Shown one piece after another: positions 1 to 64,000 of a stretch of DNA of 64,000 nucleotides. Every line of letters begins with the position of its first letter. The stretch's first letter is position 1. Source of the stretch: Candidatus Omnitrophota bacterium (GTDB lineage Bacteria; Omnitrophota; Gorgyraeia; Pluralincolimonadales; Pluralincolimonadaceae); assembly GCA_030695925.1 (NCBI GenBank), contig JAUYOH010000148.1:1-64000 (forward strand). The letters run 5' to 3'. Position numbers and translations under genes: made by a program. The notes under the pieces are model-generated. The model worked only from the letters and a program-made list of their open reading frames with translations, searched no databases and was not told where the DNA came from.

Positions 1-638
1 GCCATCCTGGCTGTCTTATCTTCTTCTTTCCTGTAGCAATAGAACTCGTCGCTCCTGCAGGAAGTGCAGATGCCGCAATCGAACATATTCTTTGAGGTGG
101 CGCCGGCCGATAAAAGCCGCTCAGCATTCTCGCCCGCGAGGTCGAAATAATACTTATGCGCCATTTTAACAACTGATTCGGGAAAACGCACCAAAAATTC
201 TCTACTCACTTCATAGCAGCACTGCCTTATCGCCGGCCCGAAACCAACCAGTATCCTGGCCGGGTCGGACTTGAATTCCGCCTTCATCGCGTTTACGATG
301 TTCTTCGCGATACCCTCGAGCGTGCCGCGCCAGCCGGCATGCGCGATGCCTATCGCGTTCCTCTCCGGGTCATAGAAAAATATCGGAAGGCAATCCGCTG
401 TCAGGACCATAAGCGCGATACCTTTGGTATTCGTTATCGCGCCGTCGCAACCCGCGATCTTAGACGACAAATCCGTCTTCGAGGTCACCTTTACGACCTT
501 GCCTTTATGTACCTGCTCCAATTTTGCCAGCGGAAGGTCCGTTACACCGAGCGCCTTCAAAAAATCCTCTAACTTTGTGCGGCGGTCAGATACGCCGTGC
601 GCGATCGGATATTTATTTAATTCTTCCAGGTAGACCAT
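1..638 (-). CDS. YlmD/YfiH family purine nucleoside phosphorylase (laccase-domain protein), 3' end cut by window
   Basis: Not in the ORF track because its stop lies outside the window. Reading the minus strand from ATG at 638 gives an open frame to position 1. Visible family motifs are TADCLPIFF, GIAHAGWRG and, near the C-terminus, DCGICTSCRSDEFYCYR, whose Cys and His residues bind zinc. The family was once called multicopper polyphenol oxidase and is now known to act on purine nucleosides (adenosine phosphorolysis or deamination) in the cytoplasm. About 212 codons are present, with little missing from the usual 240-270. The start lies 2 bp after the stop of the preceding fusion gene, so it is probably the last visible gene of the operon starting near 9540. 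Confidence 0.9.
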   Translation of the reverse strand, partial: MVYLEELNKYPIAHGVSDRRTKLEDFLKALGVTDLPLAKLEQVHKGKVVKVTSKTDLSSKIAGCDGAITNTKGIALMVLTADCLPIFFYDPERNAIGIAHAGWRGTLEGIAKNIVNAMKAEFKSDPARILVGFGPAIRQCCYEVSREFLVRFPESVVKMAHKYYFDLAGENAERLLSAGATSKNMFDCGICTSCRSDEFYCYRKEEDKTARM

Positions 639-640
639 CT

Positions 641-3466
641 CTAAAACGGTACCCCCAAACCGAAATGGAACCTTCCTGTCTCGCCGGGATTACGGTTAAG
701 CGGATATCCGTAATCAAACCGCAGGACCGTCCATTTCGTCCTGTATCTTAATCCCGTCCCGACCGAACTCTTAAGGTCTTTCGGCAGCTTGACGTCGCTT
801 ATCCTCTCCCAGAGGCCTCCGACATCGTAGAATAAAGCGCCGTTTAACCCGGCAAACATCGGAAACCTCACCTCGATATTGCCGATGGTCGTGACATCTC
901 CTCCGAGCGGCAGGTCCTTTGAGTCCTTCGGCCCTATGAAGCGCAGTTTATAGCCGCGGATGGTATCAGAACTTCCGGCGTAGAACCTCTCATAAAACGG
1001 GACATTGGCCGAGCCGGCGTATTCGCTTTCCCATCCGCCTTTTATCCTGAACACAAAGGTTATCTTCGGATGGGGTGTGGTGATATACCAAGTCGCCTCG
1101 CCGGTGGTCCTCACAAAATTAAAGTCTCCGCCAAGGACGCTCGATGCGACGTCGACGGTCACGTTGCGGTATGAACCGTCTATCGGATAAAGGTTATCGT
1201 CATATGTGCTCCTCTCGTAAGTAAGCGACGCCGCTGAGACGCCTTTTCTTCCGGTGTGACGACTGATCTCCGTCGGGGCAAATGACTCCACATGGTAGAC
1301 GTCCACGGACTCATAGGAATATTTAAGATACGCGTTGGATGTCTCGCTTAAACGGCAACCGAACAATAACGCCCCGCCTAATCCGTCGAGCTTGTAGCGG
1401 TCGTCTTTCTCTTGCCTGCCGAACGCTTCACTTCCGCCGAAATATCCTTTCTCAAAAAGGTCCTTCGCGAAGACGCCGAGCCTCAGGCTTTTTGTCTCCG
1501 TCTCATCATCGCCGGACCCAAAACCCGACCACTTTCCCGAGACGCTAATCTTTAGGTTATGTCCGAGCGCCTCCGCAGGTTTAAAGCGAAATGCCGACAG
1601 CGGAGAGCCCGGCGTATAATCAAGCCCCATCTCTTCGGCCTTCTTCTTATCCACAAGTTGCGCATAAAAATACTGGAAGGTCTTTATCTTGGCGTATCCT
1701 ATCTCGAATAAAGAGGTGGCGTGTACGGACGGCAACCACGTCAACTGCGGTTTTCCGAGGGCACGCCACAATTTTAAGGTGCTCGAACCCGGGACATTGA
1801 TATCGAAATTGGCGTTTATCATTATGACAGGTTTCTTCTTCGCCTTAAAACAGAACGTAAGTGGGTCTACTATCCACATCTTCTCTTCCAGTTCCTGCGC
1901 TGAATCTATTCCTTCGCTTATCAGGCGTTCCTTGAAGAAACCGGTCATAGCGCTGTTCCATAATATCTCGCCCATATCGCCGCCGCCTAAAATTATCGCC
2001 ATACAATTGACCCTGTCGTCAACGCCGGCGACGATAGGCACCAGTATGCCTCCGAGGCTTATCCCCATTAAACCTATCCTGTCTTTCATCACCTTGGGTT
2101 GTGTCTCAAGCCAATCGATGCTCCTTCGTGTCTCGATGACAAGTTGGCGCAGTAATTCCAGAAGTTCGTCGACGCCGCGTTCCTTCAATTTCTCAACAAA
2201 CCACTTGGAACTGAAACTGAAATTCTTCTGATAGGCCGTCTGGATAAGTAGCGCGGCTATGCCGTTTGAGGCGAGGTCGCGGCAGAATTCGCCCTCTATC
2301 TGCGGGATGCTTCCCGTGGTGTGGCTTATGAAGATAACGACGGGATATTTATCATATCCCTTCGGCTCATAGAAATCGACGAAAACCCTGTTATCCGGAT
2401 AATCGGTCTGGACGACCGAGGGGTAATTAAAGGAGTAGTGCTCGTATTCGCGGGTCTTCTCCTTCGGCTCAAGTTTGAATTCGGGGATCTTCTTCTCATA
2501 ATTGTAAAACTCAAACGGGTCGATGGGCGTTTCTTCTGTCACCGCGATATTAAATTCCTCTTTAAGCTTGATGAAATACCGCAGGGATCCGGCGACTTTA
2601 TCAGTCTCGAATGTCGCGTCATACCTTTTGGTGTCAAAATCTATGACACAGCCCTCATTTACCCTCATATCCGCCACGACCACCGAATCGGCTATCGTCC
2701 GTTGCGAGGAGGAGACGATCCTTATCGCGTCGTAAGGAGAATCGGAATACTGAAGCCACTGCCTCAGGAGGAATAGGATAGGAATGCCCCTGGTGAATGT
2801 CTCGGTCTTGCCGTATCCGACTTCATCAAGAGTGACACCTTTTTCATTCATTCCTGTCAGGGCACCGATTATGCCGGGGCAACCGACCGTCACAAATTCA
2901 TTGCCGGACTCCGGCGCGTAAAATATTACTACCTTCCTCTCTTTTAATATATCCCTGAATCTCGAGTCGAGGTTAAGTTGCGACAGCGAGGCGGTATCGA
3001 CTGCCGTATGCATAAGGAGCAGGTCCTCGTAACTTAAACCGCAACCCTCCGAGAGGCCTCTTAATTCCTCACGATAATCCTCCGGGATATATCTTTCGAG
3101 GCTCTCCGCCTTGGAGCGGAAGTATTGCACAAGGGAAGAATTCGGGAAAGCGTTGCGTCGGCGTTTCTTCTCCTCGGAGATAAGATAACCAAGCACATCA
3201 TCGCGGAAAAATTTCCGTATACTATCTTTAAGAAGAACGCCGCGCTGATACCCCATCTCATATGGCGTGCCTGCCAGGCGCAGGACTAAAACTCCGTCTC
3301 GCTCTTCAAGCGCGGCTTTCTTTACTATCGCGTCTTTTGCCGCCGGAGTCATCGCGAAATTCCGCGTCTCGGCGCGACATAGCGGCGCGCTAAATAATAA
3401 TATCGACGCCAAGACCGCGGCTCCGACGATACGTCGGAGCCGGCTTTTCACTGCTTTATCTTCCAT
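641..3466 (-). CDS. C45-type acyltransferase / alpha-beta hydrolase / Omp85 beta-barrel fusion protein
   Basis: A 941-residue exported protein with three recognisable parts. Residues 1-32 are a signal peptide. Residues about 60-300 resemble the peptidase C45 / penicillin acyltransferase NTN-hydrolase family (GTPYEMGYQRG, YEDLLLMH, FVTVGCPGIIGALTGMNEKG). Residues about 355-605 form an alpha/beta hydrolase with nucleophile elbow GISLGG (Ser470) and plausible Asp555 (NANFD) and His582 (SVHAT). Residues about 620-941 form an Omp85/BamA-type barrel with the IRGY loop motif (836-839), GNIEVRFP and a terminal aromatic residue. No POTRA repeats are seen. The likely topology is a barrel in the outer membrane with the enzymatic parts attached N-terminally, as in PlpD-type patatin-barrel proteins. 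The stretch that normally carries the C45 nucleophile Cys seems to be missing. The gene overlaps pcm by 19 nt. The substrate is unknown. Confidence 0.85.
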   Translation of the reverse strand: MEDKAVKSRLRRIVGAAVLASILLFSAPLCRAETRNFAMTPAAKDAIVKKAALEERDGVLVLRLAGTPYEMGYQRGVLLKDSIRKFFRDDVLGYLISEEKKRRRNAFPNSSLVQYFRSKAESLERYIPEDYREELRGLSEGCGLSYEDLLLMHTAVDTASLSQLNLDSRFRDILKERKVVIFYAPESGNEFVTVGCPGIIGALTGMNEKGVTLDEVGYGKTETFTRGIPILFLLRQWLQYSDSPYDAIRIVSSSQRTIADSVVVADMRVNEGCVIDFDTKRYDATFETDKVAGSLRYFIKLKEEFNIAVTEETPIDPFEFYNYEKKIPEFKLEPKEKTREYEHYSFNYPSVVQTDYPDNRVFVDFYEPKGYDKYPVVIFISHTTGSIPQIEGEFCRDLASNGIAALLIQTAYQKNFSFSSKWFVEKLKERGVDELLELLRQLVIETRRSIDWLETQPKVMKDRIGLMGISLGGILVPIVAGVDDRVNCMAIILGGGDMGEILWNSAMTGFFKERLISEGIDSAQELEEKMWIVDPLTFCFKAKKKPVIMINANFDINVPGSSTLKLWRALGKPQLTWLPSVHATSLFEIGYAKIKTFQYFYAQLVDKKKAEEMGLDYTPGSPLSAFRFKPAEALGHNLKISVSGKWSGFGSGDDETETKSLRLGVFAKDLFEKGYFGGSEAFGRQEKDDRYKLDGLGGALLFGCRLSETSNAYLKYSYESVDVYHVESFAPTEISRHTGRKGVSAASLTYERSTYDDNLYPIDGSYRNVTVDVASSVLGGDFNFVRTTGEATWYITTPHPKITFVFRIKGGWESEYAGSANVPFYERFYAGSSDTIRGYKLRFIGPKDSKDLPLGGDVTTIGNIEVRFPMFAGLNGALFYDVGGLWERISDVKLPKDLKSSVGTGLRYRTKWTVLRFDYGYPLNRNPGETGRFHFGLGVPF
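3419..3441. repeat. Short palindrome, family copy 1, inside a signal-peptide coding region
   Basis: Perfect 10-bp inverted arms around a 3-nt ATA loop. The core CCGACGATACGTCGG is identical to the copy in gyrB at 53626-53648. It encodes residues about 9-16 of the fusion protein, in the basic region of the signal peptide, so the reading frame absorbed it. Confidence 0.75.
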
Positions 3467-4227
3467 TTACTTCCTTCGACCGTCTTCCATTTCTTGTTCT
3501 CGCTTCGGCCTCCGCTACCACGCGCCACCTCTTGTGTCGGCTTCTCGCCGACGACCGGAGCTATCAACGTCCCTTTAAAATCGCATTTCTTGAGCTTTGA
3601 GCCACTCTCTTTCTCGACGAGGAGCGCCTTGCTCGATTCCCTGTCTCCGATACGGATGATGAGTTTACCGCCAATCTTCAATTGGTCTATCAATTTCTGC
3701 GGAATATATGAGATGGGATAAGTAATGACGACATCATCAAACGGGGCGTATTCTTCCCATCCCTCATCGGCGGTTCCCGTCTTTATCCTGATATTTTTAT
3801 AACCGAGCGCTTCAAACCTTTCTTCCGCCTCTATCTTTAAGGCCCCTACTGATTCGATCGTATATACCTCTTTGGCTAATTCGGCCAATACCGCCGTCTG
3901 ATAGCCCGAACCTGTCCCCACCTCAAGTATCTTCTCCTTGCCTTTTAATTTTAAGAGTTCCGCGACGAGCGCCACCGAATAAGGTTGCGCGAGCGTCTCG
4001 CCTTCGCCTATCGTGATGACCATATCATCGTAGGCATATTCCTTCATCATCTCCGTAACGAACCTGTGCCTCTCAACAAGGCTCATCACATCAAGGACTC
4101 TCTCGTCTTTTATGTCGCGGACGATGAGTTGTTCCCTGACCATCCTAAGCCGCTCCGCGGCATAATCTATTTCACCGAATGCGGTGGCAAAGGATATGAC
4201 AAATAAAATAATAGAGGCTCGTCTCAC
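3448..4227 (-). CDS. pcm: Exported protein-L-isoaspartate O-methyltransferase
   Basis: Transfers methyl from SAM to L-isoaspartyl residues in damaged proteins. The 259-residue product has the SAM-binding motif EVGTGSGYQTAVLAEL at about residue 100, the family segment MVITIGEGETLAQPYSVALV, and DDVVITYPISYIP. The first 18 or so residues (MRRASIILFVISFATAFG) form a signal peptide, so this copy probably works in the periplasm, like other exported PCMT proteins. The C-terminus is a basic, Lys-rich tail of about 30 residues. It sits 11 nt after the M48 protease gene and overlaps the next gene by 19 nt. Its neighbours are envelope enzymes, consistent with periplasmic protein repair; how SAM would reach the periplasm is unclear. 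Confidence 0.9.
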   Translation of the reverse strand: MRRASIILFVISFATAFGEIDYAAERLRMVREQLIVRDIKDERVLDVMSLVERHRFVTEMMKEYAYDDMVITIGEGETLAQPYSVALVAELLKLKGKEKILEVGTGSGYQTAVLAELAKEVYTIESVGALKIEAEERFEALGYKNIRIKTGTADEGWEEYAPFDDVVITYPISYIPQKLIDQLKIGGKLIIRIGDRESSKALLVEKESGSKLKKCDFKGTLIAPVVGEKPTQEVARGSGGRSENKKWKTVEGSKWKIKQ

Positions 4228-4238
4228 TTATCTCGTTC

Positions 4239-5054
4239 CTATTTTGCCGGTGCGGGAATCGGGGACTGAACCGGAGGCTGGCTATGCGTCTCTTTCAGAT
4301 ATGCGGCATATGCCCGTGCCTTCGAGATCCTCTCGGAATAGAGGGGATGACTCTTCAAATAGACAAGGGTCTTATCAAAGGGGGTTCCCTTTTCCTGCCG
4401 TTGGAGTTTCTCCAAAAAAGTGACTTCGCCGTTCGGATCAAATCCCGCGTAATAAGCGTATCTTACGCCCAGCTTATCCGCTTCAAATTCGTCTTCCCTC
4501 GAATATCCCAGCATTATCAGATTTAACGCGACACTCGCCCCCTGCATGGCCTGCCGTGAACTGTCGGAGGATTTCACGAAAATGCTGGCTACTATCGCTC
4601 CGGCAGATATCAGGTTCTGCGACTGCATGGCCTGGACGGAGTGTCGCGCCGCGATATGCCCCACTTCGTGGCCGATGACCGCGGCTACTTCGTCGTCATT
4701 GGCTTTCTCCAGAAGGCCGGAATTCACGTAGACATACCCGCCGGGAGTGGACAACGCGTTTATATCTTTGTTATCAAGCACCTTAAAATAATATTTTAGA
4801 TCCTGCCTGTCGCTTACCGCCGCGATCCTTCTGCCTATGGAATTGACCCTCTCTATCTGCGCGGGATCCTGCGAGAGCTTATATTTGGTCTCTACCGCGG
4901 CCGCCACCTGATTGCCGATAGAGACCTCCTGTGCCGTTCCTATCATGATGTATTCCTTGGCGCCTGTGGCGGGGTTATAGACCGTCGCGCAGCCGGTAAG
5001 AAACACGGGCAAGGTCAGAACTGTCAAAAGAAATATTTTATTTGAAATTCTCAT
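4239..5054 (-). CDS. M48 family zinc metalloprotease lipoprotein (BepA/LoiP-like)
   Basis: The 271-residue product starts with a lipoprotein signal peptide with lipobox LTGC (Cys22). The zinc motif HEVGH (in VIGHEVGHIAARHS) lies at about residue 128, and the third ligand Glu is in REDEFEADKLG. This is the classic M48B arrangement found in BepA, LoiP and YcaL, which handle quality control of outer-membrane proteins in the periplasm. No TPR domain follows, so it is closer to LoiP/YcaL than to full-length BepA. The C-terminus is Pro-rich. Its 4-nt overlap with the M23 gene implies translational coupling. An Omp85-type barrel encoded two genes downstream is a natural candidate substrate or partner (inference). 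Confidence 0.92.
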   Translation of the reverse strand: MRISNKIFLLTVLTLPVFLTGCATVYNPATGAKEYIMIGTAQEVSIGNQVAAAVETKYKLSQDPAQIERVNSIGRRIAAVSDRQDLKYYFKVLDNKDINALSTPGGYVYVNSGLLEKANDDEVAAVIGHEVGHIAARHSVQAMQSQNLISAGAIVASIFVKSSDSSRQAMQGASVALNLIMLGYSREDEFEADKLGVRYAYYAGFDPNGEVTFLEKLQRQEKGTPFDKTLVYLKSHPLYSERISKARAYAAYLKETHSQPPVQSPIPAPAK

Positions 5055-5575
5055 TTTCCAAATTGCATATACCCGGCAAGGGGATCAACCGGGTCTTCGC
5101 CTATCCTTATCTCAAAATGCAGGTGCGGAAGCATGCAGGGGTTCCGGGCGTTTCCTGTCTTTCCCGCCTCGCCTATTATATCACCTCTTCTTACCGGTTC
5201 GCCGTTTACGACAAACATCTTGGAAAGGTGGCCGTATAACGTCTTTGTACCATCAATGTGTTGAATGACTATATACTTGCCCATCCCCGCGTTTGTCTTC
5301 GCGAAGGCCTTTCCCGATTTCGCGGCCCTTACCGGTGTCCCCACCGGCGCCTGAAGGTCGATGCCGAGATGCAATCTCCCGTTGTTCCTCTTCGCCCCGA
5401 ATGCGCCGTCGCCGTATCCGTCGTTGCGGAGCCTCATCTCATCATTATACTCTATTGGGCACAGAAATTTCGGTTCCCTTATATGGAATATCAATACCGC
5501 CACCGGCTTATATAGAACCGCGACTAACGCCGCCGCACCAAGAACCAGAGCGATGGCCTTAAAACGTTTTATCAT
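5051..5575 (-). CDS. M23 (LytM-type) peptidoglycan endopeptidase, membrane-anchored
   Basis: A 174-residue protein with one N-terminal membrane segment (about residues 8-28) and a periplasmic M23 domain. The zinc and catalytic motifs are present: HLGIDLQAP (HxxxD), YGHLSK and HLHFEI (HxH). Known members cut peptide cross-links in peptidoglycan or, when degenerate, activate amidases; here the metal ligands look intact, so an active enzyme is likely. It has no coiled coil or LysM domain. It overlaps the lipase gene by 4 nt and the M48 gene by 4 nt, placing it firmly in the envelope operon. Confidence 0.92.
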   Translation of the reverse strand: MIKRFKAIALVLGAAALVAVLYKPVAVLIFHIREPKFLCPIEYNDEMRLRNDGYGDGAFGAKRNNGRLHLGIDLQAPVGTPVRAAKSGKAFAKTNAGMGKYIVIQHIDGTKTLYGHLSKMFVVNGEPVRRGDIIGEAGKTGNARNPCMLPHLHFEIRIGEDPVDPLAGYMQFGK

Positions 5576-6405
5576 TTACCCGCCCTCGACGATACCCAAT
5601 CAATAATGCCCTCTATTATCTCCCGCCGGTTCGTTTCCCTGAGTAATTCATGATAAAGCCCGTCATATAACCTGACCTCTTTATCGGCCGAGCCCATCTT
5701 ATCACAGAACTCCTTCGTCGCTTTCGAGTCTATGACTTTATCGCCGGTGCCATGCAATAATAAGACGGGCGCTGTTATCTTGGACGCATTATCAAATGCG
5801 TATCTCATGGCCTTGGTCATCTCGACGTACATCCTGAAAGAGATTATCCTAATCGAGAGTTTATCGGCCTTCTGCGCCTCGATTGCCGCCGCGTCGTGAG
5901 TAAGGTCTTCAAAAGGCACCCTGTTAGATGTCGTAAGCGTCGGGAATAAAAATGCCAGCGGCTCGGCCAAGCTTGCCTCTATCCCGGTCGGAGGTTTTAC
6001 TAAACGCAGCGCCGGAGAGGAGGCGATCACTCCTTTTATCCTTTCCCCATATTCTATCGCGAAAAGAAGTGACGTCAAGCCGCCCATGCTCAGTCCCAAA
6101 AGATAGACATCCTCACGCAATGACTCGACTTTCGCGATATCAGTAAACTGCCTTAAGTCCTCCAAGAGGTCGGCGTAGCTGTTTGCATGGCCCCTCTTTC
6201 CGTCCGAACGGCCATGCCCGCGCTGGTCATACGAAAAGAACGCGAGGCCTTTATCGTAAAACATCTCGGCCATGTAATCATATTTCAAAGAATGCTCGCC
6301 CATTCCGTGGACGAGGACGACGGCGGCCTTCGGATTCTCGGGGATGAACGCCCTGTAAACGAGGTTCTGCGCGTCTTTATTCTTGAAAGAGCCCTCAAAC
6401 TTCAT
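5572..6405 (-). CDS. Alpha/beta hydrolase, monoacylglycerol lipase / lysophospholipase family
   Basis: The 277-residue cytoplasmic-looking protein has LVHGMGEHS (oxyanion region), YDQRGHGRSDG, the nucleophile elbow GLSMGG, an Asp in LLHGTGDKVID and a His in YDGLYHELL. This is the standard signature of the Hydrolase_4 / monoacylglycerol lipase family, which releases fatty acid from monoglycerides or lysolipids. It follows the acyl-CoA synthetase gene with an 11-nt overlap, so released fatty acids could be activated by the neighbouring gene product. That link is inference from operon structure. Confidence 0.9.
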   Translation of the reverse strand: MKFEGSFKNKDAQNLVYRAFIPENPKAAVVLVHGMGEHSLKYDYMAEMFYDKGLAFFSYDQRGHGRSDGKRGHANSYADLLEDLRQFTDIAKVESLREDVYLLGLSMGGLTSLLFAIEYGERIKGVIASSPALRLVKPPTGIEASLAEPLAFLFPTLTTSNRVPFEDLTHDAAAIEAQKADKLSIRIISFRMYVEMTKAMRYAFDNASKITAPVLLLHGTGDKVIDSKATKEFCDKMGSADKEVRLYDGLYHELLRETNRREIIEGIIDWVSSRAGK

Positions 6406-8191
6406 ACATATTATCCAGGATTTTTTTATACCTCTCGGCGATCACCCGGCGCTTGACCTTTAGCGTGGGGGTTATCTCGCCTTCCTCTATAGTCAGGCCC
6501 CTGTCCAGTAACGCGAACTTCTTGACCTTCTCGTAGTTCGCGAGGTCTTTTTGTTTTTCTTCTATCCTCTTGGCGATGAATTCGTAGACCCTCGGATGCC
6601 TGACCAGTTCGTCTGTCGTCACGTACGGGATGCCCTGACGCAGCGCCAGTCCTTTGAGCGCGTCAAAATTAGGAACGACCAGCGCCGTAAGATACGGCCT
6701 CTTGTCGCCGTGCAGGATCACCTCCTGAAGGTATGAATCCGATTTAAACAGGTTCTCGATAGGTTGCGGCGCCAAATTCTTGCCGCTCGCGGTTATTATT
6801 ATATCTTTCTTGCGGTCGGTTATACGAAGGAACCCTTCCTCGTCTATGAAACCTATATCTCCGGTGTGTAACCATCCGTCGCTGTTGAGCGCCTCTTTCG
6901 TCTCCTTTTCTTTCTTGTAATATTCTTTCATCACGCTCGGGCCGCTTACGAGGATTTCGCCATCGGCGGCTATCCTTACCTCAACATCCTTTACCGGCCT
7001 TCCGACCGAGCCGAATTTGAATGCCTTGAGCGTATTGCAACTTACGACCGGGGAGGTCTCTGTCAGGCCGTAGCCCTCCAGGACTATCATCCCGACGGAA
7101 TATAAAAATTCCGCCAGTTCCTTGGAGAGCGGCGCTCCCCCTGAGATGAAAAATTTGATGCGTCCTCCCACCGCTTCGCGCACCTTAGAAAAAATAAACG
7201 CCTTCGCCATATGATACCAAAACCACGTAACGGGATCGACGCCTATCCTGTTTAATTTCTGCTCTATGTATTTCTTCGCGATAGCCAGCGACCGGTTAAA
7301 TAAATGCTGCCTGAACGGGGGGCTCTGGGCGACGGAATTCATTATGTTTATGTACATCTTCTCGTAAAATCTCGGAGCGGAACAGACATAGGTGGGCCTG
7401 ACCTCCCTTAAGTTCCGCTGGAGCGAATCCATATTCTCGGCGTAGGCGATCGTGCCTCCTATAAAGACCGTAAAGTAATAACTAGCCATCCGCTCGAAGA
7501 CATGGCTTAACGGAAGAAATGAGAGGGCTATGTCCTCCTCGCCGAGCGGAAGAAGTTCAAGACAGGAACGGCAATTAGACAAAAAATTATCGTGCGTCAG
7601 GCACACGCCCTTCGGTTCCCCTGTCGTCCCCGAGGTATAAATTATGGACGCGAGACTGCCTTTCGTTGTCGATTGGACGCGCGCCTCAAACTCCAGCCGC
7701 ACATTCGAGGCATTCTCCGCGCCCGAGCGGAGTACCGACTCAAGCGATATTATATCCTTATCTTTTATCTCGGACGGCGGGTCCATTACGATTATTTTCT
7801 GGAGGGCCGGCGCTTTTGCCTTGACTGCAAGGATCTTATCGAGCTGATCCCGATTGGAGACGATGACTATCTTTGAGTCCGAATCGGCGAGAATGTATCC
7901 GATTTGATGGGCCACATCTGTAGGATAGAGAGGTACGTCCGCGCAGCCCAGGGAAAGGACGGCAAGGTCCGAATACGCCCACTCAGGGCGGTTCTCCGAT
8001 AACAGGGCTACTTTATCGCCGGGCTTAAGGCCTAAAGTCAATAACCCGTAAGCGAGATTCTTGACTTTACTCTCGAACTCAAGCCAACTTATATCGCGAT
8101 ATCTCCCCTCGCGTTTTACCTTAAGGGCGCATCTCGCTGTGTACTTATTGGCCCTCGCGAAAAACATCAAAGGGATAGTGTCTTCTCTCAT
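6395..8191 (-). CDS. Long-chain acyl-CoA synthetase (AMP-forming, FadD15-like)
   Basis: The 598-residue product has the full adenylate-forming enzyme signature: YTSGTTGEPKGVCLTHDN (P-loop), YGLTETSP, DGWLHTGDIGFIDEEGFLRITDRKKD (hinge) and the C-terminal catalytic Lys region TPTLKVKRRVI. Length and the LSHVFERM segment fit the long-chain fatty acyl-CoA ligase subgroup. It activates fatty acids to acyl-CoA in the cytoplasm or at the membrane. It follows the FixC-like gene after 10 nt and is co-transcribed with it and the lipase gene. No beta-oxidation genes are in the window. Confidence 0.93.
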   Translation of the reverse strand: MREDTIPLMFFARANKYTARCALKVKREGRYRDISWLEFESKVKNLAYGLLTLGLKPGDKVALLSENRPEWAYSDLAVLSLGCADVPLYPTDVAHQIGYILADSDSKIVIVSNRDQLDKILAVKAKAPALQKIIVMDPPSEIKDKDIISLESVLRSGAENASNVRLEFEARVQSTTKGSLASIIYTSGTTGEPKGVCLTHDNFLSNCRSCLELLPLGEEDIALSFLPLSHVFERMASYYFTVFIGGTIAYAENMDSLQRNLREVRPTYVCSAPRFYEKMYINIMNSVAQSPPFRQHLFNRSLAIAKKYIEQKLNRIGVDPVTWFWYHMAKAFIFSKVREAVGGRIKFFISGGAPLSKELAEFLYSVGMIVLEGYGLTETSPVVSCNTLKAFKFGSVGRPVKDVEVRIAADGEILVSGPSVMKEYYKKEKETKEALNSDGWLHTGDIGFIDEEGFLRITDRKKDIIITASGKNLAPQPIENLFKSDSYLQEVILHGDKRPYLTALVVPNFDALKGLALRQGIPYVTTDELVRHPRVYEFIAKRIEEKQKDLANYEKVKKFALLDRGLTIEEGEITPTLKVKRRVIAERYKKILDNMYEV

Positions 8192-8201
8192 AAAACAACT
8201 C

Positions 8202-9512
8202 TTAGAACATCACCTTCCGGGCGCGGTTTAACCCAATCGCTAGTTTCAGGAAATTTACCCTCTTTATTATCTTCTTGATCAAGAGGCCCCTGGATTTGCC
8301 CTTCGGCATCTCCGAGACCGTGAAGAAATCTCTCGCCAACTCTATCATCAATTCCGGATATTCCTTGAAGAATTCCGGATGTCTTATCGCGAAGTCCGAT
8401 ATCCCCTTGTAGCGTTTGAGGTCTTTGAGCACGAACGAGTCGGCGAGCCGCCTGCGGTATCCGGACAAGACCTTATTGGAAAAATCGTTCTTCTGCTTTG
8501 CCTCGAGTATCGTCTCGGCTGCCGCCAAACCGGATGCCATAGCGAGGTTCGAACCCTCATGAAACATCGGGTTCATATTGACGAAGCCGGCCGCGTCGCC
8601 GGTCAAGATAAGCCCGTTCATCGTCAATTCCGGCAAGTGGTCATAACCGAACTCCGGTATCATATGCGCCGAGTATTCCAGCAATTTGCCGCCCTTGACA
8701 AGGCGGCGGATAGACGGATGCGCTTTGAAATTCTCTATGAGGTCGTTGGGTGTAGTCTTCCCATATTTAATGTCCCTTGTCGAGGCGCCGATCCCGACGG
8801 ATAGCGTCTCCTTGTTGGTATAGATAAACGCCGAACCGACAAACCCCTTGACCGAGCCGCCGAAATATTCCAACGAGGCGCCTTCCTCACCTTCAAGGTT
8901 AAACCTCTCCTCGATGACGCCCCTCGGCAGTTCAAGGATTTCTTTACAGCAGGTGACCATATGCTCTGGCATATGTGTCCCGCGAAGGCCCAAGCTCTGG
9001 GAAAGAAGCGAAGTCACGCCTTCCGCGACGACGACCACATCGGTGAATAAGTCGCCTTCCTCGAGACGCGTCTTTACACCGACGGCCTTCGACCCCTCTA
9101 CTATTATCTTATCTACCACCGCCTCGTTTAAGAGCATAACTCCGGCTTGCTCCGCCTTTTTCGCATACCACGGGTCGAACTTCCCGCGTAAGACCGAAAA
9201 CGTATTATTAAAAGGCGGCTTATTGAAATCCTCGAACCTCATCCCCATCTGCAGTTCCGAATCCGCGGACAATATCGAAAAGGTCTTCTTTACTATCCTC
9301 CTCTCGACCGGCGCCTCCTCCCAGAAGTTCGGGATGACCTTATTTAATATGGTCGAATAGAGGATGCCGCCCATCACGTTCTTTGAGCCCGGGACTTCGC
9401 CGCGTTCCAAAATAACCACACTCAAGCCCGCCTTCGCCAGCGCATAGGCGCAGGTTACCCCGGCGGGGCCCGCGCCCACGACTATACAGTCAAATTTCTC
9501 CTCATTTGCCAC
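8202..9512 (-). CDS. FixC-like FAD-dependent oxidoreductase (ETF-quinone oxidoreductase family)
   Basis: The 436-residue protein opens with the Rossmann motif GAGPAGVTCAYALAKAG and has the FixC/ETF-QO features NVMGGILYS and LTGDAAGFVNMNPMFHEG. The start is GTG at 9512, placed 6 nt after AGGAGA. FixC normally works with FixX (ferredoxin-like) and the electron-transfer flavoproteins FixA and FixB; none of these are in the window, and there is no Cys-rich cluster in the C-terminus. It may take electrons from a separately encoded ETF, or belong to the geranylgeranyl-reductase-like side of the family acting on lipids. It is the first gene of the operon. Confidence 0.82.
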   Translation of the reverse strand: MANEEKFDCIVVGAGPAGVTCAYALAKAGLSVVILERGEVPGSKNVMGGILYSTILNKVIPNFWEEAPVERRIVKKTFSILSADSELQMGMRFEDFNKPPFNNTFSVLRGKFDPWYAKKAEQAGVMLLNEAVVDKIIVEGSKAVGVKTRLEEGDLFTDVVVVAEGVTSLLSQSLGLRGTHMPEHMVTCCKEILELPRGVIEERFNLEGEEGASLEYFGGSVKGFVGSAFIYTNKETLSVGIGASTRDIKYGKTTPNDLIENFKAHPSIRRLVKGGKLLEYSAHMIPEFGYDHLPELTMNGLILTGDAAGFVNMNPMFHEGSNLAMASGLAAAETILEAKQKNDFSNKVLSGYRRRLADSFVLKDLKRYKGISDFAIRHPEFFKEYPELMIELARDFFTVSEMPKGKSRGLLIKKIIKRVNFLKLAIGLNRARKVMF

Positions 9513-9538
9513 AATTCTTCTCCTAATTTTAAACTCAT

Positions 9539-9567
9539 ATTATAGCTCTATAGTGATAATCTGTCAA
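9539..9567 (-). promoter_or_regulatory. Consensus sigma-70 promoter of the FixC-to-YlmD operon
   Basis: On the minus strand there is TTGACA (9562-9567), a 17-bp spacer, and TATAAT (9539-9544). Both hexamers match the consensus exactly. The start codon at 9512 is 27 nt past the -10 box, leaving a leader of about 20 nt with SD AGGAGA. The -35 box lies only 7 bp from the stop of the upstream patatin gene. Confidence 0.85.
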
Positions 9568-9573
9568 ACTGGC

Positions 9574-11625
9574 TTATTCCTCGATAAGCGCCTTTATCTG
9601 CGGAAGCATACGCTCTGCCTCCTCTTCTCCGCGCTTGATCAAGATCTCGACTTTATACAACTCAAACCAGTTTACGGTCGGGATTATGGGGTGCAAGACG
9701 CAATCCGCTTCTCGCGAAGAGGCCTCGGCAAGGACATACTGCATGGAAAGCGAGGAATTCATCAGGACATCGAGAAAGTTCGGGGTGAACGTCCTGCGTG
9801 TCCAGTTCATAAACCTGAAGAGCGCCCGCGCGAAAATCGAACGCTCCGCCAGTTTAAGTTCCTCTTTCCTGCGTCTCGCCTCGAACTCCTGAAAGGGCTT
9901 TAACATCTCCTCCGGGCTCGGAAGGCAGTTTACGGCGATTATCTTCCTCGCTCCGAGTTTAGCTAAGACATCTATCGGGACCGGGTCAAGCGTCCCGCCG
10001 TCTATCAAAAAATCCTCGTCTTTTCTGTACGGCTTGACTACCGCCGGAATCGAGCATGATGCCCGAAGCGCGTCGACCAGACTTCCCTCATCTATGACGA
10101 CCAATTGTCGCGAACGCAATGTGCTTGATATTATCTTGATCGGGGTATGCGTGTCGTGAAATGTCTTTCTGCCGAGATATTCTCTGAAGAACCTCGTAAG
10201 GTTCCGGCCGTTGATAAACCCCAATAGCGGAAATAAAGAAAAATCCGCCAGACTTAAGAGCATCCTCTTGCTCTTGAACCTAAGCGCGACCTTCTCCAAT
10301 TCCGCCGCCTCTATGCCCGAGGCCCAAAATGCCCCCACCACAGCTCCTATAGACGTGCCGGCGATAAAATCTATCGGGATCTTCTCCCTCTCGAGTACTT
10401 TCATCACACCCACATGCGCGAGGCCCAAGGCAGCGCCGGAACTGAGCGCCAATCCCACGAGGATCTTACCGATATCCCTCGCTATACGACGCACCGTCCT
10501 CGAATATAAACTATCCGGCACCGCCAAAACAGGCGGAAGCCCCATCGACATTATCCCGCCCAAGAGGCCGAGGTCGGGCAGGGTCGTATAAGGTTTGTGG
10601 CCCAATGTTTTAACGCGTTCTTCGAATGTCTTTTCGGCCACAAATTCGTTCATTATTACCTTAAGGCGCGCCTCAAAATCCTTTATGCCCTTGCTTAACT
10701 CGTCTATGAGCCTGCCGGTCGCTTTCAGGTTATGTTCGTCGCAATCCGTCACAAGATGGATCAAATCCGACTGAGTAAGGACCGCGTACATCGCCTTATC
10801 TATCACGATCGGAAGGTCCACGACGATATAATTAAATTCCGCCGCCAGATAACTTAAAAGCGGGCCTAATTGGGTAAGCGCGGATGGGTCATCGCTCTCG
10901 TAGGCGACATTCAAGAGGCAGATGCCGCTCGATTCGACATCCATGATGAGAGGCCTGACTTTCTCGTGGTCAAAGGTCAGCGTCTTTAAGTCGACGTGGA
11001 GCGGCCTTTTACCGGTCCGCAGCATCGAGGCGCATTCTTCGCCTGTCCTGCTCATATCAAGAAGGATGACTTTTTTGCGCGTCTCATAAGCGAGCGCGAT
11101 GGCAAGATTGACCGCGTACATCGTGCGGCCGGCTTTCTTGGCCAGGCCAAATACGGAGATGATCGTGGACTCAAATATGGCTTTTGGCCCCGCGTCTTTC
11201 TTCTTCAAGCGGCGCGATAACGATTGGCTTAATTTAATGGCGAGTTGGGGGATTTCTTTAAGGAGCGTATTAAAATTTCCCTTGTCGATCCTTAGGATCA
11301 GGGCGTCATTTATGATGCGGATTGATGCCGAATGCGGCTCGTTGGTCAAGAGTGATATTATGCCGACGTAATCGCCGCGATGCAGATTGATCAAAGTCCT
11401 CTCGCTGCCGGATGGAGTCTTTACGAATACATTTACCCTGCCGGTTATTATGCAATAAAATGAACTGGGCGGGTCTCCTTCGCGATATAGGATATGGTCT
11501 TTTCTGTATTCGGCTATATAGGATTTCTCTTGGATAAGCTTACGCGCCCCCGCGGATAAGTCCGCGAAGAGGGGTATTTTTTTTATTATAGCCGCTTTGT
11601 CTAAACTAACGTTGGAAGGGCTCAT
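9574..11625 (-). CDS. NTE-like protein: cyclic-nucleotide-binding, MinD/ParA-like and patatin phospholipase domains
   Basis: A 683-residue protein. Residues about 15-140 form a cNMP-binding (CAP_ED) domain (LYREGDPPSSFYCIITGRVNVF). Residues about 154-350 have a MinD/ParA fold (ISVFGLAKKAGRTMYAVNLA, KVILLDMS, NYIVVDLP). Residues about 390-565 form a patatin domain with GTSIG (Ser425) and DGG (Asp542). The P-loop is degenerate: AKKAGRT stands where KGGxGKT is expected, so ATP hydrolysis is doubtful. The patatin oxyanion region reads SSGAALG instead of Gly-rich. The layout recalls neuropathy target esterase, a lysophospholipase with N-terminal cNMP-like domains. A c-di-GMP riboswitch and terminator lie upstream on the same strand. 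Confidence 0.88.
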   Translation of the reverse strand: MSPSNVSLDKAAIIKKIPLFADLSAGARKLIQEKSYIAEYRKDHILYREGDPPSSFYCIITGRVNVFVKTPSGSERTLINLHRGDYVGIISLLTNEPHSASIRIINDALILRIDKGNFNTLLKEIPQLAIKLSQSLSRRLKKKDAGPKAIFESTIISVFGLAKKAGRTMYAVNLAIALAYETRKKVILLDMSRTGEECASMLRTGKRPLHVDLKTLTFDHEKVRPLIMDVESSGICLLNVAYESDDPSALTQLGPLLSYLAAEFNYIVVDLPIVIDKAMYAVLTQSDLIHLVTDCDEHNLKATGRLIDELSKGIKDFEARLKVIMNEFVAEKTFEERVKTLGHKPYTTLPDLGLLGGIMSMGLPPVLAVPDSLYSRTVRRIARDIGKILVGLALSSGAALGLAHVGVMKVLEREKIPIDFIAGTSIGAVVGAFWASGIEAAELEKVALRFKSKRMLLSLADFSLFPLLGFINGRNLTRFFREYLGRKTFHDTHTPIKIISSTLRSRQLVVIDEGSLVDALRASCSIPAVVKPYRKDEDFLIDGGTLDPVPIDVLAKLGARKIIAVNCLPSPEEMLKPFQEFEARRRKEELKLAERSIFARALFRFMNWTRRTFTPNFLDVLMNSSLSMQYVLAEASSREADCVLHPIIPTVNWFELYKVEILIKRGEEEAERMLPQIKALIEE

Positions 11626-11663
11626 TACCTGATATTATATTAGGTTAAAATCAAAATAGCAAG

Positions 11664-11711
11664 CCCCTCACCCTGCCCTCTCCCCAACGGGGAGAGGATT
11701 AAGGTGAGGGG
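11664..11711. repeat. 48-bp inverted repeat, copy 1
   Basis: An imperfect palindrome beginning CCCCTCACCCT and ending AAGGTGAGGGG, with CTCTCCCC and GGGGAGAG as inner arms. A second copy with about 4 mismatches in 48 bp lies at 21333-21380 inside nuoJ. Here it sits between the riboswitch terminator and the patatin gene. Confidence 0.85.
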
Positions 11712-11714
11712 GAC

Positions 11715-11799
11715 AAAAAAAGGCCAGCGGCTTTGAAACTTACTTACTGCTGCTTACTTCTGTGTTCTGCTTGTTTCTTTTCTTACTTCAGCCGCTGGC
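11715..11799 (-). terminator. Rho-independent terminator with a very long loop, downstream of the c-di-GMP riboswitch
   Basis: On the minus strand, GCCAGCGGCT (11790-11799) pairs perfectly with AGCCGCTGGC (11723-11732) and is followed by seven T. The loop is 57 nt and A/G-rich, with repeated AAGTAAG motifs. It is a plausible expression platform for the riboswitch, about 50 nt past the aptamer. Confidence 0.7.
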
Positions 11800-11845
11800 A
11801 ATCCATTTTGTACTTCGACCGATTAGGGAAACAACCTACGCCTTT

Positions 11846-11990
11846 GACCTTTTCTCCGGTTTCGGTAACCCAGCTGCCTTGCCGTGCCACCTGGAATGAC
11901 CTCGGTTTAGGCCTGCGGTTTTGTGTCCCGCCCTTTCGGTCCTGAATGGGATCCCGATATTATCGGGAGCGGTTTACCCTTTTCGGTCAT
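11846..11990 (-). promoter_or_regulatory. Cyclic-di-GMP-I (GEMM-I) riboswitch aptamer
   Basis: Read on the minus strand, the conserved blocks of GEMM-I appear in order: AGGGTAAACC, a GAAA tetraloop arm, GGGACACAAAACC, GGCCTAAACC (tetraloop receptor) and GGGTTACCG. They line up with the Vibrio Vc2 aptamer. The base at the ligand-selecting position (second G of AGGG) appears to be G, favouring c-di-GMP over cGAMP. The P1b arm carries a 29-nt insertion with a palindrome (11952-11968). A possible promoter, TTGATT-16-CATACT, lies just upstream near 11995-12020. The downstream gene on this strand is the cNMP/MinD/patatin gene. Confidence 0.85.
11952..11968. repeat. Short palindrome inserted in riboswitch arm P1b
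   Basis: TCCCGATATTATCGGGA has perfect 8-bp arms around a single base. Removing this and its flank (29 nt in all) leaves a perfect 6-bp helix CCGCCC/GGGCGG closed by GAAA, as expected for P1b. It resembles the short palindromes at 3419 and 53626 in style, not in exact sequence. Confidence 0.7.
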
Positions 11991-12038
11991 CTTAAGTATG
12001 CCATACTCTACGGAAAAATCAAGGGGCAATCGTAAAAA

Positions 12039-12938
12039 TCAGGCGTACCCCAGTATCTTCAAGGCCTGCGGGTCCTTGCGCCAGTTCTCGTAGACCTTGA
12101 CCCACAACTCCAGATATACGCGCTTATTTAGAAGACCTTCTATCTCTTTCCTCGCCGCCTCGCCTATGGCCTTTAACATCTGCCCCTTATGGCCGACGAT
12201 TATCTTTTTTTGCGAATGCCTCTCGACGAATATCGTAGCCCTGATATAGACTAACTTTTTCTTCGACCGCTCCTTGAATTCCTCGACGAGGACCGCGAGT
12301 GAATGCGGGACTTCCTCGCGCGTCAACTCAAGCGCCTTGCCGCGGACGATCTCTCCGGCCATGAAGCGTTCCGTCTTGTCGGTAAACTGGCCGTCGGAAA
12401 AATACTTCGGCCCCTCAGGCAGGTACTCGATGGTTTTCTTAAGAAGGATATCCATATTGTCGCCCAACGTCGCTGATGTCGGGATTATCTCCTTAAAATC
12501 ATAAAGCCGGGACGCCTCCTCTATCATCGGCAGAGCGAGGGATTTACTTACTTTATCTACTTTATTTATAATGGCTATGGCGGGTTTCTTCGCCTGCTTC
12601 AACAGGCCGAATATAAGCCGGTCCTCCTGCGTTATACCCTTTGCCACATCAAGGACAAATACGATAAGGTCCACCTCCGATAGCGAATCCTTGGCGACCC
12701 GCGTGATCTGTTTGCCGAGCAGGTTTATCGGCTTGTGGATGCCCGGGGTGTCCACGAAGATGATCTGCGCGTCGGGTCGCGTCAATATCCCGCGGATCTT
12801 ATCGCGTGTCGTCTCCGGTTTTTCGGTAACTATCGCGACCTTCTCGCCGACGAGGTAATTCAATACCGTGGATTTTCCGACGTTCGGCCTTCCGATTATC
12901 GCGACAAACCCGGACCTGAATTTTTTATCGCCTGGCAT
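12039..12938 (-). CDS. era: GTPase Era
   Basis: Ribosome assembly GTPase that binds the 3' end of 16S rRNA. GTPase motifs are GRPNVGKST (G1), DTPGIHKP (G3) and NKVD (G4). The C-terminal KH domain (KKIIVGHKGQMLKAIGEAARKEIE) binds RNA. The ORF track starts at 12992, but that extension lies inside the upstream gene; ATG at 12938 (MPGDKKFRSG) follows that gene's stop by 1 nt and gives the usual 299 residues. A 413-nt gap follows, holding the riboswitch, the terminator and a 48-bp repeat. Confidence 0.96.
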   Translation of the reverse strand: MPGDKKFRSGFVAIIGRPNVGKSTVLNYLVGEKVAIVTEKPETTRDKIRGILTRPDAQIIFVDTPGIHKPINLLGKQITRVAKDSLSEVDLIVFVLDVAKGITQEDRLIFGLLKQAKKPAIAIINKVDKVSKSLALPMIEEASRLYDFKEIIPTSATLGDNMDILLKKTIEYLPEGPKYFSDGQFTDKTERFMAGEIVRGKALELTREEVPHSLAVLVEEFKERSKKKLVYIRATIFVERHSQKKIIVGHKGQMLKAIGEAARKEIEGLLNKRVYLELWVKVYENWRKDPQALKILGYA

Positions 12939-12939
12939 A

Positions 12940-14118
12940 TTAATAAAGCTTCCCGGCTTCCAACTCAGCCAACCAGCGCTTCTCAAATTCATCGACAGTA
13001 ACGTTTAATTTGTCCCTCATCACCGTTTCGAGGGGCTGGCCCTTGCCGAGCTCCTCCAATATCTCGCGTACTTTGTATTTGTTATACCTCTTCATCAGAT
13101 AGTTGGCCAAGGTGTAAGATTCCAGGTAGGCGAGATAACGCTGAGTGGCATCTTCGTTATTGATATCGGTAAAGACCGCATCCAGGTCTTTCAAAGGTAT
13201 CAGTAAATTTGATTTTACAGCGGATTTCAAGACGGACATGTCCTTCTTTAAATAACGCGCGCCCTCATATTCGGCGAGTCCCTCATCGAGCCATTTCGGC
13301 GCTTTCCTGTCAGATATGTCGTTGACAAGCAGATGGGTATATTCATGGTATATTATCCCGCGTATCTCGTCAGTCGTAAAATCGGCCCCTATAAAAGGCA
13401 GGCGTATCTTTCCGTCATAGATACCGCCGGCGCCTTTGATCCATAGGCCGTCACCTATATACTCGAAATCTTTCTTTTCATATATCAGTACCGTTATCTT
13501 ATATTGCGGGCGGTAATCAAAATCCTGCCCTAACAACCTGTACGCTTCCTGAAGATAATAGCGGACGCTGTAACTTAACCTAGCGCCCTCTTTAGAATAT
13601 CTTATATCGAACTGGTCCATCCCGGCGGAACGGTAGTTCTTCTCGACAGCGCTCTCTTTTTCCAGTTTCGCGATCCTCTTCTTAAGTTCGTCGGCGTATT
13701 TAAAATCCGGCTCGAGTTTAATGACCTTCTCCCAGAGCGCCTTTGCCTCATCCATCTTCTGCGAGAGATATTTTATGTCACCCATTAGAAAGAGCGCGGG
13801 GACATTATTAGGATCGTATCTTACGGCGGAAGCAAGATAATTCTCGGCGTAGGCGAAATTGCGTTTCAGGTATTCGACCTCGCCCTTCCGGTAATAGGCG
13901 ACCGAGAGATTTTTCTTTACGGTATTGTTGCTTGGATTTAATTTATGCGCCTGTTGGAAGTATGATAAAGCGGCGTCCAGCGCCTCATCGTTTAGCGCCT
14001 TGACCCCCATCTCGTTATACATGGAGGCGCCGAGCGGGTCTTCTTTTACGGCGAAGCAGGGCATCGCAGTCGAAAGCATCGCTACCAGAAGTATAAAGTT
14101 GAGGATTTTTATTTTCAT
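12940..14118 (-). CDS. Exported TPR protein with peptidase MA-like (gluzincin) domain
   Basis: The start is set at ATG 14118, where a clear signal peptide begins (MKIKILNFILLVAMLSTAMPCFA); the track's 50 extra residues look non-coding and overlap mazG. The mature protein has about three TPR units (residues 30-150), then a zinc peptidase-like domain with HEYTH (IIYHEYTHLLV) and downstream DEGLAEYEG supplying the third ligand. Such Peptidase_MA proteins are widespread but mostly uncharacterised; substrate unknown. It is probably periplasmic. It precedes era by 1 nt, suggesting one transcript. A second member of this peptidase group lies at 49780-50868. Confidence 0.85.
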   Translation of the reverse strand: MKIKILNFILLVAMLSTAMPCFAVKEDPLGASMYNEMGVKALNDEALDAALSYFQQAHKLNPSNNTVKKNLSVAYYRKGEVEYLKRNFAYAENYLASAVRYDPNNVPALFLMGDIKYLSQKMDEAKALWEKVIKLEPDFKYADELKKRIAKLEKESAVEKNYRSAGMDQFDIRYSKEGARLSYSVRYYLQEAYRLLGQDFDYRPQYKITVLIYEKKDFEYIGDGLWIKGAGGIYDGKIRLPFIGADFTTDEIRGIIYHEYTHLLVNDISDRKAPKWLDEGLAEYEGARYLKKDMSVLKSAVKSNLLIPLKDLDAVFTDINNEDATQRYLAYLESYTLANYLMKRYNKYKVREILEELGKGQPLETVMRDKLNVTVDEFEKRWLAELEAGKLY

Positions 14119-14160
14119 GTTATAATTAGTATACCCTACAAAAAAACCTATGTCTACAAA

Positions 14161-14931
14161 ATGAGTGCTAAATCTTTTACGAAACTTGTGAAGGTGATGG
14201 AGAAGCTCCGTTCCAGGGGCGGTTGTCCGTGGGACAGGGCGCAGACGCATTCCTCGCTTAAGAAACATCTCATCGAGGAGGCATACGAGGTCTGCGAGGC
14301 GATAGATTCCAAGGACCCTGAGCGGCTAAAGGATGAACTGGGGGATTTTTTATTCCAAGTCGTATTCCACGCGCAGGTCGCCAAGGAGCGCGGCGCATTC
14401 GATATCAAGGATGTAATAAGGGCCTCATATAAAAAGATGCTCCGCCGTCATCCTCATGTATTCGGAAAACACAAAGCAAAAAGTCCAGAAGACGCGTATA
14501 AACGCTGGCAGGAAAAGAAAGGTCAGGAAAAAAATTATAGGAGCAGGAAGTCCCTGCTCGACGGAGTCCCGAAGACCCTTCCTGCCCTGCTTAAGGCCCA
14601 GAAGATATCCAAACGCGCGGCATCTGCCGGTTTTGACTGGCCGGATGTGGAATTCGCGGTAAATAAAGTCCACGAAGAATTAGAAGAGGTAAAAGAAGAG
14701 CTAAAAAGCAAGAATAAGAGGCGGCTTGCCGAAGAGATAGGTGACCTGCTCTTCGTGATAACGATCGTGGCAAGGTTCGGCGGAGTCGATGCCGAAGATG
14801 CCTTACATAGCGCCACCAAAAAATTCGCCCGCAGATTCGGAAAGATCGAGAGCACTTTAAAGAGACGAAATAAAAAGATCAACGAATGCGGTTTTGAGGA
14901 GCTTTACCGTCTCTGGCGGATAAATAGGTAG
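14161..14931 (+). CDS. mazG: Nucleoside triphosphate pyrophosphohydrolase MazG
   Basis: The 256-residue protein has two MazG domains, as in E. coli MazG. The first is around residues 15-120 (GGCPWDRAQTHSSLKKHLIEEAYEVCEAID, then ELGDFLFQVVFHAQVAKE). The second is around residues 150-240 (VHEELEEVKEEL, EEIGDLLFVITIVARFGGVDAEDAL). The acidic EExxE and ExxD residues bind Mg2+. It hydrolyses NTPs to NMP and pyrophosphate and cleans the nucleotide pool. It is divergent from the TPR peptidase gene, with only 42 bp between start codons, and overlaps the convergent PEP-CTERM gene by 28 nt. Confidence 0.95.
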   Translation: MSAKSFTKLVKVMEKLRSRGGCPWDRAQTHSSLKKHLIEEAYEVCEAIDSKDPERLKDELGDFLFQVVFHAQVAKERGAFDIKDVIRASYKKMLRRHPHVFGKHKAKSPEDAYKRWQEKKGQEKNYRSRKSLLDGVPKTLPALLKAQKISKRAASAGFDWPDVEFAVNKVHEELEEVKEELKSKNKRRLAEEIGDLLFVITIVARFGGVDAEDALHSATKKFARRFGKIESTLKRRNKKINECGFEELYRLWRINR

Positions 14932-15851
14932 GGCAACCCCGCCAAAAACAAGATGCAGGTTGCCGGTTCAGGTATGACGTTAATTGTATCGACAGAATAG
15001 CCGCTCGACTCCATTGCGAGGTTCATATCCTCAATATAGACGGGTATGAAGGCGTCGTAGGTCGTCCAAGTGGCAGCCGGCTGAAGATCGCTTACCCCAA
15101 AATGTGTTCCCAGTACCGTTAATTGTCCGTTCCACGGCATAAGGGTCGGGCTGCCGGAATCTCCGGGTTCACCGCCGGCAAGGCCCGGATAATATCCGAG
15201 ATTATCATAATCAAATGTACTGGTAAATGTCATATCCGCATACAGATTGGGGTAATTCGTTGAGTAGGCCCATGTAAGGTCGCTTATCGCGTTCTCCCCT
15301 GCCTTGGCATACCAGCCGTAAACATATATATCCTTATTTAAATACCAATCAAGATCGAACTCGGGTGTCGCAGGGTCATCGGCATTCAATACGGAATAAC
15401 GGGCGATATTGTCGGCTTCCGGAATGGGCGCTGTAAGCCAGCCAAGCGCCAAATCCGAAGTATGCGTGCCGTCCCCATCCGTAAAACTAAAGGTGGAATA
15501 CCTATCTACGGTATAATTTTTCAACTGACCGTCTCTGTTGAAGAATGTGACGGAGTTTCCCGAAGGGATCTGCCAGTGATTGGCGACGACAAAATGAAGC
15601 GGCGATACCATCGTTATGCTCCGCATCTGGTCTGAGGTCATCCAACCAACACCCGACCAATCGTAGGATGAGGCGAAGAAATCAGGGTTCGGTGTGGGAC
15701 TACTGGGATATGTGCCGGAAACAAAACGGTCGTAAAGCGTAGGGTCTGAACTGTAATTATTGACAACGAGCGCTTCGGCAGGCCTGAATAACGCCAAACA
15801 GGAAAGCAGAAGAATTAAGAATAATACCTTAGAAGCAAACTTTTTATCCAA
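14904..15851 (-). CDS. PEP-CTERM anchored trypsin-like serine protease
   Basis: The 315-residue exported protein begins with TTG at 15851 and a signal peptide (about residues 1-28). The order His (FVVANHW, His92), Asp (HTSDLALGWL, Asp133) and Ser (GGEPGDSGSP, Ser232) matches the trypsin catalytic triad. The C-terminus has IPEP, a hydrophobic segment and an RQRR tail, the PEP-CTERM sorting signal recognised by exosortase. The protein is therefore probably processed and delivered to the cell surface or exopolysaccharide matrix. No exosortase gene is in the window. A weak promoter (TTTACG-16-TAGAAT) lies upstream near 15880. Confidence 0.85.
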   Translation of the reverse strand: MDKKFASKVLFLILLLSCLALFRPAEALVVNNYSSDPTLYDRFVSGTYPSSPTPNPDFFASSYDWSGVGWMTSDQMRSITMVSPLHFVVANHWQIPSGNSVTFFNRDGQLKNYTVDRYSTFSFTDGDGTHTSDLALGWLTAPIPEADNIARYSVLNADDPATPEFDLDWYLNKDIYVYGWYAKAGENAISDLTWAYSTNYPNLYADMTFTSTFDYDNLGYYPGLAGGEPGDSGSPTLMPWNGQLTVLGTHFGVSDLQPAATWTTYDAFIPVYIEDMNLAMESSGYSVDTINVIPEPATCILFLAGLPYLFIRQRR

Positions 15852-15935
15852 AACTAAGACCTCTCTATTCGATAAGATTCTATCACAAAGACCGGCTACG
15901 TAAAGACAAATTATTTGCTATTTTTAGGTAATCTT

Positions 15936-16316
15936 TTATTGGTCTAATTTATATTTGACGGCGCGGTCAAAGGCCTCTTTAAAATCATACGCGCCCTTGA
16001 AGTCATCTATGGAATCCGCCTCTGTCTTGGAGAGGAGTTTCGCATCTATCATATTAAATACTATATTTCCGAAATCCTCGGTCGAAGAAACGCCCCAGTT
16101 CTCCAGCACTGTCCGGGCCATAGGGCCGAACTGCTCTATGGCGTAAAGTTTAAGCCCCTCGGATAACTCCTGCCCCGAGACATGGCGATGTTTTTCAAGT
16201 CTTCCGACCGCAAAATTCAACCCTTTCATCAAAAAAAGGTACGCTTCGGCATTATACCGCGGGTCTTTTCCCGTAATCTTCTCGATGACATCCATAAAAT
16301 CAATCCGGTCTTTCAT
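15936..16316 (-). CDS. Minf_1886 family protein, function unknown
   Basis: A 126-residue cytoplasmic protein. It matches the conserved pattern of the Minf_1886 family: RYNAEAYLFLMKGLNFAV, RHVSGQELSEGLKLYAIEQFGPMA and DFGNIVFNMIDAKLLSKTE. The family is common in PVC bacteria and some delta-proteobacteria and has no established function. It overlaps the Nudix gene by 4 nt, so the two are translationally coupled. Confidence 0.85.
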   Translation of the reverse strand: MKDRIDFMDVIEKITGKDPRYNAEAYLFLMKGLNFAVGRLEKHRHVSGQELSEGLKLYAIEQFGPMARTVLENWGVSSTEDFGNIVFNMIDAKLLSKTEADSIDDFKGAYDFKEAFDRAVKYKLDQ

Positions 16317-16837
16317 CTTCCTCCTGCCACAAGTAAAATCGCTATTATCGTCTTCGCGTCTTTTATCCTGCCTTCCTTAATATATCCTAATGCCTCGGAG
16401 GGCCTCATTATCCTTACTTTTATATCCTCATCAAAATCCGGCTCCAGCCGCGCGGGCCTTAAGCCGGTCGCCTTATATATTACGACAAATTCATCGGTAA
16501 CCCCGGGCGACGGGTAGAATGTATATAACTTTTTAAAATTCCTGGCGGCGTAGCCGATCTCTTCCTGTACCTCTCTTCTCGCAGCGGCAAGCGGCGCTTC
16601 GCCTTTGTGCAGGGTGCCGGCCGGGATTTCCAGAAGTCTCTCGCCTACGGGGTAGCGGAACTGCTCGACTAAGACTATCTTATCCTTCGTAAGAAACGGC
16701 ACTACACCGACCGAGCCGGTGTGATGGACAACCTCCCACCTCACCTTCCGCCCTCTTATAGTGCCGTCGCTTACGACAAGTTTGACTATCCTGCCGTTAT
16801 AGATCAGCGTCTTTTTATTGAGCTTAAATCTTGCCAT
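16313..16837 (-). CDS. Nudix hydrolase, ADP-ribose pyrophosphatase type
   Basis: The 174-residue protein has a complete Nudix box, GTLHKGEAPLAAARREVQEEIGY (GX5EX7REUXEEXGU), at about residues 75-97. The flanking VEQFRYPVGERLLEIPAG and YPSPGVTDE fit the ADP-ribose pyrophosphatase (NudF-like) subgroup, which splits ADP-ribose to AMP and ribose 5-phosphate. A candidate promoter is TTGCTT-16-TAGAAT just upstream on the minus strand. It is divergent from the nuo operon. Confidence 0.9.
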   Translation of the reverse strand: MARFKLNKKTLIYNGRIVKLVVSDGTIRGRKVRWEVVHHTGSVGVVPFLTKDKIVLVEQFRYPVGERLLEIPAGTLHKGEAPLAAARREVQEEIGYAARNFKKLYTFYPSPGVTDEFVVIYKATGLRPARLEPDFDEDIKVRIMRPSEALGYIKEGRIKDAKTIIAILLVAGGR

Positions 16838-16890
16838 AGTTTTTTATATTCTACACGCTTGGCGGGAAAAAGCAAGGAAAATGAAAATCT

Positions 16891-16920
16891 TTGACATAAC
16901 CCCCTCCTATTTTGTATAAT
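16891..16920 (+). promoter_or_regulatory. Consensus promoter of the nuo cluster
   Basis: TTGACA (16891-16896), an 18-bp spacer and TATAAT (16915-16920) are both exact consensus hexamers. A small inverted repeat TAGGC-GTT-GCCTA follows at once (16921-16933). The nuoA SD region (GGAAGG) can pair loosely with an upstream CCTT. nuoA starts at 16965. Confidence 0.85.
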
Positions 16921-16964
16921 TAGGCGTTGCCTACCTTATCGGCACCGGAAGGAATCTCAAATAT

Positions 16965-17321
16965 ATGATAACAGACTACGGATACGTGGGGTTGTTCCTG
17001 ATCTTCGGAATTGCTTTCGTCGCGGGCGCTTTGATAGTATCGTGGCTCCTGCGCCCACGCGATCCTAACCCCATTAAAAAATCCCCCTATGAATGCGGGG
17101 AGATAGTTAAAGGTAACTCGTGGGTACAGTTTAACGTCCGCTACTACCTTATCGCGCTCATCTTCGTCATCTTCGACGTGGAGGTCCTGTTCCTTGTGCC
17201 TTGGGCGGTCATATTTCGCGACTTGGGGCCTGTCGCCTTTATCGAGATGATGGTCTTCATCGGAATTTTGATCCTCGGACTTATCTACGCCTGGAAAAAA
17301 GGAGCCCTTGAATGGCAGTAA
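16965..17321 (+). CDS. nuoA: NADH-quinone oxidoreductase subunit A
   Basis: A small membrane subunit of complex I with three transmembrane helices in 118 residues. Family hallmarks are SPYECGE in the first loop (its Cys lies near the quinone chamber) and [12 protein letters not shown] in helix 2. It is the first gene of the 11-gene cluster, behind the promoter at 16891-16920. It overlaps nuoB by 10 nt. Confidence 0.96.
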
Positions 17322-17827
17322 TAGAAAAAATCCCCGCTTCAGGATTGATACAGAAATTCCCGGGCGGCGGGTTGGTCCTTGCTACCGGCGAAAGCGTATT
17401 AAAATGGAGCAAGGCATCCTCTCTTTGGCCCTTGACATTCGGACTTGCCTGCTGCGCCTTCGAGATGATAGCCGCGGGCGCTTCACGGTTTGACATAGAC
17501 CGCTTCGGCGCCGGCGTATTCCGCGCGTCCCCGAGGCAGTGCGACGTAATGATAGTGGCGGGAACGATATGCGTAAAGATGGGTGAATGCATGAAACGGC
17601 TTTACGCGCAGATGCCTGAGCCGAAGTACGTCATCGCGATGGGTAATTGCGCGGTCTCAGGCGGAATCTTCTACCACGATACCTATTCCGTCGTCAAGGG
17701 AACTGAGGCGCTGGGTATACCGGTCGATGTCCATATCCCGGGATGCCCTCCCCGCCCGGAAAATCTCCTGTTCGGGTTGATGAAATTGCAGGAAAAGATA
17801 CGGAAGGAGAAGAATGAACGGCGCTGA
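17312..17827 (+). CDS. nuoB: NADH-quinone oxidoreductase subunit B
   Basis: The 171-residue peripheral subunit carries the terminal [4Fe-4S] cluster N2 next to the quinone site. All ligands are visible: the tandem Cys pair in LACCAFEM, Cys in MGNCAVSGG and Cys in [10 protein letters not shown]. It overlaps nuoA (10 nt) and nuoC (14 nt). Confidence 0.97.
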
Positions 17828-18266
17828 GATATCCGGATTGATAAAGATAAAGGTGCCTGACGCCGTAAAAGAGGACCAGACCGGCGCGATAATAATCCCC
17901 AAGGGCTTGCTCTTGGAGGCGGCCCGTTATATCATAAGCCCGGCCCTTGATTTTGATAACTTGCATTGCATAACCGCCGTTGAGAAGAACGATAACATCG
18001 AGCTTATTTACACCTTCTACTCTATAAAAAAACACCACGGGTTGACCCTAAAGACGCGATTGGCGTTCAGCGATTTAAATGTAGAGAGTTTGGCTAAATT
18101 CTGGAAGTCCGCCGACTGGTTCGAGCGTGAGATATACGACCTCTTCGGCGTAAATTTCCTGAACCACCCGAACTTAAAGAGAATACTGAATCCCGACGAA
18201 TGGACCGTCCATCCGTTAAGAAAAGATTTCGTAAATAAGGATTTTATTAAAAAACCCCGATACTGA
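17814..18266 (+). CDS. nuoC: NADH-quinone oxidoreductase subunit C
   Basis: The 150-residue 30-kDa-type subunit shows the signature [24 protein letters not shown]. It is separate from NuoD here, not fused as in E. coli. It packs against NuoB and NuoD in the connecting arm. The start lies inside nuoB; the stop is 1 nt from nuoD. Confidence 0.95.
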
Positions 18267-18267
18267 C

Positions 18268-19392
18268 ATGGAAACTATTGTAAACGAAAAAAATATCCAT
18301 ACCGAAGAGTTCCTCGTAAATCTGGGGCCGCAGCATCCCTCGACCCACGGCGTCCTCTACCTTGAGGCCAAGCTCGACGGAGAGGTCATAATCGATTGCG
18401 TGACTCACGTCGGATACCTGCACCGTTCGATGGAGAAGATAGCCGAGAACCGCACATATACGCAGTTCATCCCGTTTACCGACAGGCTGGATTATGTCGC
18501 CTCTATGAATAATAATTTGGCTTACGTGATGGCTGTTGAAAAACTGATGAAGACAGAAGTCTCGGAGCGGGCAAAATATATCAGGGTGATAATCGCGGAA
18601 TTAAACCGCGTCGCCAGCCACCTCGTAGGCATAGGAACGTTCGTCCAGGACTTAGGCGCTTTCGCCACTCCCCTATTCTACGCCTTCCGCGAACGCGAGA
18701 AGATAATAGAGATATTTGACGCGGTATGCGGAAACCGCCTTACTTATAATTATATAAGGGTCGGCGGAGTCCAGTTTGACCTTCCGGCAGGCATAGATCT
18801 GAAGATAAGGGAATTTATCGGCTATATGCGGACAAGGACAGACGAGTTGGAGGGCCTATTCACAAAAAACGTGATATTCCTCGCGAGGACAAAAGGCATC
18901 GGTATCCTGTCGGGAGATACCGCTATAAATTACAGCGTAACCGGCCCGAACCTGCGGGGCTCAGGCGTAAAATGGGACTTAAGGAAAGACGAGCCGTATC
19001 TTGTCTATGATAAATTTAATTTCGATATCCCGACCGGCGATAGCGGCGACGCGTGGGACAGATATAAGGTAAGGATAGAGGAGATGCGGCAGAGCCTAAG
19101 GATAATAGAACAGGCTATAGGCGGCATCCCCGAGGGCGACCCTACGGTAAAAGTAGGTAGGATATTAAGGCCCGAGCCCGGAGAGGCATACTTCAGGGCA
19201 GAGAACCCGCGCGGTGAATTGGGATTTTATATCGTAAGCGATGGTTCGCCGTATCCGTACAGGCTAAAGATAAGAGGGCCATCATTCTCAAACCTCGCGG
19301 TCCTGACGCCGCTTGTCAGGGGTGTTAAGGTGGCGGACCTCATCTGCATCCTTGGAAGTTTAGATATAGTGGTGGGAGAAATAGACAGATAA
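18268..19392 (+). CDS. nuoD: NADH-quinone oxidoreductase subunit D
   Basis: The 374-residue 49-kDa subunit forms the quinone pocket with NuoB. It has NLGPQHPSTHGVLYL (quinone-binding His), HRSMEKIAENR, and the C-terminal DIVVGEIDR typical of the family, so it is complete although slightly short. It is related to NiFe hydrogenase large subunits but lacks their Cys ligands. Its stop overlaps the nuoH start by one base (TAATG). Confidence 0.97.
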   Translation: METIVNEKNIHTEEFLVNLGPQHPSTHGVLYLEAKLDGEVIIDCVTHVGYLHRSMEKIAENRTYTQFIPFTDRLDYVASMNNNLAYVMAVEKLMKTEVSERAKYIRVIIAELNRVASHLVGIGTFVQDLGAFATPLFYAFREREKIIEIFDAVCGNRLTYNYIRVGGVQFDLPAGIDLKIREFIGYMRTRTDELEGLFTKNVIFLARTKGIGILSGDTAINYSVTGPNLRGSGVKWDLRKDEPYLVYDKFNFDIPTGDSGDAWDRYKVRIEEMRQSLRIIEQAIGGIPEGDPTVKVGRILRPEPGEAYFRAENPRGELGFYIVSDGSPYPYRLKIRGPSFSNLAVLTPLVRGVKVADLICILGSLDIVVGEIDR

Positions 19393-20366
19393 TGGTATCG
19401 ATCCTGACTTTTATTATCATGATTATAGTCGGCGCGATAATCTTGGGATTCATCTCGGTCTCGGCGATGTTCCTTATCTGGTGGGAGAGAAAGGTCTCGG
19501 CGCACATCCAGACGAGGTATGGCCCTATGCGCGTGGGCTGGCACGGCGTCCTTCAGCCGGTAGCCGATGTCATAAAACTTTTATTGAAAGAAGATATAGT
19601 GCCGGCAGGTGTGGACAGATGGGTCTGGTGGTTCGCCCCGTTCTTCGCGGTAGTGCCGTCGGTAATGGTCTTCGCATGCATCCCGTTTGGAAATATATTC
19701 GGGATAACTTTGATACCGGCGGATTTAAACATCGGCATTTTATATATACTCGCTATAACCTCTGTCTGCACGCTGGGGATATTCATGGCCGGCTGGGGCT
19801 CGAACAATAAATACTCGCTCCTTGGCGCGATGAGGGCGGCCGCGCAGATGATCAGTTATGAGATACCTTTGGTCCTTTCGATAATAACCGTCGTAATGTT
19901 CGCAGGGTCGCTCTCGATGCAAAAGATAGTCGAGGGACAGAGTAAACTATGGTTCGTATTTCAGCCGAATCTCGCCATCGCTTTCATTATCTACCTTATA
20001 TCGGCTGTCGCCGAGACAAACCGTGTCCCCTTCGATATCCCGGAGGCCGAATCCGAGCTTGTCGCCGGCTTCCACACGGAATACTCGGGAATGAAATTCG
20101 CGATGTTCTTTCTGGGCGAATACACGAATTTGTTCATCGTCTCCGCGATAGCGGCGACACTTTTCTTGGGCGGGTGGCAGGGGCCGTTTCTTCCGCCGGT
20201 CATATGGTTTTTGATAAAGACATACGGAATCATCACCGTAATGATGTGGTTCAGGTGGACGTTTCCGAGGGTAAGGGTCGACCAGCTGATGGGGTTCACG
20301 TGGAAAGTGCTTACGCCTATATCATTCGCGAACTTAGCTGTCGCGGGATGGGTACTTCTTAAATGA
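19392..20366 (+). CDS. nuoH: NADH-quinone oxidoreductase subunit H
   Basis: The 324-residue membrane subunit links the peripheral arm to the proton-pumping arm. Seen are WWERKVSAHIQTRYGPMRVG near the N-terminus, the acidic loop ETNRVPFDIPEAESELVAGFHTEYSG, and eight or so hydrophobic helices. It overlaps nuoI by 4 nt. Confidence 0.97.
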   Translation: MVSILTFIIMIIVGAIILGFISVSAMFLIWWERKVSAHIQTRYGPMRVGWHGVLQPVADVIKLLLKEDIVPAGVDRWVWWFAPFFAVVPSVMVFACIPFGNIFGITLIPADLNIGILYILAITSVCTLGIFMAGWGSNNKYSLLGAMRAAAQMISYEIPLVLSIITVVMFAGSLSMQKIVEGQSKLWFVFQPNLAIAFIIYLISAVAETNRVPFDIPEAESELVAGFHTEYSGMKFAMFFLGEYTNLFIVSAIAATLFLGGWQGPFLPPVIWFLIKTYGIITVMMWFRWTFPRVRVDQLMGFTWKVLTPISFANLAVAGWVLLK

Positions 20367-20803
20367 TAGGATACTTCATAAATATAATAACCGGTGCATG
20401 GAGCCTTATAATAGGCCTTATGGTCACGCTCAAGAATACCTTAAGGCGTGCCGTCACTATCCAGTATCCGACTCAGAAACTCTCGATGACCGAGAGGTTC
20501 AGGGGGCTGGTCGATTTACGCGTTGAGAAGTGCATAAAATGCTACCAGTGCGTCAAGATATGCCCTACGGGCTGCCTCTCTATCACGCACAAAGAAACCC
20601 CGGAAAAGAAAAAAGAACTTATCACTTTTAAATATAATATGGAACTCTGCTGCTTTTGCGGGTTCTGTGATCAGATATGCCCGACACAGGCGATATATAT
20701 GAGCAGGATATATGAAATCGCTACTTATGGCCACGAAAAATTGCATATCGACTTATTAGACTCGGAGAAATACCGTGAATGGCTTAATCCAACTGTTAAA
20801 TAG
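20363..20803 (+). CDS. nuoI: NADH-quinone oxidoreductase subunit I
   Basis: A 146-residue ferredoxin-like subunit with two [4Fe-4S] sites, CIKCYQCVKICP and CCFCGFCDQICP (clusters N6a and N6b). An amphipathic N-terminal helix anchors it to the membrane side. With NuoEFG absent, this subunit would be the entry point for electrons, for example from ferredoxin (inference). It overlaps nuoJ by 29 nt. Confidence 0.96.
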   Translation: MIGYFINIITGAWSLIIGLMVTLKNTLRRAVTIQYPTQKLSMTERFRGLVDLRVEKCIKCYQCVKICPTGCLSITHKETPEKKKELITFKYNMELCCFCGFCDQICPTQAIYMSRIYEIATYGHEKLHIDLLDSEKYREWLNPTVK

Positions 20804-21398
20804 TTTCTTAAACGAGTTCGGCCTGTACCAGGAATTCATAATAAAGGCCTCGTTCTATTTTATCGCGGCGCTGACGTGCCTGTTCGCTTTTATGGTTGTA
20901 ACGAGCCGCGATATCTTCCATTGCGCGGTATTTTTGGCCGCTACCCTCTTCGGAGTTGCCTGTGTCTACTTATTCCTCAACGCCGAGTTTTTGGCAGTGG
21001 TACAGGTATTGATCTACGTAGGAGCCATAGTGACATTGTTTATATTCGCGATAATGCTGACTACAAAAATCCACGATAAGGCCATAAAGCAAACCAACCA
21101 TCAGGTATTGATAGGCGGGGCTCTCGCTTTGGCTCTCTTATTCTCTCTTATAATCATAATAAATCGAGATCCGTGGAAGGCATCCGCCGCGGGCACGACC
21201 AGCGGCTATCTTGGGCTGGGCGAACTCGGGAAATCCCTTATGTCTACATACGCCCTGCCGTTTGAGGTGATATCTCTTATATTGCTCGCGGCACTCGTCG
21301 GCGCGATCGTGATTGGAAAAGTAAGCCAAGGGCCCCTCACCCTTCCCTCTCCCCAGAGGGGAGAGGATAAAGGTGAGGGGGGAAAAAAGCAGACATGA
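20775..21398 (+). CDS. nuoJ: NADH-quinone oxidoreductase subunit J, with repeat-derived C-terminus
   Basis: The 207-residue membrane subunit has five hydrophobic helices and the family segment VLIYVGAIVTLFIFAIML. The start is GTG at 20775, inside nuoI, 5 nt after GGAGAAA. The last 22 or so residues (GPLTLPSPQRGEDKGEGG...) are encoded by the 48-bp inverted repeat at 21333-21380 and are not family sequence. Such LTLPSP tails are typical when this kind of repeat inserts in a gene end. The stop overlaps the nuoK start by 4 nt. Confidence 0.94.
   Translation: MNGLIQLLNSFLNEFGLYQEFIIKASFYFIAALTCLFAFMVVTSRDIFHCAVFLAATLFGVACVYLFLNAEFLAVVQVLIYVGAIVTLFIFAIMLTTKIHDKAIKQTNHQVLIGGALALALLFSLIIIINRDPWKASAAGTTSGYLGLGELGKSLMSTYALPFEVISLILLAALVGAIVIGKVSQGPLTLPSPQRGEDKGEGGKKQT
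21333..21380. repeat. 48-bp inverted repeat, copy 2, inside nuoJ
   Basis: Same palindrome as 11664-11711, with about 4 of 48 bases different. It lies in the 3' end of nuoJ, just before nuoK, so it both lengthens NuoJ and places a strong hairpin in the operon mRNA. Confidence 0.85.
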
Positions 21399-21703
21399 TA
21401 CCGCAAAGCCATTTTCTGATATTGGGGGCGACACTCTTCGCAATAGGCATCTACGGGGCCTTGACTCGCAGGACCGCCATCGGCATCCTTATGTCGATCG
21501 AACTTATATTAAACGCGGCCAATATCAATCTCGTAGCATTCAACCGGTTTCTGGGAAGTCCGGACGGACTCGGGCAGATATTCGCTCTATTCGTAATCGC
21601 TATAGCGGCCGCATCCGCGGTCGTGGGCCTCGTCCTTGTCATCGCGATTTACAGGAACTCAAAGACAATACTAATGGATAAGATAAACCTGATGAAATGG
21701 TAA
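21395..21703 (+). CDS. nuoK: NADH-quinone oxidoreductase subunit K
   Basis: A 102-residue membrane subunit with three helices. The family features are GIYGALTRRTAIGILMSIELILNAANINLVAF, including the conserved Glu in helix 2 used in proton transfer, and GQIFALFVIAIAAASAVVGLVLV. It overlaps nuoJ by 4 nt and nuoL by 7 nt. Confidence 0.97.
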   Translation: MIPQSHFLILGATLFAIGIYGALTRRTAIGILMSIELILNAANINLVAFNRFLGSPDGLGQIFALFVIAIAAASAVVGLVLVIAIYRNSKTILMDKINLMKW

Positions 21704-23616
21704 AATACGCGCATTTAATACCACTGTTTCCGTTTTTGGCCTTCGCCATAAATATCCTCTTCGGGCGGAAGCTGAAGAGATCGAGCGCGATAATTTCTGT
21801 CGCTGCCTCGAGCATATCCCTCTTTCTCGCGGCCTTGACCTTTTTGGGAAACTTAAAAGGCGAGGGTTCTTACGTTATCGCGAAATGGCTTTCGTTCAAC
21901 GGCATACCGCTAAACTTCGGCGTGACAGTCGACCCGCTCTCGTGCATGATGCTTTTAGTCGTCACGATAGTCGGGACACTCATCCAGGTCTACTCCATCG
22001 GATATATGGGCGAGGACAAAAGGTTCTCGAGGTTCTTCGCGTATATGTCGCTTTTTATGGGCTCAATGCTGGGGCTCGTCCTTGCCGATAACTTCGTCAT
22101 ACTCTATATCTTTTGGGAAGGCGTGGGCCTCTGCTCCTACTTTTTGATCTCATTCTGGTTCGAGCGGCCGGCAGCGGCAAAGGCGGGCATGAAGGCATTT
22201 ATCACGACAAGGATCGGCGACACAGGTTTGTTGATCGGCATACTCTTACTGTTCTTCACCACCAAGACGCTTTACTTTAAAGATCTCTCCGGACTTTCCG
22301 GCGATAACACCATATTTACGATAGCGGCGCTGTTGATATTCTGCGGCGCCATCGGAAAATCGGCGCAATTCCCGCTTCATGTATGGCTTCCGGATGCAAT
22401 GGAAGGCCCTACCCCTGTCTCGGCTTTAATACACGCGGCCACAATGGTCGCGGCAGGCGTTTACCTCGTCGCGCGCGCATACGGCATATTTGTGATGAAC
22501 CAGATACCATTGATAGCCGTCGCATACATCGGCGCGATAACCGCGCTCATGGCCGCCTCTATCGCCCTCGTAAATAACGATATAAAAAGGATTCTCGCTT
22601 ACTCGACGATAAGCCAGCTGGGCCTGATGATGGTAGGCCTTGGCGCCGGAGCGTATTCGGCAGGGACATTTCATCTTATGACACACGCTTTCTTTAAGGC
22701 GCTTCTCTTCTTGTGCGCCGGCAGCGTGATACATTCGATACATATACAGGACATCCAAAAGATGGGCGGACTCTTTAACAAGATGAAGGTAACCGGCACG
22801 ACTTTTATAATCGCGGGCCTGGCGATAGCCGGCGTGCCGCCTTTGGCAGGCTTCTGGTCAAAAGATGAGATACTCTCGGAACTATTAAAGAGCGGCCACC
22901 CCGCGTTATTCGCCATAGCGCTCGCAACGAGCCTGATGACCGCGTTTTATATGTTCCGTCTTATATTCTTGGTCCTCTTCGGCAAACCGCGCTCTGAACT
23001 GCATGCCCATGAGTCGCCGAACGTGATGACGATTCCCTTGAGTATCCTTGCGGTATTTTCCATATTCATCGGATTCATCGGCTCGCCGTTTATGAACCAC
23101 GCGTTCCAGAATTTCATTTATTTCGGCGACGTACACACCATGGAAGTCATAGAGCCGAATTACTTCGCAATGGGACTCTCCACTGCCGTAGGGCTTTTCG
23201 GTATCGGTTTGGCATATTTATTTTATATCTTGAACAACAAGATACTCTCACAGACAATACGCGCTAAGTTTTCTCTGTTATACGACGTCCTTTCGAATAA
23301 ATATTATAGCGACGAGATATACGAATTCCTGTTCATAAAACCGTGCCTGCGTCTCGCGGACCTGTCGTTTAAATTTGACCTTGGGGTGATAGACGGGGCG
23401 GTCAACGGAGCGGCAAGAGTCACCATGGCCATAAGCCGCGTAAAATCATGGATAGACATCCATGTCGTCGATTTTTTCGTAAACCTGGTCGCTGTCCTGA
23501 CCGGATTTACTTCGTTGGCCGTTCGCCGTATCCATACCGGCCGCGTGCAGAATTATCTCTTGATAGCGTTCTTCGGACTTGTGCTCATAATCGTAATCAA
23601 ATTGATAGGAGGTTAA
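21697..23616 (+). CDS. nuoL: NADH-quinone oxidoreductase subunit L
   Basis: A 639-residue antiporter-like subunit at the end of the membrane arm. Seen are FWEGVGLCSYFLISFW (helix 5 with conserved Glu), FGAIGKSAQFPLHVWLPDAMEGPTPVSALIHAATMVAAG-type quinone-oxidoreductase core, and DIKRILAYSTISQLGLMMVGLG. The long C-terminal part fits the lateral helix. The nuoM SD (AGGAGGT) lies in its final codons. Confidence 0.96.
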   Translation: MVKYAHLIPLFPFLAFAINILFGRKLKRSSAIISVAASSISLFLAALTFLGNLKGEGSYVIAKWLSFNGIPLNFGVTVDPLSCMMLLVVTIVGTLIQVYSIGYMGEDKRFSRFFAYMSLFMGSMLGLVLADNFVILYIFWEGVGLCSYFLISFWFERPAAAKAGMKAFITTRIGDTGLLIGILLLFFTTKTLYFKDLSGLSGDNTIFTIAALLIFCGAIGKSAQFPLHVWLPDAMEGPTPVSALIHAATMVAAGVYLVARAYGIFVMNQIPLIAVAYIGAITALMAASIALVNNDIKRILAYSTISQLGLMMVGLGAGAYSAGTFHLMTHAFFKALLFLCAGSVIHSIHIQDIQKMGGLFNKMKVTGTTFIIAGLAIAGVPPLAGFWSKDEILSELLKSGHPALFAIALATSLMTAFYMFRLIFLVLFGKPRSELHAHESPNVMTIPLSILAVFSIFIGFIGSPFMNHAFQNFIYFGDVHTMEVIEPNYFAMGLSTAVGLFGIGLAYLFYILNNKILSQTIRAKFSLLYDVLSNKYYSDEIYEFLFIKPCLRLADLSFKFDLGVIDGAVNGAARVTMAISRVKSWIDIHVVDFFVNLVAVLTGFTSLAVRRIHTGRVQNYLLIAFFGLVLIIVIKLIGG

Positions 23617-23617
23617 T

Positions 23618-25096
23618 ATGCCTTTCCCGATCCTGACTTTTATCGTATTCCTGCCGCTTCTCGGAGCCATGCTCATACTCTTTACGCCGAAAAATAACTC
23701 CACCTTGATAAAGACGATCGCCACAGCCGTCACAGGGTTGGCGCTTCTTCTGTCTATAGGGCTCGTGCTCCGATTCGAGTACCTGAACCCCGCGATACAG
23801 TTCGAGGAGATCTGCCCGTGGATACCGCAATTAAACATCTTTTACCATCTGGGTACCGACGGCATAAGTATAGGCCTTATATTCCTGACCACCTTGTTGG
23901 GCTTCTTCGCTTGTATTGCGTCCTACGGGATAGAAACACGCCGGAAGGAATATTTCTTCCTCTATCTTTTATTGACTACCGGCATGCTCGGGACATTCGC
24001 CGCGCTCGATCTTTTCTTATTCTATGTCTTCTGGGAGATAGTCCTCGTGCCGATGTACTTCTTGATCGGCATCTGGGGCGGCCCAAGGAAAGAATACGCG
24101 GCGATAAAGTTCTTTATATACACCCTCGCCGGCTCGGTCTTTATGCTCCTTGCGATACTGGCGCTTTATTTCACCTCAAGCCCGCATACGTTCAATATGC
24201 TCGAACTGGCCAATAGCGGAAATACGCTGGCAAAAAACCTCCAGATACTGATATTCATCGGTTTTTATCTCGGATTCGCCGTAAAGGTCCCGGTCTTCCC
24301 TTTTCATACATGGTTACCTGACGCGCACGTCGAGGCGCCCACTCCTATAAGCGTCTTACTCGCCGGCGTCCTGCTTAAGATGGGCGGATACGGGTTCTTC
24401 AGGATAAGTTTTCCGATATTAAAGGACGCGGCTATCTACTTCGCGCTGCCCTTCGCCATCCTCGGTATGATAAACATAGTCTACGGTGCGTTTGTCGCGA
24501 TGGCGCAGACCGATTTCAAGAAGATGGTCGCGTATTCGTCAGTAAGCCATATGGGATTCGTGATGCTTGGCCTTGCCAGCATGACGTCGACCGGATTTAA
24601 CGGTGCCCTTATGCAGATGTTCAACCACGGTGTCATCACCGGCGGGATGTTCTTGCTCGTCGGCGTCCTTTACGACCGCGCCCACACAAGGGACCTTAAT
24701 AAGTTCGGCGGCTTAGGCGTCAAGATGCCTGTCTACGCGGGGTTATTGACGGTATTTACCCTCGCCTCACTCGGCCTTCCCGGATTAAGCGGATTCGTAA
24801 GCGAGTTCCTGTCGCTGGTCGGGGCCTTCTTCGGCTTCAAATTGATAACGATAATATCGGTCCTCGGCATAATCATAACCGCGGGTTACTTCCTGTATAT
24901 GATACAGCGCGTCCTCTTGGGGCCGTTAAATCAGGTGTGGGTGAATATATCCGATATAAACAAGCGCGAGCTCTTCACGTTGATACCTTTGATGATAGTC
25001 ATAATCGCGATCGGTGTATATCCGATGCTTCTGCTTAATTACCAATCGGCCGCGGTAGGCGGGCTTATCCAAAAGATCGGAGGCGTCCTGTTTTGA
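23618..25096 (+). CDS. nuoM: NADH-quinone oxidoreductase subunit M
   Basis: A 492-residue antiporter-like subunit with about 14 helices. Hallmarks are FYVFWEIVLVPMYFLIGIWGG, KVPVFPFHTWLPDAHVEAPTPISVLLAGVLLKMGGYG and DFKKMVAYSSVSHMGFVMLG, with conserved Lys and Glu of the proton channel. A strong SD, AGGAGGTTAAT, precedes ATG. Confidence 0.97.
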   Translation: MPFPILTFIVFLPLLGAMLILFTPKNNSTLIKTIATAVTGLALLLSIGLVLRFEYLNPAIQFEEICPWIPQLNIFYHLGTDGISIGLIFLTTLLGFFACIASYGIETRRKEYFFLYLLLTTGMLGTFAALDLFLFYVFWEIVLVPMYFLIGIWGGPRKEYAAIKFFIYTLAGSVFMLLAILALYFTSSPHTFNMLELANSGNTLAKNLQILIFIGFYLGFAVKVPVFPFHTWLPDAHVEAPTPISVLLAGVLLKMGGYGFFRISFPILKDAAIYFALPFAILGMINIVYGAFVAMAQTDFKKMVAYSSVSHMGFVMLGLASMTSTGFNGALMQMFNHGVITGGMFLLVGVLYDRAHTRDLNKFGGLGVKMPVYAGLLTVFTLASLGLPGLSGFVSEFLSLVGAFFGFKLITIISVLGIIITAGYFLYMIQRVLLGPLNQVWVNISDINKRELFTLIPLMIVIIAIGVYPMLLLNYQSAAVGGLIQKIGGVLF

Positions 25097-26514
25097 GCGT
25101 CATTGAGAGCGTAAGATATATACTGCCTGAGATTATCCTGACAGGATTCGCGCTGGCATCGTTGATACTCGGGCTATTCATAAAGAAAAAAGGGTTCCTC
25201 GGGGCGCTCTGCCTCGCCGGGATACTGCTTGCGGTCCTGTCTTTACAAGAGAGCTATAAAGCGGCCTCACCCCTGTTCTCCGGAATGCTCCTTAACGATT
25301 CCTTCTCGGAATTCTTCAAAGAGATCTCCCTTCTCGTCGCGGGTCTTATAATCCTCATCTCCATGGGATACAGGCCTTTCTCGGGCGAGGACTCGGGAGA
25401 ATATTATTTCCTGCTTCTGACGGTCGCTGTCGCGATGATGTTCGCCGTCTCCTCAAATAACCTTATAATGATATACATAGCGCTTGAGGCCGTCTCTCTT
25501 ATATCGTACATACTTGTCGGTTTCCTGAAGCGGGATGTCCTCTCAAGCGAGGGGGCGTTAAAATACTTTCTATTCGGCGCGCTATCCACCGGCATCATGC
25601 TTTATGGAATATCCTTTATCTACGGCCTGTTCGGGACGACGGATCTATCGGCCATCTCTGCGGCTCTGGAGGCAGGTGATGTAAATAACTTTACGGCATT
25701 TATATCGCTCGTGCTGATACTGGCGGGCCTCTGTTTCAAATGCGCTCTCGTGCCTTTCCATATGTGGGTGCCGGACGCCTATCAGGGAGCGCCTACGCCG
25801 ATTGCGGCGTTCATCTCGGTCGGGCCCAAGGCGATAGGCTTCGCAATATTGATCAGGATATTCTTAAAGAATTTCTTTCCGTTGTTCCCCAACTGGGTGG
25901 ACATCATCACCGTCATATCCATATTCACGATGACCGCCGGAAACCTAATCGCCATCTCTCAGGACAATATAAAACGGATGCTCGGTTATTCTTCTATCGC
26001 GCAGGCGGGATATATATTGATAGGTTTTGCGGTCGGCACACCGCTGGGAGTGGAAGGCAGTTTACTCTATATCCTTGCCTATGTCCTTATGAACCTCGGG
26101 GCTTTCGGCTGTGTGGTCCTTGTCTCGAATTCCATAAAAAGCGACGAGATCAAAGATTACGCCGGCCTCTATAAAAAAGACCCCGCGATAGCGTTTATGC
26201 TGACGATCTTCCTCCTCTCGCTTGCCGGAATACCTCCGCTTGCGGGATTCCTCGGGAAATTTTTAGTCTTCGCCGCGGCTATCGAATCAAGATTTATCCT
26301 CCTTGCGGTCGCCGGAGTTATAAATAGTGTGGTAGCGCTATACTATTACGTGAGAGTCGTAAAATTCATGTATCTGGACGAGCCGAGGACATTCGAGGCG
26401 CAACCCAGGCCCATCTCTCTACAAATCGCCTTGATAGTGGCATTGGCAGGAATTCTTATCGTCGGCCTATTCCCGCTGCCATTCTTAGACTGGATAGCGG
26501 CATCGCTTCTTTAA
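25093..26514 (+). CDS. nuoN: NADH-quinone oxidoreductase subunit N
   Basis: A 473-residue antiporter-like subunit. The start is TTG at 25093, overlapping the nuoM stop as TTGA. Seen are YIALEAVSLISYILVGFLKRD, KCALVPFHMWVPDAYQGAPTPIAAFISVGPKAIGF and DNIKRMLGYSSIAQAGYILIG. It is the last nuo gene; nuoE, nuoF and nuoG are absent. A 39-nt AT-rich gap separates it from the ATP synthase genes. Confidence 0.96.
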   Translation: MSVIESVRYILPEIILTGFALASLILGLFIKKKGFLGALCLAGILLAVLSLQESYKAASPLFSGMLLNDSFSEFFKEISLLVAGLIILISMGYRPFSGEDSGEYYFLLLTVAVAMMFAVSSNNLIMIYIALEAVSLISYILVGFLKRDVLSSEGALKYFLFGALSTGIMLYGISFIYGLFGTTDLSAISAALEAGDVNNFTAFISLVLILAGLCFKCALVPFHMWVPDAYQGAPTPIAAFISVGPKAIGFAILIRIFLKNFFPLFPNWVDIITVISIFTMTAGNLIAISQDNIKRMLGYSSIAQAGYILIGFAVGTPLGVEGSLLYILAYVLMNLGAFGCVVLVSNSIKSDEIKDYAGLYKKDPAIAFMLTIFLLSLAGIPPLAGFLGKFLVFAAAIESRFILLAVAGVINSVVALYYYVRVVKFMYLDEPRTFEAQPRPISLQIALIVALAGILIVGLFPLPFLDWIAASLL

Positions 26515-26553
26515 GTTTATAGATTGAATTGAATAAAAATTTCGTGATATAAT

Positions 26554-26802
26554 ATGTCCCCAACGGATAAAAAGAAGGCGGAATTTTACAAGGTGGCTAA
26601 GATCTGGGGGCTCGTCTCTTTTATCCCCGTGGTTCTGGCCGCCGGCCCGATAGCGGGATATTTCTTCGGCGAGTATCTAGAAAGGAAATTCGGGTTCGCG
26701 CCTTACATATCTATGTTCTTTGTCGCGATAGGGTTTATAGCCGGCGCCAGAGAGGTAGTCAGGATATTAAGACTTATAAACAAGTCGGACAGGGAATCTT
26801 AA
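26554..26802 (+). CDS. AtpZ/AtpI family ATP synthase assembly protein
   Basis: An 82-residue protein with two membrane helices separated by a short loop (GPIAGYFFGEYLERKFG), typical of the F0F1-ATPase subunit AtpZ family located first in atp operons. It probably helps c-ring assembly or ion uptake with AtpI. TATAAT directly abuts the ATG, with TTGAAT 18 nt upstream. If this is a promoter, the transcript would be leaderless or would serve downstream genes; read-through from nuo is equally possible. Confidence 0.85.
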   Translation: MSPTDKKKAEFYKVAKIWGLVSFIPVVLAAGPIAGYFFGEYLERKFGFAPYISMFFVAIGFIAGAREVVRILRLINKSDRES

Positions 26803-27147
26803 ATGGATGAAGCGTTAAAGAGAGTGATAAATTTGATTGCGCTCACGGTGGCGGTAGCGTCGGTCGTGCTTATCGCCATGGGTAGATTGAGTTGGGCTAC
26901 CGGCCTCTTAATCTCGACCGCATGGTCAATAATCAACTTCCTGCTTCTGATGAACATCTTCGGGATAGCGATGCTTCAAAAATCCAGGAAAGTACTTCTC
27001 GCGGTCCTCCTTATTAAATTCCCGATCCTGTATCTGATAGGGTATTTGATCCTGTCCTCAAAACTATTTCCGCTGTCAAGTATCCTTACCGGCTTAATTA
27101 CATTGATCATTCTCGGAGTAGTGACCATATGGCCGAAGCAGACGTAA
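26803..27147 (+). CDS. atpI: ATP synthase subunit I (AtpI-like)
   Basis: A 114-residue protein with four hydrophobic helices, in the position and size of AtpI, a chaperone for c-ring assembly. Sequence identity with known AtpI is low by eye, so the call rests largely on context and topology. It begins immediately after the AtpZ stop and overlaps atpB by 19 nt. Confidence 0.75.
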   Translation: MDEALKRVINLIALTVAVASVVLIAMGRLSWATGLLISTAWSIINFLLLMNIFGIAMLQKSRKVLLAVLLIKFPILYLIGYLILSSKLFPLSSILTGLITLIILGVVTIWPKQT

Positions 27148-27878
27148 TTCGACAAGAGCTCCCTAATCTGGTAACGTTTCTTGCTGAGAAACTTGAAGGA
27201 ACACCGGCCGCCCATTTCCTGCATATCTGGGAGAACGTCATATTCTCGCTTATCATCGTCTGTATCATCTCTTTGGTCGCGTATCTCGCGTCCCGCAAGA
27301 GCACTCTGATCCCGAATAGACTGCAGGCCTTCGTCGAGATCATCGTGGGCGGGCTCGATGACTTTGTATGCGGTATCCTTGGGCCGAAAGGAAGTAAATA
27401 TACGCCTTTCATCGGGACACTCTTTATTTACATACTCGTTATGAACCTTTTCGGCATAGTTCCTTTTATGAAATCCTCAACCTCAAGTTTATCCACGACC
27501 GCGGCGCTTGCGATCTGCGTATTTTTCTACCTCCAATATACCGGGATTAAAGAAATGGGGCCGCTCGGCTATCTGGACCATCTTATGGGAAACCCACGAG
27601 GGATAATCGCGTTCAGCGTATTTATCCCCATAATCCTGTTTGTCATACATATCATCACGGAACTCGTAAGGCCGCTTAGTTTGACATTGCGTCTCGGAAG
27701 CAATATACTGGCTGAAGATAAACTGCTCGCGGTATCGGCGGGTTTCGGTATCGGCGGGGTACCTCTATTGTTATTCAGTATGTTACTTATGATTTTGTCG
27801 GGACTGATACAGGCTGTCGTATTCAGCCTCTTGAGCACGGTGTATTTCGCTCTCGCATTGACACATGAGGAAAAATAA
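27129..27878 (+). CDS. atpB: ATP synthase subunit a
   Basis: The 249-residue stator channel subunit of F0. The essential Arg lies in helix 4, in ITELVRPLSLTLRLGSNILAEDKL, and the C-terminal helix is present (GLIQAVVFSLLSTVYFALALTHEE). It works against the c-ring to pass protons. It is followed by a 50-nt gap with a hairpin and a very strong SD for atpE. Confidence 0.96.
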   Translation: MAEADVIRQELPNLVTFLAEKLEGTPAAHFLHIWENVIFSLIIVCIISLVAYLASRKSTLIPNRLQAFVEIIVGGLDDFVCGILGPKGSKYTPFIGTLFIYILVMNLFGIVPFMKSSTSSLSTTAALAICVFFYLQYTGIKEMGPLGYLDHLMGNPRGIIAFSVFIPIILFVIHIITELVRPLSLTLRLGSNILAEDKLLAVSAGFGIGGVPLLLFSMLLMILSGLIQAVVFSLLSTVYFALALTHEEK

Positions 27879-27885
27879 TAGTAAC

Positions 27886-27923
27886 TTCCTCTTAGGAAAA
27901 GAGGAATAGCTCTGAAAGGAGGT
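27886..27923 (+). promoter_or_regulatory. Hairpin plus strong ribosome binding site before atpE
   Basis: TTCCTCTT-AGGAA-AAGAGGAA (27886-27906) forms an 8-bp hairpin, followed by AAAGGAGGT (27915-27923), 5 nt before the atpE ATG. A strong translation signal fits the need for many c subunits per complex. The hairpin may also mark an RNA processing point (inference). Confidence 0.6.
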
Positions 27924-27928
27924 AACAA

Positions 27929-28159
27929 ATGGATTACAAAGTGGCGCTTTCGGTCTTTCTTCCATTGAGTGTTGCGATAGCGGCATTCGGCTCGGCGCTG
28001 GCCCTCGGCAGGGCTGTGACCGCGGCTATGGAAGCGACGGCAAGGCAGCCTGAGGCATCTATGAAGATACTCATCAATATGATAGCGGGCTGCGCGCTGA
28101 TCGAGGCCCTGACGATCTACGCGCTTGTGTTCGGGTTTTCGTTGATGGGAAAAATATAA
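27929..28159 (+). CDS. atpE: ATP synthase subunit c
   Basis: A 76-residue hairpin of two helices joined by the polar loop ARQPEA. The ion-carrying Glu is in CALIEALTIYALV. The Gln in helix 1 and the Ser/Thr after Glu that mark sodium-binding rings (as in Ilyobacter) are replaced by Leu and Ala-Leu, so proton coupling is expected. Confidence 0.95.
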   Translation: MDYKVALSVFLPLSVAIAAFGSALALGRAVTAAMEATARQPEASMKILINMIAGCALIEALTIYALVFGFSLMGKI

Positions 28160-28167
28160 ATATAGAC

Positions 28168-28246
28168 GTCATTCCCGAAATCTTTTGTCGGGAATCCAGA
28201 AACGCAAAATTGGTGTCTGGATTGTCCGATTAAATCGGACAATGAC
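28168..28246. repeat. 79-bp nested inverted repeat between atpE and atpF
   Basis: Outer arms GTCATT and AATGAC, inner arms ATCCAGA and TCTGGAT, and two small hairpins (ATTCCCGA/TCGGGAAT and GTCCGATT/AATCGGAC). This is the layout of a small non-autonomous (MITE/REP-like) element. It fills nearly all of the gap before atpF, which has no clear SD. Confidence 0.75.
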
Positions 28247-28257
28247 AATGGAAAATT

Positions 28258-28752
28258 ATGGACTTATTAAAGCAGTTCAGCACAAGCGAGATATTCGCGC
28301 AGATAGTCGGCTTCCTTCTTCTCCTCTTTCTCCTGCGCGCCTTCGCGTGGAAGAAACTTCTTAAGCTCTTGGACGACAGGCGCGAGAGGATCGCTTCGGA
28401 GTTTAAGAAGATAGAGGCGACGCAGGCCGAGATCGCTAAATTAAGGGCGGAATACGACAAAAAGTTAAGCGATATCGATGAGACCTCAAGGACAAAGATA
28501 CAGGAAGCGATGGCGCGCGCGAAACAACTCGCCGAGGAAGTAAGAGAATCATCGCAGCACCAGGCACGCAAGATACTCGAGAAGGCCGAGGAGAGCATAG
28601 GGATCGAGCTTGCCAAAGCGAAAGAAGAACTGAAGAATAAAGTGATCGATTTGACCATCAATACGACCGAAAAGATAATAAAAGAAAAATTGACCGAAGA
28701 AAAAGACAGGAAACTTGTCTCGGAATTCATCGAGGAGATAGACAAGGCGTGA
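28258..28752 (+). CDS. atpF: ATP synthase subunit b
   Basis: A 164-residue peripheral stalk subunit: one N-terminal membrane helix (about residues 12-30) then a long charged helix (ERIASEFKKIEATQAEIAKLRAEYDKKL...). The stop overlaps the atpH GTG start (GTGA). The 79-bp repeat lies directly upstream. Confidence 0.94.
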   Translation: MDLLKQFSTSEIFAQIVGFLLLLFLLRAFAWKKLLKLLDDRRERIASEFKKIEATQAEIAKLRAEYDKKLSDIDETSRTKIQEAMARAKQLAEEVRESSQHQARKILEKAEESIGIELAKAKEELKNKVIDLTINTTEKIIKEKLTEEKDRKLVSEFIEEIDKA

Positions 28753-29297
28753 AAGATAAGGCGGCAGCCAGGAGATACGCCGAAGGGTTCCTGGGTTTCG
28801 CGAAAGAGACTATCGGCCTTGAAAAGGGCTTTAATGAACTGGCGCTTGCGGTCCAAATAATAGCCGCCAACCCCGACTTAAAAAAACTTCTGGTGAGCGC
28901 CGAGATCTCTGAGCCGCAAAAATACGAAGTCGTCGACAATGTCTTCGCAAAAGATATCTCGGAGCAGACGAGAGAATTCTTTAAACTGCTGATACATAAA
29001 AAGCGCGTCGAGGATATCTACGATATCGCGGACCACGCCAAGGCCCTCTTCTGGCGAGCGCGCGGGATCGAGAAAGCCCTGATAACGTCGGCGACCAAGT
29101 TAAATAAAGAGACGATGGGCATCATAAAAGATAAACTTGAGAAAAAATCCGGAAAGCGGCTGGAGCTGGAAGCGCGTATAGACCCCGGCCTGATAGGCGG
29201 CATACGGGCGCAGATAGGGAATCTCGTCATAGACGGCTCTGTAAAGAGAAAACTCGCGCAATTAAAAGAATATTTGATGGAGATCGAGGTCGGTTAA
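28749..29297 (+). CDS. atpH: ATP synthase subunit delta
   Basis: The 182-residue subunit joins the peripheral stalk to the top of F1. It starts with GTG at 28749 ([13 protein letters not shown] is the family N-terminal helix). The C-terminal [35 protein letters not shown] is diagnostic. It is followed 1 nt later by atpA. Confidence 0.95.
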
Positions 29298-29298
29298 A

Positions 29299-30834
29299 AT
29301 GGCTCTAAGGCCCGAAGAAGTAACTTCTGTAATAAAAAAAGAACTTGAGAAATACAAGTCAAAACTGAAGATGGAATCTGTCGGAAACATCCTCCAGGTC
29401 GGTGACGGCATAGCGCGCGCCTACGGGCTCGATGATGTCATGGTGGGCGAACTTGTCGAACTGCCGGGAAATGTCATGGGGATGGCCCTTAACCTTGAGG
29501 AAGACAATGTCGGCATCGTGATCTTCGGTTCGGATGAGAACATAAAAGACGGCGACCTCGTCAAGAGGACCGGCAAGGTAGCGCAGGTGCCGGTCGGAAA
29601 AGCCCTGCTCGGCCGCGTCGTGGATACCCTCGGAAATCCTGTTGACGGCAAAGGGCTTATAGCCGCCGATAAATACCGGCCGATGGAAAGCGGCGCCCCT
29701 AACGTCATCCACCGCCAGCCGGTCAAGGAACCTCTGCAGACCGGCATCAAGGCCATCGACTCGATGATACCGATAGGCCGCGGACAGCGGGAACTTATCA
29801 TTGCCGACAGGCAGACCGGAAAGACCGCCATCGCTATCGACACGATAATCAACCAAAAAGACAAGGACCTCTACTGTATATACGTCGCGGTAGGCCAAAA
29901 ACTTTCCAATATAGTCGCGGTGGTCGAGACGCTGGAACGATATGGCGCGATGGAATATACGATAGTCGTCAGCGCCCCTGCCGAGGCGCCGGCAGCCCTG
30001 CAATATCTGGCGCCCTACGCGGGATGCGCGATGGGCGAGGAGTTCATGTATAACGGAAAACACGCGCTGGTGGTCTACGATGACCTTTCAAAACACGCTC
30101 AGGCATACCGGCAAATTTCGCTTCTCTTAAGGCGTCCGCCCGGAAGAGAGGCATATCCGGGAGATGTATTCTATCTTCACTCGCGGCTGCTCGAACGCGC
30201 CGCGAAACTCTCGGACGCTCTCGGCGCGGGCTCCCTGACGGCGCTACCCTTTATCGAGACGCAGGCTGGGGATATAACAAGTTATATCCCGACAAACGTG
30301 ATATCGATAACGGACGGCCAGATATATTTAGAAGCTGATATGTTCCACGCGGGTGTGCGCCCGGCGATCAACGTCGGCCTCTCGGTATCGCGCGTCGGGG
30401 GAAAAGCGCAGACCAAAGCGATGAAACATATCGCCGGAAGGTTAAGGCTCGACCTCGCGCAATACCGGGAACTCGCGGCCTTCGCCCAGTTCGGCTCAGA
30501 ACTGGATAAGACGACACAGGCGCAGTTGACCCGCGGCGAGAGGATGACCGAGATATTAAAACAGGGGCAATACGAGCCCCTTCCCCTCTCAAAGCAGGTG
30601 ATGATAATCTACGCCGGTACGCACGGTTTCCTGGACAACCTGCATCTGGATTGGCTAAAGGAATTCGAGAGCGGTTTCTACGCGTATATGAGCGAAAACT
30701 ATCCGCACATAGAGCACGAGATAGACTCAAAGAAAGAGATAAGCGAGGCGCTCTCAAAGGAACTGGACAAAGCGATCGCGGAATTCAAGAAGATATTTGT
30801 GGAGCCGTTGACAAAAGATGCTATTATCACTTAG
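29299..30834 (+). CDS. atpA: ATP synthase subunit alpha
   Basis: The 511-residue non-catalytic F1 subunit. Walker A is [12 protein letters not shown] and the signature [14 protein letters not shown] is present. The N-terminal beta-barrel, the nucleotide-binding domain and the C-terminal helical domain are all complete. It overlaps atpG by 17 nt. Confidence 0.98.
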
Positions 30835-31675
30835 GCAGATAAAAAGAAGGATACGCAGCGTAGACAGCACAAAGAAGATAACCCGCGCGATGCAGATGGT
30901 CTCGACGGCGAAACTGAAGCATGCGCAGGATATGCTCTTTGCCGGAAAACCCTATTATTTCAAGATGGACGCGCTCCTTAAAAAACTGCTCGCGAGCGCC
31001 AAGACAGCCACGCATCCGCTTCTGGAAGAAAGGCCGGTCAAGAACAATTTCACCCTTTGCGTCGTAACCTCGGACAGCGGCCTCTGCAGCACGTATAACG
31101 ACAATATCATCCGCATAGCGGAGGGTTTCATAAACAAACACGGCGCGGAAAACACAAGATTGATCACGATAGGCAAAAAGGGATTCAGTTATTTTAAGAA
31201 ACGTAAAATTAAGATAACGCACGCGTATTTAGGCCTGCAGGGGCGTTACTCAAACGAGATCGCCGAAGAGGTCATCAAGACCGTCGTCAACGCCTTCCTC
31301 TCGAAAGAAACGGACGAGGTCCATATAGCCCATACGCATTTCGATGCTACATTAAAGTACAGGCCGGAACTGCAGAAACTTTTGAACATAGATCGGGTCG
31401 CGGAAGAACGCGAAGTCGATTATATACTTGAGCCGAGCGCCGAGAAGATCCTCGAGGAGCTTATCCCCGCGTATATCTCGGCAAAAGTAAAAGGTATACT
31501 TCTCGATGCCTTCACCTCTGAACATTCGCAAAGGATGATAGCGATGAAGTCGGCGACCGATAACGCGGTCGAACTGATAGACAACCTCACTTTATTAAGA
31601 AACAAGGCGCGGCAGGCGGCTATCACGGCAGAGATAATCGAGGTTTCCTCAGCCGCGGAAGCACTGAAAGGATAA
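30818..31675 (+). CDS. atpG: ATP synthase subunit gamma
   Basis: The 285-residue rotor shaft of F1. The N-terminal helix ([30 protein letters not shown]) and the C-terminal helix ([41 protein letters not shown]) form the coiled coil; [10 protein letters not shown] is the family motif region. It starts inside atpA, 3 nt before atpD. Confidence 0.97.
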
Positions 31676-33088
<1,413 letters not shown>

Positions 33089-33094
33089 GGCCAA

Positions 33095-33370
33095 ATGACA
33101 GGTAAAACATTCAAAGTAAGCGTCATTACGCCTCGGCATATCGTCTACGATGGCCAGGCATCTTCTCTGATAGCGCCTGCCGAACTCGGTTATCTTGGCG
33201 TATTGGTAAACCATGCGCCTCTAATCGCCAACCTCGTCCCCGGCAAAATCACCGTCAGGGACCCGTCTGACAGGACAAGGATCTTTCGTTCTCCGGGAAA
33301 GGGAATCATTGAAGTACTTGAGAATAACGTCAACATCTTGATTGATTCTATAGAAAAAACCGACTTATAA
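33095..33370 (+). CDS. atpC: ATP synthase subunit epsilon, beta-sandwich domain only
   Basis: A 91-residue protein with the N-terminal epsilon fold (VSVITPRHIVYDGQASSLIAPAELGYLGVLVNHAPLIANL). The C-terminal two-helix domain, which inhibits ATP hydrolysis in many bacteria (usual total length about 130-140), is absent. The frame ends cleanly and the antiporter gene follows after 1 nt, so this is a natural short form and not an obvious frameshift. Confidence 0.93.
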   Translation: MTGKTFKVSVITPRHIVYDGQASSLIAPAELGYLGVLVNHAPLIANLVPGKITVRDPSDRTRIFRSPGKGIIEVLENNVNILIDSIEKTDL

Positions 33371-33371
33371 A

Positions 33372-34607
33372 ATGACATTTCTATTACAACTCCTCATTGC
33401 GGTAAGTATAATAATCACGGCAGCGAAACTCGCCGGAAGCCTAAGCGCGGCTGTGGGACAGCCGCCTGTCTTGGGTAAGATATTGGTGGGATTAGTGCTC
33501 GGGCCCAGTCTTCTTAATATGCTCGGTTGGCCCATATTCCAGCCGCAGGCAGCCGAGATAGCGCCGCAATTAGGGCAGATCATACACTACCTTGCGGAAA
33601 TAGGCGTCATACTCCTTATGTTCATCGCGGGACTGGAGACCGATATAAAAGGCGTCTTAAAAGTCGGCAATAACGCTTTTTGGACGGCTGCCGGCGGCGT
33701 CATACTTCCTATGGGTGCGGGAACATGGTTTTCGTATTTTATGGGCTTCCCTCTCAGAGAATCGATATTTATCGGGACGATACTTACCGCGACGTCGGTA
33801 TCCATCACGGCGCAGACCTTGATGGAACTGGGCACCTTAAAGTCGAAAGAGGGTTCGACCATCCTTGGGGCTGCCGTGATTGACGATGTGATGGGGATCA
33901 TCGTCTTATCCCTCGTTGTCGCCTTTTCTCTTAATCCGCCTTCAGCTTCAACGGCTTCTTCGGCAAACTTCTCATCGATAATAATATTACTGGCTCAGAT
34001 CGCCCTCTTCTTTGTTATCTCGATATTCATAGGCTTTAAGTTCTTTGACCCTATCCTGAAATACGCGGAGAAGCTTACGGCAAGCAAGGCGCTATTCGCG
34101 ATGGTCTTGGTCCTCTGTTTTATGTACGCGTGGGCCGCCGAATTCTTGGGAAAGGTAGCTGCGATCACCGGTTCCTATATAGCGGGCGTCTTGCTTACAA
34201 GGACCAAATATTTCAAGCAGATAGCGGAGGAGGCAAAGACCTTTGCCTATCCATTCTTTGTGCCGATATTCTTAATAGATATCGGCCTGCGCGCGAACGC
34301 GCGTGAATTAGGCGCGAACATCATCTTTACCGTAGTGATAATCCTTATTGCTATCGTCACTAAGGTCTTTGGATGCGCGGCTGGTTCGCTCGCGACAGGA
34401 TTTAACATGAAGGAATCCACTCGCGTAGGCATCGGGATGATATCACGGGGAGAGGTTGGACTCATCATCGCAAGTTACGGTTTGACGCACGCTGTCATAA
34501 ACCGGGATATATTCTCGGCCATGATACTGATGGTGCTTGTGACTACCCTCATAACCCCCATATTATTGAGGTTCGTCTTTCCCAAGAAGCAACTTCTTGA
34601 AGTTTAA
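33372..34607 (+). CDS. CPA2-family cation/proton antiporter
   Basis: The 411-residue membrane protein has about 12-13 helices. It shows the CPA2 pattern: PPVLGKILVGLVLGPSLL, GVILLMFIAGLETD, and the paired Asp in LGAAVIDDVMGIIVLS (electrogenic DD type). No RCK/TrkA domain follows, unlike KefB/KefC. It probably exchanges Na+ or K+ for protons. It lies 1 nt after atpC, suggesting co-expression with ATP synthase and a role linked to ion gradients. Its stop is 2 bp from the convergent pyrE stop, with no terminator visible. Confidence 0.9.
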   Translation: MTFLLQLLIAVSIIITAAKLAGSLSAAVGQPPVLGKILVGLVLGPSLLNMLGWPIFQPQAAEIAPQLGQIIHYLAEIGVILLMFIAGLETDIKGVLKVGNNAFWTAAGGVILPMGAGTWFSYFMGFPLRESIFIGTILTATSVSITAQTLMELGTLKSKEGSTILGAAVIDDVMGIIVLSLVVAFSLNPPSASTASSANFSSIIILLAQIALFFVISIFIGFKFFDPILKYAEKLTASKALFAMVLVLCFMYAWAAEFLGKVAAITGSYIAGVLLTRTKYFKQIAEEAKTFAYPFFVPIFLIDIGLRANARELGANIIFTVVIILIAIVTKVFGCAAGSLATGFNMKESTRVGIGMISRGEVGLIIASYGLTHAVINRDIFSAMILMVLVTTLITPILLRFVFPKKQLLEV

Positions 34608-34609
34608 CT

Positions 34610-35161
34610 CTATTTCCTGCTTCCCGGTTTAACGATGGGTATGCCATTTTTGCAGAGAGGGCATTTTTCTGCTTGGTAGGTCTTTATATTTAATTTCGCG
34701 AGGGATTTGAAAGGGATTCCGAACTTTGCCTTGCCGTTGGACCTGTCTATTATGGCGCCTACGCCTACAACTTTGGCGCCGAGTGACTTGCCCATCTCGA
34801 CTACTTCCTTTGCCGAGCCGCCGGTCGTAGTCACATCCTCAACGACTAAGATCTTCTCGCCGCGATTTAATCTAAACCCGCGTCTTAGGGCCATCTTCCC
34901 CTCTTCCCTTTCGGAAAAGATCCCTTTTGCGCCAAGCGCGCGCGCGACTTCATACGCCGCCGTGATACCCCCTATCGCGGGCCCTATTACCACATCTATT
35001 TTTTTGCCGTGGAATTTCTTCGCCAGTTCGCCGCATAATTTAGCCGCGACTTTTGGGTCTTCGAGGACAAGCGCGCATTGCAGGTAATATTCGCTGTGAA
35101 GGCCGCTTGATAATTTGAAGTGCCCCTTATGATACGCGCCGCATTCCCTGAAGATCTTCAT
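34610..35161 (-). CDS. pyrE: Orotate phosphoribosyltransferase
   Basis: Converts orotate and PRPP to OMP. It has ECGAYHKGHFKLSSGLHSEYYLQC (family N-terminus) and the PRPP loop ILVVEDVTTTGGSA. The ORF track begins at 35326, but those residues overlap pyrF out of frame; ATG at 35161 has SD AGGAAG 5 nt upstream, just after the pyrF stop, and gives 183 residues. The C-terminus holds a CPLCKNG motif, seen in some bacterial PyrE. It is the last gene of the pyr operon. Confidence 0.95.
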   Translation of the reverse strand: MKIFRECGAYHKGHFKLSSGLHSEYYLQCALVLEDPKVAAKLCGELAKKFHGKKIDVVIGPAIGGITAAYEVARALGAKGIFSEREEGKMALRRGFRLNRGEKILVVEDVTTTGGSAKEVVEMGKSLGAKVVGVGAIIDRSNGKAKFGIPFKSLAKLNIKTYQAEKCPLCKNGIPIVKPGSRK

Positions 35162-35175
35162 TACGGCTTCCTGTT

Positions 35176-35886
35176 TCAAATCTCCATTTCCTCCAGGATT
35201 TTTTTCGCTGCTTCCGCAGGATCGTCGGCTTCTATTATAGGCCGGCCGACAACGATGTAATCCGCGCCGGATTTTATCGCCGAGGACGGTGTCGCAATTC
35301 TTTTCTGGTCGCCTTTCGCGGCCCACTCAGGCCGAACGCCGGGCGTCACTACGATAAAATCCTTACCTAATTTCTTCCGAATGGCGCCTGTCTCCTGCGG
35401 GGAAGCTACTACTCCGTCCAACCCCGCGTCTCTGGCCATCGTAGCGAGATTTAAGACTTCCTCCTCGACGCTCTTTTCTATCCCGACCTCGTTAATCGCT
35501 TTCTGATCCATGCTTGTCAGAATCGTGACTCCCAAGATCTTTGGTCTCTCCGAGAGGCCTTTGACCGCCTCGGCTGCTTTTCTCATCATCTCTGAGCCGC
35601 CGAGCGTATGCACATTTAAGATAAAGACGCCTAAATCCGATGCGGACTTTACGGCGGAAGTGACGGTATTCGGTATATCGTGGAATTTCAAGTCCAAAAA
35701 CACTTTGCCTCCTTTATCTTTGACCATCTTGACCGCGGCAGGGCCATATAAGGTAAAAAGCCCAAGGCCGACTTTAAATATCTTGACTGCCGGAATAAGT
35801 TTATCTGCAAGGGCCTTGGCTTCATCAAGCGACTTTACGTCAAGTGCGACTATCAATCTTTCGTTTGCCGCTAAACCTTTAGGCAT
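35176..35886 (-). CDS. pyrF: Orotidine 5'-phosphate decarboxylase
   Basis: The 236-residue TIM-barrel enzyme makes UMP from OMP. The catalytic DLKFHDIPNTV (Asp-x-Lys-x-x-Asp) is intact, and the phosphate-binding end VVTPGVRPEWAAKGDQKR and DYIVVGRPI are typical of the group I family. It overlaps pyrD by 16 nt. Confidence 0.97.
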   Translation of the reverse strand: MPKGLAANERLIVALDVKSLDEAKALADKLIPAVKIFKVGLGLFTLYGPAAVKMVKDKGGKVFLDLKFHDIPNTVTSAVKSASDLGVFILNVHTLGGSEMMRKAAEAVKGLSERPKILGVTILTSMDQKAINEVGIEKSVEEEVLNLATMARDAGLDGVVASPQETGAIRKKLGKDFIVVTPGVRPEWAAKGDQKRIATPSSAIKSGADYIVVGRPIIEADDPAEAAKKILEEMEI

Positions 35887-36788
35887 CCTATTAATTCCTT
35901 CATGTTTTTTATCCTACCCTGCCGCATGTATCTTTCTATCCCATCGATAACCTCGACGGCTGCCTTTGGGTTTACAAAATTCGCGGTCCCGATCTCGACT
36001 GCGCTTGCGCCCGCGATTATAAATTCCAGCGCATCATCGCTATCCATTATCCCGCCCATCCCTATGACCGGGATCCTGACTTTCTTAAAGACCTCCCAGA
36101 CCATCCTTAAGGCGATTGGCTTTATCGCGGGCCCGCTCAAGCCGCCTACGATATTGCCCAATACGGGCCTCTTTGTATCTATGTCCACGGCCATCCCTGT
36201 AAAAGTATTTACAAGTGAGACGGCATCCGCCCCCGCGTCTTCCGCGGCCGCCGCTATCGTCGCGATATCAGTGACATTGGGGGAAAGTTTGGCGATCACG
36301 GTCTTCTTTGTCTTTCTCCTAACCGCGTTGACGACCTCAAAAGCGGAGACAGGCTCACGTGAAAACTCAAGTCCGCCTTTTACATTTGGGCAGGAGATAT
36401 TTATCTCTAACGCATCCACCCTTTTGATATCATCTAGCCTTTCCGCTAATTTGACGTAGTCATTAACGCTATGCGCCGCTATCGAGACTATAACGGCGGA
36501 TCTTATCGTCTTCAAAAACGGTATTTTTTCTTTAATAAACGCCTCTACCCCGTCATTCTGAAGGCCTATCGAATTTAACATGCCGGACGGCGTCTCGACT
36601 ATCCTCGGAGGAGGATTGCCTTTCCTGGCCTTAAGCGTGATAGACTTCGTGACAATAGCGCCTATCTTATTTAAATCCAAGAGGTCCTTGTATTCCTCCC
36701 CTGACCCAAAGGTCCCGGACGCGACCATCACCGGGTTTTTAAGTTCAAGCCTTCCTATCTTAACTTTCAGGTCCGGCTTCATCTCCAT
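35871..36788 (-). CDS. pyrD: Dihydroorotate dehydrogenase, class 1B catalytic subunit
   Basis: The 305-residue FMN enzyme oxidises dihydroorotate to orotate. It has MVASGTFGSGEEY, NISCPNVKGG with Cys as catalytic base (class 1), and the FMN phosphate site GMGGIMDSDDALEFIIAGASAVEIGTA. Class 1B enzymes pass electrons through PyrK to NAD+, and pyrK is next to it with a 10-nt overlap. Confidence 0.97.
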   Translation of the reverse strand: MEMKPDLKVKIGRLELKNPVMVASGTFGSGEEYKDLLDLNKIGAIVTKSITLKARKGNPPPRIVETPSGMLNSIGLQNDGVEAFIKEKIPFLKTIRSAVIVSIAAHSVNDYVKLAERLDDIKRVDALEINISCPNVKGGLEFSREPVSAFEVVNAVRRKTKKTVIAKLSPNVTDIATIAAAAEDAGADAVSLVNTFTGMAVDIDTKRPVLGNIVGGLSGPAIKPIALRMVWEVFKKVRIPVIGMGGIMDSDDALEFIIAGASAVEIGTANFVNPKAAVEVIDGIERYMRQGRIKNMKELIGCLKV

Positions 36789-37567
36789 ACCACCTCGTTT
36801 AAATTAAAGACCGGTCCGTCTTCGCAGACTAATTTATAGCCCGACCTCGTCTCTATAGCGCACCCCAGACAAGCGCCTACGCCGCAGGCTATATTTCCCT
36901 CAAGCGACGCGTAAGCTTCCGATTTTCGTTTTCTCGCGATAGCGGCGATTTCCTTGAGCATCGCCTCCGGTCCGCAGGCGTAAATAGTCGATAGACGATA
37001 GTCGATAGACGATAGTAAATCTTCCAATAGATCCGTAACTCCCCCCTTAAAGCCCTGCGAACCGTCATCCGTGGAAACTTTAATTTCGCATTCCAATTTT
37101 CTAAATTCTCTCACACACAGAATGTCATTCCTTGTTCTTGCCCCAAGCAAAACTAACGGTTTTCTGTGGACTATTGACTGTGGACTATTGACTATTTTTT
37201 CCGCCAGCGCGACGAGCGGCGCGACACCGATTCCTCCCGCCACAATGATAACATCCTTCGTCTTCCCTGGAACTGTAAACCCGTTGCCTAACGGCCCTAA
37301 CACGTCTACTTTGTTTCCCGGTTTCAGTTCCGACAAAAGACGCGTCCCTTTTCCTACGACCTCATATAAGACCTGGAACCCAGAATCATTTATCCTGTGG
37401 AACCCGAATGGCCGTCTTAATAAAGGCGAAGTGACATCGCCGCACCTCACAGTCAGGAACTGCCCCGGTTTAGCCTGCCTCGCGATCGACGGCGATCTTA
37501 TGTCCATCAGGAAATATCCACGTTTTACCTCGCTGTTAGAGACCACCCTGCCTAAATCCTGAACCAT
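36779..37567 (-). CDS. pyrK: Dihydroorotate dehydrogenase electron transfer subunit, with two repeat expansions
   Basis: The 262-residue FAD and [2Fe-2S] subunit links PyrD to NAD+. FAD binding is in RRPFGFHRI, NAD binding in VAGGIGVAPLVALAEK, and the C-terminal cluster ligands are CGVGACLGCAI plus VCEDGP. Two short tandem duplications (36986-37013 and 37164-37191) lengthen surface loops and encode SSIDYRLSTIYACG and VNSPQSIVHRKP. Both keep the frame and the motifs around them are intact, so the protein should still work. Confidence 0.95.
   Translation of the reverse strand: MVQDLGRVVSNSEVKRGYFLMDIRSPSIARQAKPGQFLTVRCGDVTSPLLRRPFGFHRINDSGFQVLYEVVGKGTRLLSELKPGNKVDVLGPLGNGFTVPGKTKDVIIVAGGIGVAPLVALAEKIVNSPQSIVHRKPLVLLGARTRNDILCVREFRKLECEIKVSTDDGSQGFKGGVTDLLEDLLSSIDYRLSTIYACGPEAMLKEIAAIARKRKSEAYASLEGNIACGVGACLGCAIETRSGYKLVCEDGPVFNLNEVVWR
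36986..37013. repeat. Two tandem copies of a 14-bp unit in pyrK
   Basis: AGTCGATAGACGAT is repeated twice exactly, followed by a further partial AGT. The array is 28 bp, not a multiple of three per unit, yet the frame stays open. Confidence 0.85.
37164..37191. repeat. Second 14-bp tandem duplication in pyrK, different unit
   Basis: CTGTGGACTATTGA is repeated twice exactly, followed by CT. Same period and copy number as the array at 36986, but a different sequence. Confidence 0.85.
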
Positions 37568-37583
37568 CTTTGCCTCTTCATCT

Positions 37584-38813
37584 TCAGAACAATGTAAGCT
37601 GTTTTTCTCTCACTTCGTCTTCATCAAAGATCTTTATCTTACCGTATTCTCCGTCATAACCGGGCAGGATACTGACTTTTCCTTTTCTTACCCTGATAAC
37701 GCCTTCGGCTATCTTATCGGGCAGTTGGCTCTTAAGTTCGTCTTCGCTCATCTTTAATAATATATTAAACTCGCTTCCGCATTTATTGATAAGGCCCGTA
37801 TATTCTCTCTCGACGGAGACGCTGGTCTCGCCCACCCCGCGCGCGTCCGCGATTATCTGGCCAAGCGGTATCATATGTTTAAACGGGATTGAATTATCCG
37901 GCACAACACCATCCTGCCTATCCGCTAAATCTTCCACCCTGTGCATGACCCCCACGGTGACCTTCTTGCCGCATACCGGACATAGGTTCCTGTTTTTTAT
38001 CGCGTCTTTGGGGGCAACGCGGGCCTTGCAATTCCTATGCCCGTCGTAATGATACTTACCCTCCTCGGGAAAAAATTCCACCGTATATAAAAACTTCTTC
38101 TTGTCCTTGGACTTTATAGACTCTATTATCTCTTTGTAATCCAGCACGCCGTCAAAGACATTCGCCTCCCTGCCGATCCTGTGCGGAGAGTGCGAGTCGG
38201 AATTGGATATTAACGCGTACTTATCCAGCTTGCTCAATCTCCAATTCATCGCAGGGTCAGAGGAAAGCCCTGTCTCAAGACAGAATATATTCTTCGCCTC
38301 ATCGCCGAAGCATTCCTCGACACTGTTAAATCCGGAATTCGACCCGAATATCGAGAAGTGCGGCGTCCAGGCGTGCGCCGGCACTATCAGGCATTCTCCG
38401 GATACGTCCAGACATACCTTGACCAAGTCCCTTGCGCTTAAATTCAATATCGGCCTTCCGTCCGAGACGAGGTCACCGTATTCTCCGAGCCTTTTATTTA
38501 ACCTCTCGGCTGTCTCCATATCCGGGGCGAAGATGATATTGTGTATCCGCTTGGATTTGCCGTCGACATAAAAATTATTAAAGACCTCGCATGTAAGGAT
38601 AAAATTTATTCCGTTATGCTCATACAGCCCGCCCGAAACCTGTTTTAAGTTCTTCTTTAATTCCATAAACCACATCGGGTGGGTGAAATCGCCTGTCCCT
38701 ATAAGCGATATGCCCTTTAATTTGGCCCAGCGCGCGAGTTCCCCGACATTCATCGACTCCGAGGTCGCGCGGCTGTATCTGGAATGTATATGAAAATCAG
38801 CTACGAATTCCAT
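37584..38813 (-). CDS. Endonuclease Q family DNA repair protein (PHP domain plus zinc motif)
   Basis: The 409-residue protein has an N-terminal PHP domain (DFHIHSRYSRATS, GTGDFTHPMW, LTCEVF, VPAHAWTPHFSIFG, SNSDSHSP) whose His and Asp residues bind catalytic metals. A zinc-ribbon-like Cys set follows (NCKARV, CPVCGKKV) with VGVMHRVEDLADR. This is the layout of endonuclease Q, which nicks DNA 5' of deaminated bases (uracil, hypoxanthine, xanthine) and abasic sites. It is known mainly from archaea and some bacteria. It sits inside the pyr operon, 16 nt before pyrK, so it is probably co-expressed with UMP synthesis. Confidence 0.87.
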   Translation of the reverse strand: MEFVADFHIHSRYSRATSESMNVGELARWAKLKGISLIGTGDFTHPMWFMELKKNLKQVSGGLYEHNGINFILTCEVFNNFYVDGKSKRIHNIIFAPDMETAERLNKRLGEYGDLVSDGRPILNLSARDLVKVCLDVSGECLIVPAHAWTPHFSIFGSNSGFNSVEECFGDEAKNIFCLETGLSSDPAMNWRLSKLDKYALISNSDSHSPHRIGREANVFDGVLDYKEIIESIKSKDKKKFLYTVEFFPEEGKYHYDGHRNCKARVAPKDAIKNRNLCPVCGKKVTVGVMHRVEDLADRQDGVVPDNSIPFKHMIPLGQIIADARGVGETSVSVEREYTGLINKCGSEFNILLKMSEDELKSQLPDKIAEGVIRVRKGKVSILPGYDGEYGKIKIFDEDEVREKQLTLF

Positions 38814-38876
38814 CGAGGTATTCGCAATCGTAGCCTAAGATCCTGAATGAATTAAGAAAGGTGCGGGGTCCATCTT

Positions 38877-39218
38877 TCACTGCAGCGGCGCCATCATAGG
38901 GTCATCTACCACCGGATCTAACACCTCTATCGCCTTTTGGACCGTCCGCCCAATAAGGCCTTTCTGGTAGCTGACGTAACCTAAATTCTCCTTGGCCTTC
39001 TTGCCGTAATAGGTGCCCGGGTATTTCTTAACTATCAATTCATAAAAATACTGCGCCTCATCATAATTCTTTAACTTATAGGCCACCTCACCGGCGTGCA
39101 GCCAGTCCTTCGCCTCCAATTTTTCCTTGCCGCTTAAGCCCGTATTAAGGCTGGCGCAGCCGAGCATCAATGTCAGAGCCACGGCTGAAAATACCATCCT
39201 GCTTATTCTGCCCATCAT
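38877..39218 (-). CDS. Small TPR-like lipoprotein (BamD-like fragment)
   Basis: The 113-residue product starts with a lipoprotein signal peptide and lipobox LMLGC. The mature part has one to two TPR-like helices (AGEVAYKLKNYDEAQYFYELIVKKYPGTYYGKKAKENLGYV), similar to the first repeats of BamD/YbgF proteins but too short for a full one. It ends with a Pro/Asp-rich tail. It overlaps pyrC by 4 nt in the pyrimidine operon, with no obvious link to that pathway. The 63 nt that follow hold nothing I can recognise. Confidence 0.75.
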   Translation of the reverse strand: MMGRISRMVFSAVALTLMLGCASLNTGLSGKEKLEAKDWLHAGEVAYKLKNYDEAQYFYELIVKKYPGTYYGKKAKENLGYVSYQKGLIGRTVQKAIEVLDPVVDDPMMAPLQ

Positions 39219-40501
39219 ACCGCACCTCCCTCAAATTTTATTTTCCCGCCGACGATCACCAATTCTGCCGCGCCGTTTAACTTCTTCCCGATAAACGGCG
39301 TGTTCTTTGACTTCGACTCCAGCGACTTGGCTTCCACGACCCAGTTTGCCTCGGGGTCGAAAACGGTTACGTCCGCGTCACTGCCCGGCTTAAGCGAACC
39401 TTTCCCGGATAGGCCCAGGATCTTCGCCGGATTCAATGACATCCTTTCCGCCGCCTCGCTCCACTTCAAGACCCCCTTTATGACAAGTTCCATATAAACA
39501 AGCGGAAGCGCCGTCTCTAATCCTATCATACCCGAGGCCGCAAGATCAAACTCAATATCTTTCTCTTCCTCCGTATGTGGCGCGTGGTCCGTGGCTATCG
39601 CGTCTATCGTGCCGTCGGCTAATCCCTTCTTTATTGCCTCGGCGTCCTCCTTTGTCCTTAACGGCGGGTTGACCTTCGCGCTGGTATTAAATCCCGATAC
39701 CGCCTCTTCCGTCAAAATAAAATAATGCGGGCACGTCTCGCAGGTAACACCTATCTTCTTTTTCTTTGCCTGCCTTATAAGTTCAACGCTTTCTTTAGTC
39801 GATACGTGGGCGATGTGGACACGCGAGAGCGTCAATTGCGCCAATTCTATATCCCGCATCACCATCACTATCTCGGCGGCGCGCGGGACGCCTTTCAAGC
39901 CCAGCTTCGTGGAGATAAATCCTTCGTTCATGACGCCGTTTCTTGAAAGATTTAAGTCCTCACAGTGCGAGATGATAGGCAAACCAAACATCTTCGTGTA
40001 TTCCAGCGCGCGCCTCATTAATTCCGCGTCCATGATAGGCCTGCCGTCATCCGACAGCGCCTTAGCTCCCGCCTCGAATATCTGGCCTATCTCGGTCAAT
40101 TCTTTGCCCTCAAGGCCCTTCGTGACAGCGCCGACAGTATAAATGTTGGCGAGATCCGCCTTCGCGGATTCGGCATAGATATATTCAACGACTCCTTTAT
40201 TATCGACAGGAGGATTTGTATTTGCCATGCACAATACCGAGGTAAAGCCGCCTTTCAGCGCCGCTCTGCCTCCGGTGATAAATGTCTCCTCGTCCTCTCT
40301 GCCCGGCTGCCGCAGGTGGGTATGCATATCTATAAGCCCCGGTAAGACTATCTTACCTTTGCAATCTATCATCTTTGCGCCGGTTGCTTTCAAATTCTTG
40401 CCGACATCCGCGACCTTCTCGCCTTTTATAAAAATATCAGCGGTGGAATCCAAATCGGTAGCGGGATCCACCACATGCCCGCCTTTCAGCAGGATGTCCA
40501 T
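39215..40501 (-). CDS. pyrC: Dihydroorotase
   Basis: The 428-residue class I dihydroorotase interconverts carbamoyl-aspartate and dihydroorotate. Metal ligands are visible in GLIDMHTHLRQPG (HxH), ISHCED, HIAHVSTKES and ATDHAPHTEEEK. Length and motifs fit the zinc-dependent type of Gram-positives and PVC bacteria. It starts 1 nt after the pyrB stop. Confidence 0.96.
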   Translation of the reverse strand: MDILLKGGHVVDPATDLDSTADIFIKGEKVADVGKNLKATGAKMIDCKGKIVLPGLIDMHTHLRQPGREDEETFITGGRAALKGGFTSVLCMANTNPPVDNKGVVEYIYAESAKADLANIYTVGAVTKGLEGKELTEIGQIFEAGAKALSDDGRPIMDAELMRRALEYTKMFGLPIISHCEDLNLSRNGVMNEGFISTKLGLKGVPRAAEIVMVMRDIELAQLTLSRVHIAHVSTKESVELIRQAKKKKIGVTCETCPHYFILTEEAVSGFNTSAKVNPPLRTKEDAEAIKKGLADGTIDAIATDHAPHTEEEKDIEFDLAASGMIGLETALPLVYMELVIKGVLKWSEAAERMSLNPAKILGLSGKGSLKPGSDADVTVFDPEANWVVEAKSLESKSKNTPFIGKKLNGAAELVIVGGKIKFEGGAV

Positions 40502-40502
40502 T

Positions 40503-41441
40503 TTAAGTTGTCCTCTCTTTAACGCCGGAGAGCAGATATAACACAGCCATCCTCACCGCAATACCATTGGTCACCTGTTCAAGTATCACGGAATAAGGCC
40601 CGTCGGCTACCTCTGGTGTTATCTCGACACCGCGATTTATAGGCCCGGGATGCATGATCAAGACGTCTTTCTTCGCGTACTTCATCTTCTCGGCATCGAG
40701 CCCGAATCTCATCGCGTATTCCCTTACGGATGGAACCAGGTTCTGGCTTTGGCGTTCAGTCTGTATCCTTAAGAGGTTTATCGCATCCGCGCCTTCTATC
40801 GCTTCCCTTATATCATACGTCACCTTGACTCCTAATCTCTCTATCCCAACCGGCATCAGAGTCGCAGGGCCGCAGACGGTAACTTTCGCGCCGAGTTTTG
40901 TCAGTCCCCAAATATTAGACCTCGCCACCCGTGAGTGCGCCAAGTCGCCGATTATCGAGACATTCAGCCCTGCTATCTTCTTCTTATGTTCCTTTATCGT
41001 AAATATATCCAGTAAGCCCTGCGTGGGATGCTCGTGAGAACCGTCTCCCGCGTTTATGATGGAGGGCGAGACCGACCGCGAGAGAAGATGCGGCGCACCG
41101 GAGGAAGAATGGCGCATGATGATTATATCGACCTTCATCGCTTCTATGTTCTTCGCGGTATCTTTAAGGGTCTCTCCCTTAGCGAGGCTCGAGGCGCTTG
41201 CCTGAATATTTAATATATCGGCGCTCATCCGCTTGGCCGCTAACTCAAAGGAGGTGCGTGTCCTAGTGGACGGCTCGAAGAAGAAAAGCACTACTGTCTT
41301 GCCGCGAAGCGTGGGAACCTTTTTTATCGGCCTCTGCGATATCTCCTTGAAAGAATCGGTGGTCTGGAGTATCAGCTCTATCTCCGCCGCCGATAACTCC
41401 TCCAGCCCCAAAAGGTCTTTCTTCGTCCAGGTGACCGTCAA
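40503..41441 (-). CDS. pyrB: Aspartate carbamoyltransferase catalytic subunit
   Basis: The 312-residue enzyme makes carbamoyl-aspartate from carbamoyl phosphate and aspartate. Seen are FFEPSTRTRTSFELAAKRM (carbamoyl-phosphate site), DGSHEHPTQGLLDIFTI, and HPGPINRGVEI near the end. No pyrI regulatory subunit gene is present, so control is probably by PyrR at transcription. It starts 1 nt after pyrR. Confidence 0.97.
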   Translation of the reverse strand: MTVTWTKKDLLGLEELSAAEIELILQTTDSFKEISQRPIKKVPTLRGKTVVLFFFEPSTRTRTSFELAAKRMSADILNIQASASSLAKGETLKDTAKNIEAMKVDIIIMRHSSSGAPHLLSRSVSPSIINAGDGSHEHPTQGLLDIFTIKEHKKKIAGLNVSIIGDLAHSRVARSNIWGLTKLGAKVTVCGPATLMPVGIERLGVKVTYDIREAIEGADAINLLRIQTERQSQNLVPSVREYAMRFGLDAEKMKYAKKDVLIMHPGPINRGVEITPEVADGPYSVILEQVTNGIAVRMAVLYLLSGVKERTT

Positions 41442-41442
41442 C

Positions 41443-41991
41443 TCAATCCTCCTTTTCTTCCAGTATCACTTCATCAACGCCGTCGACTTCCTTTATCCTG
41501 ACCTGCACCACTTCCTTCTGCGAGGTCGGGATATTCTTACCCGCGTAGTCGGCCCTTATCGGAAGCTCCCTGTGGCCCCTGTCTACCAAAACAGCAAGCT
41601 GAATACTCTTCGGCCGCCCGAAATCTATGAGGGCATCCAAAGCGCACCTTATCGTCCGCCCCGTGTATAAGACATCGTCGACCAGGATTATGACCTTGTC
41701 ATGGATATCGAATTCTATCTCGGTCTTATGCACGACCGGCTGTTCCGCGATAGTGGTAAGGTCATCCCGGTACAACGTGATGTCCAATATCCCGAAGGGT
41801 ATGTCCCTGCCGGCGATCTCCTTTATCTTCGCCGTAAGGCGCTCCGCCAGGAACGCGCCCCTTGTACGTATGCCGACCACCGATAATTTACCGATGTCCT
41901 TATTTTTCTCTATTATCTCGTGCGCTATTCTCGCAAGCGATTTATCCACCCCTTCGGAGTCCATTACCTTCGCTTTATCATGAAGCGTCAT
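41443..41991 (-). CDS. pyrR: PyrR bifunctional regulator / uracil phosphoribosyltransferase
   Basis: The 182-residue protein binds UMP and then the pyr leader RNA to cause transcription termination; many also have weak UPRT activity. The PRPP motif [16 protein letters not shown] is present, as are [10 protein letters not shown] and the basic RNA-binding face. ATG at 41991 (MTLHDKAK) was chosen over the track's 42042 because GGAGG lies 9 nt upstream and the extra residues run into the terminator hairpin region. It is the first gene of the pyr operon, behind its own attenuator. Confidence 0.95.
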
Positions 41992-42019
41992 TCTGACATC
42001 CTCCAGATGCGATAGACAA

Positions 42020-42056
42020 TAAAAAACCTGTCCCCGGCCCAAAGCCGAAAACAGGT
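42020..42056 (-). terminator. Attenuator terminator of the pyr leader
   Basis: On the minus strand, ACCTGT (42051-42056) pairs with ACAGGT (42026-42031), with an inner GC-rich stem (CGGC/GCCG), followed by a run of T. The upstream half, CCTGTTTTCGGC, can instead pair with GCCGGAAAAGG at 42096-42109 to form an antiterminator. Confidence 0.8.
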
Positions 42057-42102
42057 ATAATATTCTCTTTCTTTAAATCTTTTCCGCATTTTCTTCTCCT
42101 TT

Positions 42103-42122
42103 TCCGGCCTCACAGGACCGGA
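42103..42122 (-). promoter_or_regulatory. PyrR-binding anti-antiterminator hairpin
   Basis: The leader contains TCCGGTCCTGTGAGGCCGGA. It fits the PyrR RNA consensus (UCCNGNGAGGY) in the loop, with a TCCGG/CCGGA stem. Binding of PyrR-UMP would hold this hairpin and so free the terminator at 42020-42056. Confidence 0.8.
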
Positions 42123-42146
42123 TTAAAAGGGTGTTGTTGATGTTTA

Positions 42147-42175
42147 AATATAGCATACGGCTATCCCTTTGTCAA
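42147..42175 (-). promoter_or_regulatory. Promoter of the pyr operon
   Basis: TTGACA (42170-42175), a 17-bp spacer and TATATT (42147-42152) on the minus strand. The -35 box overlaps the stop codon of the upstream PilZ-glycosidase gene. The leader to pyrR is about 150 nt. Confidence 0.8.
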
Positions 42176-44289
42176 GGGGTATTCTTTGCCGAATATCCCA
42201 ATGAATCGGTGGGAATAGACTTAAAGAGCTTGGCGACGGCTTCGTAACCAGGCTTTGGTTTCCTGTCCCACGTCAATATCCCCCAGTATTCCTCTATGTG
42301 CTTATCCTGAACAGAGGGGTTGCCGCCTTTCCACCACTCGTCTATCCACTCAAATATAACAACACCGGCTAACTTTTCTCCAACGGCCTTTATTTGCACC
42401 TCGATGGCGTCATCCTGCTTGGCCTTCTTGACAAATGTGCTAAAACCCGTCTCGGTTATGATAACGGGCTTATCATACTTCTTGGAGATATCGGACATCT
42501 GGCTGACCACTTTTGAGGCCAGCGGCTGCCCGCCCCAGCCGAAGCCGTGGCCGCCGACATACGCGTTACATCCGATGACGTCCAGAAAATCAAACCCTAA
42601 GTTATAGCCCTCGACGTTCAATATGTTAGCGGCGGTGACCGGATGAGTCTTATCTGCCTCCTTGACCGCCAGATATATCTCCTTCATGAACTTATTTACG
42701 ACGTCAAAACCATAGCGGGGTATGGGGCTGCCCGATTCCTCGTAGCAAAACGGCGCGTCATTCCATATCAGCCACATCAGTATGCATTTCCTGTTGCTGT
42801 GTTTCTTTACGGTCTCGGCCGCCATCTTCTTTAACGCCTTAAGTTCCACATCCGAGGAATAATCGGTATACGAAGAAGGAGAGACGACCTGTTCTATTAT
42901 CTTTATATCGTACTTCTCCGCTAGATCCAGAAGCGCGTCGGGAAGCGGTTCGTATGTCCTTATGGTATTTATGCCGGATTCCTTCATCATCCTAAAATCG
43001 TTCTCAAAGACAGACATCGGGATCTTGGAGAACGACCCCTCTACCCCCGGCGCAAGGCCGGGCGCGCTTATCCCGTATGCCACGCCCTTTATGAAGAAAA
43101 GTTTCCCGTCCACATAGATCCTCGTGCCCTTTGCGATTATTCCTTTCCCCTCTATCCTCTTTGATATCTCGGCGCCGCCCTTCCCTGCCTCTTTGGTCTC
43201 GCTGGGTTTTTGAACCCGTTCGGTTTTCTGCTCCTCAATCTGCTTTTGTCTTTCTATATCCTTTTGCCGCGCCATCGATAACGCGCGCTCCTCGAGCTTC
43301 AAGCGTTCCTTCGCAAGCTCGACTATTTCCTTGTCACTCGGTGTAGTCATTGAGGCTATAAGATCGCGCCTTAAAGTGATGACTCCGGTGGGGACCTCGA
43401 CCCTGATTGAATTCGCTGATTCAAATACGACCTTACCTATCACGACCCCGCCAGCCGCCAAATTGACCTTAACGGGCTTAGACGCCTTTATTTCCTCTAT
43501 CACCGTCAGCTGCTCTTCAAGCTTCGTCTTCTCCTTTGTGAACTTTTCAAGATCCCTGTTCAATTCGGCGGTCTTGGTCTGCGCCTTTAATAATTCGCCC
43601 TCCAGTTTTACTATCTCCTCCGGTTTTGCCTCGGCTTCGGCCTTCGCGGCCTCCAGCCTTTTCTCCAGATCCGCCCTTTCTTCCTCAAAGACCTTCAGCT
43701 TGGATTCCAAGGCGCTGCGGCTTTGCCTTAAATCCTCCAACGACCGGGAAAGCCCGGAGCGCTCCTCTTCCGCTAAAACCAGTTTCTTCTCGGCCTCCCT
43801 GCGCAAGGCTTCTTTCTTTGAGACCTGAAGAGCGGCGACGGCTATCGCTATAGACAAAACCGCGACCGCGACGACGATCGCTTTCTGCTTGAACCACAAA
43901 ATCCTCGCAAAATTCACGATGCGCCTTCTGTCTCTATCGGCTATCTGTTTATATGAAATGCCTATCAGGAATTTATTGGGATGGTCTTCTTTTGTCTTCT
44001 TGAGCCACGCGGCGTCGGCCTCGGCCGAGATGGGTTTTGCCGAAAACGGCACGTTGATCTGAAGGCGCATCTTCGCGGTCTTATCATTCAGCCTACCAGC
44101 CAACTCGTCCTTGAGGTTATTTATCTCAAGGCATATGCCGCCTTCGCTTACGTCCCGCGTGAAGGACTGATGAAATCCGGATAATACCTCTTTGCCGTCG
44201 GAGCTTACTATCTCTAACTCGACCGGAAAAACGGTATTGAGCCTTATATATCTTCTGCGTTCCGGGCCGCCTTGCTGGCTCTTTTCCAT
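42172..44289 (-). CDS. Transmembrane PilZ / coiled-coil / glycoside hydrolase fusion
   Basis: A 705-residue protein. Residues about 9-125 form a PilZ domain with the c-di-GMP motifs RRRYIR (RxxxR, 12-16) and DVSEGG (DxSxxG, 46-51). Residues about 136-155 are a single membrane helix, and 157-265 a long coiled coil. Residues 272-314 form a small beta module (GVVIGKVVFESANSIRVEVPTGVITLRRD). Residues about 383-695 form a TIM barrel like GH2/GH5 glycosidases (DGKLFFIKGVAYG, SGINTIRTYEP, VIITETGFS with nucleophile Glu613, FEWIDEWW). The usual acid/base NE reads N510-D511. With PilZ inside and the barrel outside the membrane, c-di-GMP could control a glycan enzyme across the membrane. It lies 17 nt after lpxA. 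Confidence 0.85.
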   Translation of the reverse strand: MEKSQQGGPERRRYIRLNTVFPVELEIVSSDGKEVLSGFHQSFTRDVSEGGICLEINNLKDELAGRLNDKTAKMRLQINVPFSAKPISAEADAAWLKKTKEDHPNKFLIGISYKQIADRDRRRIVNFARILWFKQKAIVVAVAVLSIAIAVAALQVSKKEALRREAEKKLVLAEEERSGLSRSLEDLRQSRSALESKLKVFEEERADLEKRLEAAKAEAEAKPEEIVKLEGELLKAQTKTAELNRDLEKFTKEKTKLEEQLTVIEEIKASKPVKVNLAAGGVVIGKVVFESANSIRVEVPTGVITLRRDLIASMTTPSDKEIVELAKERLKLEERALSMARQKDIERQKQIEEQKTERVQKPSETKEAGKGGAEISKRIEGKGIIAKGTRIYVDGKLFFIKGVAYGISAPGLAPGVEGSFSKIPMSVFENDFRMMKESGINTIRTYEPLPDALLDLAEKYDIKIIEQVVSPSSYTDYSSDVELKALKKMAAETVKKHSNRKCILMWLIWNDAPFCYEESGSPIPRYGFDVVNKFMKEIYLAVKEADKTHPVTAANILNVEGYNLGFDFLDVIGCNAYVGGHGFGWGGQPLASKVVSQMSDISKKYDKPVIITETGFSTFVKKAKQDDAIEVQIKAVGEKLAGVVIFEWIDEWWKGGNPSVQDKHIEEYWGILTWDRKPKPGYEAVAKLFKSIPTDSLGYSAKNTP

Positions 44290-44306
44290 AAATAAGTTCT
44301 CCGTAC

Positions 44307-45092
44307 TTACACGGCCGATTTTCTGTGCTTACAGATCCCGCGTTCCGACGATTTTATGAATTCGACCATATGCTTTGCTTCGTCTGCCAGGTTTCCGGCT
44401 TTCGCGATCTCATCTAGCGCATGAGAGACGTTTAATCCGGAGCGATAGACCAACTTATATATACTCTTTATCTGGGCCTTCGCCTTTTCGCTTATATCCG
44501 ACCTCTTGATTCCCACGATGTTCAGCGAGCACACTTCCGAATTCCCCTCGATAAGCATATACGGTACGACGTCCTTAATTACCCGCGCAAGCCCCCCTAT
44601 CATGGCAAGCGTCCCTATCTTTACAAATTGGTGCGCTGCGGCATTACCCCCTATGAATGTCTTATCTTCCACTACGACATGGCCTGCCAGCAAGACGCCG
44701 TTACATATGACGACGTTATCTCCTATCCGGCAATCATGCGCAATGTGCGAACAGCCCATAAAAAAATTATCGTTACCGATGAGGGTGCTTGCGCCTTCCT
44801 TGAACCCGCGGTGGACGCTTGAATATTCCCTGAACACGTTCCTGTCGCCGGCCTTCAAATAACTCTTGCCTCCCTTAAACTGCAGGTGCTGCGGGATATG
44901 CCCCAATACCGCGCCCATGTGGATTTCGCAATCCTTGCCGATAGTCGTGCCGGAGCATACGTAGGCATGCGCCATCACTTTCGTCCCCTTGCCTATCGTG
45001 ACATCATCCTCGATTATGGCGTACGGACCTATCTCAACTGCGTCTATCTTTGCCTTTTTACTTACGATCGCGGTCGGATGTATCTTCGCCAC
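44307..45092 (-). CDS. lpxA: UDP-N-acetylglucosamine acyltransferase
   Basis: The 261-residue enzyme starts lipid A synthesis by adding a hydroxyacyl chain to UDP-GlcNAc. The left-handed beta-helix hexapeptide repeats run through the first two thirds. Seen are HMGAVLGHIPQHLQFKG, FREYSSVHRGFKEG, CSHIAHDCRIGDNVVICNG (catalytic His) and GGLARVIKDVVPYMLIEGN, with a C-terminal helical part. It starts inside rsmI (35-nt overlap). Other lpx genes are not in the window. Confidence 0.95.
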   Translation of the reverse strand: MAKIHPTAIVSKKAKIDAVEIGPYAIIEDDVTIGKGTKVMAHAYVCSGTTIGKDCEIHMGAVLGHIPQHLQFKGGKSYLKAGDRNVFREYSSVHRGFKEGASTLIGNDNFFMGCSHIAHDCRIGDNVVICNGVLLAGHVVVEDKTFIGGNAAAHQFVKIGTLAMIGGLARVIKDVVPYMLIEGNSEVCSLNIVGIKRSDISEKAKAQIKSIYKLVYRSGLNVSHALDEIAKAGNLADEAKHMVEFIKSSERGICKHRKSAV

Positions 45093-45768
45093 CTGCTGCC
45101 TCCTTGGAGTTTAAGACGACCAAAAATTCCCCTCTTGGCCTTGTCTTCTCGAAATTATTTATTAACACGCTGACTTTATCCCTTAATATCTCCTCAAACT
45201 TCTTTGTGAGTTCGCGCATCACCGAGATACGTATATCGCCCAGTGTTTCAAGTATATCATATAAAGTCCTTAAAATCCTATGCGGAGATTCGTAAAAAAT
45301 AACTGTGCGCTTCTCATCTTTGAACTGTGAAAGCCTCTTTTTTCTCGCCGTTGACTTAGCCGGCAGGAATCCCTCGAATACAAACCTGTCCGTTGGAGCG
45401 CCGGAGACGACCAAGCCCAATACCAAGGCTGTCGGCCCCGGGATTCCGACAACCGGAATAGCGTTTTTTATCGCGAGTCCTATTATATGCGCGCCGGGAT
45501 CAGAGATGCCCGGTGTCCCCGCGTCCGAAACGAGCGCCACACTCTTTCCTTCTTTCAATAGTCTTATCAGGTAATCGCCTTTGGTGATCTTATTGTGCTC
45601 AAAATAGCTCGTAAGCGGGGTCTTGATATCGTAATGGCTTGTCAGTATCTTTGTGTGGCGGGTATCCTCTGCGGCTATCAGATCGACACTCTTTAAGACT
45701 TCGAGGGCCCGAAGAGTTATATCTTTGAGATTTCCGATAGGGGTAGCAACTATATATAGCATGCTCAT
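45058..45768 (-). CDS. rsmI: 16S rRNA (cytidine-1402 2'-O)-methyltransferase
   Basis: A 236-residue SAM-dependent enzyme of the tetrapyrrole-methylase fold. It has LYIVATPIGNLKDITLRALEVL, AAEDTRHT, SDAGTPGISDPG and FYESPHRI, all diagnostic. It modifies the ribosomal decoding centre. It sits 9 nt after the glmS stop. Confidence 0.96.
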   Translation of the reverse strand: MSMLYIVATPIGNLKDITLRALEVLKSVDLIAAEDTRHTKILTSHYDIKTPLTSYFEHNKITKGDYLIRLLKEGKSVALVSDAGTPGISDPGAHIIGLAIKNAIPVVGIPGPTALVLGLVVSGAPTDRFVFEGFLPAKSTARKKRLSQFKDEKRTVIFYESPHRILRTLYDILETLGDIRISVMRELTKKFEEILRDKVSVLINNFEKTRPRGEFLVVLNSKEAAGGEDTSDRDRK

Positions 45769-45777
45769 TACTTGGAA

Positions 45778-47607
45778 CTACTCTACCGTGACTGATTTCG
45801 CTAAATTTCTCGGTTGGTCAACGTCTCTTCCCCTGGCGACCGCGACATGGTACGCCAATAATTGCAGCGGCAAAACCGTCAAAAGAGGCGAGAGGACTTC
45901 CTGTGTCTTGGGGACATATAGGGTAGTGCTGACGTGTTTCTTGATCGAAGAATCACCTTCGCTCACAATCGCTATAATTTTCCCTTCCCGCGCGCGTATC
46001 TCCCGAATATTCGAGAGCATCTTCTCGTAAGTGGGGGCTTGCGGCGCTATCGCGACTACGGCCATATTCTCCTCGATCAAAGCGATCGGCCCATGTTTCA
46101 TCTCGCCGGCGCCGTATCCCTCCGCGTGGATATATGAGATCTCCTTTAGTTTAAGCGCCCCCTCGAGCGCGTTAGGAAAGTTTACGCCGCGCGCGATGTA
46201 CATAAAACACGACAGTTTGGAGTACTTCTTCGCGCAATTCTTTATGGCCTCGGCCTCATCAAGGATCTCATCCATATGTTCCGGGATCATCTCGAACTCA
46301 TTGAGGAGATTCTTCATCTGCCGCCGGCCGAGGAGGCCTTTTATCCCGCCCAGATACAGAGCCAATAAGATAAATGTCGCCACCTGAGCCGTATACGCCT
46401 TTGTCGAGGCCACACCGATCTCGGGGCCGGCATAAGTATATATTACGCCGTCTGACTCCCTGGTGATGGTGGAACCGGCGACATTACAGATAGAGACAAC
46501 TTTGGCGCCGTTCTTCTTCGCTTCCCGCAAGGCCGCTAATGTGTCGGCGGTCTCGCCCGACTGGCTTACGGCAATAAACAGCGTCCTCTTATCCAGGATC
46601 GGGCTTCGGTATCTGAATTCGCTCGAGACATCCACCTCGACAGGTATGCGGGCGAATTTCTCTATCAGATATTCCCCTATCAAGCCGGCGTGATAGGCGG
46701 TGCCGCAGGCCGAGATGATGATATTATCGAACTTTAATAGTTGTTTCGGCGTAAGGTTTATGCCGTCGACCTTCACTTGGCCTTTCCTTACGTTGGTCCT
46801 CGCGGACAGGATCTTATGGATCACACGCGGTTGTTCATATATCTCCTTCAACATAAAATGCGCGAACCCGCCTTTCTCCGCCTGCGAGATATCCCATTCT
46901 ATGGCAGTGGGTTTCCTGTTTACGCGCTTGCCGTTTAAATCCGAGATCTCGATAGAATCTTTTGTCAGGGCTATTACTTCGCGGTCCTCCACAAATATGA
47001 CTTTTCTTGTCTTGTCGAGAATAGCCGGGCAATCGGATGCGAGGAAATTTTCACCCTTTCCCACGCCAACGATAAGCGGGCTGCCGCACTTTGCCCCCAC
47101 AAGTTTATCGGGTTCGTTCGTATGAATAACGGCTATCGCGTATGAGCCGTGCGCGTTTTTCAGGGCGCGCCTGACAGCCGCCTCAAGATTCCCTTTGTAG
47201 TATTTCTCTATCAGATGCGGCAGGACTTCCGTGTCCGTCTCGGACAAAAATTTGTGCCCTTCCTTTTTCAGCTGCGCTTTTAATTCGTCGCAGTTCTCTA
47301 TGATGCCGTTATGGACAAGCGCGATAGCGCCGGTGCAGTCATAATGAGGGTGGGCGTTTATATTATTAGGAATGCCGTGTGTGGCCCATCTGGTATGGGC
47401 GATCCCCAGTGTCCCGTTTATGGAGGTCTTCTTGAGGCAGTCGGATAACCGCTTTATCTTTCCCGCCGTCTTCAGGCGCCTCATGACATTGCCATCTAAA
47501 ACAGCTACCCCGGCCGAATCGTAACCCCTGTATTCAAGCCGCGTAAGGCCTTTTATCAGGATCGGCACCGCTTCATCCTTGCCTACGTATCCGATTATTC
47601 CGCACAT
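45778..47607 (-). CDS. glmS: Glutamine-fructose-6-phosphate aminotransferase
   Basis: The 609-residue enzyme makes glucosamine 6-phosphate for peptidoglycan and lipid A. Its N-terminal glutaminase begins with the catalytic Cys (MCGIIGYVG), with HTRWATHG following. Two SIS isomerase domains follow (ACGTAYHAGLIGEYLIE, SQSGETADTLAALREAK), ending in DQPRNLAKSVTVE. No glmS ribozyme is seen upstream; the preceding gene overlaps its start by 13 nt. With lpxA nearby, it links amino-sugar supply to lipid A. Confidence 0.97.
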   Translation of the reverse strand: MCGIIGYVGKDEAVPILIKGLTRLEYRGYDSAGVAVLDGNVMRRLKTAGKIKRLSDCLKKTSINGTLGIAHTRWATHGIPNNINAHPHYDCTGAIALVHNGIIENCDELKAQLKKEGHKFLSETDTEVLPHLIEKYYKGNLEAAVRRALKNAHGSYAIAVIHTNEPDKLVGAKCGSPLIVGVGKGENFLASDCPAILDKTRKVIFVEDREVIALTKDSIEISDLNGKRVNRKPTAIEWDISQAEKGGFAHFMLKEIYEQPRVIHKILSARTNVRKGQVKVDGINLTPKQLLKFDNIIISACGTAYHAGLIGEYLIEKFARIPVEVDVSSEFRYRSPILDKRTLFIAVSQSGETADTLAALREAKKNGAKVVSICNVAGSTITRESDGVIYTYAGPEIGVASTKAYTAQVATFILLALYLGGIKGLLGRRQMKNLLNEFEMIPEHMDEILDEAEAIKNCAKKYSKLSCFMYIARGVNFPNALEGALKLKEISYIHAEGYGAGEMKHGPIALIEENMAVVAIAPQAPTYEKMLSNIREIRAREGKIIAIVSEGDSSIKKHVSTTLYVPKTQEVLSPLLTVLPLQLLAYHVAVARGRDVDQPRNLAKSVTVE

Positions 47608-48317
47608 ATTTTATATGCGACCTTTCCTTTTGGGGGGTTGCTGCCAAAACATACATCATCTATATAAACCGTCCCTTTATCTATGCCGCGGCCATGCCTG
47701 AAAACAAATACTATTTCCAATATCTTTCCCCAATCGGTAATATTTCTAAATCCAGAAAGAGGTATAACGATCTCCTGCCATTTGCCGCGCATCGTTACAT
47801 CATTATACGATGCTATATCAACGGATGATATTTTATCCTTCCCCATAATATAAGTACCGTCACCGTCCACATCTTGATGTAACTCCACCGCGAAATCTGC
47901 CCCCCCTTGTGGATCCATCAACCAAAATGAAAGATAATCATATCCGCTTAAATCCTTAAAGGCCCTGGCCTCAAATGTCTTGTCACTAAATGCGCCCGCG
48001 TATTCAGTAATTAATTTCGTCCAATAATAAGAAAAGCTATTCGGTGCGCTAACATTGAAATCTAAACGCAGCGAGGAGCCCTTGCCGGCACGTGTCTCTT
48101 CCGGGCTTGTTGCGAAAGTAGGGATACACTTAACTCCGGCCTCCTCGTAACCCTGGGTCTTGCCACCTAAAAGATTAAACATCTTTCCCTGATTAAAATC
48201 ATCTACCATAAAAATGCTGCCCTCTTGACTTGATAAAACGGCGCCAGAAGATGCCGGTTGAACAATCGCGACTACGACAAAGAAAATAATAAATAAAAAA
48301 ATCTTCTTCATACACAT
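47595..48317 (-). CDS. Secreted galactose-binding-like (CIA30/CBM-like) protein 1
   Basis: A 240-residue protein with a signal peptide (to about residue 25). The mature part resembles a beta jelly-roll of the CIA30 or family-11 carbohydrate-binding type: MVDDFNQGKMFNLLGG, LRLDFNVSAPNSFSYYW, YDYLSFWLMDPQG, GKWQEIVIPLSGF and VYIDDVCFG. Similar domains bind sugars or other ligands on secreted proteins. GGAG lies 8 nt before the ATG. It is a distant paralogue of the next gene upstream and overlaps glmS. The ligand is unknown. Confidence 0.7.
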   Translation of the reverse strand: MCMKKIFLFIIFFVVVAIVQPASSGAVLSSQEGSIFMVDDFNQGKMFNLLGGKTQGYEEAGVKCIPTFATSPEETRAGKGSSLRLDFNVSAPNSFSYYWTKLITEYAGAFSDKTFEARAFKDLSGYDYLSFWLMDPQGGADFAVELHQDVDGDGTYIMGKDKISSVDIASYNDVTMRGKWQEIVIPLSGFRNITDWGKILEIVFVFRHGRGIDKGTVYIDDVCFGSNPPKGKVAYKICAE

Positions 48318-48331
48318 CTGGCGGTCTCCTT

Positions 48332-48952
48332 CTATTGGGCCCGCTCCTTCGAGGAGAACTTGATGTCATCTACATACAAGATGCCATTTTTGCGCGTCAC
48401 GGTTAAGTCATCGAAGGTAAATACAAGCTCCTTCGTCTTTGACCAGTCCGATATAGAGCCGGGGGCCTTCAGCTCTTTCATCGGAATAACGACCCGCTGC
48501 CATTGATCCGTAATGCCCTTTACTATACAGACGACGCGCTCCCCCTTGGCATTCTTAAGTTCCAGCTTAAATTGTGTTGTAAAACCGGCCTCCTCGTCAC
48601 CTTTTATCAACATACTCATCTCGTCGTAAGAACTCAGGTCCGTATTATTAAGCCCGATCCAGATTCCGTTAAAGGCGGGCTCGGTTGATTCCACATCGTA
48701 GGAAATCTTTAACACGTTGGTCTGGGTCGGGTTGCCCATGACTCCGGGCATAAGGATGACATCCATTTTACAGCCCTGCGTTGTATCAAGCGGGTTTGAG
48801 TCCCAAGTACCTACGCCTCCGCCAACGTCACTGTTGCCGCCGGTTCCAAAGCTCGCTATCATCAGGTCAGCAGCGAATAAAGGCCCACTAAAAATAATTG
48901 TGGCACATAAAAATATGAGTGAAAAAGCCGGGGATATCTTTCTGTTTTTCAT
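48332..48952 (-). CDS. Secreted galactose-binding-like (CIA30/CBM-like) protein 2
   Basis: The start is placed at ATG 48952 (MKNRKISPAF), with SD GGGAGG upstream; the track's start at 48991 reads through a tRNA fragment. A signal peptide is followed by a jelly-roll-like sequence: VLKISYDVESTEPAFNGIWIGL, YDEMSMLIKGD, QWQRVVIPMKEL and LYVDDIKFSSK. Length is about 206 residues. It is a paralogue of 47595-48317, 14 nt apart. Function unknown; a sugar-binding or surface role is inference. Confidence 0.7.
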   Translation of the reverse strand: MKNRKISPAFSLIFLCATIIFSGPLFAADLMIASFGTGGNSDVGGGVGTWDSNPLDTTQGCKMDVILMPGVMGNPTQTNVLKISYDVESTEPAFNGIWIGLNNTDLSSYDEMSMLIKGDEEAGFTTQFKLELKNAKGERVVCIVKGITDQWQRVVIPMKELKAPGSISDWSKTKELVFTFDDLTVTRKNGILYVDDIKFSSKERAQ

Positions 48953-48977
48953 GCCTCGCCTCCCTTTAATTCTTAAT

Positions 48978-49002
48978 TCTGGCGTCCCCACGGGGATTCG
49001 AA
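48978..49002 (-). repeat. 25-bp copy of the tRNA-Glu 3' end (att-like direct repeat)
   Basis: Identical over 25 bp to 49693-49717, which covers the T-arm, 3' acceptor strand and CCA of tRNA-Glu plus 2 bp beyond. The two copies flank a 690-bp segment with three small membrane-protein genes. Such direct repeats of tRNA 3' ends are what tyrosine-recombinase integration leaves behind. Confidence 0.85.
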
Positions 49003-49038
49003 GTCGTTCGGCCTTGCGGCCTCTCTTAATCGCAAATC

Positions 49039-49482
49039 CTAAACAGCCTCTTTAAAATACGAATCATAAATCGCCTTGGCTACAAAAAAACCTCCTAACG
49101 CAATTAAGATATCGGCCAGAGTGGATTTAAAAACCCAATCTAAAAACGCGGTGTTCTTATTCAAAAGGCCCGCGATCGAGAAATGGCTCATTAAAACGAC
49201 CGCGAATATAGCGAAAATGCCTTTTAATAAAAAACCGTAGATGACCGTCCTGCGCGACAAGAATAGCGCGGTAATCAAAAAAATGTCTATAAAGCTAAGT
49301 ATTGAAGCGAGGCTGTGAGAAAATGAAAATTTTTTAGCGCCTGAGATTATCACCTGCTCGCCCTGCCGATGAACTTCCAATTGGGGTTTTACATCGACCA
49401 GGGGAGGGTGAACCCTATAATGCAACATCCCGCCGCCTAACGCTACCAAAAACATCGCTAAAATTAACGCGCCTTTGTTCAT
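49039..49482 (-). CDS. Small membrane protein, unknown
   Basis: A 147-residue protein I do not recognise. An N-terminal hydrophobic segment (residues 4-21) is followed by about 35 polar residues (LHYRVHPPLVDVKPQLEVHR...), then three to four hydrophobic helices (about 55-75, 82-100, 115-138). The layout suggests a short periplasmic or extracellular loop followed by a membrane core. It is the third gene of the small cassette after tRNA-Glu, 6 nt after the second microprotein. Confidence 0.7.
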   Translation of the reverse strand: MNKGALILAMFLVALGGGMLHYRVHPPLVDVKPQLEVHRQGEQVIISGAKKFSFSHSLASILSFIDIFLITALFLSRRTVIYGFLLKGIFAIFAVVLMSHFSIAGLLNKNTAFLDWVFKSTLADILIALGGFFVAKAIYDSYFKEAV

Positions 49483-49488
49483 ATTCTT

Positions 49489-49587
49489 TTAGAACCTAAC
49501 CAAATGCCCCAAATAAAATATCAAAGCCATAACGATTATATGAAATATCCACCAGCCCGGTTTGCCCCACATAATATATTTTAGCAT
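49489..49587 (-). CDS. 32-residue membrane microprotein B
   Basis: Too short for the ORF track. ATG at 49587, preceded by GGAAG in the last codons of microprotein A. The translation starts MLKYIMWGKPGWWIFHIIV and has one membrane helix ending in LGHLVRF. It shares the pattern G..WW..H.I.......LG with microprotein A, so the two look like paralogues. Function unknown. Confidence 0.65.
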   Translation of the reverse strand: MLKYIMWGKPGWWIFHIIVMALIFYLGHLVRF

Positions 49588-49588
49588 A

Positions 49589-49687
49589 TTACTTCCACAG
49601 AATATTTCCTAATGCATAAACAACCGCTATGCCTATCAGATGCACCAGCCACCAGCCCCATCCTAAGAATCTAAATGTTCGTTTCAT
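49589..49687 (-). CDS. 32-residue membrane microprotein A
   Basis: Too short for the ORF track. ATG at 49687, only 7 nt past the tRNA-Glu CCA end, so it lies in the tRNA trailer. The translation begins MKRTFRFLGWGWWLVHLIG and ends GNILWK, with a basic N-terminus and one hydrophobic helix. The stop and next ATG are 1 nt apart. No clear SD is visible. Paralogue of microprotein B. Confidence 0.62.
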   Translation of the reverse strand: MKRTFRFLGWGWWLVHLIGIAVVYALGNILWK

Positions 49688-49694
49688 ATTTATC

Positions 49695-49771
49695 TGGCGT
49701 CCCCACGGGGATTCGAACCCCGGTCGAGAGCTTGAAAAGCTCTTGTCCTAGTCCGTCTAGACGATGGGGAC
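49695..49771 (-). tRNA. tRNA-Glu (anticodon TTC)
   Basis: On the minus strand the cloverleaf is clear: acceptor GTCCCCA pairs with TGGGGAC, D-arm GTCTAGACGGACTAGGAC, anticodon arm AGAGC-TTTTCAA-GCTCT with anticodon TTC, T-arm CGGGG-TTCGAAT-CCCCG, and an encoded CCA. It starts 8 nt after the stop of the upstream peptidase gene, so it may be processed from a longer transcript. Confidence 0.95.
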
Positions 49772-49779
49772 GGCTCTAC

Positions 49780-50868
49780 TCATTCTCCTACCATATCCTT
49801 CACGTCCATCTTCTTTAAATACTCGACCCACGCCCTATCCAGGGCACCTATATTATCAAAACCATATACCTCAAAGAGCGAATTCTCGAACCCTTTCCCT
49901 TTTCTTAAATTATAATTAAATTCCTTAAATCTATCCTTACCTTTATCTCGCGCCAAAAAATACACTACACTCAGCCCGTCTTCGTAATTATGCTCGTAGG
50001 AATCATTGTTTGGGCTCAATAACGGGATGTGCTGGTTATTCATGGCCCTGAACCTGGAATTAGATATATCTCTCCTTGCCTCTCCGGTAGTCAAAAGGGC
50101 GTATTGTGCGATGCCCTCTGACCACCATCTCGGGATATTCGCCTCCTTCGTAAGCTCTCTGTATATCTCGTGCGCTATTTCGTGATAGATGACATCGGTC
50201 TTCATATACAGTTCGTAAAAAAAGACTCTTCTGTTTCCGGCCGCGAATGCCATCAGGGTATCGGGGTTAAAGCCTCGCGCCTGCGCGGCTTTCTTCCAAC
50301 TGGCGAAATCCCCGTATGAGTAAAATTTGAACTTCAGATCCCAATCCGGAGAGGCCGACTCATCGTAAATCTTAAACTCTTCATATCCGAATTTATCGGC
50401 GACCCTTTTACAATAATCCCCGACTTTTCCTTTCAACCGGCCCCTTACGATACCTTCATCGTGATGAAAGGCTATAAAGGCGTCTTCCTCGTAGATCTGC
50501 CATGGCTTGTCCGAATACCTGACCGTATCGGAGAATTTCAGCTCTTCATCGCGGCCCTGCGAACTCCCGTCCGAAGCGGAAGAGGCGCTCCATTTTTCCG
50601 TAAGGGCGCCATTCTCCTGCCTGCTCCATTTTTTGATATACTTTAAATCCGATCTCTTAAACGTCATCGTCCCTTCTTTGAGGCGAACGGTAACGCTGGA
50701 AGGCGACTGGTTTACGATTACCCCTTCATAGTGCTTTCCGTCTGAGGTCGCTAATTCATCTGCTAAAACGGGAATGACGACGCCGGATAATATTAGAAAG
50801 AGCGGGACTGTCGCATATCTTGAAAAATTACTTTTCCTCTCCACTTTCCTCTTCTTCCTCCGCGACAA
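49780..50868 (-). CDS. Exported peptidase MA-like metalloprotease (gluzincin)
   Basis: The 362-residue protein has a membrane or signal segment at about residues 18-36, then a small beta module ([38 protein letters not shown]) like that in the PilZ-glycosidase. The C-terminal half has HEIAH ([14 protein letters not shown]) with [10 protein letters not shown] downstream for the third zinc ligand. Substrate unknown. The track's ATG at 50868 overlaps gyrA by 41 nt; an in-frame GTG 24 nt later (50844) is an alternative start just before the signal segment. tRNA-Glu follows after 8 nt. Confidence 0.8.
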
Positions 50869-53278
50869 CAGGCGCGACGGATGCGACTTTATCTTTCGCG
50901 TCGAGTTTGATGATCCTCACGCCTTGCGCCGCGCGGCCGGTATTGCGGATATCTTTAACCGGGCAACGGACGATGACACCCTTCTCAGTGATTATCATCA
51001 TTTCATCTTTGTCGCCGACCGTCTTCAAAGAAACCGCCTCGCCGTTCTTAGCCGTAACCTTGATGTTAATAATCCCTTTGCCGCCCCTGCTTTGGGTCCT
51101 GTACTCCTTGATCTCGGTTCTCTTGCCGAAACCTAAAGACGTTATGGTAAGCACTGCCGTGTCTTCTTCCGCAACCGACATGCCTATGACCTCGTCCTTC
51201 TTGCCAAGCCGGATACCTCTTACGCCTTTTGCCGAACGGCCCATCTCCCTTACCTGCGATTCGGAGAATCTTATGGCTTTGCCGTCTCTGGTCGCTAAGA
51301 AAATTTCTTTCTTGCCGTCGGTGAATTCCACGCCTATTAACTCATCGCCCTTTTCCAGCGTTATCCCGACTATGCCGCCCTTCCGCGGATGGCTGTATGC
51401 CTCGAGCGAGGTCTTCTTTATCACGCCTTGCTTAGTGCACATTATCAGGAACTGTCCTTCTTTAAATTCCTTTACAGGGATGAAAGCGCTTATGGTCTCG
51501 CCCTGTTGCAACTCGAGAAGATTTATAACCGCCTTGCCTCTGGCCTGCCTTCCGGCCTGAGGAATATCGTAAACCTTAAGCCAGTGGACGCGCCCCTGAT
51601 TTGTGAAGAAGAGTATAAATTCGTGGGTCGTCGCGATAAAGAGATGCTCCGAGAAGTCCTCTTCCTTAACGTCGGCGCCTGTCATACCTTTGCCGCCGCG
51701 GCGCTGTTTGCGATAAGCCGATACCGGCAGGCGCTTGATATATCCGGCGTGGCTTACCGTTATAACGACGTCTTCCTCGGCTATCAGGTCCTCGACTTCG
51801 AGGTCCTCGACTTCCCCTACGATATCCGTACGCCTTTCGTCGCCGTATTTTTCCTTGACCTTTAACATTTCCTCTTTTATGATCTGGAGCACCTTCTTCT
51901 CGCTCTTCAATATAGATTCGTATAATTCTATCTTCTTTATTAATTCCAGATATTCGGCCTCGAGTTTCTCGCGTTCCAGCGCGGTAAGCCTGCGAAGCTG
52001 CATCTCGAGTATCGCCTGCGCCTGTATCTCGCTAAAGTCGAACTTTTTGATGAGCGCTTCCCTAGCCTCTACCTCGGACTTTGATTTCTTTATGATCTCT
52101 ATTATCTTGTCGAGATTGGCAAGAGCCTTCTTTAATCCCTCGATTATGTGGGCGCGCTCTTTCGCGCGCGCCAGGTCAAACCTGGTTCTGCGAGTGACTA
52201 TCTCTTTACGATGCGCGACATAACACTCGAGTATCTGCTTTAAATTTAATACCTTCGGCCTTTTCTCTACAAGCGCCAGCATGATAATCCCGAATGATAC
52301 CGTAAGCTGCGTGTGCTTGAATAGCTGATTCAATACCACCTGCGCGTTCGCGTCGCGTTTTAGTTCTATGACGACCCTTAAGCCGTCTTTATCGGACTCG
52401 TCGCGGATATCGGATATCCCCTCTATCTTCTTATCCTGGACAAGCTGAGCTATCGCTTCTATAAGATTAGCCTTGTTTACCTGATATGGTATCTCGGTTA
52501 TTATGATAGATTCCTTGCCTGATTTCTGCGATTCTACACCGGCCTTGGCGCGTATCTTTATAAGGCCGCGGCCTGTAGTATAGGCCTGCTTTATCCCTTC
52601 GCGCCCGCAAATAATCCCGCCCGTCGGGAAATCCGGCGCCTTTATTATTTTCATTAAATCTTTAAGTGAAATATCTGAATCATCTATTAGCGCTACCACT
52701 CCGTCCGCGACCTCTGAGAGATTGTGCGGAGGGATATTGGTCGCCATGCCGACCGCTATTCCAGATGAGCCGTTTATCAGAAGATTCGGCAATGCCGCGG
52801 GCAAGACAGTCGGCTCTTCAAGCGAAGCGTCAAAGTTCGGCATAAAGTCAACCGTGTCTTTCTCCATATCCCCCAACATCTCTTCGGTTATTGACGCAAG
52901 CCGCGCTTCGGTGTAGCGCATAGCCGCCGGAGAGTCGCCGTCTACGGAGCCGAAGTTTCCCTGGCCGTCAACCAAAGGATAACGAAGCGAAAAATCCTGA
53001 ACCATTCTTACAAGCGAGTCGTAAACCGCCACATCTCCGTGAGGGTGGTACTTTCCGAGAACTTCACCGACGATCCTCGCCGATTTCTTATAAGACTTGG
53101 AGTGGTCGAGCCCTAATTCTCTCATCCCGTAAAGTATCCTGCGGTGAACGGGCTTAAGGCCGTCTCGTACATCGGGAAGGGCCCTTCCTACGATTACGCT
53201 CATCGCGTAAGATATGTAAGAATCCTTCATCTCGTCTTCGATATAAATAGGGACTATCTTTTCATTGCGCGCGTACAT
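50828..53278 (-). CDS. gyrA: DNA gyrase subunit A
   Basis: The 816-residue subunit cuts and rejoins DNA. The catalytic Tyr is in [10 protein letters not shown]. The C-terminal beta-pinwheel contains the GyrA box QRRGGKG, which supports gyrase and not topoisomerase IV. The C-terminus is acidic ([13 protein letters not shown]). It lies 16 nt after gyrB. Confidence 0.97.
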
Positions 53279-53294
53279 AAACTTATATCCTCAC

Positions 53295-55760
<2,466 letters not shown>

Positions 55761-56060
55761 CTATAACTCCCCTATCCTCAGTTTTATATCTTTAATAATA
55801 CCTTCTCCGATCTTCTCCTTCATCTTTATCAGGATCCTTGGCTTCTCCATTGAAAGCTTGTGGATCCAACTCGAAGAATCCACGTGAACTATAAGAATCC
55901 CCTCCCTGAGATCTACCGGCTTCGCGTGCCTTAAGTTCTCCTCCCCTATGATCGTCGCCCAGCAGGCGCTCAACGCTTCCGCCTGTAATCCTCTACCGGT
56001 CTTGAGCTTCTTTATAATATCACCCACCACATCTCTTATCGCAACGGCTTCTTTTTTCAC
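55761..56060 (-). CDS. DUF721 / DciA-like protein
   Basis: A 99-residue protein with the DUF721 pattern: a helical N-terminus (IRDVVGDIIKKLKTGRGLQAEALSACWATIIGEENLRHAKPVDLREGILIVHVDSSSWIHKLS). DciA proteins load the replicative helicase in bacteria without DnaC or DnaI. The position between dnaN and gyrB, next to dnaA, is common for this family and supports the call. It lacks the longer C-terminal tail of some DciA proteins. Confidence 0.82.
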   Translation of the reverse strand: MKKEAVAIRDVVGDIIKKLKTGRGLQAEALSACWATIIGEENLRHAKPVDLREGILIVHVDSSSWIHKLSMEKPRILIKMKEKIGEGIIKDIKLRIGEL

Positions 56061-56065
56061 TTGGC

Positions 56066-57166
56066 CTATTCCGTCCGCACAGGCAGCACGATATAGATAT
56101 AATCGTTGCCTTCCGCCCGTATGACTCCCCGCTTATCCGCGCCGGCGAACTCAAAGATTATCTCCTCTTCGCCTATGTTTTTAAGCGCGTCCATTAAATA
56201 GTTGGGGTTAAACCCCAGCGTCAGGTCTTCCCCGCCGTAGCCGCAATCCAGTTCTTCCCGGGACTCCCCGCCGTCATGCGAGACCTTCGAGATTACAATC
56301 TTATTTTTTAAGACATCGAGTTTTATAGACTGCGAGTCCGGCGTCGTAAAGAGGCTTGCCCTCTTTATCGCGGCACAAAAACTGTCCTTGCTTACCCTAA
56401 GCTTCTCCTGGGTCGATTTCGGAATAACCTGTTCGTAGTTTGGGTAGTCTCCCTCGATCAACCTTGTGATCAACAGTGTCTCGTCAAACTCAAATGCTAT
56501 CTGGTTTTCGCCGAACAAGATCTTAACATCACCTTCATCCTTCAAGATCTTCAGGAGTTCCGCCACAGCCTTAATCGGCACAATAACTTTTCTGGTAAAA
56601 CCGCCGGGTTTCGGTATGTCTTTGTTTACTACCGCCAGTCTTCGTCCGTCTGTGGCGACAAGCGATAATTTTTTATCCGTTACTATAAACAATATACCGG
56701 TCAGTATATATCTTGACTCGTCCTTTGAGACGGCAAAAGATGTCAGGCTTAACATTGATTTTAATAGTTTTTGAGGAATATCCAAAACGTCCTCATTGGA
56801 CAGTTCCGGCACCTTGGGAAACTCGTCTTTTGGCAGCCCCATTATCTTAAGGATGGATTTGTCGCATTTTATTACCACCTGATTGTTCTTTTTTACTGAG
56901 ATATGTATTTCTTTGTTTGGCAACTCTTTCACTATGTCGCTTATTTTCTTGGCCGGTATAGATATCGCGCCATCCTCTTGCACGTCTATGTTGACCAGTT
57001 TCGATATTATGCCTATCTCTAAATCTGTCGCCGCAAGTTTTATCTTATTTTTCGACGCTTCAAACAGTATGTTGGCTAATACCGGTAAGCCGCTCTTTTG
57101 TGAAACAGCGTTTTGAACGGTTTGTATGCCTTTTTGTAGGATATCCTTGGGTAGTTTAAACTCCAT
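56066..57166 (-). CDS. dnaN: DNA polymerase III sliding clamp (beta subunit)
   Basis: The 366-residue protein has three clamp domains. Typical segments are ATDLEIGI near the N-terminus, LVATDGRRLAVV in the middle and the C-terminal YIVLPVR. An excellent SD, AAAGGAGGAG, precedes ATG. It lies downstream of dnaA across a 213-nt gap with DnaA boxes. Confidence 0.97.
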   Translation of the reverse strand: MEFKLPKDILQKGIQTVQNAVSQKSGLPVLANILFEASKNKIKLAATDLEIGIISKLVNIDVQEDGAISIPAKKISDIVKELPNKEIHISVKKNNQVVIKCDKSILKIMGLPKDEFPKVPELSNEDVLDIPQKLLKSMLSLTSFAVSKDESRYILTGILFIVTDKKLSLVATDGRRLAVVNKDIPKPGGFTRKVIVPIKAVAELLKILKDEGDVKILFGENQIAFEFDETLLITRLIEGDYPNYEQVIPKSTQEKLRVSKDSFCAAIKRASLFTTPDSQSIKLDVLKNKIVISKVSHDGGESREELDCGYGGEDLTLGFNPNYLMDALKNIGEEEIIFEFAGADKRGVIRAEGNDYIYIVLPVRTE

Positions 57167-57379
57167 TACTCCTCCTTTTAGTATATTTATAAAGATTAGT
57201 CATAGTAGAAGTAATCCCTGTTAATTTGTGGACATGTCCAAAACTCTTTTTGTGGTTATAAATTACAGCATTTATTAATTAGAAAGTTATCCACAACTTA
57301 TAACCAATAACAAAGCCCAACCCGATTTACCACAACTTATTCACAACCTATGAACATTCGTAAACAACTTATCCACAGG
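57167..57379. other. dnaA-dnaN intergenic region with DnaA boxes (possible origin part)
   Basis: 213 bp, AT-rich, with TTATCCACA at 57287-57295 and 57369-57377 (exact consensus DnaA boxes) and TTATTCACA at 57337-57345. Weaker TGTGG-type boxes lie at about 57227 and 57251. The stretch ATAAATTACAGCATTTATTA could serve as an unwinding element. It is either part of a two-part origin with the boxes upstream of dnaA or a DnaA-titrating region. Confidence 0.7.
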
Positions 57380-58738
57380 CTATTCTCCGCGGATTTCCAC
57401 CATAAGTCTGTTCATTAAGTCTCTTATTTTAACATCTTTCTTCATGTCGGCTTCAATGCTGTCGCACGCATGGAGAATAGTCGTATGGTCCCGTCCACCG
57501 CACAACTCCCCGATCTCAGATAAGGAGTGGTCAGTCAATTTCCTGATTAAATACATCGCCGTTTGCCGCGGCAGGACCACTTGCTTAGTTCTTCTCCTGC
57601 CTTTTATGTCAGAGATGCGCACATTGAAATAGTTCGCGACGCCATCAAAGATGGAATCCGCTACGATCCTCGACTCTTTCTCCTTTATCATGTCCTTAAG
57701 TATGGAACGCGTGAGGTCGAGAGTGATGTTTTGTTTTAAGAGCACGGCATTCGCGACCACTCTTTTTAGGGCGCCTTCAAGTTCGCGGATATTGGATTTG
57801 ATCTTTTCGGCTATATAAAGTATCACATCATCCGGGATAGCCACGCTTTCCCTTTCAGCCTTCTTTTTTAATATAGCGGCGCGGGTCTCGAATGGCGGCG
57901 GCTGAATGTCGGCGATAAGGCCCCACGCGAATCTCGAGACAAGGCGTTCCTCAAGTTTGTTTATCTCTTTCGGCGGCCGGTCGCTCGAGAGCACCACCTG
58001 CTTATGCGCGTCGTGCAGTGTGTTGAAGGTATTGAAAAACTCTTCCTGTGTGGACTCTTTGCCGGCGATGAAATGTATATCGTCTATCAAAAGCACGTCC
58101 ACGTTCCTGTATCTGGCCCTGAATTTACCGGTGGCCTCGTTTTGTATGGAACTTATGAGCTGATTTGTGAACTGCTCGCTTGTTATATAGACGATCTTTA
58201 GGTTCTGATTTTTCGCGGCGATGCAGTGAGCTATCGCGTGCATAAGATGCGTCTTCCCTAATCCCACCTTCCCGTATATAAACAGGGGGTTATAAGCCTT
58301 GGCCGGTGATTCTGAAACCGCCAGGGCTGCGGCATGGACGAAACGGTTGTTCGGGCCGACGACGAAATTATCGAATGTATACGCCGGGTTAAGCCCGAGG
58401 TAACTTACGGCATCGTGCTTTTTTTCAGATGATTTCGCCGCCGGTTGCGCTACAATATCGTTAATTTGTGGCGCCGGTTCGCGCGCCGAATAATTGAATT
58501 CTAACGCGAGGTTGTCACCCGAGACCTCCTTGAGAGTCACTTTTATTAAGTCCAGATGATGGTCAAGGAGCCAGTCTTTGAAGAAGCTGTTTGGCACCTC
58601 GATGGTGAGGGTACCCTTGGAGATATCCATCCCCTTCGCGGGCTTAAACCATGTCTCAAAGGTTTGGGGGTTGACTTTTGATTTTATGAGGTCTTTTGTT
58701 TTATCCCAGACCTCGATGGCATTCTTGAGATTATCCAT
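57380..58738 (-). CDS. dnaA: Chromosomal replication initiator DnaA
   Basis: The 452-residue AAA+ initiator has an N-terminal DciA/helicase-contact domain (about 1-85), a linker, then FVVGPNNRFVHAAALAVSE and Walker A GKVGLGKTH, Walker B LLIDDIHFI, and the C-terminal DNA-binding signature CGGRDHTTILHAC. It has its own promoter at 58801-58829, with two DnaA boxes between promoter and start codon, which suggests self-repression. Confidence 0.98.
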   Translation of the reverse strand: MDNLKNAIEVWDKTKDLIKSKVNPQTFETWFKPAKGMDISKGTLTIEVPNSFFKDWLLDHHLDLIKVTLKEVSGDNLALEFNYSAREPAPQINDIVAQPAAKSSEKKHDAVSYLGLNPAYTFDNFVVGPNNRFVHAAALAVSESPAKAYNPLFIYGKVGLGKTHLMHAIAHCIAAKNQNLKIVYITSEQFTNQLISSIQNEATGKFRARYRNVDVLLIDDIHFIAGKESTQEEFFNTFNTLHDAHKQVVLSSDRPPKEINKLEERLVSRFAWGLIADIQPPPFETRAAILKKKAERESVAIPDDVILYIAEKIKSNIRELEGALKRVVANAVLLKQNITLDLTRSILKDMIKEKESRIVADSIFDGVANYFNVRISDIKGRRRTKQVVLPRQTAMYLIRKLTDHSLSEIGELCGGRDHTTILHACDSIEADMKKDVKIRDLMNRLMVEIRGE

Positions 58739-58744
58739 TAAAAG

Positions 58745-58764
58745 TTATTCACAGTTTATTCACA
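58745..58764. promoter_or_regulatory. Two DnaA boxes upstream of dnaA
   Basis: TTATTCACA at 58745-58753 and again at 58756-58764. They are spaced 11 bp apart, so both face the same side of the helix. They lie in the dnaA leader and may serve the origin, dnaA autoregulation or both. Confidence 0.75.
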
Positions 58765-58800
58765 GGCCGCTTTATTGCAGTCCACGACAGATTTGAAAAA

Positions 58801-58829
58801 ATTATACCAAAGATAGTGGCTCTTTGCAA
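58801..58829 (-). promoter_or_regulatory. Promoter of dnaA
   Basis: On the minus strand TTGCAA (58824-58829), 17-bp spacer, TATAAT (58801-58806). The start codon is 62 nt past the -10 box. It is back to back with the rpmH promoter. Confidence 0.7.
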
Positions 58830-58839
58830 GAACTTTTTC

Positions 58840-58867
58840 TTGACTAAGGCGGCAATCGTGCTATAAT
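58840..58867 (+). promoter_or_regulatory. Promoter of rpmH operon
   Basis: TTGACT (58840-58845), 16-bp spacer, TATAAT (58862-58867), followed by the SD GGGAGGAG and the rpmH ATG at 58897. Confidence 0.78.
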
Positions 58868-58896
58868 TGTGCTTTAACTCTGGGAGGAGATCCATA

Positions 58897-59034
58897 ATGA
58901 AGAAGAACCTGACATTAAAATCGAACATAAAGAGAAGACGCGTGCACGGCTTTAGAAAAAGGATGTCCACGCAGGAAGGCAGGGCCGTTTTACGAAGAAG
59001 ACGCCAAAAAGGGAGAAAGCGTCTTATCCCTTAG
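58897..59034 (+). CDS. rpmH: 50S ribosomal protein L34
   Basis: Too short for the ORF track. The 45-residue highly basic product begins [19 protein letters not shown] and ends GRKRLIP, a clear L34. SD GGGAGGAG lies 7 nt upstream. It is the first gene of the conserved rpmH-rnpA-yidD-yidC cluster diverging from dnaA. Confidence 0.97.
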
Positions 59035-59050
59035 GCCGCCTCAAGGTATA

Positions 59051-59410
59051 ATGAAGAGATATTCCCTTTCGAGGTCCGAAAGGATTACCAAAACATCCGA
59101 ATTCAAATCCGGGCTTAAAGACGGGGCAGCCTATACCGGCAGGTCGCTTAAACTGAAAGTAGCCCCCAATAAATACGGGATCTCGAGGATAGGCGTCTCG
59201 CTCGGCCGCCATCATTTCAAACTCGCGGTACAGCGCAATTTATTGCGCAGATATTTAAAAGAAATTTTTAGATTAAATAAATATAATTTTAGCAAGGGCT
59301 ACGATATCATAGTGATTCCAAGGGCCAATTGCGCCGGCCTGAAATTCAGTGAATTAAATGACGAGTTTATAGATATGATCAAAAAATCGGGGATATTTAA
59401 GAAGGCGTAG
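59051..59410 (+). CDS. rnpA: Ribonuclease P protein component
   Basis: The 119-residue basic protein helps the RNase P RNA to cut tRNA leaders. The RNR-type motif is KLAVQRNLLRRYLKEIFR at about residue 58-75, preceded by SRIGVSLGRHHFK. The RNA component is not in the window. It lies 16 nt after rpmH and 2 nt before yidD. Confidence 0.95.
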   Translation: MKRYSLSRSERITKTSEFKSGLKDGAAYTGRSLKLKVAPNKYGISRIGVSLGRHHFKLAVQRNLLRRYLKEIFRLNKYNFSKGYDIIVIPRANCAGLKFSELNDEFIDMIKKSGIFKKA

Positions 59411-59412
59411 AC

Positions 59413-59625
59413 ATGCTCAAAAAATTAGCGGTATCAGTAATAAATTTTTATCGTAACTTCTTGTCTTTCAGCAGGTTACCATGTTGCAGGTTTTATCCTT
59501 CCTGCTCGGCCTACACGGCCGAGGCCATTGAAAAGAAAGGATTCTTTAAGGGTTTAATTCTATCGTCTTTCAGGCTACTAAGATGTAATCCATTTTCCAG
59601 AGGCGGATACGATCCGGTAAAATAA
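59413..59625 (+). CDS. yidD: Membrane protein insertion efficiency factor YidD
   Basis: A 70-residue protein with the family signature FYRNFLSFSRLPCCRFYPSCSAYTAEAIEKKG and RLLRCNPFSRGGYDPV. It is an amphipathic membrane-associated protein that aids YidC-dependent insertion. It lies 2 nt before yidC. Confidence 0.96.
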   Translation: MLKKLAVSVINFYRNFLSFSRLPCCRFYPSCSAYTAEAIEKKGFFKGLILSSFRLLRCNPFSRGGYDPVK

Positions 59626-59627
59626 TT

Positions 59628-61241
59628 ATGAGTATGGAAAAACGCGCGCTCTTAGCTATAGTCATTTCGATGTTGATATTGCTTCTCCTGCCTTCTATAA
59701 TGCCGAAGCCTAAACCGGTAGTCATCAAAAAAGATGTCCTAGCCCAGATACCCAAGGAGACACCGCAAAAAATAATCAGGATCGAGCAGGCCCCGTTGCC
59801 GTTCGAAAAAGAGATCGCTTTTGAGACGGCAGATTATAAAGCCATATTATCGAACTTAGGCGGTGTAGTAAAAAGCATAACCTTAAAGAAGCATCTGGAC
59901 TCCGCGGATAAACCGATAGTCCTCGCCAGTGCTCCCGACCCGAGGGATTCTATCTTCGCTATTACGGGGCTGGACCCGGAATTCGATAAAGGCATACCAT
60001 TTTCATTCGTAGAAAAGCCGGACAGAGTAGTGTTTAAAGCAGGCACGCAGAGCGGGCTAATTGTAGAAAAAGAGATCATCTTCCGTCCGGGAAAATACAC
60101 TATAGAATTGAAACAGACGATAATGAATAACACAAGTCAGGCGCGCGCCTTAAAGTATAAGATCACCGGTGGCTGCGGGATCACGGATATCTCTCCTTCG
60201 GATGCGGTATATGTAGAGGTGGTCAGGAACGTAAGCGGGAAGATAACCAATGTAAATAAAAACTCAATTAAATCCGCAACGACTTGGAACGGCGGGCAGG
60301 CCTACTGGGTCTCGCTTAAGAACAGGTATTTTTCCTTAATATTGAAACCGCCCGTATCTTTTACGAATGTTTTCTCTAACACGCTGTCTAATAAAGAGTT
60401 AGAAACAGGAGTCGAAACACCAGATTTTAATATCGAACCGAATTCTTCCGTAACGCAGGATTTCGTTTTATACGCCGGCCCAAATGATTTCAATGAGATC
60501 CGCAGCTTGAAATTAGGGCTCGAGGATTCCCTCAACTTGGGTTTTACAGGCGGCATAGGCAGATGGCTTTTTGTGGCCTTGGAATTTTTTGAGAGCATAG
60601 TTAAGAACTGGGGCCTCGCGATAATAATACTTACTATCCTGATAAATGTCGTGCTGTTTCCCTTAACCTTCAAGAGCCTAAAATCCATGAAGCAGATGCA
60701 GGCCCTACAGCCGAAGATCGAGGCATTGCGCGCGGCCCATAAGGATAATCCCCAAAAGGTCAATAAGGAAATCATGGAGGTGTACAGGAAGTATAAGATC
60801 AATCCTTTGGGCGGCTGCCTGCCAATGCTCCTGCAAATGCCCGTATTTTTCGCCCTATATCAGGTTTTAATGAGGTCTATAGAGTTGCGCGGCGCGCCAT
60901 TCCTCTGGATCAAGGATTTATCTCAGCCGGACCGATTAATCGCTAGTATCCCTATATTTCCCAATGAGTTAAATATATTACCGCTTTTAATGGCCGTTGC
61001 TATGTTCCTTCAGCAAAAACTATCCACGCCCCCCAAGTCAGCTTCTGGCGGCGCTTCGGATCAAATGGCCCAGCAGCAGCGGATGATGATGGTTATGATG
61101 CCGGTCTTGTTTGGGGTCTTGTTCTACAAGCTTCCGTCAGGCCTCGTATTATATTGGTTAGTCAATACCATCCTGACGATAGTCGAGCAGGGGTTATTCC
61201 TAAAACCGCATTTGTTCCACGTGGAACATTTGGAGAATTAA
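59628..61241 (+). CDS. yidC: Membrane protein insertase YidC
   Basis: The 537-residue Gram-negative-type insertase has an N-terminal membrane helix (residues 7-25), a large periplasmic beta domain (about 55-310) and the conserved insertase core (WGLAIIILTILINVVLFPLTFKSLKSMKQMQALQPKIEALR, PMLLQMPVFFALYQVL). The last codons (LFHVEHLEN) are shaped by an embedded parS site at 61213-61228. Confidence 0.97.
   Translation: MSMEKRALLAIVISMLILLLLPSIMPKPKPVVIKKDVLAQIPKETPQKIIRIEQAPLPFEKEIAFETADYKAILSNLGGVVKSITLKKHLDSADKPIVLASAPDPRDSIFAITGLDPEFDKGIPFSFVEKPDRVVFKAGTQSGLIVEKEIIFRPGKYTIELKQTIMNNTSQARALKYKITGGCGITDISPSDAVYVEVVRNVSGKITNVNKNSIKSATTWNGGQAYWVSLKNRYFSLILKPPVSFTNVFSNTLSNKELETGVETPDFNIEPNSSVTQDFVLYAGPNDFNEIRSLKLGLEDSLNLGFTGGIGRWLFVALEFFESIVKNWGLAIIILTILINVVLFPLTFKSLKSMKQMQALQPKIEALRAAHKDNPQKVNKEIMEVYRKYKINPLGGCLPMLLQMPVFFALYQVLMRSIELRGAPFLWIKDLSQPDRLIASIPIFPNELNILPLLMAVAMFLQQKLSTPPKSASGGASDQMAQQQRMMMVMMPVLFGVLFYKLPSGLVLYWLVNTILTIVEQGLFLKPHLFHVEHLEN
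61213..61228. promoter_or_regulatory. parS centromere site 1, inside yidC
   Basis: TGTTCCACGTGGAACA, a perfect 16-bp palindrome and a known form of the ParB-binding parS consensus. It lies in the 3' end of the yidC coding region, about 2.4 kb from the dnaA-rpmH origin gap. Confidence 0.93.
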
Positions 61242-61248
61242 GGGCATT

Positions 61249-61449
61249 ATGAAGTCAATAGAAGCCGAAGGTAAAACTACAAAAGAAGCGATCCATATAG
61301 CGCTGCAGAAGCTCGACGTCACACGCGACAAGGTCACGGTAAAGATCTTAACCGAGGGCCACCACGGCCTGTTCGGAATGACCGGCCCGAAGCAAGCCAA
61401 GGTAAAAGTTACTCTCAAAGAAGACGCCTACCACGCCCATAAAATTTAA
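61249..61449 (+). CDS. Stand-alone Jag-N domain protein (KhpB N-terminal part only)
   Basis: A 66-residue protein matching the Jag N-terminal domain (SIEAEGKTTKEAIHIALQKLDVTRDKVTVKILTEGHHGLFGMTG). KhpB/Jag proteins normally continue with KH and R3H RNA-binding domains to about 200 residues or more. Here the frame stops and mnmG begins 19 nt later, leaving no room for them. The position after yidC is standard for jag. This is either a natural minimal form or the remainder after deletion. Confidence 0.85.
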   Translation: MKSIEAEGKTTKEAIHIALQKLDVTRDKVTVKILTEGHHGLFGMTGPKQAKVKVTLKEDAYHAHKI

Positions 61450-61468
61450 GTAACTCTTTACATTTCAA

Positions 61469-63229
61469 ATGACAACAGTCAGTTACGATAAAGAATATGA
61501 TGTGATTATTATCGGAGGCGGGCATGCCGGCTGCGAGGCGGCCCTTGCTGTCTCTAGGATGGGCTTAAAATGCCTGATGCTGACTATGAATCTGGATACC
61601 ATTGCCCAGATGTCCTGCAACCCCGCTATCGGAGGATTGGCAAAGGGCCATATCGTGCGCGAGATAGACGCGTTAGGCGGCGAGATGGCAAAGGTAACTG
61701 ATAAGACGGGTATCCAGTTTAGGTTATTAAATACCAAGAAGGGTCCCGCTGTTCAGGCGCCGCGGGCACAGGCGGATAAGAAACTCTATCAGTTTACGAT
61801 GAAGAAGCGCCTTGAAGATCAGGAAGGCCTTGATATAAAACAGGAGAGCGCGGAAGAGATACTCGTTAAGAACGGCAAGGTTTACAGTGTTGCTTGCCAG
61901 ACAGGAATGCGCTATAAAGCCAAAGCCGTAATCGTGACAACCGGAACCTTCTTAAACGGACTTATTCATATCGGCTTGACCAGTTTCCCGGCCGGTCGGA
62001 TGGGCGAATTCCCCGCCGTCAAATTATCAGAGTCACTGCGCTCCCTAGGCTTTGATATTAAAAGACTTAAGACAGGAACTCCCGCTCGGATAAACAAAAG
62101 GTCAATAGATTTTTCAAAGGTAGAAACCCAATACGGCGACCCAGTCCCTACACCATTTTCTTTTTCTACCGAGCGGATTGAGCAAGAACAAGTTCCCTGT
62201 TACATAACCCATACAAATCCGGACACACATAAATATATCCTGGATAACTTAGACCGTTCGCCTTTGTATAGCGGCAGGATTAAGGGTATCGGCCCTAGAT
62301 ATTGTCCTTCTATTGAAGATAAGGTTGTCCGGTTTAAAGAGAAAGAGCGGCACCAGATATTTCTTGAACCGGAAGGCCTTAATACCGATGAGATCTATCT
62401 AAACGGGCTCTCGACGAGCCTTCCACAGGATGTCCAAGTTTCTATCTTGCGGACAATAAATGGGTTAGAGAATTCCGAGATAATGCGCTTCGGCTACGCC
62501 ATAGAATACGACTTCTGCCCGCCCACCCAGATAAAACCTACTCTCGAGACAAAGCTGATAGAAAACCTCTATTTCGCTGGACAGATAAACGGGACCTCAG
62601 GCTATGAGGAAGCGGCTGCTCAAGGTTTAATGGCCGGTATAAACGCGGTCTTAAAGATACGGGATGACTCTCCGTTTGTCCTTGCAAGGTCTGAAGCATA
62701 TATCGGCGTTTTAATAGATGATCTGGTCACAAAAGGAACTAACGAGCCATACAGGATGTTTACGTCCCGCGCCGAGTACAGATTATTATTGCGGCATGAT
62801 AATGCCGATATGCGCCTTATGGAATACGGGTTTAAATTTGGCCTGATCTCAAATTCTCAATATGACGCGATGAGGATTAAAAAGGATTTGATCCGGGAGG
62901 GCATCGAGCTCGCGAAGGCCAAGCGCCGCGACGAAATAGCGGCCTTTCCCGAGGAGGTCAAAAAGCAGATCGATCTCGAGATTAAATATGAAGGATATAT
63001 AAAAAGACAGGTTAAAGAAGCCGAACGCCTTCGAAAACTAGAAAAGGTAAAGATCCCGCCGTCGTTAGAATACAAAAAAATCAAAGGAATCCGCAAAGAG
63101 GCGCAGGAAAAACTTGAGAATATACGGCCCGAATCGATCGGACAGGCCTCGCGAATATCAGGTATTTCTCCCTGCGACATATCAATGCTTTATGTCTATC
63201 TTGAGTCCCTGCCCAAAAGAACCACTTGA
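61469..63229 (+). CDS. mnmG: tRNA uridine-5-carboxymethylaminomethyl modification enzyme MnmG
   Basis: The 586-residue FAD enzyme works with MnmE on wobble uridines. It has [56 protein letters not shown], and a C-terminal helical part. It is about 40 residues shorter than E. coli MnmG, but no core motif is missing and it ends at a clear stop. It belongs to the origin-proximal cluster before parA. Confidence 0.96.
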
Positions 63230-63253
63230 CTTTTGAAATACGAAATATTAAAA

Positions 63254-63269
63254 TGTTCCACGTGGAACA
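63254..63269. promoter_or_regulatory. parS centromere site 2, at the parA start
   Basis: TGTTCCACGTGGAACA, identical to site 1, ending 1 nt before the parA ATG at 63270. ParB bound here would cover the translation start region and any promoter in the 40-nt mnmG-parA gap, so it may also control parA expression (inference). Confidence 0.93.
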
Positions 63270-64000
63270 ATGGCAAAGATAATATCGGTTTGTAACCAGA
63301 AGGGCGGCGTAGGCAAGACCACCACCGCGATAAACCTCGCCTCATTTATAGCGTTGGCGGGCCGGAATGTCTTGGTGGTAGATTGCGACCCGCAAGCCAA
63401 CGCGACCTCAGGTTTAGGCATCGATAAGAAGCAAGTCAAAGAATCCATCTATAACGCCCTAATAGACAACAAAGATATATCGCAACTACTTGTAAATACT
63501 AAACTTACAAATCTTTATCTCGTGCCGTCAAACGTTGATTTGACCGGCGTTGAGGTTGAGCTCGTATCAATTGAAGGGCGCGAATTCCGTTTAAAGAACG
63601 CGTTGGAAAGTATACGGCCATCTTTTGATTATATAATTTTAGACGCGCCGCCGAGCCTCGGGCTTTTGACCATCAACGCGCTGACCGCCTCCAACTCCAC
63701 GCTCATTCCGCTGCAATGCGAGTATTACGCCTTAGAGGGTTTGTCGCAGTTGTTAAACACGATAAATTTAGTAAGGCAGAATTTAAATCCGCATCTGGAG
63801 ATAGAAGGTATTCTCCTTACGATGGCGGATTTCAGGACGAAGCTGACAGACGAGGTCATAAAAGAAGCGAGGAACTTTTTTCAGCATAAAGTATACCGCA
63901 CCGTGATACCCCGTTCGATAAAACTCGGCGAGGCTCCGGGTTTCGGGATGCCGATAATTTTATATGATAGGAATTCGAACGGCGCGCGCAGTTATTACGA
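63270..64000 (+). CDS. parA: Chromosome partitioning ATPase ParA/Soj, cut by window end
   Basis: Not in the ORF track because it has no stop before 64000. The translation starts MAKIISVCNQKGGVGKTTTA, with the deviant Walker A motif KGGVGKTT, DCDPQANAT (A' box) and FDYIILDAPPSLG (Walker B). About 243 residues are present and the usual length is about 255, so only the C-terminus is missing. It drives segregation of the parS sites with ParB, whose gene is expected just beyond the window. Confidence 0.96.
   Translation, partial: MAKIISVCNQKGGVGKTTTAINLASFIALAGRNVLVVDCDPQANATSGLGIDKKQVKESIYNALIDNKDISQLLVNTKLTNLYLVPSNVDLTGVEVELVSIEGREFRLKNALESIRPSFDYIILDAPPSLGLLTINALTASNSTLIPLQCEYYALEGLSQLLNTINLVRQNLNPHLEIEGILLTMADFRTKLTDEVIKEARNFFQHKVYRTVIPRSIKLGEAPGFGMPIILYDRNSNGARSYY

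Follow-up and report, generated by a model that had tools for sequence, protein, structure and literature searches.

An open reading frame in a 64,000-nucleotide stretch of Candidatus Omnitrophota DNA (contig JAUYOH010000148.1, hereafter the window) encodes a 705-residue protein in which an N-terminal PilZ domain, a single membrane helix, a helical stalk, a small beta-barrel and a clan GH-A glycosidase barrel are joined in one chain (Table 1). Our leading interpretation, held with moderate confidence, is that this protein is a one-piece transmembrane c-di-GMP receptor relaying its signal inside-out to a glycan-active head. It belongs to a family, apparently undescribed and spread across Omnitrophota, whose members share the PilZ-TM-coiled-coil stalk but differ in the head outside the membrane.

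Table 1. Coordinates of the PilZ-glycosidase gene, its encoded features and its neighbors (positions in the window)
Feature	Position	Strand	Evidence	Remark
PilZ - TM - coiled coil - beta-barrel - clan GH-A barrel gene	42172-44289	-	ORF, Pfam, AlphaFold2, orthologues	705 aa
PilZ domain, residues 10-127	43909-44262	-	Pfam PF07238, E 3.4e-6; AlphaFold2 pLDDT mostly >90	
RxxxR motif, R12-R16	44242-44256	-	Invariant in 12/12 aligned; 36/36 tree rows by pattern	
DxSxxG motif, D46-G51	44137-44154	-	[D/N]x[S/G]xxG in 34/36 by pattern	
Single membrane helix, residues 138-156	43822-43878	-	Hydropathy scan; within modelled helix 118-218	
Helical coiled-coil stalk, residues 157-269	43483-43821	-	AlphaFold2 helices; hydrophobic period 102.5 degrees; weak coiled-coil HMM matches	
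Small beta-barrel, residues 273-315	43345-43473	-	AlphaFold2 pLDDT about 90; recurs in exported relatives	
Clan GH-A (beta/alpha)8 barrel, residues 384-691	42217-43140	-	Pfam PF02836, E 9e-10; Foldseek GH2, GH157	
Asp511, acid/base position (ND)	42757-42759	-	ND in 24/24 clade rows; NE in 148 relatives	
Glu613, nucleophile position	42451-42453	-	Glu in all 24 ND-clade members; aligns with LaGH157 E224	
lpxA-like acyltransferase, upstream neighbor	44307-45092	-	ORF, name read from translation	17 bp from gene
rsmI	45058-45768		ORF, name read from translation	Above lpxA
glmS	45778-47607		ORF, name read from translation	Above rsmI
PyrR-type leader of downstream pyr operon	42019-42134	-	RF00515, 53.3 bits (gathering 54); fold z -4.2	
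Promoter-like site before pyr operon	42147-42175	-	11/12 matches, 17-nt spacer	

Domain architecture

An earlier note on this DNA had proposed a gene with exactly these coordinates, which the open reading frame confirms, and a protein ordered as PilZ domain, one membrane crossing, coiled coil and glycosidase barrel. Pfam, hydropathy and structure prediction all bear out this order. Only two Pfam families score above their gathering cut-offs in the protein, PilZ and the Glyco_hydro_2_C TIM barrel (residues 390 to 662), and a hydropathy scan detects a single hydrophobic segment. The AlphaFold2 model, built from a 35-row alignment, has a mean pLDDT of 84, with the PilZ domain and the glycosidase barrel mostly above 90. 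In this model, one helix runs unbroken from the end of the PilZ domain across the membrane, then resumes at residues 223 to 269. Hydrophobic residues along the stalk recur with a heptad-range period (shuffle p 0.08 for residues 160 to 268, 0.01 for residues 223 to 268), which gives moderate support for a coiled coil. The beta-barrel that follows the stalk had been missed by the earlier note.

The PilZ domain and c-di-GMP signaling in the host

The PilZ fold contains both motifs expected of a PilZ c-di-GMP receptor, RxxxR and [D/N]xSxxG, here as R12xxxR16 and D46xS48xxG51. The motifs had been described as intact, and they are so in the sequence and across relatives, as pattern matching over the 36 sampled PilZ rows of the stalk-family tree indicates (Table 1). 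The G012 orthologue, like some others, has Gly in place of Ser48. The nearest solved chain for the PilZ set is Bacillus subtilis YpfA (5vx6, profile E 5e-5).

The host's own genome yields 8 GGDEF and 9 PilZ matches, and the window holds a c-di-GMP-I riboswitch at 11861-11988 (-) (57.1 bits; within 9574-11988 (-)); the ligand is therefore probably made, and judging from these genes a c-di-GMP circuit exists in the genome. From the present protein together with this riboswitch at 11.9 kb, broad c-di-GMP control of the envelope had been proposed. The riboswitch is real, but it precedes the gene for a 683-residue cyclic-nucleotide-binding/patatin phospholipase, and so attests to signaling in the cell and not to a shared envelope program.

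The glycosidase head and the ND clade

The best PDB sequence match of the barrel is LaGH157 (E 3.7e-11, about 20% identity), which its laminari-oligosaccharide complexes suggest to be an endo-beta-1,3-glucanase; the best Foldseek fold matches are GH2 (6ncw, E 9e-16) and GH157 (9fz9, E 7e-15). Sequence and fold thus indicate distant homology to GH157. Of the earlier label 'GH2/GH5-like', the glycosidase barrel and the nearness to GH2 stand; the GH5 assignment is rejected, since the nearest barrels belong to GH2 and GH157 of clan GH-A. PF02836 is the sole GH2 match in Pfam, and the sugar-binding and Ig-like domains that precede the barrel in GH2 are absent.

The (beta/alpha)8 barrel carries the clan GH-A set of Arg, Asn before the acid/base, Tyr, nucleophile Glu and Trp. 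The acid/base Glu itself is replaced by Asp511, invariant in the clade, so that the site reads ND (N510-D511) instead of NE, as had been noted. We know of no characterized GH-A family with Asp at this position. The barrel collection comprises 175 distinct segments, of which 24 read ND, 148 read NE and three are misaligned or odd. All 24 ND segments form one clade (SH-aLRT 97, in a quick tree with some long branches) that reaches down to 32% identity with the window protein, and within it the PilZ-fused members make up one group (support 91) among exported proteins. R444 and Glu613 are kept in every ND row that covers them, and Y577 and W648 in most; apart from the Glu-to-Asp change, the active-site set is kept. 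ND throughout the clade, with R444 and Glu613 retained, points to an old, selected trait. A degenerate enzyme arising by local mutation is rejected by the clade-wide distribution, and altered chemistry seems more likely than decay. Small stand-alone PilZ-like genes lie near exported PilZ-less ND-barrel genes in two loci (L085, 7669-8091; L086, 11692-12114).

Topology and the beta-barrel

An N-terminal hydrophobic stretch, either signal peptide or anchor, is present in all 12 complete PilZ-less ND relatives and indicates that the barrel is extracytoplasmic. Across the wider family, the N-terminal flank of the membrane helix mostly carries a charge of +4 to +7 with few or no acidic residues, and the C-terminal flank mostly +2 to +4 with acidic residues. 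In the window protein the two flanks are similar (net +4 versus +3) and do not settle the topology alone. Taken together, the exported barrel relatives, the flank charges of the family and the lack of a second membrane segment place the PilZ domain inside and the enzyme outside, supporting a predicted N-in/C-out topology and with it the earlier proposal that the two ends lie on opposite sides.

The beta-barrel occupies the equivalent place, behind the signal peptide, in exported proteins of loci L085, L086 and L089. It precedes the glycosidase barrel in 3 of the 12 complete PilZ-less ND proteins (Omnitrophota, Auribacterota) and is also found in two Auribacterota PilZ proteins. The L086 copy matches NF047433 (E 9.5e-11, just under its cut-off); the domain of the window protein itself falls in no firm family. 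Elsewhere in the window, a peptidase MA protein (49780-50868 (-)) has an N-terminal beta-domain resembling residues 273 to 315, which is found too in exported ND barrels.

A wider stalk family with varied heads

A profile search (E<=1e-25) finds matches in 147 of 384 sampled Omnitrophota genomes. The complete architecture is seen in a handful of them, and a few consist of the ND barrel alone; almost all the rest span only residues 3 to 270 or so, in open frames mostly of 610 to 730 codons. In those read, the commonest remainder behind the PilZ-TM-coiled-coil stalk is an all-helical head (alignment A4). Its model, built on four sequences and weak in parts, resembles (alpha/alpha)6 sugar enzymes (MmpH, GH76, GH88 and epimerases; E about 1e-6 to 1e-4). 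For one such head, a direct PDB sequence search matched nothing and a profile gave a weak GH76 hit. Two stalk proteins end in a short TPR-like part. Auribacterota have (alpha/alpha)6-headed members as well as two PilZ-TM-coiled coil-beta domain proteins with a further head that bears no Pfam name. Among the hits of the orthologue search, the window's family has no (alpha/alpha)6-headed PilZ protein; this is consistent with a head swap, although absence from draft genomes weighs little.

When loci of the (alpha/alpha)6-headed gene are compared, 8 of 16 (one truncated by a contig end) are of the glucan type and the others are not, so that a constant place within a glucan operon is rejected. In several genomes it sits among genes for a sugar ABC importer, NE barrels, CBM-like proteins, GH94/GH149-like phosphorylases and GH116, a setting that ties the stalk to glycan work. 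Loci L038 and L040 combine an ABC sugar importer, two types of GH-A barrel, CBM-like proteins and GH94/GH149-like phosphorylases or GH116 with a PilZ-TM protein mid-locus, and look like c-di-GMP-linked glucan loci. A lipoprotein-like TPR-DUF3857-transglutaminase protein of ~790 residues adjoins the (alpha/alpha)6-headed PilZ gene in L050 (6218-8656), L051, L053, L057 and L215 (Pfam assignment for the L050 copy only) and is a candidate partner of its product. In L214 (3835-6936, genome G203), a 1033-residue protein reads as a membrane peptidase (HExxH-type) ahead of PilZ-TM-coiled coil-(alpha/alpha)6; a membrane protein similar to this peptidase part is encoded beside the PilZ gene in L054 and L057.

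Conservation and genomic neighborhood

Full-length orthologues occur in seven other Candidatus Omnitrophota genomes from two families, at 44-87% identity: G001, G002, G003, G005, G007 and G008 belong to the family of the window's genome (G000), and G012, at 44-45%, to another. The dN/dS ratio is about 0.06-0.2 in the PilZ and glycosidase domains and low in the beta-barrel, values that suggest purifying selection on all three; constraint is weaker in the short TM segment. All five same-family neighborhoods compared have the order glmS-rsmI-lpxA-[gene]-pyrR-pyrB-pyrC, as far as contigs and ORF calls show, and the G012 orthologue is flanked by tilS and ftsH (names read from translations). Orthology and synteny reject chance or mis-assembly as the origin of the fusion.

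The strong promoter-like site before the pyr operon overlaps the 3' end of the PilZ-glycosidase gene. Together with the PyrR-type leader ahead of pyrR, it suggests that the gene closes its transcription unit, probably as the last member of glmS-rsmI-lpxA. The leader itself is an instance of a PyrR attenuator-like element in Omnitrophota. No obvious polymer synthase partner is found among the housekeeping neighbors in the window. Two exported CBM30-like proteins are encoded at 47595-48991 (-); across the window's family the second retains its place between glmS and gyrA.

Proposed mechanism and alternatives

In the mechanism we favor, the cytoplasmic PilZ domain would bind c-di-GMP through R12/R16 and D46/S48. 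Its C-terminal helix, modelled as continuous through the membrane, would enter a stalk that is probably dimeric, and ligand binding would alter the packing or register of this stalk and with it how the periplasmic head is posed, paired or accessed. By its fold and active-site residues the head is a putative clan GH-A beta-glycan enzyme of the ND clade. The exchange of the catalytic Glu for Asp may leave little or no hydrolysis, and the head probably hydrolyzes slowly or transglycosylates, with an envelope or matrix polymer of the beta-glucan type as its substrate. The protein would be one member of a modular family whose stalk bears varied extracytoplasmic heads.

The main rival, which we consider unlikely, is that c-di-GMP makes the PilZ domain dock on a cytoplasmic or inner-membrane partner (a glycosyltransferase or an envelope machine) and that the stalk merely places an always-active glycan enzyme, much like the clearing enzymes of polysaccharide export complexes. 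Soluble PilZ proteins commonly act by docking, and heads that vary widely on a conserved stalk suit a placing device. Alg44, moreover, works inside a polymerization and export complex (PMC3815931, PMC4443731). However, neither in the window's family nor in G012 do the compared neighborhoods link the gene to a synthase, and the continuity of PilZ and TM helices in the model suits a direct relay.

More doubtful still is a head that binds glycans but, owing to ND, no longer catalyzes: a pseudo-enzyme serving as ligand sensor or lectin, perhaps with outside-in signaling to PilZ. The acid/base change is indeed fixed throughout the clade; yet a barrel that served for binding alone should have lost some of the residues that are always (R444, E613) or nearly always (Y577, W648) kept, and free exported clade members adjoin GH94 and sugar-binding proteins. 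Least probable is a PilZ domain serving as a structural cap, without c-di-GMP binding, on a constitutive membrane-anchored glycosidase: some PilZ domains do not bind c-di-GMP and Ser48 is not invariant, but the motifs found in all or nearly all sampled PilZ rows, the low PilZ dN/dS and YpfA as the nearest solved sequence all speak against it.

Direct relay to the head could extend to the whole family. We tentatively suggest, as a possibility below the single-protein reading in confidence, a modular class in Omnitrophota and Auribacterota in which the PilZ-TM-coiled-coil stalk directly gates interchangeable, mostly glycan-enzyme heads, among them a GH-A clade with Asp in the acid/base role. Known outputs of c-di-GMP are synthases, motors, transcription and, by way of LapD, a periplasmic protease; a receptor fused directly to an extracytoplasmic glycan enzyme would, if confirmed, be a new output. 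It would also give a concrete c-di-GMP circuit to Omnitrophota, a phylum seen mainly through metagenomes, and provide a natural swappable sensor stalk with which to study the way a cytoplasmic ligand makes itself felt across the membrane via one helix per subunit. In the ND clade, catalysis could be studied with Asp at a position normally taken by Glu.

Comparison with known systems

A non-exhaustive literature search found no paper on a PilZ domain fused to a glycosidase, on PilZ proteins of Omnitrophota, or joining this phylum with c-di-GMP; PilZ and Omnitrophota co-occur only as single mentions. The earlier statement that no protein with this order has been described holds, as far as searched, for PilZ plus glycosidase, whereas a PilZ-TM-periplasmic arrangement (Alg44) and an inside-out relay (LapD) are both known.

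The PilZ domain has arginine and D/NxSxxG motifs equal to those of B. subtilis YpfA and YcgR-like receptors. YpfA is soluble, with neither the membrane helix nor the enzyme head found here. The head shares the clan GH-A barrel and an aligned nucleophile Glu with LaGH157 (9fz9, 9g4n) and GH2 TIM barrels; unlike these, it has Asp as acid/base, lacks the sugar-binding and Ig-like domains of GH2, and follows a PilZ-TM-coiled coil.

In Alg44, the Pseudomonas alginate co-polymerase, a cytoplasmic PilZ domain is joined to a transmembrane region and, in the periplasm, a MexA-like part (PMC3815931); mutants of the Alg44 PilZ motifs have been described (PMC12564702). The window protein resembles it in its N-terminal PilZ domain with R-R and D-S residues, its one membrane region and, by predicted topology, its periplasmic output domain (PMC12564702, PMC3815931). 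The periplasmic part of the polysaccharide-linked Alg44 is not an enzyme; here a coiled coil, a beta-barrel and a GH-A barrel take its place, and no MexA-like membrane-fusion domain is matched by Pfam in the 705 residues. Alg44 works with the Alg8 synthase of its operon, whereas no synthase, alg8 or alginate operon lies near the present gene, in either the glmS-rsmI-lpxA/pyr or the tilS/ftsH setting.

LapD set the paradigm of inside-out c-di-GMP signaling (PMC3032545), and both systems pair cytoplasmic c-di-GMP sensing with a periplasmic readout across one membrane (PMC3032545, PMC3032553). LapD does so with a degenerate EAL sensor, a HAMP domain and a periplasmic output domain that holds the separate protease LapG; in the window protein, degenerate EAL, GGDEF and HAMP domains do not reach the Pfam cut-off, and PilZ is fused to the output domain itself. 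Membership in either the Alg44 or the LapD group is thus rejected on domains. Neither of these proteins has an enzyme as its own output domain.
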